This document shows, one piece after another, positions 1 through 39,158 of a DNA stretch of 39,158 nt. The position numbers and the translations under genes were made by a program. This DNA is from Gammaproteobacteria bacterium (GTDB lineage: Bacteria > Pseudomonadota > Gammaproteobacteria > SZUA-152): assembly GCA_021647505.1 (NCBI GenBank), contig JAKIUN010000033.1, forward strand, positions 1 through 39,158, read 5' to 3'. The notes below the pieces were generated by a model that saw only the letters and a list, made by a program, of their open reading frames with translations, was not told the DNA's origin and did not search any database. Position 1 is the first letter of the stretch, and each line of letters starts with the position of its first letter.

Positions 1-2
1 AT

Positions 3-254
3 GACCGCGACGTCCACGGTAATGACGGTGACGGGCCCGATGATGACCGTGACGACGCCGATGATGACCGTGACGACGCCGATGATGACCGTGACGACGC
101 CGATGATGACCGTGACGACGCCGATGATGACCGTGACGACGCCGATGATGACCGCGATGACGCCGATGATGACCGTGATGACGCCGATGATGATCGTGAT
201 GATACCGATGATACCGATGATGATCATCATCATGATAGGGACAAGAAATCCTGA
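3..254 (+). CDS. Asp-rich repeat protein, C-terminal fragment (5' end outside window)
   Basis: The frame whose codons start at position 3 is open from the left edge to a TGA at 252-254. It encodes a very acidic tail built from seven-residue units of the form DDDRDDA, ending in a His-rich patch (DDDHHHD) and then RDKKS. The codons are GAC/GAT-rich with little else, typical of Ca2+- or cation-binding surface tails. A competing frame (1-258) gives a Met/Thr repeat (MMTVTTP) with its own ATG. I prefer the Asp frame because it is open at the edge, ends in a plausible basic tail, and makes a chemically sensible polypeptide. The main domain lies outside the window, so no function can be given. The gene is followed by a terminator and then by a Slam-like outer-membrane gene, so it may encode an envelope or surface protein (inference). 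Confidence 0.55.
   Translation, partial: DRDVHGNDGDGPDDDRDDADDDRDDADDDRDDADDDRDDADDDRDDADDDRDDADDDRDDADDDRDDTDDTDDDHHHDRDKKS
39..206 (+). repeat. Eight 21-bp tandem repeats inside the Asp-rich gene
   Basis: Eight consecutive 21-bp units start at 39, 60, 81, 102, 123, 144, 165 and 186. The first five are essentially identical. The last three drift by C/T changes at third positions (GAC to GAT, GCC to ACC at the end). Shorter 9-bp GATGATACC-like pieces follow to about 215. The unit length is a multiple of three, so copy-number change keeps the frame. Confidence 0.9.
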
Positions 255-312
255 CTGATCAAGTTTTCCGGTAGCCGGGGTTTAAGCTGTTGTTAAGTTG
301 TCCTTGGTAAAA

Positions 313-352
313 AAACAATCCTCTCCGGTCTGCCGGGGGGGATTGTTTGTTT
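313..352 (+). terminator. Rho-independent terminator after the Asp-rich gene
   Basis: A 9-bp stem (AAACAATCC at 313-321 pairing with GGATTGTTT at 340-348) encloses a GC-rich loop that contains CCGG and CCGG-like segments, and is followed by GTTT. The A-tract before the stem means it could also act on the opposite strand. It separates the Asp-rich gene from the TPR/barrel gene, so the latter probably has its own promoter. Confidence 0.7.
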
Positions 353-406
353 CATGATCTCGGTGGTTTGGCGTATCCGCCGATCACGTGTCTGTTGAGG
401 TTTATT

Positions 407-1741
407 ATGTGGCTACTTGCAATTTATTTTGCCTTTTCTCTGGTTCTGTCTGCGCCTCTTACAGCACTTGCCGGCGAAGTCAGTGATAGCTTCTCTCGGG
501 GCGTGAAGGCTGCCAATACCAGCGACTATAAAAATGCCCTGAAGCATTTTTTGCAGGCCAGGAAACAGGGCCTGGAAAAACCGGCTCTGGATTATAATCT
601 GGGTGTCGCCTATTACCGTCTCGGCAGATACAGTGAGGCACATAAGACCTTCACCCGCTTGGTAAAAACACCGAAATTCACTCACCTGGCCTATTTCAAT
701 CTGGGCTTGATTGCCAATAAAACCGGCGATGAACGTTCTGCTAACGATTGGTTTTTGCGGGCCTATCACAACACCACAGATCACAATCTCAAAGCCTTGT
801 CTGCCAAGGCATTGAAGCGTCTTGGAATTGATGTGAAGAAAATTCCGACAATGAAAAAATGGAGTGGTTTCGTCACTGCCAATGTGGGCTATGATTCCAA
901 TGTGAAACAGGCCAATGAAGATTTAGTGGGCGTGGTTGGTGAAAGCGATAACAGTTTTGAAGTCATGGGCGTGGGAAATTATTGGCTGCGTGGTGGGCGT
1001 GAGGAAGGCGTGCGTCTTTCCTTTAGCGCTGATGTGCAAAAATACCAGACCCTGGATAACGATGATTTCAGCCAACTCCACTTGGGTTTGTCCCGTTTCG
1101 GTAGGCTGGGGAACTGGAGTATGCGCTTTACTGGCTCCTGGCATGAGAGCTATTTGGGTGGCAACAATTATCAGCGTATTTTTAGCGGTGAGGCACGCGG
1201 GCGGCGTGGGCTTGGTAAAAATAAATACCTTCGCCTGCGTTACCGGCTTAATTATATTACAGCAACGGATACGGTTTTTGAGGCCTTGGATGGTTGGCGT
1301 CATCAGTTACGTGCCGGCATACAAGTCAGTAAGGTAAAGCACCGTTTTAAAGGCTATTACCAGTTAGAATTGAATGGCCGTAATGACCGTAATGACCGTA
1401 ATGACCGTAATGACAGGGATAGTGGTACCCGGTTCACCAGCTTCTCGCCGACACGGCATGCCGTGCGCACCATTTCCAGCCTGCGTTTGAGTACCCGTTG
1501 GAAGGCGCGTCTGGATGCGCGTTATCGCTACAGTGCCTATAATGATCCCAGTGATATTACCGGTATCGGGGCTATTTCTCGTGTTGACAAGCAGATCCGT
1601 CTCGGTGCACGCCTGGGGCATAGTTTTACCAGGCAGTGGGAGATAGAAGGACGGTACAATTATTACGACAATCGTTCCAATATTGATGCCTATAGCTACG
1701 AACGTTCCGTTATTTCCCTGGGTATCAACCACTTTTTCTGA
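407..1741 (+). CDS. TPR and outer-membrane beta-barrel protein, Slam-like architecture
   Basis: 444 aa from the ATG at 407, chosen because a TTGAGG ribosome site lies about 8 nt upstream and the protein then opens with a clean signal peptide (hydrophobic run, cleavage near ALAGE). The upstream in-frame ATG at 347 lies in the terminator and is unlikely. Residues about 30-135 form TPR-type helices (DYNLGVAYYRLGRYSEAHK; AYFNLGLIANKTGDERS). From about residue 150 the sequence is alternating aromatic/polar beta-strands ending in SLGINHFF with a terminal Phe, the signature of an outer-membrane barrel. N-terminal TPRs plus a C-terminal barrel of about 290 residues is the layout of Slam/DUF560 proteins, which move lipoproteins or secreted partners across the outer membrane. 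A four-fold NDR repeat lies in one predicted loop. Family membership is inferred from architecture, not from a diagnostic motif. Confidence 0.65.
   Translation: MWLLAIYFAFSLVLSAPLTALAGEVSDSFSRGVKAANTSDYKNALKHFLQARKQGLEKPALDYNLGVAYYRLGRYSEAHKTFTRLVKTPKFTHLAYFNLGLIANKTGDERSANDWFLRAYHNTTDHNLKALSAKALKRLGIDVKKIPTMKKWSGFVTANVGYDSNVKQANEDLVGVVGESDNSFEVMGVGNYWLRGGREEGVRLSFSADVQKYQTLDNDDFSQLHLGLSRFGRLGNWSMRFTGSWHESYLGGNNYQRIFSGEARGRRGLGKNKYLRLRYRLNYITATDTVFEALDGWRHQLRAGIQVSKVKHRFKGYYQLELNGRNDRNDRNDRNDRDSGTRFTSFSPTRHAVRTISSLRLSTRWKARLDARYRYSAYNDPSDITGIGAISRVDKQIRLGARLGHSFTRQWEIEGRYNYYDNRSNIDAYSYERSVISLGINHFF
1379..1414 (+). repeat. Four 9-bp tandem repeats in the barrel gene
   Basis: CGTAATGAC is repeated four times without change (1379-1387, 1388-1396, 1397-1405, 1406-1414). 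It encodes a run of Asn-Asp-Arg triplets in a hydrophilic segment between predicted beta-strands. Copy-number change would not shift the frame. Confidence 0.95.
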
Positions 1742-1957
1742 TGACGGCTCTCCGGCGACTGCCGGGTTAATAATCCATGCCTCTGTAAGCTGACAAATAT
1801 GAAGTTTGAGTAACATCCGCCAAGTCAATGGTAATTGAGTCCCCGTTTATTGTGTTTTTTTTCGTTATATCGGGTATCTAGTACGGGGTAACCCTTGCCA
1901 GAACGGGGTCGCGCATGTTTCGATGTGCGCTGCCCCGAATTCTGGAACCTGAAATTT

Positions 1958-3630
<1,673 letters not shown>

Positions 3631-3669
3631 CGCTGCAGGTAAGGAACTACTTACAGCTCGTCCTGGATA

Positions 3670-3700
3670 CTGACAACCTGAACCACAGATTCAGGTTAAA
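3670..3700. repeat. Dispersed palindromic element, copy A
   Basis: AACCTGAA (3675-3682) and TTCAGGTT (3690-3697) form an 8-bp stem preceded by CTGACAAC. The same leader, loop and stem recur at 10580-10614. It is not followed by a T-run on the plus strand, so terminator action is doubtful. It sits between murU and the response regulator. Confidence 0.65.
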
Positions 3701-3769
3701 GTAGGTCAAAATGGAATGGGTTCAGGCAAATATGCTTACACAGTTGGCGGGATTTTGGGGAGGGAGTTT

Positions 3770-4426
3770 ATGATCAAAGTCATGGTGGTGGATGACCACG
3801 AATTGGTGAGAACGGGGATAACCCGAATCCTCAATGATGCGCCGGGCATTCGTGTGGTCGCCGAGGCTGCCAGTGGCGAGGAGGCCATTCTGGTCGCCAG
3901 CACAAAAAATCCCCATGTGGTGCTGATGGATGTCAGCATGCCCGGCATCGGTGGCCTGGAGGCCACTCGCAAGCTGGTGCAGTTGCTGCCGAAGCTGAAG
4001 GTTCTTGTCGTCTCGGTGCATGCCGACGAGCCCTTTCCCAGTCGCATGCTGAAGGCGGGCGCCAGCGGCTATCTCACCAAGGGCTGCGCGGTGGAGGAGA
4101 TCATCACCGCGATCAAAGTCGTTGCCGGTGGTGAACGCTATATCGGCGCTGACATCGCCCAGACCCTGGCGTTGAAGCGTACCCCCGGAGGCGCCAGTAC
4201 GCCCTTCGACAATCTGTCGCCGCGCGAAATGCAGGTGATGCTGATGCTGACCCAAGGGCAGAAAACGCAGGTGATCTCCGACAAACTCTGTCTCAGTCCC
4301 AAGACCATCAGCACCTACCGTCACCGCCTGTACGAAAAGCTGGGTGTGGCCAGCGATGTGGAACTGGCGCGTCTGGCGATGAATTATGGCATTATCGAGA
4401 CCATCGGTGGCGCCACGACGCTCTGA
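3770..4426 (+). CDS. uvrY: UvrY/GacA-family response regulator
   Basis: 218 aa two-component regulator. The receiver domain (1-120) has the acidic pair DD at 8-9, the phospho-acceptor Asp54 (VVLMD) and Lys in LTKG near 105. A LuxR-type helix-turn-helix (about 148-210) reads LSPREMQVMLMLTQGQK, then LSPKTISTYRHRLYEKL. The closing segment DVELARLAMNYGI and the internal SMPGIGGLEATRK match the UvrY/GacA subfamily closely rather than NarL/FixJ. In that family the regulator, phosphorylated by BarA/GacS, activates small RNAs that titrate CsrA/RsmA. The start at 3770 has GGGGAGGGAG just upstream; an upstream ATG at 3716 is less likely. uvrC, a frequent neighbour, is absent, and no partner kinase or small RNA is visible here. 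Confidence 0.9.
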   Translation: MIKVMVVDDHELVRTGITRILNDAPGIRVVAEAASGEEAILVASTKNPHVVLMDVSMPGIGGLEATRKLVQLLPKLKVLVVSVHADEPFPSRMLKAGASGYLTKGCAVEEIITAIKVVAGGERYIGADIAQTLALKRTPGGASTPFDNLSPREMQVMLMLTQGQKTQVISDKLCLSPKTISTYRHRLYEKLGVASDVELARLAMNYGIIETIGGATTL

Positions 4427-4443
4427 GTTGCCGTCGGTTTAAC

Positions 4444-4471
4444 ACATCTTGCGGCTTTCGCGCTAAGATGT
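4444..4471 (+). terminator. Hairpin after the response regulator, possible terminator
   Basis: ACATCTTGCG (4444-4453) pairs with CGCtAAGATGT (4461-4471, one bulged T) around a short loop. No strong T-run follows on the plus strand (CTCCCTGAC), so it may be a weak terminator or a transcript-end structure. Confidence 0.4.
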
Positions 4472-4547
4472 CTCCCTGACTTCCGGTATGGGGTATTGGC
4501 CCATGTCGCCCATCGACTGCCGGTCATTCACGGAAATGAGTTTCAAG

Positions 4548-5108
4548 ATGCAACGTTTTCTCCTCGTGGTCTGCCTGGGTCTGGTTATTACCATCAGTGG
4601 TACGGCCGTGGCTGAGCCGGTGGATTTTGAATTGGAAGATATCCATGGGGTTAAACACCGCCTGTCCGACTACCGCGGCAAGTGGGTGGTGGTGAACTAC
4701 TGGGCCACCTGGTGCCCGCCCTGTCTGGATGAAATTCCCGAGCTGGTGGATTTTCACGAAGAGCACAAGGACAAGGATGCCGTGGTGCTGGGAATCAGCT
4801 TTGAAGAGGTCGGCAACAAGAAACTGCGTCATTTCACGGAAGAATATTTCATTAACTATCCCATCCTGCGCAGTCAACCGGGGCCGAGCGGTGAGCTGGG
4901 CGAAATTCCGGGCCTGCCCACCACCTATCTGATATCGCCTGATGGTGAGATCGCAGCCCGTCAGGTGGGGTCAGTAACTGCGAAGCTGATCGCTGACTTC
5001 ATTACCGCACAGGCCATCACCACACCTCCGGCAGATGACATGCTGCAGACAGATGATATACCTCAAACAGACAATACATCGCAGGCTGGCAATGAAGCCG
5101 GCCAGTAA
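4548..5108 (+). CDS. Periplasmic TlpA-family thioredoxin-like protein
   Basis: 186 aa. A signal peptide (hydrophobic residues about 4-18, cleavage near AVAEP) is followed by an AhpC/TSA-TlpA-type thioredoxin fold. NYWATWCPPCLDEIPEL carries the redox CPPC, and GEIPGLPTTYLISPDG has the cis-Pro. Such proteins reduce disulfides of cytochrome c apoproteins or other exported partners, or act in periplasmic thiol traffic. The last 30 residues are a low-complexity Asp/Gln/Thr tail with a loose repeat (LQTDD, PQTDN), unusual for TlpA and perhaps disordered. ATG at 4548 was chosen for the signal peptide and a GGAAATGAG site upstream; ATG at 4536 is an alternative. It begins a same-strand run with a second thioredoxin-fold gene 15 nt downstream. 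Confidence 0.8.
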   Translation: MQRFLLVVCLGLVITISGTAVAEPVDFELEDIHGVKHRLSDYRGKWVVVNYWATWCPPCLDEIPELVDFHEEHKDKDAVVLGISFEEVGNKKLRHFTEEYFINYPILRSQPGPSGELGEIPGLPTTYLISPDGEIAARQVGSVTAKLIADFITAQAITTPPADDMLQTDDIPQTDNTSQAGNEAGQ

Positions 5109-5123
5109 ACGGGACGGGAAGCC

Positions 5124-5681
5124 ATGCTGTTGCAAATCCGGATCGTTGTTTCCTTTCTTTTTCTCGTCTTGTTGCTGACGGTTTCACCGCTCCTTGCGGC
5201 CGAGACGCGCGATCCCGGCAGCCACTTCTTTGACGAAACCTGGGGCGACCTGGTGGAAGAGCTAGAGACGGCCCGCGCCGAGGCTAAAAAAGGCATTCTG
5301 ATCTTTTTCGAGCTGGACGAGTGTCCCTTCTGCCACCGCATGAAGCGCTCGGTATTGAATCAGCCCGAGGTACAGAAATACTTCCGCGAGCATTTTCGTA
5401 TTTTCATCATCGACATCGAAGGTGACGTGGAAATGGTGGATTTCCAAGGTAATGCTACTACGCAGAAAGACTTCGCCTTCAAGGCCAATCGCGTGCGTGC
5501 GACGCCGGTCATGGTCTTTTATGACCTCGATGGCAAGGAGGTCATGCGTTACACCGGCGCCACCTCCGGCGTGGAAGAGTTCCTCTGGCTGGGTGAATTC
5601 ATTGCCGAGGCCCATTACAAGACGCTGCGCTTCACCAAGTACAAGCGCCAGAAGGCCCGTGCCGCCCGGCAGACGCAATGA
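5124..5681 (+). CDS. Periplasmic thioredoxin-fold protein, SoxW-like
   Basis: 185 aa. An N-terminal signal peptide (SFLFLVLLLTVSPLLAAE) precedes a thioredoxin_2/SoxW-like domain: KKGILIFFELDECPFCHRMK contains the CPFC redox pair, and RVRATPVMVFYDLDGKE contains the cis-Pro segment. The C-terminus is strongly basic (TKYKRQKARAARQTQ). SoxW-type proteins keep sulfur-oxidation or other periplasmic thiol proteins reduced, but no sox genes are seen here, so the partner is unknown. The stop overlaps the next gene (TolC family) by 4 nt, indicating coupling between a redox protein and an export channel. Confidence is high for the fold and low for the substrate. Confidence 0.75.
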   Translation: MLLQIRIVVSFLFLVLLLTVSPLLAAETRDPGSHFFDETWGDLVEELETARAEAKKGILIFFELDECPFCHRMKRSVLNQPEVQKYFREHFRIFIIDIEGDVEMVDFQGNATTQKDFAFKANRVRATPVMVFYDLDGKEVMRYTGATSGVEEFLWLGEFIAEAHYKTLRFTKYKRQKARAARQTQ

Positions 5682-6979
5682 GACGGAGTGGAGGACTCAC
5701 GCTAGCGGTCTTACTGAGTCTGGTTCTGTTGCCGTTAATTGTACTGGCCGATGAGCCGGTGCAGGACTGGCCGGAACCCCTGACCCTCGACTTCGTTCTT
5801 GCACGTGTCGACCAGAGCCACCCCGACTTGCAGTTGGCCGAGGCCGCCGTTGCCCAGGCCCGTGCCATGCAGCTGCAGGCGGAGAGCAACTACGGCCTGC
5901 ACAGCTCCCTGTTGGCGCGCCTGCACTGGATCGAACCCTCCCCCCTTGCCCACGATCCATCACGCCAGGATCATCGCCTGCGCCTGCAGGTGAGCAAGCG
6001 CCTGTACGACTTTGGCCGTACGGCGGCGCTGGAGGCCGCCGCCGGGGCCGACCTGGCGGCCCGGCAGCAGGGTTACCGCGACGCCCTCAATCAATACCAA
6101 CTGGCCGTCATGGCGGCCTATTTTGATGTGCTGCTGGTGGATCTCGAAGTCATTCGTGACAACGAGGCCATGTCCATCGGCTATGTCAATTTTGACCGTG
6201 CCCAGTCGCGTAACGAACTGGGCCAGCTGTCGGATATCGAACTATTGCGCTTCGAGAGCGCCTACCAACTCACCCGCGCCCGTCAATACGCCAGCAGTTC
6301 CCGCCAGCGTACCGCACGCCAGCGGCTGGCCAACCTCATCAACCGCAGTGACAGGCTGCCTGCCGAGCTGGCAGCCCCGGTATTGCCGGACGTGCAACAC
6401 GATATTCCCGATGTGGCGGCCTGGTTTGCCGGCGTCGAGGCGGCCAATCCGGAGCTGATCGCCTTGCAGGCTGCGGTGCAGGCCGCGCACGAACGTCTTC
6501 GTGCCGCACAGGCGAGCCGTTATCCCGTACTCAACGGCCTGGCGGAAGTGTCCACCTATAGTCGTGAAAGCGGTAGCAATGATCCCTGGCGTGTGGGCAT
6601 CAACCTCGATGTGCCGATTACCACGGGAGGTGAAACCCGCGCACAGACCACCCAGCGGCGTGCCGAATTGCAGGCCGCCCGCGCCCGCCTGGAGCGCCGC
6701 CGGCGCGAGATCCGCGAGGCCGTGCTGGAGAGCTGGAGCGTGTTGCACAGCCTGCGTGCGCGGCGTCAGGAGCTGGTCGTGCAGGCCGAGTACCGCGATC
6801 TGTACCTGGATCGCAGTCGTGCCCTGTACGAACTGGAAATAAAGAGTGACCTCGGCGATGCCATGACGCAGACCTCGGATGTGCGTCTACAACAGGCCCG
6901 GGTCGACTACGAAATTACCCTGGCCTGGGGGCGTGTGCGCGCCCTGCTGGGGCAGGACGTGATGTTCAAGCTGGATTAA
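5678..6979 (+). CDS. TolC-family outer-membrane efflux channel protein
   Basis: 433 aa. A signal peptide (about 1-25) leads into two tandem OEP repeats made of long amphipathic helices and short strands: LTLDFVLARVDQSHPDLQLAEAAV opens the first and NPELIALQAAVQAAHERLRAAQ the second. YDFGRTAALEAA and the DVPITTGGETRAQ strand segments are typical of trimeric outer-membrane exit ducts. It overlaps the SoxW-like gene (ATGA) and precedes an HlyD-type adaptor by 27 nt. No inner-membrane pump gene follows, so the duct must be shared with a pump elsewhere or serve an unrecognised partner. Confidence 0.85.
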   Translation: MRRSGGLTLAVLLSLVLLPLIVLADEPVQDWPEPLTLDFVLARVDQSHPDLQLAEAAVAQARAMQLQAESNYGLHSSLLARLHWIEPSPLAHDPSRQDHRLRLQVSKRLYDFGRTAALEAAAGADLAARQQGYRDALNQYQLAVMAAYFDVLLVDLEVIRDNEAMSIGYVNFDRAQSRNELGQLSDIELLRFESAYQLTRARQYASSSRQRTARQRLANLINRSDRLPAELAAPVLPDVQHDIPDVAAWFAGVEAANPELIALQAAVQAAHERLRAAQASRYPVLNGLAEVSTYSRESGSNDPWRVGINLDVPITTGGETRAQTTQRRAELQAARARLERRRREIREAVLESWSVLHSLRARRQELVVQAEYRDLYLDRSRALYELEIKSDLGDAMTQTSDVRLQQARVDYEITLAWGRVRALLGQDVMFKLD

Positions 6980-7006
6980 TCCGGGTTGAAAAGAGGAGAG
7001 ACAAGC

Positions 7007-7768
7007 ATGAATATACGCATGGCGGTAAGCCTGCTGGCCCTGTGGCCGCTGAGCGCTGCGGCAACTGCCGAGACCGAGACCCTGGATGCCCGCCTGCAAT
7101 GGCAACAGTGGGTGGCGCTGGGCACGCCGGTATCCGGCGTGGTTGCCGAGGTCACTGCCATACCGGGCCAGCGTGTGCAAAAAGATGAGGTGTTGTTACG
7201 GTTGGATACCCGCCCCCAGCAAGCCCGTGTCACTGGGCTGGAGGCCGAACGTATTGCCCGGGCGCTCGATCACGATGAGGCCCGCCGTGAACTGGAACGT
7301 ATCCAGGAACTCTACGCGCGTACCCTGCTGACGGATCGTGACCTGACTCTGGCGAAGATCGCCCTGGCGGATGCCGAAGCTACGCTCAAGACCACAGAGG
7401 CACTGCTGGTGCAAGCACAATGGGAGCTGGAATACAGCCAGATCCGGAGTCCCTTTGAAGCCTGGGTGGTGCGACGAAATGCCGAGCCGGGACAAACGGT
7501 GATCAGCAATTTGCAGGCCGAGCCGCTGATGGTGGTGGCACGCGCCGGAGTGATGCTGGCGCGTGTAATGATCGATGGCGAGCGTGTTGCAGAGCTGAAG
7601 CCGGGACAGACGATTACCGTGAGCGTGGCGGGTAAGTCGTATCAGGGTAGCCTGCTGCGTGTTGGCCTGGAGCCCGGCAGCGACGGCCGATATTCCGTTG
7701 ACGTGCAGTTCGATAGCGGCGATCAGTTGCTGCGCGCAGGCCTGCCGGCACGCATCAAACTGTGGTGA
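7007..7768 (+). CDS. HlyD/RND-type periplasmic adaptor protein
   Basis: 253 aa, membrane-fusion protein. Signal peptide about 1-22 (SLLALWPLSAAATAE). Biotinyl-lipoyl-like half-motifs flank a helical hairpin: GTPVSGVVAEVTAIPGQRVQKDEVLLRLD on one side and SPFEAWVVRRNAEPGQTV on the other, with a coiled-coil of about 75 residues between them. A short beta-barrel follows (ARVMIDGERVAELKPGQ). The ATG at 7007 has AGGAGAG six nt upstream. At 253 aa it is short compared with the 350-400 aa RND adaptors, mainly in the C-terminal membrane-proximal part. It would bridge the TolC-family channel to an inner-membrane transporter that is not encoded nearby. Confidence 0.85.
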   Translation: MNIRMAVSLLALWPLSAAATAETETLDARLQWQQWVALGTPVSGVVAEVTAIPGQRVQKDEVLLRLDTRPQQARVTGLEAERIARALDHDEARRELERIQELYARTLLTDRDLTLAKIALADAEATLKTTEALLVQAQWELEYSQIRSPFEAWVVRRNAEPGQTVISNLQAEPLMVVARAGVMLARVMIDGERVAELKPGQTITVSVAGKSYQGSLLRVGLEPGSDGRYSVDVQFDSGDQLLRAGLPARIKLW

Positions 7769-7858
7769 TCCTGCGAGAATCCGCCGTTGATCGTTCCATA
7801 CTGAGATTCAGTGACTGTTTATGCAAGTGGATGACCCTGTTCACCAGCGAGGTGAACC

Positions 7859-8155
7859 ATGCTGCCCTATTCAACGGCGGATTTCAGGATGATCTGCCGG
7901 CGTTGTTGGGTCAGTGGGCGGGTGCAAGGTGTGTGGTACCGTGGCTCCACCCGGCGCGAGGCGGAAAACCGGGGAGTTACCGGTTATGCCCGTAATCTGC
8001 CCGACGGCCGCGTCGAAGTACTGGCTTGTGGCCCGCAGACGGCCGTCGATGCCCTCTGTGACTGGCTGTGGCAGGGGCCAGCTCACGCCGAGGTCAGCGA
8101 CGTACAGTGCGAGTTCGTTACCTTGCCGCCACCGGCGGATTTTACCACTGGGTGA
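7859..8155 (+). CDS. acyP: Acylphosphatase
   Basis: 98 aa. The protein hydrolyses carboxyl-phosphate bonds such as acetyl phosphate. VSGRVQGVWYR holds the phosphate-binding loop and catalytic Arg, and VTGYARNLPDGRVEV holds the catalytic Asn. Two starts are possible. The ATG at 7859 has a good GAGGTGA site, whereas ATG at 7889 gives an 88-residue protein whose N-terminus matches the family length better. The 3' end carries a short unrelated tail. It lies downstream of the adaptor gene on the same strand and 3 nt before the next gene, so it is probably co-transcribed with the latter. Confidence 0.9.
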   Translation: MLPYSTADFRMICRRCWVSGRVQGVWYRGSTRREAENRGVTGYARNLPDGRVEVLACGPQTAVDALCDWLWQGPAHAEVSDVQCEFVTLPPPADFTTG

Positions 8156-8158
8156 GTT

Positions 8159-8542
8159 GTGCATAACTGGGAAAGGCAAGCTGCCAGCGATGCCAGCCTT
8201 TGCACCTATCAACTGCGCATCGCCGTGGCGAGACTGCGTATCCTCACCGTCGGCCAATTCGGTACTTTCCGCTTTCCTGCCGGACGCTATGTCTACACTG
8301 GTAGTGCGCGGCGCAATCTGATTTCCCGTGTGCGGCGACACTTGTCGCACGACAAGAAACTGCGTTGGCATATAGACTATTTGCTTGCCGCCTACGCGGT
8401 GAAGATCGTGGATGTCGTGCTCTCAAATGAAACGGAGTGCGCACTCAATCAAGGCGTGGGCGGGGAGATCATCGTGCCTGGTTTCGGCGCCAGTGATTGC
8501 CGCGCGTGCTGTGGCAGTCATCTCAAGTGGCTGGATGACTAA
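8159..8542 (+). CDS. DUF123 family protein (GIY-YIG-related)
   Basis: 127 aa with a GTG start. The conserved DUF123 elements are all present: FPAGRYVYTGSA, RRHLSHDKKLRWHIDYLL, a Glu-Cys-Ala segment (NETECAL) and VPGFGASDCRACCGSHL. The YVYTGSA part corresponds to the YIG half of GIY-YIG folds. Members are often found fused or next to endonuclease III, and a DNA-processing role has been proposed but not settled. The extra Cys (RACCG) is a small variation on the usual CRCGSHL. It follows acylphosphatase after 3 nt. Confidence 0.8.
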   Translation: MHNWERQAASDASLCTYQLRIAVARLRILTVGQFGTFRFPAGRYVYTGSARRNLISRVRRHLSHDKKLRWHIDYLLAAYAVKIVDVVLSNETECALNQGVGGEIIVPGFGASDCRACCGSHLKWLDD

Positions 8543-8578
8543 TCAGGGTTTTCTTTGGCTTTGACTCGAAATAGGCCC

Positions 8579-8950
8579 ATGAATAAGACATGTTACGACG
8601 ATATCCCGCCCTATATTACCCGTGATGGCTCTGTCATCCGCGAACTGATGCACCCTGCCGCACATATTGAGCTGTACGGAAATACCCGGCAGAGCCTCGC
8701 CGAGGCGACAGTTGCCCCTGATGAGACCACCGCCTTGCACCGGCATCGGGAGAGCGAAGAGCTGTATCACATCACTGCGGGGCGAGGCCGGATGCACTTG
8801 GGGGATGAGCGATTTGAGGTGGGCGTAGGGGACACCGTGTGTATCCCGCCGGGCATGCCACACTGTATTAGCAATATTGGTGCCATGGATCTCAAACTAT
8901 TGTGCTGTTGTTCGCCAGCCTATACACACACTGATACAGAGTTGTTGTGA
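8579..8950 (+). CDS. Small cupin-domain protein
   Basis: 123 aa, a single conserved-barrel cupin. Motif 1 reads TALHRHRESEELYHITAGRGRM with His-x-His and Glu metal ligands. Motif 2 reads GDTVCIPPGMPHCISNIG with the final His. A metal-binding small-molecule or regulatory role is typical, and the substrate cannot be read from sequence. The ATG at 8579 is favoured because it begins a natural N-terminus; a TTG 24 nt earlier is possible. The ribosome site is weak (ATAGGCCC). Cys-rich stretch LLCCCSPAYTHTD near the C-terminus is unusual. Confidence 0.75.
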   Translation: MNKTCYDDIPPYITRDGSVIRELMHPAAHIELYGNTRQSLAEATVAPDETTALHRHRESEELYHITAGRGRMHLGDERFEVGVGDTVCIPPGMPHCISNIGAMDLKLLCCCSPAYTHTDTELL

Positions 8951-8980
8951 GTCGGCCTTATTTCGTTATGTCATACCGAC

Positions 8981-9019
8981 TGTAGGTTGGGGTGAACGTT
9001 TTTTGTGAACCCCAACTGC
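8981..9019. repeat. Hairpin repeat, GTTGGGG...CCCCAAC type
   Basis: GTTGGGG (8986-8992) pairs with CCCCAAC (9010-9016) around a T-rich loop (GAACGTTTTTTGTGAA). The leader GTAGG and the ACGTTTT-GTG loop resemble the hairpin at 17295-17322. Elements of this shape are widespread intergenic repeats in gammaproteobacteria. It may terminate transcription of the upstream cupin run. Confidence 0.6.
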
Positions 9020-9221
9020 CGGGGTAACAATTTACCGCTACTTCCCAGCCACCACGCCTCCAGTCAATCTCTGGCCGAGATTCTGAGACCCTGACCGGGC
9101 GTGATATGACACTAGCCCTGCCATGGGTGCCCATCCTGCATATCGTCGGTGGGCGGGATGTAGTCGTTAGCGATCGAATTTCCCGACGATCCCGTTCCCG
9201 TCGGTTGCTGGCCTTGGCGGG

Positions 9222-10295
9222 TCATTCGGTTTCGTCGAGAAACGGATAGTCGGTGTAGCCCTTTTCATTACCGCCGTAAAAGGTGTCGGGGTCGGCGTTG
9301 TTGAGTGGGGCATCGAGATGAAAACGTGCCACTAGGTCTGGATTGGCGATAAAGGGCACGCCAAAGGACACGGCGTCGGCGCGACCATCGGCAATGGCCG
9401 TGTTGGCGTGTGCCTTGTCGTAGCCGCCGTTGGCGATATAGGTTCCGGCGAAGCGGTCGAGGATCTGCCGCATATCACACGCGGCGCTGGATTCACCGGC
9501 CATGTTGACTTCCACCACGTGCAAATAGGCAAGATTCAGTGAGCTGAGGCTGGTGGCGACGTGATTGAAGGTAGTCTGAGGATCGCTGTCGCGCATATCG
9601 TTGAACTCGTTGACGGGCGAGATGCGCACGCCCACTTTATCGCTGCCGATGGCCTTGCAGACCGCTGTCGTCACCTCCAGCAACAGTCGGCTGCGATTCT
9701 CCAACGAGCCACCGTAGTCGTCATCACGCCGGTTGCTGCCGTCACGCAGAAACTGGTCGAGCAGATAACCATTGGCGGCATGGATCTCCACCCCATCGAA
9801 ACCTGCCTGCATGGCATTGAGGGCTGCCTGCCGGTATAGCGTCACGATACCCGGCAACTCATCGCAGGCCAAGGCACGAGGGGTGACGAAGGGTTTCAAG
9901 CCTTCGTCGGTGAAGGCCTGCCCGGCCGGGGCGATGGCCGAAGGGGCGACGGGCAACTCGCCATGGTGAAAATCCGGGTGGGAGACGCGGCCCACATGCC
10001 ATAACTGGATATAGATTCTTCCGCCGGCGCTATGCACCGCAGAGGTAGTCTTACGCCATCCCTCGACCTGCGCCTCACTGTGAATACCCGGGGTGGCCGG
10101 GTAACCGACGCCCTGCGGCGAAATCTGCGCCCCCTCGGTGATGATCAGGCCCGCCGAGGCCCGTTGTTGATAATAGGTGGCCAGCAAATCGGTGGCCACC
10201 GTATCCGGGGCGCGATTGCGTGTTAGGGGCGCCATCACGACGCGATTGGGGAGGGTGAGACTGCCTATATTGAGGGGGGAGAATAGACCGGTCAT
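9222..10295 (-). CDS. nemA: Old yellow enzyme family alkene reductase (NemA-like)
   Basis: 357 aa FMN-dependent TIM barrel that reduces activated C=C bonds, nitro compounds and nitrate esters using NAD(P)H. Seen: PLNIGSLTLPNRVVMAPLTRNRA at the N-terminus, QLWHVGRVSHPDF, GFDGVEIHAANGYLLDQFLRDGSNRRDDDYGG (substrate His/Asn pair) and VSFGVPFIANPDLVARF. Length fits the family. An AGGAG site sits 8 nt upstream of the ATG at 10295. It is transcribed alone on the minus strand. No NemR-type repressor lies next to it in the window. Confidence 0.9.
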   Translation of the reverse strand: MTGLFSPLNIGSLTLPNRVVMAPLTRNRAPDTVATDLLATYYQQRASAGLIITEGAQISPQGVGYPATPGIHSEAQVEGWRKTTSAVHSAGGRIYIQLWHVGRVSHPDFHHGELPVAPSAIAPAGQAFTDEGLKPFVTPRALACDELPGIVTLYRQAALNAMQAGFDGVEIHAANGYLLDQFLRDGSNRRDDDYGGSLENRSRLLLEVTTAVCKAIGSDKVGVRISPVNEFNDMRDSDPQTTFNHVATSLSSLNLAYLHVVEVNMAGESSAACDMRQILDRFAGTYIANGGYDKAHANTAIADGRADAVSFGVPFIANPDLVARFHLDAPLNNADPDTFYGGNEKGYTDYPFLDETE

Positions 10296-10588
10296 TGTTC
10301 AACTCCTGTTGAAAGCCCTGACAACGTCTACTGCGGCTTGGTGATCGCCAGATATAGCGGCTACCAGACTAACGCATCTGCATCGATCTGCCAAAGCCCG
10401 CTTCGTAATCCTTAGTACCGAATAAGTATACAATAACAGTGATCTCATTTATTTCCCCAGCAGTAGGCTTGTGCCCTTTTTTTTCGAGTGGGTAGCCCTT
10501 GAAACAGCAATTTGTCGCATCAATTCACTATTTTGTAAAACATATAGTGTTTCTTGTTCACGCTTCCAGTCCTCAGCACTGACAACTT
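10296..10588. other. Intergenic region upstream of the nemA-like gene
   Basis: No gene is seen. It should hold the minus-strand promoter of the nemA-like gene. A TATACT hexamer (minus strand, about 10426-10431) is a possible -10, but no good -35 lies at the right distance. The part from 10440 to 10560 is AT-rich. A palindromic repeat follows at its right end. Confidence 0.5.
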
Positions 10589-10614
10589 AATCTGAATCCA
10601 CGGATTCAGATTAA
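10580..10614. repeat. Dispersed palindromic element, copy B
   Basis: AATCTGAATCC (10589-10599) and GGATTCAGATT (10602-10612) are perfect 11-bp inverted arms preceded by CTGACAAC, the same leader as copy A at 3670. It overlaps the stop codon of the outer-membrane barrel gene (TAA on the minus strand at 10611-10613), so on that strand the hairpin forms right at the end of the message. Confidence 0.75.
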
Positions 10615-11804
10615 AAATACCGCGCCAGCTCCAATTGTAGATAGTCGTCATCACGCATGCCGTAGAGTAGGCTGCCTTGCGGGGCATTGGCGAAGGTGCG
10701 AGCCTCGATGCTGAGTTTCCAGCGTTGGCCGATGCGGCGGCTGCCTTCGATGCTGAGCATTCGGCTCTGGTCGTTGTTGTCGATGATGAGGCCGAGCAGC
10801 AGTTCCGAGGAATCGGCGTCGTTGAGGGTGAAGCGGGCGCCGATCATGGTGTCATTGTCGAATAACGTGGGTGCGTTCCTGCCGCGTTCGTCCCAAAGGA
10901 CTTCTGTAATCAGGCCGAGGTCATAGCTGCTGTCGAAGATGCCCACCAGGGTGTATTCGAAACCACCAGTGGCGGCGGCGTAGTTGCGGTTGCCTTGGCC
11001 GCTACGGTGGATGGTCTCCAGTTTCCACAGCCAGTCACCGAGGGTGGCTTGCAGGTCGAGGCTGAACTGGTCGATGATTTCATAGTGTGGGATGAGGACG
11101 GTTTCGCCGTTTGCATTCGTGGTCGGCAGCAGGGTGGGGTCACGGCTGGTGCCGTGGAAATAGCTGAGGCCGAAGTCCCAGTCGCCGATGTAGTGCGACC
11201 AGCGTGCGGCATAGTCGATATTGTGCTGTTCACGTGAGGATTCGTATTGGGTCAGGTCAGTGTCGATGCGCGGCTGAGTACGTGGCCGGCCTTCGATACC
11301 GGCAAAGGTGCGCTCGCGAAAGCCGGGCAGCACGAATAAATCCACGGTACCCCAGTCGCGGATCAGGGCCAGCTGGATCATGGGCTGGCCAAGTTTGTCT
11401 TCGCCATCGAGATTCTCCACGGAATCGGTCTGGTTGATGATATCCACCAGGTGTTGTGATTCGGTGACGCCCCAGTAGACCTTGCCGATACCGACCCGCA
11501 ATTCCCAGTTATCGCTGGCCTTGAGCCAGTTGAATTCACGAATGTCGGCGTGTGTCCGCTCGCTGTCACCTTGATCCCAGCGGGCGAAGGGGACGATGGT
11601 GATGCTTTGGCGGCCATCATCCCACTCGGTGTAATACTCGGGTTGGGCGCTAAAGGAGAGATTGTTGCCGTGTTGGCGTGGCTCGCTTGGCCCGGTCGGA
11701 AAGGCGCGCAATTCACCACTGAGATAACCGGACCATTCGCCGGCAAGGGCGGTGCTACCCGGCCAGAGCAAGGCGGTGAGGCTGAGCGCTGCGAACCGCT
11801 TCAT
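10611..11804 (-). CDS. Outer-membrane beta-barrel protein of the lipid-transport locus
   Basis: 397 aa from ATG at 11804. A longer in-frame reading to 11945 would encode part of the intergenic repeat and is rejected. Signal peptide MKRFAALSLTALLWPGSTALAGEW. The rest alternates polar and hydrophobic/aromatic residues with many acidic turns (WDQGDSERTHADIREFNWL; GQGNRNYAAATGG), ending LQLELARYF with the terminal Phe of outer-membrane barrels. No catalytic motif is seen. It is the last gene of the tetR-MMPL-LolA-like-barrel series on the minus strand. Loci pairing MMPL transporters with LolA-like and outer-membrane proteins (including DUF1302/DUF1329 types) suggest a trans-envelope lipid or hydrophobic-compound route, but the exact family here is uncertain. 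Confidence 0.7.
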   Translation of the reverse strand: MKRFAALSLTALLWPGSTALAGEWSGYLSGELRAFPTGPSEPRQHGNNLSFSAQPEYYTEWDDGRQSITIVPFARWDQGDSERTHADIREFNWLKASDNWELRVGIGKVYWGVTESQHLVDIINQTDSVENLDGEDKLGQPMIQLALIRDWGTVDLFVLPGFRERTFAGIEGRPRTQPRIDTDLTQYESSREQHNIDYAARWSHYIGDWDFGLSYFHGTSRDPTLLPTTNANGETVLIPHYEIIDQFSLDLQATLGDWLWKLETIHRSGQGNRNYAAATGGFEYTLVGIFDSSYDLGLITEVLWDERGRNAPTLFDNDTMIGARFTLNDADSSELLLGLIIDNNDQSRMLSIEGSRRIGQRWKLSIEARTFANAPQGSLLYGMRDDDYLQLELARYF

Positions 11805-11813
11805 GAGGTTGCC

Positions 11814-11958
11814 GTAGGAGCGGGCCATGCCCGCGAAATGGGCTTTTCTTGCCACAGAGATACGGAGAACACAGAGGTTTAATGAAGTTGTATTTCTCCG
11901 TGCCCTCTGTATCTCTGTGGCAAATGGCTCCTTTATCGCGGGCATGGCCCGCTCCTAC
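11814..11958. repeat. Composite inverted-repeat element (REP pair around a second palindrome)
   Basis: Two perfect 22-bp arms in opposite orientation (11814-11835 and 11937-11958) are each themselves a REP-like unit with a GCGGGC-AT-GCCCGC core. Between them lies a second inverted pair, GCCACAGAGATAC (11851-11863) and GTATCTCTGTGGC (11909-11921), with further partial pairing (ACGGAGA with TCTCCGT). The outer unit recurs at 29897-29963 and the inner one resembles 28224-28350. Confidence 0.9.
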
Positions 11959-11979
11959 TCTGGAGGGAAAGCCGGTTCA

Positions 11980-12846
11980 TCAGCGTGCCCGCTTGAGACT
12001 GTTGCGGTCGAAATCACGATCCGTCAGGCCGGTCTTGAACTGGTAGTTGCTCCAGAACAGGTCGGTGCTTTTTTTGGTTTGATGATTGACCATACTCATT
12101 TTTTCCGGGCGCCAGAATTTTCCCTGGTACTGTTTGTAGTCGCTGGAGATAAGGGTCTTCAGCAGGGATTTCTTGCGGTCGTAGAATTCTATCTTTAAGG
12201 GTTGATACATCTCCTTGTCCATCCACGTGACGAGGCGCGTGTAACCGGAGTGCTTGTAGGCCGGGTAGCGTTCGATGACAAAGGCAGGGCGGCCGTCGAG
12301 GTCTTCCTCGCGGAGATATTTGTAGGTGTATTTATCCACTTCCTGCGAGGTGATGTCTTCGTAGGCGAATTCACTGCCCATGAAGGGGCCGGATTTGTTG
12401 TTGGAGGAGATACGCTTGACCCGTTTCAGCGCCGGCAGGTACAGCCACTGGTCGTCGGGCTTGATGGCGTGGGTGAAACTGAGAAAGGCTGTGCCCTTCA
12501 CATCACGCGGGTTGTCGAAGATGCTCAGGCTTTTGTCACCGTCACCCTCTACTTCCAAGGTGCGGCTGCGGATTTTGCGGGTACTTTCCTGGCCGTGGCG
12601 GTTACGCAACACCATTTTCAGGTCGGCGGTCTGATCTCCCCAGCCGGTATCGAGCTGGTCGGCCTTGATGGCGATGGCGAGGCCTTTTTCTTCTGCGGTT
12701 TCGGCGTTGGCGGTCAGTGGTAGCAGGCTTAGGCCGAACAGGGTGATGGGAAGGATTATTTTCAACCGGGATCCTGTAAGTGATCGTGCTTGCACTGAGT
12801 GAGTGCGAGCACTTGCAGGATTTAGGTTCAACGATGGCTTGGGCAT
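11980..12846 (-). CDS. LolA-like outer-membrane lipoprotein-sorting family protein
   Basis: 288 aa. Start is fixed by an AAAGGAG site 6 nt upstream of ATG 12846. A long polar stretch (1-28) precedes the hydrophobic signal core (LKIILPITLFGLSLLPLTANA). The mature part resembles the LolA_like/PF17131 family that accompanies MMPL and RND-type lipid transporters: DLKMVLRNRHGQ, RDVKGTAFLSFTH, DDQWLYLPALKRVKRIS, GSEFAYEDIT and YTRLVTWMDKEMYQPLKIEFYD are its characteristic strands. It would carry a hydrophobic ligand across the periplasm. The odd N-terminus is explained by an inserted palindrome (12771-12821). The gene lies between the MMPL transporter and the outer-membrane barrel. Confidence 0.8.
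   Translation of the reverse strand: MPKPSLNLNPASARTHSVQARSLTGSRLKIILPITLFGLSLLPLTANAETAEEKGLAIAIKADQLDTGWGDQTADLKMVLRNRHGQESTRKIRSRTLEVEGDGDKSLSIFDNPRDVKGTAFLSFTHAIKPDDQWLYLPALKRVKRISSNNKSGPFMGSEFAYEDITSQEVDKYTYKYLREEDLDGRPAFVIERYPAYKHSGYTRLVTWMDKEMYQPLKIEFYDRKKSLLKTLISSDYKQYQGKFWRPEKMSMVNHQTKKSTDLFWSNYQFKTGLTDRDFDRNSLKRAR
12771..12821. repeat. 51-bp nested palindrome inside the LolA-like coding region
   Basis: Outer arms ATCCTGTAAGTG (12771-12782) and CACTTGCAGGAT (12810-12821) match with one mismatch. Inner arms GTGCTTGCAC (12786-12795) and GTGCGAGCAC (12803-12812) also match with one mismatch. The element is 51 nt, 17 codons, so the reading frame is kept. It falls in the region before the signal-peptide core. 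Confidence 0.85.
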
Positions 12847-12895
12847 GATTTTCTCCTTTGTTTTTCAGGGTGTGGCGGTTCTCCCCTCACCCCGG

Positions 12896-12917
12896 CCCTC
12901 TCCCCAGGGGGAGAGGG
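12896..12917. repeat. GC-rich hairpin repeat between MMPL and LolA-like genes
   Basis: CCCTCTCCCC (12896-12905) pairs with GGGGAGAGGG (12908-12917). It is preceded by CCCCTCACCCCGG, and the whole resembles a repeat common in proteobacterial intergenic regions. It lies between two genes of the presumed operon and could reduce read-through into the downstream pair or stabilise the upstream message. Confidence 0.75.
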
Positions 12918-12932
12918 AGGTGTCATTCGTGG

Positions 12933-15260
12933 TTATGTGGTAGCGGGGGCTGCTTTTTTCGTATCGTCCTTGCCTTCCAGTTTCATCAGCAGCGGCGGCA
13001 GGAACAGGAAGTCGGCGGCCAGGGCGAAGACGATGACGATGGCGGTGAGCAGACCCATGCCGGCGTTGAGCTGGAAGCTGGACAGGGACAGTATCAGGAA
13101 ACCGACCACCAGCACGATGGAAGTGATGGTCAGCGCCATGCCGACGCGGCGGAAGGCATAGCGCACGGCGTCGGGACTGCTGAGGCCGTTTTCGCGCCGG
13201 GCACGCAGGTATTTGCTGAGAAAGTGTACGGTGTCGTCCACCACGATGCCGAGGGTCATGCCGGCGACGATGGACAGACCGAGGCCGATTTCACCGACCC
13301 ACAGACCCCACAGGCCGAAGCCCATGGCGGCGGGGATCAGATTGGGGATCATGCTCACCAAGCCGATTTTCACCGAACGCAGGGCAAAAATGAGTATCAG
13401 TGAAATCAGCAACAGGGCGATGGCGGTGCCCAGCAGCATGCTGAGGATGTTGCGCTTGCCGATGTGGGCGAACATCAGCGAGGTACCGGTGCCTTCGGCA
13501 TTGGCGATGTTCGGGGCATTTTGTTCCAGCCACAGGCGGGCGCGCTCTTCCAACTCCAGCAGGTCATTGGAGGACAGGCTCTGCAAGGTGGCGGTGAAGC
13601 GGATGGCGGATTTATCGATGTTGATCTGGTTATTGAGATCCAGGCCATAAGGCAGCGACATTTCATATAACAACAAATATTGTGCCGCCATGTCACGTTC
13701 TTCGGGCAGCTTGTACCAGTCCGGGTCGTCGCCATGCATGTTTTTGTTGAGGCGCAGCATGGTGTCGCTGAGGCTGCTGACGTGGATGGTCTCAGGCTGT
13801 TGACGATACCAGTCGGCGAAGGCGGCGGTCTCTTGCAGGAATTGCGGCTTGCTGATGCCGCCGGCTTCACCGGCCTCTAACGAGTAGTCGATGATATACA
13901 GGCCACTGAGGTTTTCGGTCATGAAATCGGCATCCTGACGGAAGGGGACACTGTCATCGAAGTAGTGTACGAACACGTCGTTGAGTTCGTTGCGTGGTAT
14001 GGCGGCGACCAGGATCACGATGACGCCTGCCATGCCCCACATCAGTGGTGTGCGGCGACGTACCACGAAATTACCGAAGCGGTTCATGAGGTGGCTGTCG
14101 TCGTTGCCGATCTGTTTTACCCGCACCGGCAACAGTGACAGGGTGGCGGGCAGGAAGCCGACAGCAAAAATGAAGGAGGCGATGACGCCCATGGCCACCA
14201 TATTGCCGAGGTGCTGGAAGGGAGGCACTTCGGAAAAATTCATACTGAGAAAACCCAGCGCGGTGGTGATGCTGGCGAGAAATACCGGCTGCATATTGAT
14301 GCGTAGACTTTCGATCAGGGCGTCACGCTTTTCTTTGCCAAGGCGCATTTCATGCAGAAAAGTGACCAGTATGTGCACTGAGTTGGCGATGGCCACGGTG
14401 AGAATAATGGTCGGTGCCGAGGCCGAGGGTGGAGTGATGGGAAAGCCGAGATAACCGCCCAGGCCCATCGCCGTGAGGATGGAGAAGAGGATCACGAACA
14501 GGGTCGCCACAGTGCCGCTGACGCTGCGTGTGAGCAGCGCCAGGGTAATCAGCATGAGTAGGAAGCTGAGTGGCACCAGACTCACCATGTCGCTCTGGGA
14601 GGCCTCGGAGAAGGCATTATTCATCAACACCATGCCGGATAGGCGAATCTCTATATCTGGATAGAGAGTGTGCATTTCTTTGACCAGGTCACGCGAAAAG
14701 GCGACGATTTCCGGCACTTCGCCAAGGTCTTCGCCGGGCAGTTGCACGGTGACGTTGACGCCGGTGACGTGGGCACGCTCGGGAACTAATTTGTCGAGCA
14801 GACTGGGTTCGTGCAGGGCGATGGACTTGATGTCCTGGCGCGCTGCCTCGTCCAGTACCCGCTCTTCCTCAACCAGGTCATATACCCGCAGGTCATCTTC
14901 CTCGGCTTCAGTGTGCTGGAAGTTGGACAGGGAATCGACGCGGATGGAATAGGGGGTCTGCCAGGCTTTTTCGGTCAGGGTCTTTACCGCTTCCAGTGTC
15001 TGTTCCGCAAAGGCATCGCCATCTTTGGGCACCAGAATGAACATCACATTGTCATTCTTGGTGTAGGTGTTTTCCAGAGCCTCGAAGGCCAGCATTTGCG
15101 GGTTGTCGGCGCTGAAAAAGACACGGTAATCGGTGGTGAAACCGAGGAACCGTGTACCGCTTGCCGCTGCCATTACCAGTAGCACGGTGGCCAGGATGAC
15201 CAGCCAGGGATGGGTGACGACCCACTGGGCATAGCGGGTGGTGCGGTTTGTGGCATTCAT
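12933..15260 (-). CDS. MMPL/RND-superfamily transporter
   Basis: 775 aa inner-membrane protein with the two-fold layout of the MMPL/HpnN class: one TM helix near the N-terminus (THPWLVILATVLLVMAAASG), a large periplasmic domain, five TM helices (about 225-375), TM7 near 395, a second periplasmic domain, and five more TM helices to the end. The second TM block has GIVVDDTVHFLSKYLRARR, with Asp residues in the helix as in proton-driven RND pumps. Such proteins export lipids or hydrophobic compounds (hopanoids, mycolates). It is followed by LolA-like and barrel genes on the same strand and preceded by tetR. No hopanoid synthesis genes are visible, so the cargo is open. Confidence 0.85.
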   Translation of the reverse strand: MNATNRTTRYAQWVVTHPWLVILATVLLVMAAASGTRFLGFTTDYRVFFSADNPQMLAFEALENTYTKNDNVMFILVPKDGDAFAEQTLEAVKTLTEKAWQTPYSIRVDSLSNFQHTEAEEDDLRVYDLVEEERVLDEAARQDIKSIALHEPSLLDKLVPERAHVTGVNVTVQLPGEDLGEVPEIVAFSRDLVKEMHTLYPDIEIRLSGMVLMNNAFSEASQSDMVSLVPLSFLLMLITLALLTRSVSGTVATLFVILFSILTAMGLGGYLGFPITPPSASAPTIILTVAIANSVHILVTFLHEMRLGKEKRDALIESLRINMQPVFLASITTALGFLSMNFSEVPPFQHLGNMVAMGVIASFIFAVGFLPATLSLLPVRVKQIGNDDSHLMNRFGNFVVRRRTPLMWGMAGVIVILVAAIPRNELNDVFVHYFDDSVPFRQDADFMTENLSGLYIIDYSLEAGEAGGISKPQFLQETAAFADWYRQQPETIHVSSLSDTMLRLNKNMHGDDPDWYKLPEERDMAAQYLLLYEMSLPYGLDLNNQINIDKSAIRFTATLQSLSSNDLLELEERARLWLEQNAPNIANAEGTGTSLMFAHIGKRNILSMLLGTAIALLLISLILIFALRSVKIGLVSMIPNLIPAAMGFGLWGLWVGEIGLGLSIVAGMTLGIVVDDTVHFLSKYLRARRENGLSSPDAVRYAFRRVGMALTITSIVLVVGFLILSLSSFQLNAGMGLLTAIVIVFALAADFLFLPPLLMKLEGKDDTKKAAPATT

Positions 15261-15300
15261 GTTTTAGCGTCCTTTCCGGGCGGATTCAGTTTGTTGCATT

Positions 15301-15924
15301 CTATATTTTTGCGGATTGTCTTTGTGGATTGAGCAGGCCATTGAGCAGCAGGCGAACCAGTGCGGCGGCCTTTTCTTCAAAGATTTCCCTTGAATAGGCC
15401 GGCATGAGTAACGGTGTACTGAACAGGGTCATGGCGGTTTGCAGGGCGGCCGCCGTGTCTTGTGGGTCGGCGACGCGGAATTCGCCGCTGGTGTTACCGG
15501 CATTCAGCAATTCATGGATCATATCGCGTTCTTCCTGTTTGTGGGTCTCGACGACATCCATGCAGTTGCCACAGATGACGGTAACCAGTTCGTTGGCCAG
15601 CGGCGCTTCCAGCCACTGATCGTAGGTGTAGCGCAGGGTGGCAAAGACCAGTTCATGCAGACGCTCGCTGGCGGCGATCTGTTTGCGGGCGACGATTTCG
15701 CTTTGCAGTGTGATCCGCTGTGCCAGACACTGACTGGCGAGTTGCGCGCCGATGTCGAGTTTGTTATCGAAATAGCGGTAGATATTGGCGGCGGACATGC
15801 CGCAGTCACCGGCGATTTCGGCCATTGTGGTCTTGTTGTAACCGAAGCGTACAAAACGATCAAAGGCCGCTGCGAGGATTTGCTCATGGATGTCGGATTT
15901 GGTGCATGAAGTCCGTGCGTTCAT
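15301..15924 (-). CDS. TetR/AcrR-family transcriptional regulator
   Basis: 207 aa from ATG 15924 (a TTG three codons earlier is possible). The N-terminal helix-turn-helix reads ILAAAFDRFVRFGYNKTTMAEIAGDCGMSAANIYRYFDNK, the canonical TetR DNA-binding domain. The C-terminal ligand and dimer region is divergent, with two cysteines (VICGNC). It lies 40 nt upstream of the MMPL gene in the same direction, so it probably represses its own operon and is released by the exported compound (inference from arrangement). Confidence 0.85.
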   Translation of the reverse strand: MNARTSCTKSDIHEQILAAAFDRFVRFGYNKTTMAEIAGDCGMSAANIYRYFDNKLDIGAQLASQCLAQRITLQSEIVARKQIAASERLHELVFATLRYTYDQWLEAPLANELVTVICGNCMDVVETHKQEERDMIHELLNAGNTSGEFRVADPQDTAAALQTAMTLFSTPLLMPAYSREIFEEKAAALVRLLLNGLLNPQRQSAKI

Positions 15925-16476
15925 GGCGCACAACTGTAGGTGGTGAATAGTGAATAATCAAGATAATATTTACTGTTGATGCGGATGGGTTGCTGTGGGT
16001 GCTGAATTAGTTTAATAAAACCAATTGTTTATAATGGATTTTGGGGGCCGGGTTTGCTAGAGGTTAGCCTTCAGGGGTGAAGCTGGGCAGAGAAAATGTG
16101 GAGTGGCCACCGTGTTTGTTCTTGCCAAATAGGTGAAAAGAGAAGCCTGTTTGTATGCATGATATTAGAGAAGTTGATCAGGGTACCGATGCGCAGACTG
16201 CGTTATCGAAGCTTGCAGTAGGCCCACTACAACGGCGCTTCGATGCCTTGCTGCGCATCGGCACACGATGGCTGAACATGATCTATATTATTGCCGGGTT
16301 AATAGTGGCACGGAATCCGAACAGTTGGCCAGGGAGGCGATACGCAACACCGCCTATAGCCTGTTATACAAACTACTGGATCAGACACAGCTTGGCAGGC
16401 TGTTGTCGCGTATCACCCGTCAGCGGGTTTCCCGCGCCATCAAAGAGCCAGTACCGAACTGGCCAGCAGGGATGAC
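15925..16476. other. Gap with weak overlapping reading frames
   Basis: This 550-nt stretch holds the presumed tetR promoter region (AT-rich around 15945-16035) and no clear gene. A frame at 16155-16475 and another at 16268-16507 overlap. The second contains a helix-like, basic segment (REAIRNTAYSLLYKLLDQT; LGRLLSRITRQRVSRAIKE) more protein-like than the first, whose early part (MHDIREVDQGTDAQTALSK) is also plausible. A single frameshifted small gene upstream of the PAP2 gene is possible but unproven. Confidence 0.3.
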
Positions 16477-17289
16477 ATGGGCCGGCAGCGAGAGGAGATG
16501 GCGTTGAAGGTGGGTAGCCGGTGGCTGGTGTGTGTCGGTTTGCTGACGATGTTGGTAGGGGTGCAGGGCTGCAGCAGCCTGCCTACGGTGCCGGGCCCAT
16601 CGTCGGCGAAGATGAAACGAGCGGCGTTGGCGGCGGCCACGGATCCCAATACCTGGCTGCCGGCGCTGGGCGCCAGCCTGATTCTTGTCACCGACAGGGA
16701 TCAGGCGTGGTCGGATTGGGCACGGCGTGAGCAGCCAGTATTCGCCTCAGCGGCAGCGGCCCGCCGGGCCAGTGATGGGTTGCTGTATACCTCGCTCGGC
16801 GTTGCCCTTGCCAGTTCGTTGTGGATGCCCAAGGACAGCGCAAATTCAACGCGCCCCAACCGTTTGCTCGTCCAGATGGGTGCAATGGCTGCTACTGCTT
16901 CGGTGACGTACGCAGTCAAGGTTGGCGTGGGTCGATCACGGTCCGATGGTTCCGATACGCTCAGTTTTCCCTCCGGCCATGCTTCCGTTGCCTTTACCGG
17001 CGCCACCCTGACGCGGCGCAATCTTGCCCGGCTGGATTTTCAGGCACCGCTGCGTACGCTGCTCGATGTGGGTGCCATTTCACTGGCTGCGGGTACCGCC
17101 TGGGCGCGGCTGGAGGCTGGTGTACACTATCCCTCCGATGTGCTGGCCGGTGCGGCGCTGGGGAATTTCGTTGCCGCCTTCGTCAATGATGCCTTTCTCC
17201 GTGAAGGGGGATTGGCGGAGGGCACCCTACGAGCCAACGTGCGACCTTTGCGAGGTGGGGCGGTGCTGCAACTGACGCAGTATTTTTAG
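16477..17289 (+). CDS. PAP2-superfamily phosphatase, predicted lipoprotein
   Basis: 270 aa. The signal peptide ends in a lipobox (LVGVQGC, Cys near 32), so it is probably a lipid-anchored protein. The three PAP2 phosphatase motifs are present: KVGVGRSRSD (motif 1, a Ser or Arg in place of the usual Arg-Pro), SFPSGHAS (motif 2, with catalytic His) and ARLEAGVHYPSDVLAGAALG (motif 3, with the nucleophile His and Asp). The C-terminus VLQLTQYF ends in an aromatic residue. The ATG at 16477 has AGCAGGGA upstream; ATG at 16498 also has a purine-rich run but directly abutting. It may dephosphorylate lipid phosphates (undecaprenyl-PP, lipid A or phosphatidylglycerol phosphate). A diverged copy of its last 20 codons lies 52 nt downstream. 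Confidence 0.85.
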   Translation: MGRQREEMALKVGSRWLVCVGLLTMLVGVQGCSSLPTVPGPSSAKMKRAALAAATDPNTWLPALGASLILVTDRDQAWSDWARREQPVFASAAAARRASDGLLYTSLGVALASSLWMPKDSANSTRPNRLLVQMGAMAATASVTYAVKVGVGRSRSDGSDTLSFPSGHASVAFTGATLTRRNLARLDFQAPLRTLLDVGAISLAAGTAWARLEAGVHYPSDVLAGAALGNFVAAFVNDAFLREGGLAEGTLRANVRPLRGGAVLQLTQYF

Positions 17290-17294
17290 TCCAG

Positions 17295-17322
17295 TAGGGT
17301 GGGCACGTTTTGTGTGCCCACG
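17295..17322. repeat. Hairpin repeat, GTGGGCAC...GTGCCCAC type
   Basis: GTGGGCAC (17299-17306) pairs with GTGCCCAC (17314-17321) around GTTTTGT. It directly follows the PAP2 stop codon and shares the GTAGG leader and ACGTTTT-GTG loop with the 8981 element. It may serve as a terminator for the PAP2 gene. Confidence 0.65.
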
Positions 17323-17340
17323 CGGTTGACTCATATTCCG

Positions 17341-17400
17341 CGGGTCAATGTGCTACCTTTGTGAGGTGGGGTGATGGTGCAGTTGTCGAGGTATTATTGA
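17341..17400 (+). pseudogene. Remnant 3' end of a second PAP2-type gene
   Basis: 60 nt aligning without gaps to the last 60 nt of the PAP2 gene (17230-17289). By hand count about 44 of 60 positions match and many of the differences are at third codon positions. The translation is RVNVLPL, stop, GGVMVQLSRYY, stop, against RANVRPLRGGAVLQLTQYF. An in-frame TGA (17362-17364) replaces Arg. The rest of the copy is missing, and the hairpin repeat stands where it would be. Confidence 0.7.
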
Positions 17401-17436
17401 CAAACTGAGAGTAGACGGCATCGGTGGATCCTGATA

Positions 17437-18747
17437 TTGCGAATTACCATTAAAAAAGGGCTCGATATTCCCCTGCCGGGAAAACCTGAGCAATCCATTT
17501 ATCCTGCTCAGGAGGTTACGGCGGTAGCCTTGTTGGGTGCGGACTTTGTTGGGCTTAAACCGAAACTCTTGGTGAGTCCGGGTGATCGCGTCGTTCTCGG
17601 CCAGCCCCTGTTCCACGACAAACACGATCCAGTCGTTCAGTACACCGCCCCCGCTAGCGGAACTGTCGCGGCCGTCAATCGTGGTGCACGGCGGGTTTTG
17701 CAATCAGTGGTCATTGCGTTGGATGAAGGTGCTGGAAAAGAAAAGCGTTTTCCAGCATTTAATGATGAGGAGTTAGCGGGGCTGGGCGAAGACACGGTGA
17801 GGGAAGTTCTCTTATCCTCCGGTTTATGGGCCGCCCTGCGAACCCGACCCTATAACCGGGTTCCACATTCAGGTTCTCAACCACACGCCCTCTTTGTCAC
17901 CGCCATTGATACGCAACCGCTTGCAGCAAATCCCCAAATCATCATCGATTGTCACCGTGAAGCATTTTGTCACGGGCTGCGCGTTATTGCCCGGTTAACA
18001 ACAGGGCCAGTATATCTCTGTACGGAGAGGGATGGCCAGGTTGATGACCCTATGATTGATCGCCTGCAAGTAGTGGCGTTTTCAGGGCCTCATCCGGCGG
18101 GCTTGCCGGGCACGCACATTAACCATTTGTTCCCCGTAAGCGCAGAGAAATCCGTATGGCATATCGGCTACCAGGATGTTATCGCCATCGGCAAGTTGTT
18201 TACCAGCGGGCAAGTCTGGACTGAGCGCGTTGTCGCATTGGGTGGTGCTTCAGTGACCCGGCCCCGGTTGCTGCAAACACGATTGGGCGCGAGTATCGAC
18301 GACCTGGTGCGAGGCGAGATTGCCGGGCATACCCCCTGTCGGATCATCTCCGGCTCTGTGCTGAGTGGCCACATAGCCACGGAGGTGCAGGCATACCTTG
18401 GGCATTATCATCGGCAGGTGTCGGTGATCCACGAAAACAAGAAAAGGCGCCGGCTGTTTGGCTGGTTTCGGGCGCCGGGTGGAAATGAGTCCTTTACGAC
18501 CGCGCTGCACGGCAGGCCGACGGCAATGATTCCAGTGGGTGATTTTGAACGTGTGATGCCGCTGGATATTCTGCCGGTACCCCTGCTGCGTGCATTGCTG
18601 GTGAGAGACACAGACCTGGCGCAAGACCTGGGTTGCCTGGATCTTGCCGAAGAAGACTTGGCCCTGTGTTCGTACGTCTGCCCGGCCAAGTACGATTATG
18701 GTTCGGTGTTGCGTATCAATCTCGACCAAATTGAGAGAGAGGGATAA
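17437..18747 (+). CDS. nqrA: Na+-translocating NADH:quinone reductase subunit A
   Basis: 436 aa with a TTG start at 17437. Its N-terminus, ITIKKGLDIPLPGKPEQ, lines up exactly with known NqrA starts, so the unusual codon is well supported. GGTGGA lies 8 nt upstream. NqrA is the large cytoplasmic subunit of the sodium-pumping NADH:quinone oxidoreductase and contributes to quinone binding. Characteristic segments are GDRVVLGQPLFHDK, YTAPASGTVAAVNRG, ALRTRPYNRVP, ALFVTAIDTQPLAANP and the C-terminal CSYVCPAKYDYGSVLR. It is the first gene of nqrABCDEF-nqrM; the stop and next start share one base (taATG). Confidence 0.95.
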   Translation: MRITIKKGLDIPLPGKPEQSIYPAQEVTAVALLGADFVGLKPKLLVSPGDRVVLGQPLFHDKHDPVVQYTAPASGTVAAVNRGARRVLQSVVIALDEGAGKEKRFPAFNDEELAGLGEDTVREVLLSSGLWAALRTRPYNRVPHSGSQPHALFVTAIDTQPLAANPQIIIDCHREAFCHGLRVIARLTTGPVYLCTERDGQVDDPMIDRLQVVAFSGPHPAGLPGTHINHLFPVSAEKSVWHIGYQDVIAIGKLFTSGQVWTERVVALGGASVTRPRLLQTRLGASIDDLVRGEIAGHTPCRIISGSVLSGHIATEVQAYLGHYHRQVSVIHENKKRRRLFGWFRAPGGNESFTTALHGRPTAMIPVGDFERVMPLDILPVPLLRALLVRDTDLAQDLGCLDLAEEDLALCSYVCPAKYDYGSVLRINLDQIEREG

Positions 18748-19979
18748 TGGCGCCACAGAAGGGACTTGACAGGCTGAGAACAAGGTTTGCCAAGCAGGGT
18801 GAACATTCAATTGCCCGCGCGTTATTTACACTCTTTGATCGGTTTGTCTATTCCACAACCGCGAGCACCGGCACAGGGCCCCACATACGAGACCCGGCCA
18901 ACGTACAGCGGTTGATGAACTATTTTGTCCTCGCCACCCTGCCGTGTTGGATGATCGGTATGTGGAATCTGGGACACCAGACCAATCTCGCCATGGCGCA
19001 ACTGGAATTGGATGTCGCCAGCGGCTGGCGCAGCTGGTTACTTGATTTCCTGGGTATCGGCTTTGATCCGCAAAACATGCTGGCGTGTTTTTGGCACGGA
19101 TTACTGTATTTTTTACCTGTCTTTTTCGTCGCACTATTCGTTGCTGCGGTATGGGAGGCCGTCTTCGCTACTTTTCGCCGCAAACCCGTCGACGAAGGCT
19201 TGTTAGCCATCGTCTGGCTGTACGCGCTACTGCTTCCTGCGACCACACCCCTCTATCAGGTCGTGCTGGGAATGACCTTCGGTTTGGTGGTGGGCAAGGC
19301 GATCTATGGTGGCACGGGTCGTTATCTGGTTAACCCTGCCTTGCTTGCGCTTGCGTTTCATATGTTTTCTTACCCCAATCTGATCTTTGCTGAGGGCGCG
19401 TGGGTACCTGTGCCCGGTTATGAACTGCCGACTACTCTCGAACTGGCGATCAAAGAGGGAGGGGTCACCGCTCTGGAGTCTGCCGGCTATAGTTGGGGAC
19501 AGTTATTTGTTGGCAATCAACCCGGGCCCATGGGAGCAACCTCTCTATTCGGTGTGCTGATTGGTGCCTTGATCCTGCTTGTCCTGGGTGTGGCCTCGTG
19601 GCGCATTATGTTCGGCGGCGTTATCGGCATGGTCGCCGCCGTACTGATCTTTAATGGCCTGGGGCCTGCGGAGAATCCCATCTACGCCATCCCCTGGTAT
19701 TGGCATATGGTATTGGGTGGGTTTGCATTTGGTCTGGTTTTTCTCGCCACGGATCCTGTGCCTGCTGCAACAACCAACGTCGGGCGCTGGATGTTTGGCA
19801 TTACCGTGGGACTGTTGACCGTGGTGATGCGCGTCACCAATCCCTCGCATTTTGAAGGCGTGGTGTTCGCGATTCTGCTTGCAAGTCTGTTGGCGCCGTT
19901 GATGGACTTTGTGGTCGTTGAATTGCACATTCGCAAACGACGCAAACGCCAACGTCGCCGGGTTGAGGCTGGCACATGA
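18747..19979 (+). CDS. nqrB: Na+-NQR subunit B
   Basis: 410 aa inner-membrane protein with about ten TM helices. It carries covalent FMN on Thr265 in the QPGPMGATSLFG segment (equivalent to Thr236 of Vibrio), riboflavin, and part of the Na+ and quinone paths. Seen also: TGTGPHIRDPANVQRLMNYF at the N-terminus, VWLYALLLPATTPLYQ, and HMVLGGFAFGLVFLATDPVPA. The C-terminus is strongly basic (RKRRKRQRRRVE), slightly more than usual. Overlaps nqrC by 4 nt. Confidence 0.95.
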   Translation: MAPQKGLDRLRTRFAKQGEHSIARALFTLFDRFVYSTTASTGTGPHIRDPANVQRLMNYFVLATLPCWMIGMWNLGHQTNLAMAQLELDVASGWRSWLLDFLGIGFDPQNMLACFWHGLLYFLPVFFVALFVAAVWEAVFATFRRKPVDEGLLAIVWLYALLLPATTPLYQVVLGMTFGLVVGKAIYGGTGRYLVNPALLALAFHMFSYPNLIFAEGAWVPVPGYELPTTLELAIKEGGVTALESAGYSWGQLFVGNQPGPMGATSLFGVLIGALILLVLGVASWRIMFGGVIGMVAAVLIFNGLGPAENPIYAIPWYWHMVLGGFAFGLVFLATDPVPAATTNVGRWMFGITVGLLTVVMRVTNPSHFEGVVFAILLASLLAPLMDFVVVELHIRKRRKRQRRRVEAGT

Positions 19980-20779
19980 CCAACGATAGCCCGCTAAAGG
20001 CGATCCTTGTGGTATTGACCGCCGCCCTGGTCTGTTCGATCGTGGTTTCGGTTGCAGCAGTAAGTCTCAGACCGTATCAGCTCGCGCATCAAATATTTAA
20101 TCAGGCCCAGCATATTGTGAAACTCGCGGGCCTCATGCCCACAAATGCAGATGCGCTGTCTAAAAAAGACCTGATGGATATTTTTCTGCAACTGGACGCG
20201 CGCGTTATTGATATTGATGCAGGAAAATTCGAAAAAAATCTGAATCCGGTGACCTTTGATCAACGTAAAGCTGCCGTCGATCCTGAGCGCAGCGTCACTA
20301 TTCCGACCGAGCATGATGTGGCACGTCTAGGGCGTCGTTCACGCTTTGCTACCGCCTATTTGGTGTGGGATGGGGGCCAGCTTAAACGCATTATTCTGCC
20401 AATACACGGGCAGGGAATGTGGTCAACGATCTACGGTTATATTGCGCTGCAAGCGGATCTGAATACGATAGCTGCCGTGACGTTTTACGAGCAGGGAGAG
20501 ACTCCGGGCCTTGGCACCCAAATCCAGCTTCCCGACTGGCAATCGAAGTGGCAGGGGCGGCAACTGTGGGATGGAACCGGCGCATTACGATTCCGCATTG
20601 CAACAGGGCGTGTGGCACCAGAGTCTGCAGCCGCGCGTTATGAAGTGGATGCACTTTCCGGTGCGACGGTCACCGCTGACGGCGTAACCAATCTCGTGCA
20701 TTACTGGTTCGGTGAACATGGTTTTCAACCCTTCCTGACACACCTGCGTGAAACACCACCCATAAGAGCCAATAACTGA
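19976..20779 (+). CDS. nqrC: Na+-NQR subunit C
   Basis: 267 aa. One N-terminal TM helix (AILVVLTAALVCSIVVSVAAV) anchors a periplasmic domain. The covalent FMN site is Thr231 in DALSGATVTADG, the SGAT motif used by the flavin transferase ApbE. ETPGLGTQI is the conserved flavin-pocket segment. No apbE gene is visible in the window, so the flavin must be attached by an enzyme encoded elsewhere. Start overlaps nqrB (ATGA). Confidence 0.95.
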   Translation: MTNDSPLKAILVVLTAALVCSIVVSVAAVSLRPYQLAHQIFNQAQHIVKLAGLMPTNADALSKKDLMDIFLQLDARVIDIDAGKFEKNLNPVTFDQRKAAVDPERSVTIPTEHDVARLGRRSRFATAYLVWDGGQLKRIILPIHGQGMWSTIYGYIALQADLNTIAAVTFYEQGETPGLGTQIQLPDWQSKWQGRQLWDGTGALRFRIATGRVAPESAAARYEVDALSGATVTADGVTNLVHYWFGEHGFQPFLTHLRETPPIRANN

Positions 20780-20791
20780 GGGCAAAAGTCC

Positions 20792-21448
20792 ATGACGATG
20801 CGTGACGTACTGTTTGACCCGTTGCTGAACAAGAATCCCATCACATTCCAGGTGCTGGGAATATGCTCCGCCCTGGCTATTACCAACTCGTTACTATCGG
20901 CGCTCGTTATGGGTCTTTCGGTGACGGCGGTGCTGGCCTTTTCAAATATGTCCATCAGCCTGATTCGCCACCACTTGCCTGCCAGCGTGCGAATTATCGT
21001 ACAGATTACCATCATCGCCTCGGCCGTTATTATTGTTGACCAGCTACTTAAAGCCTTTTTGCCGGAAACGGCGCGAATCCTTTCGGTTTATGTCGGCCTG
21101 ATCGTGACCAACTGTATCGTACTCGGGCGTGCGGAAACATTTGCCATGCAGAATCCGGTGGGTCGCAGTGTGTTGGATGGCATTGGTAACGGTCTGGGCT
21201 TCGGCATGATTTTAATTATTGTCGCGACAATCCGCGAATTGTTTGGTAATGGCTCGCTAATGGGGGTTTCCATATTGCCGCTGGTAAGCAATGACGGCTG
21301 GTATGTCCCCAATGAAATGCTGCTGCTTCCTCCCAGCGCATTCTTTATCATCGGTTTTCTGGTCTGGGTCATCCGCAGCTGGAAACCGGAACAGGTCGAA
21401 CCAGCAGACTACCCACCCATCCCCAACCGGGCAACTGAGGCGGAGTAA
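20792..21448 (+). CDS. nqrD: Na+-NQR subunit D
   Basis: 218 aa, six-helix membrane protein homologous to NqrE and Rnf[21 protein letters not shown] opens the protein, and [19 protein letters not shown] contains the conserved Cys of the membrane-embedded iron-sulfur centre formed with NqrE. Starts 12 nt after nqrC and runs to within 4 nt of nqrE. Confidence 0.95.
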
Positions 21449-21452
21449 AACA

Positions 21453-22061
21453 ATGGACAACCTTTTTGGTATTTTCCTGCGTTCGATCTTTGTCGAGAAT
21501 CTTGCGCTGGCATTCTTTCTTGGTATGTGCACTTTTCTTGCCGTCTCCAAACAGATCAAAACCAGTCTGGGACTGGGGCTTGCCGTTATCGTCGTGCTGG
21601 GCATCAGTGTGCCGATCAATAACCTCCTCTACAATGCTTTTCTGCGCGAAGGGGCATTGGGCTGGGCAAACCTTGGCGCTTTTGATTTCAGCTATCTCAG
21701 TCTCATCAGCTTCATCGCGGTTATTGCCGCAATGGTGCAAATTCTTGAAATGATACTGAGTCGATATTTCCCGATACTGCACAGTAATCTGGGTATTTTT
21801 TTACCCCTGCTTACGGTGAATTGTGCAATTCTTGGCGCCTCGCTATTTATGGTGCAGCGTGATTATAATTTTTCTGAAAGTGCTGTTTACGGACTGGGCG
21901 CGGGTGTGGGCTGGGCATTGGCTATTGCTACCCTGGCCGGCCTGCGAGAGAAGATGAGATACTGCGATGTCCCTGCGGGTTTGCAAGGGCTGGGCATCAC
22001 CTTTATTACTGCCGGCTTGATATCCCTGGCGTTTATGGCAATGGCAGGCATTGAGCTGTAG
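21453..22061 (+). CDS. nqrE: Na+-NQR subunit E
   Basis: 202 aa from ATG 21453, chosen by homology to NqrE ([21 protein letters not shown]) and a GGAG site 7 nt upstream. A longer in-frame reading begins inside nqrD and is rejected. Six TM helices. [14 protein letters not shown] and [13 protein letters not shown] hold the two Cys that, with those of NqrD, bind the intramembrane iron-sulfur cluster. [19 protein letters not shown] is also diagnostic. Confidence 0.95.
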
Positions 22062-22085
22062 CGCTCACGAGACTTGGCGCAAACC

Positions 22086-23309
22086 ATGCAAGAAATAATC
22101 TATAGCGTGTTATTGTTTACGGGTATCCTGATGGTTCTTGCCCTTATCATCCTGGCTGCGCGCTCACGACTAGTTCCACACAGAAAAGTTACACTGACCG
22201 TTAACGAAGAGCGCAAGCTCAGCGTACCGGCAGGTGGAAAGCTCCTTGGTGCATTGGCCGATAATGAAATATATGTGCCCGCCGCCTGTGGTGGCTGTGG
22301 CACCTGTGGGCAATGCCGCGTCAACATTCTGCAGGGGGGCGGCCCGTTGTTGCCGACGGAGGCCTCGCATATCAGTAAACGCGAAGCCGCCAGGGGGGTT
22401 CGCCTTGCCTGCCAGGTGGCGGTGTTGCAGGATCTAAAAATACAGGTTGCCGAGGCGGTATTTGGCGTCAAACGCTGGCAGTGTACGGTGCGCTCCAACA
22501 ATAATGTCGCCACCTTTATCAAAGAACTCGTGCTTGAGCTTCCCGCCAGTGAAACAATGAATTTCCGCGCGGGTGGTTATATTCTAATCGAATGCCCTCC
22601 TCACCATGTGCGCTATGCGGATTTTGATATTCCCGAAGCCTATCGCGACGATTGGGAACGGTTCGGTTTTCTTGAGCTGGAGTCCACCGTCAAAGAACCT
22701 CTGACGCGAGCCTATTCAATGGCCAACTATCCCGAGGAGAATGACATTATTATGCTCAATGTGCGTTGTGCGACACCGCCGCCCAAAATGCCAGCCGATA
22801 CGCCACCCGGCGCCATGTCCTCCTATATTTTCAGTCTGAAGCCGGGCGACAAGGTGACTGTCTCCGGGCCCTTTGGTGAGTTTTTTGCCAGGGACACCGA
22901 TGCTGAAATGATTTTTATTGGTGCCGGAGCCGGCATGGCACCCATGCGTTCACACATTCTGGATCAACTCAAGCGACTGAAAAGCACACGGACAATCAGC
23001 TTTTGGTATGGCGCCCGCAGTTTGCGCGAAGCCTTTTATATCGAAGAATTTACACAGCTGGCGGAAGAATACGAAAATTTTACATGGTCTATGGCACTGT
23101 CACGCCCACTGCCTGAAGACAATTGGACGGGGCCGACAGGCTACATTCACGATGTGCTTTACGAGTCCTATCTGAAGGATCACCCTGCGCCGGAGGACTG
23201 TGAATATTACCTGTGTGGCCCGCCCATGATGACCGCTTCGGTTACACAAATGCTCGACAGTTTAGGCGTGGATAAAGAGAATATCCTGTTCGACAATTTC
23301 GGTGGTTAA
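22086..23309 (+). CDS. nqrF: Na+-NQR subunit F (NADH dehydrogenase subunit)
   Basis: 407 aa from ATG 22086; a TTG four codons earlier is possible and both ribosome sites are weak. One TM helix, then a 2Fe-2S ferredoxin domain with Cys68, Cys74 and Cys77 ([10 protein letters not shown]) and a fourth Cys in RLACQVAV, then FAD ([11 protein letters not shown]) and NADH ([18 protein letters not shown]) domains ending in the aromatic LFDNFGG. It accepts electrons from NADH and passes them via FAD and the cluster to NqrDE. The extra Cys71 inside the cluster loop is not a ligand in the family. Confidence 0.95.
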
Positions 23310-23312
23310 TAA

Positions 23313-23501
23313 ATGGAAATCTTCATCGGCAGTTTTATTGTTTTCATTATTAGCAGTTTGGCGCTCTCACTGGGACTTTTGCTCCGGGGCCGTTCATTGC
23401 GACCTGGCTGCGGACGGGGAGAGGGACGTTGTCAAAGTGCTTGTGGCAAGCGCCGCTGTGCGAATCGCTCAAACCACTCCATAACGCCACCGGAGGCATA
23501 A
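23313..23501 (+). CDS. nqrM: Na+-NQR maturation protein NqrM
   Basis: 62 aa. An N-terminal TM helix (FIGSFIVFIISSLALSLGLLL) and then a short Cys-rich tail with Cys at about 33, 40, 44 and 49 fit NqrM (DUF539), needed to deliver iron for the NqrDE cluster. It begins 3 nt after nqrF, the usual place for this gene. The tail (GCGRGEGRCQSACGKRRC) is more basic than in Vibrio. Confidence 0.85.
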   Translation: MEIFIGSFIVFIISSLALSLGLLLRGRSLRPGCGRGEGRCQSACGKRRCANRSNHSITPPEA

Positions 23502-23503
23502 GC

Positions 23504-23899
23504 ATGTTCCCTTCAATTTGTGTGCGTGATTACATGACGACAACCCTGTTCACCCTGCAACAAAGTCTGGAAGTCTTGCGCGCCGTACGCATCTTGGTCG
23601 AAAACGATATTTCAGGGGCTCCCGTCGTCGATGAGAATGGCAAGCTTGTCGGTATACTGACCGAGCGCGATTGCATGCGCATCGATCTGGAGGCGGGCTA
23701 TTATGAAGACTATGGTGGCCGGGTCGAGAACTATATGAGCAAGAACGTTGTCTCCATTGGGCCAGATATGAGTATTCTGGAGCTTGCAAAGCGCTTTATC
23801 GATGCGCCCTATCGTCGTTATCCGGTGGTGAAAAATGATCGCCTTATCGGACTGATAAGCCGTCGTGACGTTATGCGTGCTCTGGACGAATTGTGGTGA
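23504..23899 (+). CDS. Two-CBS-domain protein
   Basis: 131 aa. Two CBS modules: YMTTTLFTLQQSLEVLRAVRILVENDISGAPVVDENGKLVGILTERD and YMSKNVVSIGPDMSILELAKRF...YPVVKNDRLIGLISRRDVMRAL. The second ends nearly at the C-terminus, so no catalytic domain is attached. CBS pairs bind adenine nucleotides and often act as energy sensors. The start at 23504 has CGGAGG 7 nt upstream and lies 2 nt after nqrM, so it should be co-expressed with the NQR genes. Its target is unknown. Confidence 0.85.
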   Translation: MFPSICVRDYMTTTLFTLQQSLEVLRAVRILVENDISGAPVVDENGKLVGILTERDCMRIDLEAGYYEDYGGRVENYMSKNVVSIGPDMSILELAKRFIDAPYRRYPVVKNDRLIGLISRRDVMRALDELW

Positions 23900-24136
23900 G
23901 TCCCGGTCAGGTCGCCACAGGGGAGGTATCGCGCATGCCGTGGGCCTCATGATCCTTGCATATTTTGATTGAGAGCCTATGGTAAGGAGCGGTCGATGTG
24001 ATGTACATCGAGTTGGCCAGGCCAATCGTATTCGTGAGGGAGCCTCGTCGGCCACCAGTAAAGCTTCAATAGCTCATGCCGATAGGTTTGCTATCTTTAT
24101 CCTGCCGGGTTTAACGACAAAAATGCCATCCACAGA

Positions 24137-26989
24137 ATGATGAAAGACCTGTACGAAAACAGTTATTTATACAGTGCCAATGCGCCCTTCGTCGAGGCCC
24201 GTTACGCAGAATATCTACGTGACCCGGGATCCGTCGGCGAGGACTGGCGTGACTTTTTCCGCCAGATGCAGACACAGGGCCTGGCACCCGAAGCAGAGCC
24301 GGATCATACGATGATTCGTGAGGAATTTGCGCGGCTCACCCGGCAGCCGCGTGCACTACAGCTGGCTGCGGCCGGTGCAACGCCAAGTGCCTCCTGTGTT
24401 GATGCCAAGCAGGTGGCGGTACTACAGTTGATCAATGCCTATCGTTTCCGTGGCCATCAGAATGCCGATCTGGATCCTCTGCATCTGCGTGAAGAAATCC
24501 TGGTGCCGGAACTGCACCCGGCCTTTCACAAGCTCGATGATGACGACATGAATCAGGTGTTCAATACCGGCTCCCTGGTCGGCCCGGAGCGCGCGCCTCT
24601 GCGTGATATTCTGCGCAGTCTGAGGCGTATCTATTGCGGACACCTGGGCGTCGAGTACATGCATATCACCGACACCCAGGAAAAACGTTGGCTGCAACAA
24701 CGCTTGGAAGGGCCAGAGGCCGATCCATTGCTGGAGGAAAGTAAGCAGCGTGAAATCATGGAGCGCATTGTCGCCGCCAGTGAGTTCGAGAAATATCTGC
24801 ATACCCGTTATGTGGGGCAAAAGCGCTTTTCCCTGGAAGGCGCCGAATGTCTGATTCCCCTGTTGCATCAGCTGGTACAACAGGCCGGCGAACAGGGTAT
24901 CAGCGAGGTGGTGCTGGGCATGGCCCATCGTGGTCGCCTTAATGTGCTGACCAATATTCTTGGCAAGGCCCCGGCCAGTCTGTTCGAGGAATTCGAGGGC
25001 AAATCCGCCGGCGCGGCGAAAAATGGCTCCGGTGATGTGAAATACCATCAGGGCTTTTCCTCTGACATCCGTACCCCGGGCGGCATTGTGCATTTTGCCC
25101 TGTTGTTCAATCCCTCGCACCTGGAGATCGTCGACCCGGTAGTGGGTGGCTCGGTGCGTGCACGTCAGCACCGCCGCAAGGACACCCTCGGCAACAGCGT
25201 GCTACCGGTGCTGATTCACGGCGATGCGGCCTTTTCCGGGCAGGGCGTGGTGATGGAGAATTTCAACATGTCGCAGGCGCGTGGTTTCAGCATCGGCGGC
25301 ACCGTGCACATCATCATCAACAACCAGATCGGTTTCACCACCAGCAATCCGCTGGACTCCCGTTCCACCACCTATTGCACGGAAGTGGCGCGTATGATTC
25401 AGGCGCCTATTCTGCACGTCAATGGCGACGACCCGGAGGCCGTGGCGCGTGCAATATGTATCGCCCTGGATTTCCGTATGGTGTATCACAAGGATGTGGT
25501 GGTGGATCTGGTGTGCTATCGCCGCCATGGCCACAGCGAGGCCGACGAGCCGGCGGCGACCCAGCCCATGATGTACAAAAAAATCCGTCACCATGCCCGT
25601 GTCGGCCAACTCTATGCCGATCTGCTGGTGGATCAGGGGGTGATGACGGAAGACGATATCGATGCCCTGACGCGGCACTATCGCGAACGTCTGGATGCCG
25701 GTGAGACCGTCGCCCCGAGCATTGTTACGGAAGCCTTCGACAAACCCTATTGGGTGGACTGGCGGCCCTACCTGGACGGCCGTTGGGATGAGGACGTGGA
25801 TACCCGCATCGTCGCCGACAAGGTCGAGGCACTGATTACGACACTCAACCACTTGCCGGAAAATCTGGTGCTGCACAAGCAGGTGCGGCGAATTCTCGAT
25901 GACCGGCTGAAAATGGCCCGTGGTGAGCTGTCCATGGACTGGGGATTCGCCGAGACGCTGGCTTATGCCTCATTGCTGGAGGAAGGTTACTCTGTGCGTC
26001 TGTCCGGGCAGGATAGCGGCCGTGGCACCTTTTTCCATCGCCACGCCATTCTCCACGACCAGCAGACCGGCCATAGCCATGTGCCGTTGCAGAATCTTTA
26101 TGAGGGACAACCGGACTTCGTGGCCATCGACTCCCTGCTTTCCGAAGAGGCGGTGCTGGGCTTCGAATACGGCTACAGTACCGCTGCGCCCTACGGACTG
26201 AATATCTGGGAGGCGCAGTTCGGTGATTTCGCCAATGGTGCGCAGGTGGTGATCGACCAGTTTATCACCTCCGGCGCAGCCAAATGGGGGCGTCTCAGCG
26301 GCCTGGTGATGTTTCTGCCGCATGGTTTCGACGGCCAGGGGCCGGAGCATTCCTCGGCGCGCATTGAGCGCTACTTGCAGCTGTGTGCGGAAGACAATGT
26401 GCAGGTGTGTATGCCCAGTGAACCGGCGCAGATGTTTCATTTGTTGCGGCGGCAGATGAAGCGCAGGCTGCGTACGCCGCTGATCGTCATGACCCCCAAA
26501 AGCCTGCTGCGTCACAAGCTGTCCACCTCGCATCTCGTCGATCTCAGCGAAGGTGATTTTCGCCTGGTGATCAGTGATCCGGATATCAGCGATGTGACAC
26601 AGGTGCGACGAGTGGTCGTCTGTAGTGGCAAGGTGTTCTATGATCTGCTCGATGCCCGGCGAAAACGGAACATAGACGATGTGGCGATCATCCGCATCGA
26701 GCAGTTTTATCCCTTTCCCACCGAGGCATTTTGCGCCGAGCTGGATCGTTACATCGACGCTGCTGAGGTGGTCTGGTGTCAGGAAGAGCCACAGAATCAA
26801 GGTGCCTGGCAGTACATCCGGCCCATGCTCAGGGATAGCAAACGCGATGAACAGAACCTGCTCTATGCCGGACGTCAGGCCTCGGCCTCACCGGCGGTGG
26901 GCAGTTACCGGAAACATATCGAGCAGTTGCACGAGCTATTGGATACGGCGCTGGGAAGCCGTCGGCGTGTGATGGAGGATGCTGAATGA
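24137..26989 (+). CDS. sucA: 2-oxoglutarate dehydrogenase E1 component
   Basis: 950 aa thiamine-diphosphate enzyme that decarboxylates 2-oxoglutarate and passes the succinyl group to SucB. The N-terminal 2-OGDH segment ([21 protein letters not shown]) is typical of SucA. Thiamine and active-site motifs include [14 protein letters not shown] (His about 264), [30 protein letters not shown], and the C-terminal [14 protein letters not shown]. Length is near the usual 930-950 aa. ATG 24137 (or the next codon, also ATG) has only a weak ribosome site. The 237-nt upstream gap has no clear promoter by eye. Overlaps sucB by 4 nt. Confidence 0.95.
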
Positions 26990-28221
26990 AGATTGAAGTA
27001 AAGGTGCCCATGCTGTCGGAATCGGTGGCCGAGGCGACATTGCTCAACTGGCATAAAAAGCCGGGCGAGGCGGTACAGCGCGATGAAAATCTGCTGGATA
27101 TCGAGACGGACAAAGTGGTGTTAGAGGTCGTTGCCCCCGCCGATGGCGTGTTGCAGGAGGTATTTCGTGAGGACGGTGATGTGGTCACCAGCGACGAGGT
27201 CATTGCGGTCATCGACAGTGAAGGCAAGGCAAGCGTGGAGCGCGCCAGACCGGCTATCGCTATGGAGGCCGCTGGCGTCTCGCCGTTGGCAGACAATCAT
27301 GAAACGGCCTCGTCGGTGGTGGTTTCTTTCAGCCCGGCGGTACGCAAGCTAATGGCGGAGAACAACATCGATCCGGCACGCATCCACGGTACCGGCCGTG
27401 ACAACCGTATCACCAAGGCCGACATCCTGGAATACCTGAATGCACGCGGTGGCAAGAGCGGCCGCCCGCTGCCCGGGCAGGCGGCGGCGACTCCGTTACC
27501 CAGTGTGCCGGTAGTGGACGGCCGCCTCGAAAAACGTGTGCCCATGAGCCGCCTGCGCGCGCGCGTCGCCGAACGCCTGAAAGAGGCACAGAATACCGCC
27601 GCCATCCTTACCACCTTCAACGAAGTCAACATGAAGCCGGTGATGGATCTGCGCAATAAGTACAAGGACGACTTTGAAAAAAAGCACGGCACGCGCCTGG
27701 GTTTCATGTCCTTCTTCACCCGTGCCGTGGTGGAAGCGCTGAAACAGTTTCCGGTGATCAATGCCTCGCTGGATGGCCAGGACATCGTCTACCACGGTTA
27801 CTACGATATCGGCATTGCGGTGGGCTCGCCACGCGGGCTGGTGGTGCCGATACTGCGTGATGTCGAACAGATGAATTTTGCTGGGATTGAAGCGACGATC
27901 CGGGATTTCGGTCAGCGCGCGCAGGACGGTAAATTGACTCTGGACGAGTTGACCGGCGGCACCTTCAGTATCACCAATGGTGGTGTGTTCGGTTCCCTGC
28001 TCTCCACGCCTATTCTCAATCCGCCGCAGAGTGCGATCCTTGGCATGCACAAGATCCAGGAGCGACCGGTGGTGGAAAATGGCGAGATCGTCATCCGCCC
28101 CATCATGTATCTTGCCTTGTCTTATGATCATCGTATCATCGACGGTAAGGATGCCGTGTTGTTTCTGGTGGCCATCAAAGATGCCCTGGAAGACCCGGCG
28201 CGGATACTCTTGGAGTTGTGA
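26986..28221 (+). CDS. sucB: Dihydrolipoyllysine succinyltransferase (E2 of 2-oxoglutarate dehydrogenase)
   Basis: 411 aa. A single lipoyl domain (1-75) with Lys43 in ETDKV is followed by a linker, a peripheral-subunit-binding domain (about 108-146; [27 protein letters not shown]) and the catalytic trimer-forming domain. Active site: [19 protein letters not shown], with His382 and Asp386. It forms the core of the complex with SucA and Lpd. The start overlaps sucA (ATGA). Confidence 0.95.
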
Positions 28222-28223
28222 TT

Positions 28224-28350
28224 ATTCGCCACAAAGGTACGGAGAATACAGAGAATGCACGGGTCGAATAGGGTCATGGGAGGTGATTTTTCTTTCCCTC
28301 CGACGAGTAGTTTTGTCGTGCGTTGTGAACCCTGTGCCTCTGTGGCGAAT
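28224..28350. repeat. Inverted-repeat element between sucB and lpd
   Basis: ATTCGCCACA (28224-28233) and TGTGGCGAAT (28341-28350) are perfect 10-bp arms. The interior carries GGTACGGAGAATACAGAGAA near the left arm and CCTGTGCCTCTG near the right, recognisably related to the inner palindrome at 11851-11921. It lies within the sucAB-lpd run. Confidence 0.75.
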
Positions 28351-28439
28351 AAAAGCAGTTACGCAGAGTTTTGCCCGAAAAACACCAGAAGATATCTGTT
28401 TACTGTTATGCCGTAACGGCGAAAAAAAGGAATGCAGCG

Positions 28440-29861
28440 ATGACGGATTATGACGTAATTGTTCTCGGCGGCGGCCCCGGTGGTTATGTAGCGGCTATCC
28501 GTTGCGCACAGCTGGGCCTGAAGACGGCCTGCATCGACGATGGTGTGGACGAACAGGGTAAGCCCTCGCTGGGTGGTGTCTGTCTCAATGTCGGTTGTAT
28601 TCCCTCCAAGGCCCTGCTGGAAACATCGCACCATTTCTATCGTGCACGGCACGATTTCCCTGCCCATGGCATCCGTACCGGTGATATACAGATCGATGTG
28701 GCGGCCATGCAGCGGCGCAAGCAACAGGTGGTGACGAGCCTCACCGGCGGCATCGCCCTGCTGTTTGCCAAACACAGGGTCACACACATTAAGGGCCACG
28801 GCTGCCTGTTGGCCGAGCGGCGCGTGCGGGTCATCGCGGGTGAGGCGGATGGTGAACAGGTATTCAGTGCCGGCAATATTATTGTTGCCACCGGTTCCAC
28901 GCCCGTCGAACTGGCGGAGGCCCCCTTCGACGGTGAACGCATCGTCGATTCCACCGGTGCGCTGGCCTTTGCTGCGGTGCCCAAGCGCCTGGGGGTAATC
29001 GGCGGCGGTGTTATCGGCCTGGAACTGGGCAGTGTCTGGTCACGCTTGGGTGCAAAGACCACGTTGCTGGTGCGGGGTGCACAATTTCTTGCCGCTGCCG
29101 ATCAACAACTGGCCCGCGCCGTGCAGCAGGATTTGCAGGATGAAGGCCTGAATATTTGCCTCGGCGCAAAGCTGGTTTCCGTCAAAAAGAGTGCGAAGCA
29201 GATCACCGTTACCTATGCCGATGGTGACGGCGAACACAAACTACAGGTCGACAAATTGCTGGTGGCTGCCGGGCGCAGGCCCAACACGGGTGACATCGGC
29301 GCCGAGGATATCGGTCTGAAACTGGATGTGCGTGGTTTTATCGACGTGGACGCTGACTGCCGCACGAACCTGCCGGGCATCTTTGCCATTGGTGATGTGG
29401 TGCGGCGCGGCCCGATGCTGGCGCACAAGGCTTCGGAGGAAGGTGTGGCGGTGGCGGAGCGTATCGCCGGGCAGCAGCCCGAGGTGAATTACGCCACCAT
29501 TCCCTTCGTCATCTATACTTGGCCGGAGATCGCCTGGGTGGGACGCAGCAGCGAGCAGTTACAGGCCGATGGCATCGATTTCGAGTCAGGCGTGTTTCCT
29601 TTTCTCGCCAATGGCCGGGCCCACGCCAGCGGCGACACCCGGGGCATGGTGAAGGTTCTCGCCGATGCCCGCACGGATCGTATCCTCGGTGTACACATCT
29701 ATGGCGCCAATGCCTCGGAACTCATCGCTGAGGCCGTGGTGGCGATGGAGTTTTCCGCCTCCGCCGAAGACCTGGCCCGCACCATTCATGCCCATCCCAC
29801 GCTTTCCGAGGCCATCCACGAGGCCGCCCTGGCGGTGGACAAGCGTCCCATGCACATTTAA
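28440..29861 (+). CDS. lpd: Dihydrolipoyl dehydrogenase (E3)
   Basis: 473 aa from ATG 28440, which has AAAGGA 7-8 nt upstream; an upstream in-frame start at 28371 adds repeat-derived residues. FAD motif VIVLGGGPGGYVAAIRCAQLG; redox disulfide Cys48-Cys53 in GGVCLNVGCIPSKALLE; NAD motif GVIGGGVIGLELGSVWSRLG; second FAD segment GIFAIGDVVRRGPMLAHKA; and catalytic His452/Glu457 in HAHPTLSEAIHEAA. Reoxidises dihydrolipoyl SucB to make NADH, which the adjacent NQR can use. Confidence 0.95.
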   Translation: MTDYDVIVLGGGPGGYVAAIRCAQLGLKTACIDDGVDEQGKPSLGGVCLNVGCIPSKALLETSHHFYRARHDFPAHGIRTGDIQIDVAAMQRRKQQVVTSLTGGIALLFAKHRVTHIKGHGCLLAERRVRVIAGEADGEQVFSAGNIIVATGSTPVELAEAPFDGERIVDSTGALAFAAVPKRLGVIGGGVIGLELGSVWSRLGAKTTLLVRGAQFLAAADQQLARAVQQDLQDEGLNICLGAKLVSVKKSAKQITVTYADGDGEHKLQVDKLLVAAGRRPNTGDIGAEDIGLKLDVRGFIDVDADCRTNLPGIFAIGDVVRRGPMLAHKASEEGVAVAERIAGQQPEVNYATIPFVIYTWPEIAWVGRSSEQLQADGIDFESGVFPFLANGRAHASGDTRGMVKVLADARTDRILGVHIYGANASELIAEAVVAMEFSASAEDLARTIHAHPTLSEAIHEAALAVDKRPMHI

Positions 29862-29896
29862 TGCCTTTCAATCAGGGATTAGCTTCAACCATCAGG

Positions 29897-29963
29897 GTAG
29901 GAGCGGGCCATGCCCGCGATATTTTCAATCACGTCAGCGAGCCTCGCGGGCATGGCCCGCTCC
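29897..29963. repeat. REP-type inverted pair
   Basis: The REP unit seen at 11814 recurs at 29897-29918, and its inverse occupies 29945-29963 (19 of the 22 positions, then diverging). The 26-nt spacer differs from that of the first locus. It lies between the converging lpd and fccB genes, where such pairs could end both transcripts. Confidence 0.9.
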
Positions 29964-30004
29964 GATAATTGCACTTTAGTATTACTCTATTGGTTACAGC
30001 CCGT

Positions 30005-31285
30005 CTAACCAAAAATATCGGCCGTGATGGCCCGGTACCAGCCCTCGGCATAGACCGCTTCCATTTGCCGGGTCGTGAGCGGTGCATCGCGTGGCCCGAC
30101 ACCGCCGGCCCCCTCGACACCGACGATGCCCTTGTCGCCAAGCCGATAGACGGCGGCTACGGAGATGCCATAATCGGGCGTGATGAGGCTATAGCAGGTA
30201 TTCACCCAGGAAGAGGTGCCGATCGTATCGCCACGCAGGGCGGCGACGATTTCGGCAGCGCAGACCTTGCCCTGGCTGCTGGCTGAAAAGCCTGACTTGG
30301 GCATTTTTCCGGCGATGCTGGCGTCGCCGATGATATGCACGTTTTTGTATATTGTGGATTCAAAGGTCTTCTGGTTTACCGGGCACCAGCCCTTGTCGTT
30401 GGTGAGCCCCGCGCGGTAGGCGACGTCGCCGGCTTTCTGCGGTGGGATAATATTGGCCACTGCTGCTTTGATCTTTTCCTCGTCGGCCGTCACGGTCATG
30501 TGTTTCGGATCCACGGCGGTGACGATACCGCCCTGTGAACCGGGCACCCATTCGATGTGATCGGGATAGAATTCGTCCCAGGCATCCTGAAACAACGCCT
30601 GCTTGGAGAACTTGTCCTTGGCGTCGAGGATCAGCACCTTGGAGCGGGGTTTGTGCTGTTTGAGGTAGTGGGCGATCATGCTGGCGCGCTCATAGGGTCC
30701 CGGCGGGCAGCGGAAGGGGTTGGCCGGTGGGGCGATGACCACTACGCCGCCATTGGGCATTTCGTGCAGCTGTTTGAGCAACAGGCGTGTCTGTGAGCCC
30801 GCCTTCCAGGCATGGGGCATGATGAGGCTGGCGGCCGGATCATAGCCCTCGATAGCATTCCAAAGGAAGTCGATACCCGGCGACAGAACCAGGCGGTCAT
30901 AGCTCAGAGTCCGGCCGGCAGTGGTGTGTACCGTCTGTTTGTCGGGGTCGATGGTGCTGGCGTAGTCTTGGATGACCTTCACCCGGTGCTTCGACTGTAG
31001 CTTGTCGTAGTCGTGACGGATGAAATCCATGTCATAGAGCCCGCCGAGGACGGCATTGCTGAACGGGCAGGTATAGAATTGCTTGTGCGATTCGATCAGG
31101 GTGACGTCCAGAGAGGGATCGAAGCGTTTGAGATAGTTGGCGCAGGTGGCCCCGCCGAATCCGCCGCCAACGATGACGATGCGGGCGCCGGTCTTGGGGA
31201 ATGCCAGTGACGGAGCACCTAATGCGCCCAGGGCCGAGGCGGTTCCCAGCCATTGGATGAAGCGGCGGCGACTGATCTTGTTCAT
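30005..31285 (-). CDS. fccB: Flavocytochrome c sulfide dehydrogenase, flavoprotein subunit
   Basis: 426 aa. A twin-arginine signal (SRRRFIQWLG) directs the folded flavoprotein to the periplasm. FAD-binding ARIVIVGGGFGGATCANYL; YTCPFSNAVLGGLYD; NPFRCPPGPYERASM with Cys193; VHIIGDASIAGKMPKSGFSA; and NTCYSLITPDYG with Cys364. The spacing of Cys193 and Cys364 matches the redox-active disulfide pair known in FccB. It oxidises sulfide to sulfur or polysulfide and passes electrons to FccA. AGGAGAG lies just before the ATG at 31285. It follows fccA in the same direction. Confidence 0.9.
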   Translation of the reverse strand: MNKISRRRFIQWLGTASALGALGAPSLAFPKTGARIVIVGGGFGGATCANYLKRFDPSLDVTLIESHKQFYTCPFSNAVLGGLYDMDFIRHDYDKLQSKHRVKVIQDYASTIDPDKQTVHTTAGRTLSYDRLVLSPGIDFLWNAIEGYDPAASLIMPHAWKAGSQTRLLLKQLHEMPNGGVVVIAPPANPFRCPPGPYERASMIAHYLKQHKPRSKVLILDAKDKFSKQALFQDAWDEFYPDHIEWVPGSQGGIVTAVDPKHMTVTADEEKIKAAVANIIPPQKAGDVAYRAGLTNDKGWCPVNQKTFESTIYKNVHIIGDASIAGKMPKSGFSASSQGKVCAAEIVAALRGDTIGTSSWVNTCYSLITPDYGISVAAVYRLGDKGIVGVEGAGGVGPRDAPLTTRQMEAVYAEGWYRAITADIFG

Positions 31286-31360
31286 GACGACTCTCCTAAT
31301 GCATTACGTATTACGGCGATGTATCCCGGTTGTATGGCCCGAGCGGGGAAGCCTGGGGGG

Positions 31361-31672
31361 TTAAGGCTTGCGGGAAAAATAGCTGGCCATGAGATCGATT
31401 TCCTCGTCGCTGTAGCCCTTGGCAATGCGGTTCATTACCGTGCCCTTGCGTTGATCCGTCTTGAAGGCCTTCATACTGGAAATAATGTCGTCGGTGGACA
31501 GGCCCGTCAATGACGGAATCGAGCCGGGACTGTCGCCGTCCGGCCCGTGGCAGCCTGCGCAGGGGGTGGCCAGCATGGCGGGCCGGTAGTCTGTGGCGAA
31601 GACCGTGCCGGGAAGTATAAGCTGTGTGGTGGCGACGAGCACCGCGAGGGTGATCCATGACTGCTGCTTCAT
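31361..31672 (-). CDS. fccA: Cytochrome c subunit of flavocytochrome c sulfide dehydrogenase
   Basis: 103 aa from ATG 31672, chosen because AGAGGTG lies 6 nt upstream and a signal peptide (QQSWITLAVLVATTQLILPGTVFA) follows. One heme motif CAGCH, and later a Met-containing segment (MNRIAKGYSDEEIDLMASYF) that can supply the distal ligand. The mature protein is about 80 residues and monoheme, unlike the diheme subunit of Allochromatium but like the single-heme FccA of green sulfur bacteria. Assignment rests on its place directly before fccB. Confidence 0.85.
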   Translation of the reverse strand: MKQQSWITLAVLVATTQLILPGTVFATDYRPAMLATPCAGCHGPDGDSPGSIPSLTGLSTDDIISSMKAFKTDQRKGTVMNRIAKGYSDEEIDLMASYFSRKP

Positions 31673-32120
31673 AACTACACCTCTTGCAAGGTTGTGGCAT
31701 GCTGCACGACTTACATTGTGCAGAACAAAGTGTGTCGAATAAATAAGGCCGTAAGCGGGCACGGCGAATCGGTGTGAAACGCGCCCCATTGTATATTATA
31801 CTCATGCAAAGCATGATTACATCCCAGTGGATGACTCGGACTTTCTGTGTGTGTGCCGGGACTCGTTGCTTGTACCAAGCCATGATCAGGCGGCCTGGAA
31901 CAGAGGGCAGGGCGCTTATCCCATTAATCTTACTGAAATATGAAATATATTCCTGGTAAAAGCGGACTGACTCTTCTATAGTATACCCAGCTACAGATAC
32001 CGTGACTGGCACTTTTGGTTGTTCCCTCCGTGTTACCCTCCGAATTCCCCGTTTCACTACCTGTACGCACCACCCTAAGTTTGTTTGTTTAATGTATTTA
32101 TATATCAGGTAAAAAGTCAC
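31673..32120. other. Divergent regulatory region between fccA and the cold-shock gene
   Basis: No gene is supported in this 448-nt region. It should carry both the fccAB promoter (minus strand) and the leader of the cold-shock gene. Short reading frames present are unconserved in appearance. The segment 32000-32120 is C/T-rich and would be a long 5' leader, as is usual for cold-shock mRNAs. Confidence 0.5.
31794..31822 (-). promoter_or_regulatory. Candidate fccAB promoter with palindrome in the spacer
   Basis: On the minus strand TATAAT (31799 to 31794) is a perfect -10 hexamer about 120 nt before fccA. The -35 position (about 31816-31822) holds only a weak match. Within the spacer CATGC (31802-31806) and GCATG (31810-31814) form a 5-bp palindrome that could be an operator. 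Confidence 0.35.
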
Positions 32121-32321
32121 ATGGCTACAGGTACAGTAAAGTGGTTCAACGAAGCCAAAGGTTTCGGTTTCATTTCTCAGGATGACGGCGGCGCAGACGT
32201 ATTCGTGCATTTCAGCGCGATCCAGGCCGGCGGTTTCAAGACCCTGGCCGAAGGTCAGGCGGTCACCTATGAAGTGGAAAACGGCCCCAAAGGCCCGCAG
32301 GCGACCAGTGTTAGCGCCTAA
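32121..32321 (+). CDS. cspA: Cold-shock-domain protein (CspA family)
   Basis: 66 aa, a complete single-domain cold-shock protein that binds single-stranded RNA/DNA. RNP1 is KGFGFI and RNP2 is VFVHF. Opens [14 protein letters not shown] and ends QATSVSA, typical of the smaller proteobacterial Csps. Translation starts at 32121; a longer frame from 32085 lies in the leader. Followed by a strong terminator 18 nt after the stop. Which Csp paralogue it is cannot be told. Confidence 0.95.
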
Positions 32322-32339
32322 GCAAGACCCTATCGGATA

Positions 32340-32383
32340 ATCGATACAAAAAACCCCGCCCCGGCGGGGTTTTTTGTATCGAT
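32340..32383. terminator. Strong bidirectional terminator
   Basis: Perfect 21-bp arms (32340-32360 and 32363-32383) with a GC-rich core (CCCCGCC/GGCGGGG) flanked by A6 on one side and T6 on the other. It therefore ends transcription from both the cold-shock gene and, on the other strand, the ABC_ATPase gene. Confidence 0.95.
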
Positions 32384-32390
32384 GGAAAAG

Positions 32391-32424
32391 TAGCCCGGAT
32401 GAAGTGAAGCGAAATTCGGGGAGG
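32391..32424. repeat. TAGCCCGGAT-type intergenic repeat
   Basis: CCCGGAT (32394-32400) pairs imperfectly with ATTCGGG (32414-32420) around GAAGTGAAGCGAA. This resembles a common gammaproteobacterial repeat (TAGCCCGGATG...ATCCGGG). It lies just past the bidirectional terminator. Confidence 0.6.
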
Positions 32425-32485
32425 TTGGTTTGAGCAGATCGGTAGACACGCAAAGAAATAGCGCCTGCTTTTTGTTTTTCCGTGT

Positions 32486-34195
32486 CTAATGCCAGTCTCC
32501 CTCACGAATGCGATTGACCGCCGCGGCCAGCTCGAACAGCCGCGGCAGGGCCAGGTTGCCGACCTTGTATTCAGTGAAATGATCCAGCCCAAATTGTTCC
32601 GCATCGGCCATGACCTGTTGCAGGCCCTTAACCAGTGAGCGGCAGTCCGTGGCATAGTGGCGGGAAAAATAATGGATCATCAGACCGATGGCGCGGGTCT
32701 GGCCGGTGTCGATGAGCTGCTCGACCTGCGACAGATCGATGCGGTGGTTACCGTAGCGCAGCAGGCCGGTTTCCGGGGTATCGATCTTCACCGGGCGCTT
32801 GCCGCGCGAGGCATCCAGCGCCGCCGGGCCGGGACAGCGGGCGGCTTCACGCTCGAAGGCCGGCAGTCCCGCCGGTGCGGCTTCAATGGGGCGTGCCAGC
32901 GCGCGGGCCTGTTGCGTCACGTCACGTGGTTCGTAGGCATCCATCATGATGACCGTGTCGGCGACATCGAAATAATCACCCGAACCGCCCATCACGATCA
33001 CCGACGACACACCGTATTCGGTATACAGCTCGCGCACGCGATGGATCAGCGGGGTGATAGGCTCCTTGTCGCCGGCCACCAGCTGCTGCATGCGTTGGTC
33101 GCGGATCATGAAATTGGTCGCCGAAGTATCCTCGTCGATGAGCAAAAGCTCCGCGCCGCACGCCAGTGCCTCGATGATATTGGCCACCTGCGATGTGCTG
33201 CCGCTGGCATTGTCGGTACTGAAATGCACCGTATCGCGATCGAAGGGCAGGTGGTCAATGAAGGGGCTGATGTTCACGGCGTGAATGGCGCGGCCATCCT
33301 CAGCGCGTACCTTGACCGCCGTCTCCAGGCTTGCCACCTGCTCGCGGCCATCGCCGGGGATATGGTTGTAGATGCCGTATTCCAGCGCCTGCAACAGGGT
33401 GGACTTGCCGTGAAAACCGCCGCCAACGATGAGCGTAATGCCCGCAGGGATGGCCAGCCCTGCAACGTGGCCGGCATTGGGTAGCGTCACCGAGCGCGTG
33501 AGTGAATCGGGCGCAGCCAGGGGTAGGGTGTGATTGTGTAATGGGCGATCATCCACACCGCCGGCGCGCGGCAAGTGGGCGCCATTGGCGACGAAGGCCG
33601 CCAGGCCTTCCCTGCGCAGCCAGTGACGCAGGGCGTGCTGATCCTCCACGCTGTGCACGTGGCGCTGTGCCTGTGCGGCATCCAGATTGTCGAAGCAGAG
33701 TGCGGCCGCTACCAGCCGTGGCAGCTCATCGAAGAACATCACCATTGCCTCGCGTCCGGCGGCACGGCGATTTGCCGCCGGTAAACCGAAGGTCAGGCGT
33801 GCCTCCACGCCTGTGGCCGAGATCAACACGGCATTACGTGGCAATACCTGCTGTCCGCTGCCGGCAATGGCGATTTCGCCGCTGCAACCGGAGCCGCGCC
33901 GGCCTTTCACATAGCGCCCGATGGCCCGGTTCAGGGCGCGGCCGAGAAAATCCTCCAGCGCCACACGGCGCACGGCATCCCGCCACAGTGCATCCGGTAG
34001 CCGGGCCTGCGCCATCTCCACCCATACGCTGATGCGCGAGGGCAGGGCAAAGGGATCGCCCTGTATGTGATCGATGCTCAGGTTGAAATGTAGTTGGCCG
34101 ACAGTGACGGTAAAGGCATAACGACCGGCGAGGGACTGATAGGCCTTGTAGCCCCTTCCATCGAGGGCGAGCAATTTCTTGCGCAGTGTTTCCAT
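32486..34195 (-). CDS. ABC_ATPase-family protein (predicted P-loop ATPase)
   Basis: 569 aa, matching the size and order of the PF09818 'ABC_ATPase' family. Walker A GGGFHGKST at about 258-266, an ABC-like signature SGSTSQ at 331-336, and Walker B LLLIDEDTSATNFM at about 350-362. The N-terminal 240 residues are the family-specific domain (LDGRGYKAYQSLAG; DHIQGDPFALPSR), and the C-terminus (about 490-569) has HRIDLSQVEQLIDTGQTRAIG. The family is widespread but its job is not established, so only an ATPase is claimed. No TM helices. The ribosome site (GACCAAGAC) is weak. Confidence 0.85.
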   Translation of the reverse strand: METLRKKLLALDGRGYKAYQSLAGRYAFTVTVGQLHFNLSIDHIQGDPFALPSRISVWVEMAQARLPDALWRDAVRRVALEDFLGRALNRAIGRYVKGRRGSGCSGEIAIAGSGQQVLPRNAVLISATGVEARLTFGLPAANRRAAGREAMVMFFDELPRLVAAALCFDNLDAAQAQRHVHSVEDQHALRHWLRREGLAAFVANGAHLPRAGGVDDRPLHNHTLPLAAPDSLTRSVTLPNAGHVAGLAIPAGITLIVGGGFHGKSTLLQALEYGIYNHIPGDGREQVASLETAVKVRAEDGRAIHAVNISPFIDHLPFDRDTVHFSTDNASGSTSQVANIIEALACGAELLLIDEDTSATNFMIRDQRMQQLVAGDKEPITPLIHRVRELYTEYGVSSVIVMGGSGDYFDVADTVIMMDAYEPRDVTQQARALARPIEAAPAGLPAFEREAARCPGPAALDASRGKRPVKIDTPETGLLRYGNHRIDLSQVEQLIDTGQTRAIGLMIHYFSRHYATDCRSLVKGLQQVMADAEQFGLDHFTEYKVGNLALPRLFELAAAVNRIREGDWH

Positions 34196-34383
34196 GTCTT
34201 GGTCGGGTGTTTTCTGAGTCGACCGATAACGATAGCAGATCTGTATTTTTCCGGGGAGGAATGTTTTTTCTTATGAGTCTGATTAAAATATTTCATCGAG
34301 AAAATGCGAAAAATGAGGGTATTTTTACGGTACAGTGATCAGTTAAGGCGCCGCAGAAGGCGGGGTGGAAAAAGGAGAAGCAT

Positions 34384-35880
34384 GTGTTTGAAGTTGCCGA
34401 GCTGGGTCATCGGGTATCAAAGGAAGAATACAAACAACGGGTGCCGGATTTGCGCACCCAGCTGCTGGAGGTGCAATTTCAGTTACGTCAGGCCGACTTC
34501 CCGGTGATTGTGCTGATTTCCGGCGTCGACGGTGCCGGCAAAGGGGAAACCGTCAACCTGCTCAATGAATGGCTCGACCCCCGCTATGTGCGTACCGATG
34601 CCTTCGACAAACCCACCGAGGAGGAGCGGCAGCGCCCGCCGTTCTGGCGTTATTGGCGTGCGCTGCCGGCCAAGGGGCACATGGCCCTGTATGTGGGCTC
34701 GTGGTATAGCGGGCCGCTGGCGAAGCGGGTCTATGGCAAGACCTCCGCCGCCGAACTGGACGAGGCGCTGGCGCGCATCAACGCCTTCGAAAAGGAACTG
34801 GTGGACGACGGCGCGCTGGTGATAAAAGTCTGGCTTCACCTGAGCAAAAAGCCGCAGGTCAAACGCCTGCGCAAGTTGGAAAAAAATCCCGAAACCCGCT
34901 GGCGTGTCACCAAGCGTGACCACAAGCATCTCAAACTCTACGACAAGTTTCGTCCCATCGCCGAGCACGCCCTGCGCGTCACCAGTACCGGCGAGGTACC
35001 GTGGGTCATCGTCGAGGGCAGCGATGCCCGTTACCGTGGCCTGACGGTCGGGCAGATCATCCTCGAACAGCTGAGCAGACGACTGGCGCGGCCGCTGGTC
35101 GAGGTCACCGAGACGGATGAATTCCGGCCCATTACCCCGCCAGTGAGTGGAGAGCCGGTGACCCTGCTGAACACCCTGCGGCTGGATTTGACCGTAAAAC
35201 CGGATACCTATAAACGCGAGTTGGAAGAGGAACAGGGGCGGCTCAATCGTCTCACCCGCAAGGCGTTGCAAAAGGGCATTTCCAGTGTGATGGTGATGGA
35301 AGGCTGGGACGCAGCCGGCAAGGGTGGTGTGATCCGGCGCATGGTGCCGGCCATGGATGCGCGTCATTACCACATTATCCCCGTGGCTGCGCCGACTGAC
35401 GAAGAGCATGCACACCATTATCTGTGGCGCTTCTGGCGGCATATCAGCCGCGCCGGCCATGTCACCATTTATGACCGTAGCTGGTACGGCCGGGTACTGG
35501 TGGAGCGTGCCGAAGGCTTTGCCTCGCAGGATGAATGGATGCGCGCCTATACCGAGCTGAATGACTTTGAAAATCAATTGGTGGATCACGGCATCGTACT
35601 GACAAAAATCTGGCTGCATATCAGCAAGGATGAACAGATACGGCGTTTCAAACTGCGGGAGGAAACTCCCTTCAAGCGCCACAAAATCACCGAAGAGGAT
35701 TACCGCAATCGCGAGAAATGGGATCTTTACGAACAGTCCGTGAATGACATGGTCGAGCGCACCAGTACCGAATATGCGCCCTGGGTACTGGTAGAGGCCA
35801 ATGACAAGAAGTATGCGCGGCTGAAGGTCTTGCGGATTTTTTGTGATCGCCTGGAGAGCGCGCTGAAGAAACGGAAATAG
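34384..35880 (+). CDS. pap: Two-domain PPK2-type polyphosphate:AMP phosphotransferase
   Basis: 498 aa, GTG start with AAGGAG 6 nt upstream. Two PPK2 modules in tandem: the first has Walker A SGVDGAGKGET (47-57) and a GSWYSGPL lid at about 110; the second has GWDAAGKGG (about 307-315) and the full DRSWYGRVLVER lid at about 364-375. The first lid lacks the Asp-Arg pair of the second, so the C-terminal module is the likely catalytic one. Two-domain (class II) enzymes phosphorylate AMP to ADP with polyphosphate. It is followed 41 nt downstream by ppk1. Confidence 0.9.
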   Translation: MFEVAELGHRVSKEEYKQRVPDLRTQLLEVQFQLRQADFPVIVLISGVDGAGKGETVNLLNEWLDPRYVRTDAFDKPTEEERQRPPFWRYWRALPAKGHMALYVGSWYSGPLAKRVYGKTSAAELDEALARINAFEKELVDDGALVIKVWLHLSKKPQVKRLRKLEKNPETRWRVTKRDHKHLKLYDKFRPIAEHALRVTSTGEVPWVIVEGSDARYRGLTVGQIILEQLSRRLARPLVEVTETDEFRPITPPVSGEPVTLLNTLRLDLTVKPDTYKRELEEEQGRLNRLTRKALQKGISSVMVMEGWDAAGKGGVIRRMVPAMDARHYHIIPVAAPTDEEHAHHYLWRFWRHISRAGHVTIYDRSWYGRVLVERAEGFASQDEWMRAYTELNDFENQLVDHGIVLTKIWLHISKDEQIRRFKLREETPFKRHKITEEDYRNREKWDLYEQSVNDMVERTSTEYAPWVLVEANDKKYARLKVLRIFCDRLESALKKRK

Positions 35881-35921
35881 TACCGCTGATCATTTACCGG
35901 AATTTTTTAAAAGGAATCCCC

Positions 35922-37997
35922 TTGGACACTATCGACCTGAAACAACCCGAACTCTACATCAATCGTGAACTCAGCCTGCTGGAATTCAACGCCCGCGTGC
36001 TTGAACAGGCCAAACTGGAAACCGTGCCTCTGCTGGAACGGTTGCGCTACCTGTGCATCTCCAGCACCAACATGGACGAGTTTTTCGAAGTGCGTGTCGC
36101 CGGCCTGATGCAGAAGGTAAAGCTGGGATCCACCCAGGCCGGGCCGGACAACATGTCGGCACAGGAAACCCTGCGTCTGGCCCGCATCCGTGCCAGTGAA
36201 TTGGTGGCAGAGCAGTATCGTGTACTCAATGAAGTCATTTTCCCCAGACTGGCCGAGCAGGGTATCAACTTCGTTAAACGCGATGACTGGAGTGAAGCGC
36301 AGGAAAAGTGGCTGCGAGAATATTATGGGCAAGAACTGCAACCCATACTCAGCCCCATGGGACTGGATCCGGCGCACCCGTTTCCACGCATGCTCAATAA
36401 GAGCCTCAACTTTATCGTCTCTCTCAGTGGCAAGGACGCCTTTGGTCGCAGCAGCGGGTTGGCCATTGTACAGGCTCCACGTGCTTTGCCGCGGGTGATT
36501 CAGATACCGGCGAAAGAAACCGGTGGCGGCCCCAACGATTTCGTTTTTCTGTCGTCCGTGCTGCACGCCTTCGTTGCTGAGCTGTTTCACGGCATGAAGG
36601 TTAAGGAATGCTATCAATTTCGTGTGACGCGCAACAGCGACCTGTTTGTCGATGAAGAGGAAATCGATGACCTGCTGCGCGCTGTCGAGGGTGAGCTGGC
36701 GGCGCGGCACTATGGCGATACGGTGCGTCTGGAAGTGGCGCTCAACTGCCCGGACGAGTTGGTCAACTTTCTGTTAACTCGACTCAAGTTGACCCGTGAT
36801 GAACTGTTTATGGTCAATGGGCCGGTAAACCTGAACCGGGTGCAGGCGGTGATCGACCTGGTGGATCGGCCGGAGTTGACCTTCCCTTCCTATGTACCCG
36901 GCCTGCCAGTGACACTGATACGCAGCGAAAGCCTGTTCGATACCATTCGGAAACAAGACCTGCTGTTGCACCATCCCTTTGAATCCTTCGCCCCGGTAGT
37001 CGACTTCGTGCGACAGGCCGCAGCCGACCCCAGCGTGCTGAGCATCAAACAGACCCTGTATCGTACCGGCTCCAATTCCGCCATCGTCGATGCACTGGTC
37101 ACCGCCGCGCGCGCCGGCAAAGAAGTGACCGTGGTGGTGGAACTGCGTGCCCGTTTTGACGAGGCCGCCAACGTGGATCTGGCCACCCGCCTACAGGAAG
37201 TCGGTGCGCATGTCGTGTATGGCGTCGTGGGCTACAAGACCCACGCCAAAATGCTGCTGATCATCCGCCGTGAAACCAAGGGCCTGCGCTACTACACGCA
37301 TCTGGGCACCGGCAACTATCATAGCCGCACCGCGCGCATTTATACTGACTATGGCCTGTTCACCTGTGACAAAGTCATCGGTGAAGACGTACAAAAGGTC
37401 TTCAACCAACTCACCAGCCTGGGCAAGGTTATTAAGCTGCACAAACTGTTGCAATCGCCCTTCACCTTGCACGACGGCATGCTGAAAAAGATCCAACGCG
37501 AGCAGGCCCTGGCAGAAAAGGGCAAGCCGGGGCGCGTCATCGCCAAGATGAACTCCTTGGTCGAACCGCAGATTATTCAGGCCCTGTATCAGGCCTCACA
37601 GGCCGGTGTACAGGTGGATTTGATCGTGCGTGGTGTCTGTGCGCTGCGTCCCGGTGTGCCGGGTGTATCCGACAATATCCGTGTGTGCTCCATTATCGGC
37701 CGATTCCTCGAACATCCGCGGGTCTATTGTTTTGGCAACGATGGTAACCCGGAAGTGTTTGGCGCCAGCGCGGACTGGATGGAGCGTAACTTGTTCCACC
37801 GTGTCGAGACTTGTTTCCCCATCGAAGCAAAGAAACTGCGTGACCGTGTCATTAGTGATTTGGAACTCTACCTGCGTGACAACACCCAAGCCTGGCTTTT
37901 GCAGCCGGATGGCACTTATGTATTAACGAAACCGGGCAAGGCCGAGCCGGTATCAGCCCAGCAGACCCTGTTGGAAAGTTTGGCGGAAAGCGCCTGA
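35922..37997 (+). CDS. ppk1: Polyphosphate kinase 1
   Basis: 691 aa with a TTG start (35922) preceded by AAAAGGA 6 nt upstream; the N-terminus LYINRELSLLEFNARVLEQA is typical of PPK1, which supports the start. The enzyme reversibly makes polyphosphate from ATP via a phosphohistidine. Phospholipase-D-like domain His residues are His441 (GYKTHAKML) and His598 (EHPRVYCFGNDG), corresponding to His435 and His592 of E. coli. GTGNYHSRTARIYTDYGLFT and WMERNLFHRVETCFPI are diagnostic. Co-directional with the PPK2-type gene, so the two polyP enzymes are probably co-expressed. Confidence 0.95.
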   Translation: MDTIDLKQPELYINRELSLLEFNARVLEQAKLETVPLLERLRYLCISSTNMDEFFEVRVAGLMQKVKLGSTQAGPDNMSAQETLRLARIRASELVAEQYRVLNEVIFPRLAEQGINFVKRDDWSEAQEKWLREYYGQELQPILSPMGLDPAHPFPRMLNKSLNFIVSLSGKDAFGRSSGLAIVQAPRALPRVIQIPAKETGGGPNDFVFLSSVLHAFVAELFHGMKVKECYQFRVTRNSDLFVDEEEIDDLLRAVEGELAARHYGDTVRLEVALNCPDELVNFLLTRLKLTRDELFMVNGPVNLNRVQAVIDLVDRPELTFPSYVPGLPVTLIRSESLFDTIRKQDLLLHHPFESFAPVVDFVRQAAADPSVLSIKQTLYRTGSNSAIVDALVTAARAGKEVTVVVELRARFDEAANVDLATRLQEVGAHVVYGVVGYKTHAKMLLIIRRETKGLRYYTHLGTGNYHSRTARIYTDYGLFTCDKVIGEDVQKVFNQLTSLGKVIKLHKLLQSPFTLHDGMLKKIQREQALAEKGKPGRVIAKMNSLVEPQIIQALYQASQAGVQVDLIVRGVCALRPGVPGVSDNIRVCSIIGRFLEHPRVYCFGNDGNPEVFGASADWMERNLFHRVETCFPIEAKKLRDRVISDLELYLRDNTQAWLLQPDGTYVLTKPGKAEPVSAQQTLLESLAESA

Positions 37998-38065
37998 GAG
38001 GGTAGAGTGGCTTTGGCTCAGGGCTTTCCTGGGCGCTGTGGGTTGGGCGTGCGGGGGTGGATGTA

Positions 38066-38083
38066 ACAATGCGAGAACTGACC
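38066..38083. repeat. 18-bp motif, left copy
   Basis: ACAATGCGAGAACTGACC occurs here 69 nt after ppk1 and twice more in the same orientation at 38786-38803 and 38820-38837, to the right of the Rhs and toxin-antitoxin remnants. Confidence 0.85.
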
Positions 38084-38132
38084 TCGTAGATCCCTGACCC
38101 CGCTGACCCGGGCACATTTTCAAAATAGAGTG

Positions 38133-38465
38133 TCAGGCCACCTGATTGCTCAGTGTGCTTAACTTTTCCAGCGTGTCGGGGTACTTTCGTACCATCAAAA
38201 TCAGGGTGGAGGCCTGTGCATTCGGTTTGGATCGGCCCTGCTCCTAATTTTCCAGTGTACGCGTAGAAACTCTAAGCTGACGAGCAAAAACGGCACGAGA
38301 TAAATTGAGTTGCTCACGGGTTTCACGAACCAGTTTGGCATTAACCTCCAGAAGAGGTATTTCTTTAATACCGTGAGTGCGTAAGGTAATTTTTCCCTGG
38401 CGTTTCTCGCGCATGGCGTCAACGCCTTCCATCAGTTCATCAAGCAGTTTTCGTTTGTTGCTCAT
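38133..38465 (-). pseudogene. XRE-family antitoxin interrupted by an amber codon
   Basis: 110 codons from ATG 38465 to TGA 38133-38135, broken at codon 74 by TAG (38244-38246). Before it: MSNKRKLLDELMEGVDAM, GKITLRTH, VRETREQLNLSRAVFARQL and VSTRTLEN; after it: EQGRSKPNAQASTLILMVRK and YPDTLEKLSTLSNQVA. The helix-turn-helix antitoxins that partner HigB-like (PF06296-type) toxins read RTLENWEQGRSKPN here, so TAG stands exactly where Trp (TGG) is expected, a single-base change. The first 73 residues could still be made and include most of the helix-turn-helix. Confidence 0.85.
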
Positions 38466-38593
38466 CGCTTATGCCTCCTGGCTTCCAGTTCAGTCTGGAC
38501 TGCCTTTTTTAATGCTCTCTATTTTTCGTCATCCAGATAGTTCGGTAACAGACGAGTAAATAGCGGGGTTTCGAAGAGAAAATTGACCGGTTC
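38462..38593 (-). pseudogene. HigB/RelE-like toxin remnant with amber codon and internal deletion
   Basis: The frame reads NFLFETPLFTRLLPNYLDDEK, TAG (38519-38521), RALKKAVQTELEARRHKR, TGA (38462-38464). The first part matches N-termini of HigB-type toxins (ETPxFTR...LxDDExYRAL, Tyr expected at the TAG). The second matches their C-terminal ALKKLVExEL helix. The central roughly 60-70 residues with the catalytic core are missing. The TGA overlaps the antitoxin ATG, as in intact TA operons. No start codon remains: the frame runs on from Rhs sequence. Confidence 0.7.
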
Positions 38594-38776
38594 GCTGTTG
38601 GTGATGGTCTTGAGGCGGTTGGTCGCATTGTAGGCATAGGTGTAGGTGACCTCGGGGCTAGTGACCCTGCTCACCTGGCCGAGGTCGTTGTAGGCATAGG
38701 TGGTGATGTGGATTCCGGTCGAGTTGGAGCTGGCGATCTGTCTTTTCAACAGACCGCTGCGGGCATGGTCGTAGGT
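38594..38776 (-). pseudogene. Rhs/YD-repeat fragment
   Basis: About 61 codons read TYDHARSGLLKRQ, then TTYAYNDLGQVSRVTSPEV and TYTYAYNATNRLKTITNS, with the YxYDxxGRL-type spacing of Rhs/YD-repeat proteins. It is open into the toxin remnant on one side and stopped by an in-frame TAG at 38777-38779 on the other, one base from the 34-bp repeats. Only a scrap of what are usually proteins of over 1,000 residues. Confidence 0.75.
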
Positions 38777-38779
38777 CTA

Positions 38780-38847
38780 TTTGCTACAATGCGAGAACTG
38801 ACCCTGTTGTCCCTTTGCTACAATGCGAGAACTGACCCTGTTGTCCC
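38780..38847. repeat. Two adjacent 34-bp direct repeats
   Basis: Units 38780-38813 and 38814-38847 are identical. Each contains the 18-bp motif of 38066-38083 and ends CCTGTTGTCCC. They separate the Rhs scrap from the gene at the right edge. Confidence 0.95.
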
Positions 38848-38848
38848 C

Positions 38849-39157
38849 TTACCCGTCAAAAGCAATTACACGCAATTGATCTTCAGCGGCGCTTCCAAGA
38901 TAGCAGCGGATGGCGGTGAAGAACTTTGGCCAATGGTGATGGTCGTTTTTTTGCAATAGCGCCTCAGCTAAGCGTTTCCGTGCCTCAGGAACCGTAAGGC
39001 CGTTTTGAATCTCCTTTCTGAGCAGGTCGTTGATTCGATTAAGCTCACCCTTGCGCAAGTTGCGTAATCTTTCAGCATCCAGCCGCAAATAATTGATGGT
39101 TACCTGAGCCTTCACAGGATCGACACCAGCTACACCACAATTGTGCTCGTCCACCTG
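38849..39157 (-). CDS. Unrecognised protein, C-terminal part (5' end outside window)
   Basis: The frame is open from the right edge to TAA 38849-38851, about 102 residues (a GTG at 39154 could be a start but the frame continues to the edge). Mostly helical and charged (YLRLDAERLRNLRKGELNRINDLL; TVPEARKRLAEALLQKN), then an aromatic/His-rich part (DHHHWPKFFTAIRCYLG). I do not recognise the family. The stop lies 1 nt from the 34-bp repeats, so the C-terminus could be native or could result from the junction. It may belong to the same accessory island as the Rhs and TA remnants. Confidence 0.45.
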   Translation of the reverse strand, partial: QVDEHNCGVAGVDPVKAQVTINYLRLDAERLRNLRKGELNRINDLLRKEIQNGLTVPEARKRLAEALLQKNDHHHWPKFFTAIRCYLGSAAEDQLRVIAFDG

Positions 39158-39158
39158 G

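Follow-up and report, generated by a model that had tools for sequence, protein, structure and literature searches.

A 61-bp MITE, very probably of IS1380 type, inserted in frame near the start of a LolA-like gene

The LolA-like gene and the extent of its insert

The window, by which we mean the whole stretch of 39,158 nucleotides analysed, carries on its minus strand a 288-aa open reading frame (11980-12846) that matches the Pfam LolA_like family PF17131 (1.6e-65) and holds in frame a 51-bp nested palindrome at 12771-12821. An earlier note made from the letters alone had described this palindrome, and its coordinates are exact. We found that the palindrome folds more stably than shuffled versions of itself, both as single-stranded DNA (-15.2 kcal/mol, shuffles averaging -5.4; z -5.4; equalled by 0 of 200) and as coding-strand RNA (-18.6, shuffles averaging -9.2; z -4.0; equalled by 1 of 200). 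A search for direct and inverted repeats at default settings reported none in 12600-13000, presumably because the arms are interrupted; it was the folding that revealed the palindrome. The features of the locus are as follows.

11980-12846, minus strand: exported LolA-like protein (PF17131) of 288 aa including the insert, whose 22 codons encode residues 6-27
12703-12765, minus strand: remainder of the ancestral signal peptide, LKIILPITLFGLSLLPLTANA, conserved in genus orthologues
12761-12765, no strand assigned: target-site duplication copy 2, TTCAA on the plus strand, perfect 5-bp repeat
12763-12765, minus strand: possible alternative start TTG within the target duplication, 6 nt after an element-supplied AGGA (12772-12775) that the predicted fold hides in the hairpin
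12766-12826, minus strand (the gene's direction): 61-bp short (fold-back) form of an IS1380-type MITE, with a 17-bp terminal inverted repeat at both ends; related copies of the 61-bp form in 5 relatives
12827-12831, no strand assigned: target-site duplication copy 1, TTCAA on the plus strand (TTGAA on the coding strand), perfect 5-bp repeat
12853-12859, minus strand: Shine-Dalgarno-like AAAGGAG ahead of the ATG at 12846-12844, with a similar site ahead of the start in genus orthologues
12933-15260, minus strand: upstream gene for an MMPL/RND-type transporter (PF03176, domain match); the LolA-like gene lies downstream of it

To locate the ends of the element we searched with the pattern of the repeat's end (CCTRGATCCTGCAAGTG). 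Two facing copies of the terminus were found, at 12810-12826 with one mismatch to the family terminus and at 12766-12782 with two, and the element is therefore 61 bp long (12766-12826), the 51-bp palindrome being the part of it whose arms still pair. At their outer 5 bp the arms are unlike (CCTAA and CCGGG), which is probably why the earlier note, with its count of 17 codons, stopped at 51 bp. The 61-bp element plus one copy of the 5-bp duplication makes 66 bp, or 22 codons, corresponding to residues 6-27 of the protein (LNLNPASARTHSVQARSLTGSR); with the flanks joined and the insert left out, the protein reads MPKPS-LKIILPITLFGLSLLPLTANA. Across the insert two of the three frames are open in the gene's orientation compared to none in the opposite one, and in the majority sequence of the seven copies found of the 61-bp form the frame used in the LolA-like gene is open as well. 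The family termini, the TTCAA/TTCAA duplication and the open frame bear out the suggestion that a small palindromic element had been inserted with the frame kept. An assembly artefact is unlikely given that the other matches in the same genome differ from the window copy or span only part of it, and that the site has a target duplication and sits within a 39-kb contig.

Other structures were observed in the window. A perfect 10-bp hairpin at 12896-12917 (CCCTCTCCCC/GGGGAGAGGG) lies in the spacer that separates the LolA-like gene from the transporter gene, and is found with small changes in genome G003. Just downstream of the LolA-like gene lies a second, larger palindrome (11814-11958; arms of 63 nt, 79% complementary) that is REP-like (GTAGGAGCGGGC..ATGCCCGCG), has an inner CACAGAG-type repeat and finds 79 matches in the genome. 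The ATG (11945) of the neighbouring ORF falls inside this larger palindrome, so that the true start of that ORF is probably the ATG at 11804 (MKRFAALSL...). The sole match in an Rfam scan of the window was a cspA thermoregulator RNA at 31965-32378 (RF01766, 96 bits).

Empty sites in relatives and a family of copies

The earlier note had proposed comparing orthologues for the extra codons and looking for the element elsewhere in the genome. A protein search over 57 genomes (the window's own and 56 relatives) gave matches in 37, and 30 orthologue loci were compared; without the window itself and one locus cut by a contig end (L035), 28 could be evaluated. The element is in none of them: within -150 to +60 of the position of residue 28, the best match to the 17-bp terminus has at least 5 mismatches in all 28, compared to 1 in the window. 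The contrary case that had been named, orthologues sharing the same N-terminus over non-palindromic DNA, was not seen among those compared, and in this comparison the insertion in the LolA-like gene is found in the window's genome only. An orthologue is present in five of the six genomes of the same genus, the sixth (G004) having no match in the protein search. The genus orthologues begin MQKSPRPA/FKKILP, MQKLPNSS/LKRILP (twice), MPKTTLGKILP and MSKPT/FNKILP, the last to be set against MPKPS-(22 aa)-LKIILP in the window. At the DNA level, the sequence leading up to AAAGGAGAAAATCATG is common to G003 and the window with small differences only, and the CATCG just ahead of the insertion site is common to G001, G002 and the window.

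Related copies exist in the same genome and in others. We scanned 96 genomes (the window's own included) for the terminus at no more than one mismatch and found it in 17, of which 13 belong to the window's own family. The window's genome has nine such places, compared to none for a reversed-pattern control. Five paired copies were found in this genome, of 51, 55, 61, 140 and 165 bp, and elsewhere in it there are single ends. The 51-bp copy has a TTGCA/TTGCA duplication and the 140-bp and 165-bp copies each have a duplication matching at 4 of 5 positions, while no matching duplication was found for the 55-bp copy. An exact scan of species genomes with the 17-mer returned at least 112 stretches, and the matches listed include Nitrosomonas sp., Ghiorsea, Mariprofundaceae, Sedimenticola, Ectothiorhodospiraceae and other gammaproteobacterial MAGs, so that the family ranges over Gammaproteobacteria, Nitrosomonas and Zetaproteobacteria. 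The 163-bp form had no match in a plasmid collection, nor the window copy in a phage collection.

To characterise the family we drew 107 non-redundant paired copies from loci L001-L240, with a limit of 400 bp in the pair search. These copies were selected by their ends, which are thus not independent evidence here, while the duplications are. A perfect 5-bp duplication flanks 62 of the 107, compared to a mean of 4.1 (maximum 13) when the right flanks were re-dealt 1000 times; for duplications of at least 4 of 5 positions the count is 84, compared to a mean of 23.3 (maximum 34). No 6-bp duplication was found among the 107 copies. The perfect duplications follow the pattern T-N-N-N-A, with T first in 61 of the 62 and A last in 61, and the TTCAA of the window fits. 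The copies are 36 to 362 bp long, about half of them (53/107) measuring 161-163 bp and another 25 being short forms of 36-61 bp.

The 61-bp form itself, sought in the 96 genomes by a junction-specific pattern at no more than three mismatches, occurs at seven places in six genomes. Judged by eye, it is arranged like the 163-bp form minus its middle. The duplication is perfect at three of the seven places (the window, G021 and G019:C249) and matches at 4 of 5 positions at two (G001 and G015); a good match is lacking at the remaining two, G019:C45 and G011, the latter having in addition a left end that is out of register. By eye, the flanks of the G001 copy resemble those of the copy on contig C88 of the window's genome, so the insertion there appears to be older than the one in the LolA-like gene.

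Might in-frame insertion be a general property of the family? We rejected this idea, since an open ORF of at least 120 aa surrounds only 6 of the 107 copies, the other 101 lying outside any such ORF. Among the six, only that of the window combines a perfect duplication with a position shortly after the start and a long frame still to follow. Three others sit at the far end of their frame, with 1, 2 and 7 codons left, another stands 31 codons from the end of a 131-aa frame, and the sixth is the L167 copy described below. A copy plus its 5-bp duplication is divisible by three for lengths of 55, 61 and 163 bp and not for 38, 51, 57, 161 and 162 bp. None of the other six copies of the 61-bp form follows the opening codons of a long frame.

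Three further copies near or in reading frames may be recorded. In L167 a 163-bp copy (1203-1365; duplication 3/5) lies in a 506-aa open frame with 51 codons before it and 400 after, possibly a second in-frame case or else a spurious upstream extension. On contig C69 of the window's genome the 55-bp copy (L053, 209-263) stands, by eye, shortly ahead of an ORF beginning MAAGQRIRIRLKAFDHRL, which we take to resemble ribosomal protein S10. The G019:C45 copy of the 61-bp form (L277) lies about 29 codons ahead of the start of a frame that is presumably ftsA.

IS1380 elements with the same ends

We ran the IS1380 transposase profile NF033539 (cut-off 180 bits) on the same 96 genomes and found matches over the cut-off in seven. 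The window's own genome has none, its best match scoring 24.4 bits. A transposase in the same genome is expected of an active IS/MITE pair and is not required of a relic.

In G013, from the same family as the window's genome, an intact 452-aa transposase (297 bits to NF033539, at L113) lies inside a 1688-bp element that has CCTAAATCCTGCAAG at both ends and a TAGAA/TAGAA duplication. A Ghiorsea genome that bears the MITE (G097, the genome of L164) is rich in one IS1380 element, with 17 near-full-length and 5 partial matches over the cut-off. Three of five Ghiorsea IS1380 loci examined (L242, L251 and L269) carry CCTAAATCCTGCAA at their ends, the duplications matching at 5/5, 4/5 and 5/5 positions, while such ends with a duplication were not found at L259 and L265. 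The ends and the duplication length of the MITE thus match those of elements that carry an IS1380 transposase. Elsewhere, loci L114 and L244 have other CCC-type ends with perfect 5-bp duplications, and L110, L111, L112, L115, L116 and L243 have no convincing ends with a duplication.

The common ends and the duplication length suggest that the MITE may have been moved in trans by IS1380-type enzymes, and the Ghiorsea IS1380 element is a candidate source of the transposase. Another Ghiorsea locus, L181, has two facing termini about 1.6 kb apart; we rejected it as the autonomous element, its 261-aa ORF having no IS1380 match and only matches under the cut-off to IS701/IS4 models.

Effect on the gene, alternative explanations and known systems

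We are highly confident that the LolA-like gene received, behind its fifth codon, an IS1380-type fold-back MITE of 61 bp, and so gained 66 bp, or 22 codons, while keeping its frame open. The element, moved in trans by an IS1380-family transposase, would have entered the 5-bp site TTGAA and duplicated it (61 + 5 = 66 bp). The frame crossing the element in the gene's orientation contains no stop, so that the gene took up its 22 codons and remained open. Translation would most likely still begin at the ancestral ATG (12846). The signal peptide would thereby have a longer hydrophilic n-region, made up in part of the extra residues, a lengthening that is probably harmless. Their position ahead of the hydrophobic core, with a putative cleavage site that we place by eye after ANA, suggests that they would be removed on export, in which case the mature protein would be unchanged and the insertion close to neutral.

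The same insertion could instead have moved the start of translation to the TTG in the right-hand duplication, read from the element's own AGGA. The protein would then begin MKIILP, with a signal peptide of ordinary length that resembles those of the genus orthologues, and the palindrome would be a hairpin in the 5' untranslated region. The TTG AAA ATA follows the AGGA at 6 nt, but in the predicted transcript the AGGA is nearly fully paired (mean unpaired 0.005) and the TTG largely so (0.33). The ancestral signals are predicted to be about as open in the filled leader as in the joined-flank version (0.47 vs 0.46 for the Shine-Dalgarno, 0.62 vs 0.58 for the ATG), and both the ATG and the Shine-Dalgarno-like site ahead of it are conserved in relatives. 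On this modelling we favour the ATG with a longer n-region and regard the TTG as a rather unlikely start. The same values lend no support to an effect of the hairpin on translation from the ATG, a possibility that the earlier note had raised. That note had also called the palindrome domesticated, and it could be argued that expression or export of the LolA-like protein is now under the control of the hairpin or of the extra residues: the RNA fold close to the start is stable, and the frame is open even though the window copy is not identical to the short form's majority sequence. The ATG region is predicted to be as open with the insert as without it, however, and an insertion present in one genome only has no conservation to show; we found no evidence that the 22 residues have a function, and domestication seems improbable to us. 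It is equally a long shot that the MITE family serves occasionally as a portable, frame-preserving leader, whose 61-bp form would add a 22-residue n-region and whose end, by bringing a ribosome-binding sequence beside a start-like TTG, could let one gene yield two signal-peptide isoforms controlled by melting of the hairpin.

A short imperfect palindrome near a gene boundary, with a REP-like repeat about 850 bp away, might also be no transposon copy at all but a REP-type (RAYT-associated) palindrome or a transcription terminator. REP sequences are not known to make a target duplication and typically have a GTAG-like tetranucleotide at one foot; here duplications are found and there is no GTAG within the 61 bp. 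The family-wide 5-bp duplications, the 161-163-bp forms with the same ends and the IS1380 elements with those ends all stand against this explanation, as do the absence of a T-run after the palindrome and its location inside an ORF, and we consider it barely credible.

By its size, ends, duplication and copy number the element that lengthens the LolA-like gene is a MITE: it is short, free of transposase and multi-copy, has terminal inverted repeats and a target duplication, and relatives have the empty site. Like IS1380-family insertion sequences such as ISEcp1, the MITE has 14-17-bp ends and the 5-bp duplication seen in the G013 and Ghiorsea elements; unlike them it has no transposase, the ends being the only sequence in common. 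The left end of ISEcp1 is taken to be CCTAGATTCTACGT, a string that turns up in six papers together with the name ISEcp1, and it agrees with 10 of the first 14 bases of the MITE terminus.

As treated in the available text of PMC10969869, PMC4133298 and PMC11578231, prokaryotic MITEs (Correia elements, TIMEs, MITEPye1 and others) are likewise small, multi-copy and transposase-free, with the terminal inverted repeats of a full IS, a target-site duplication and folding into a long hairpin. Compared to those named there, the present family is set apart by its IS1380-type ends, its 5-bp TNNNA duplication and its short fold-back forms of 36-61 bp beside the 161-163-bp form. The term IS1380 is absent from the review PMC10969869 as available, the terminal 17-mer from the literature searched, and no description of an IS1380 MITE family was found in titles and abstracts (IS1380 with MITE, MITE with Nitrosomonas, in-frame palindromic insertions). 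The family is apparently undescribed. It is documented here, across distant proteobacterial groups, by ends that match IS1380 elements, by target duplication and empty sites, and by a candidate for the autonomous partner.

In-frame palindromic elements are already known as a kind. The precedent is the Rickettsia palindromic elements (RPEs), described in PMC10969869 as palindromic mobile elements lying in frame in protein-coding genes and adding a peptide, and the same text regards in-frame fusions by intragenic MITEs as not unusual. The window element resembles the RPEs, as there described, in all these respects. It differs in that RPEs are about 150 bp long with many inside genes, whereas the in-frame insertion described here is one 61-bp copy within a signal peptide. 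One copy of the MITE has been caught lengthening a protein without breaking it, which provides a natural test of how long the n-region of a Sec signal peptide can become. It is also a case, in an organism other than Rickettsia, of a selfish palindrome turned coding sequence.
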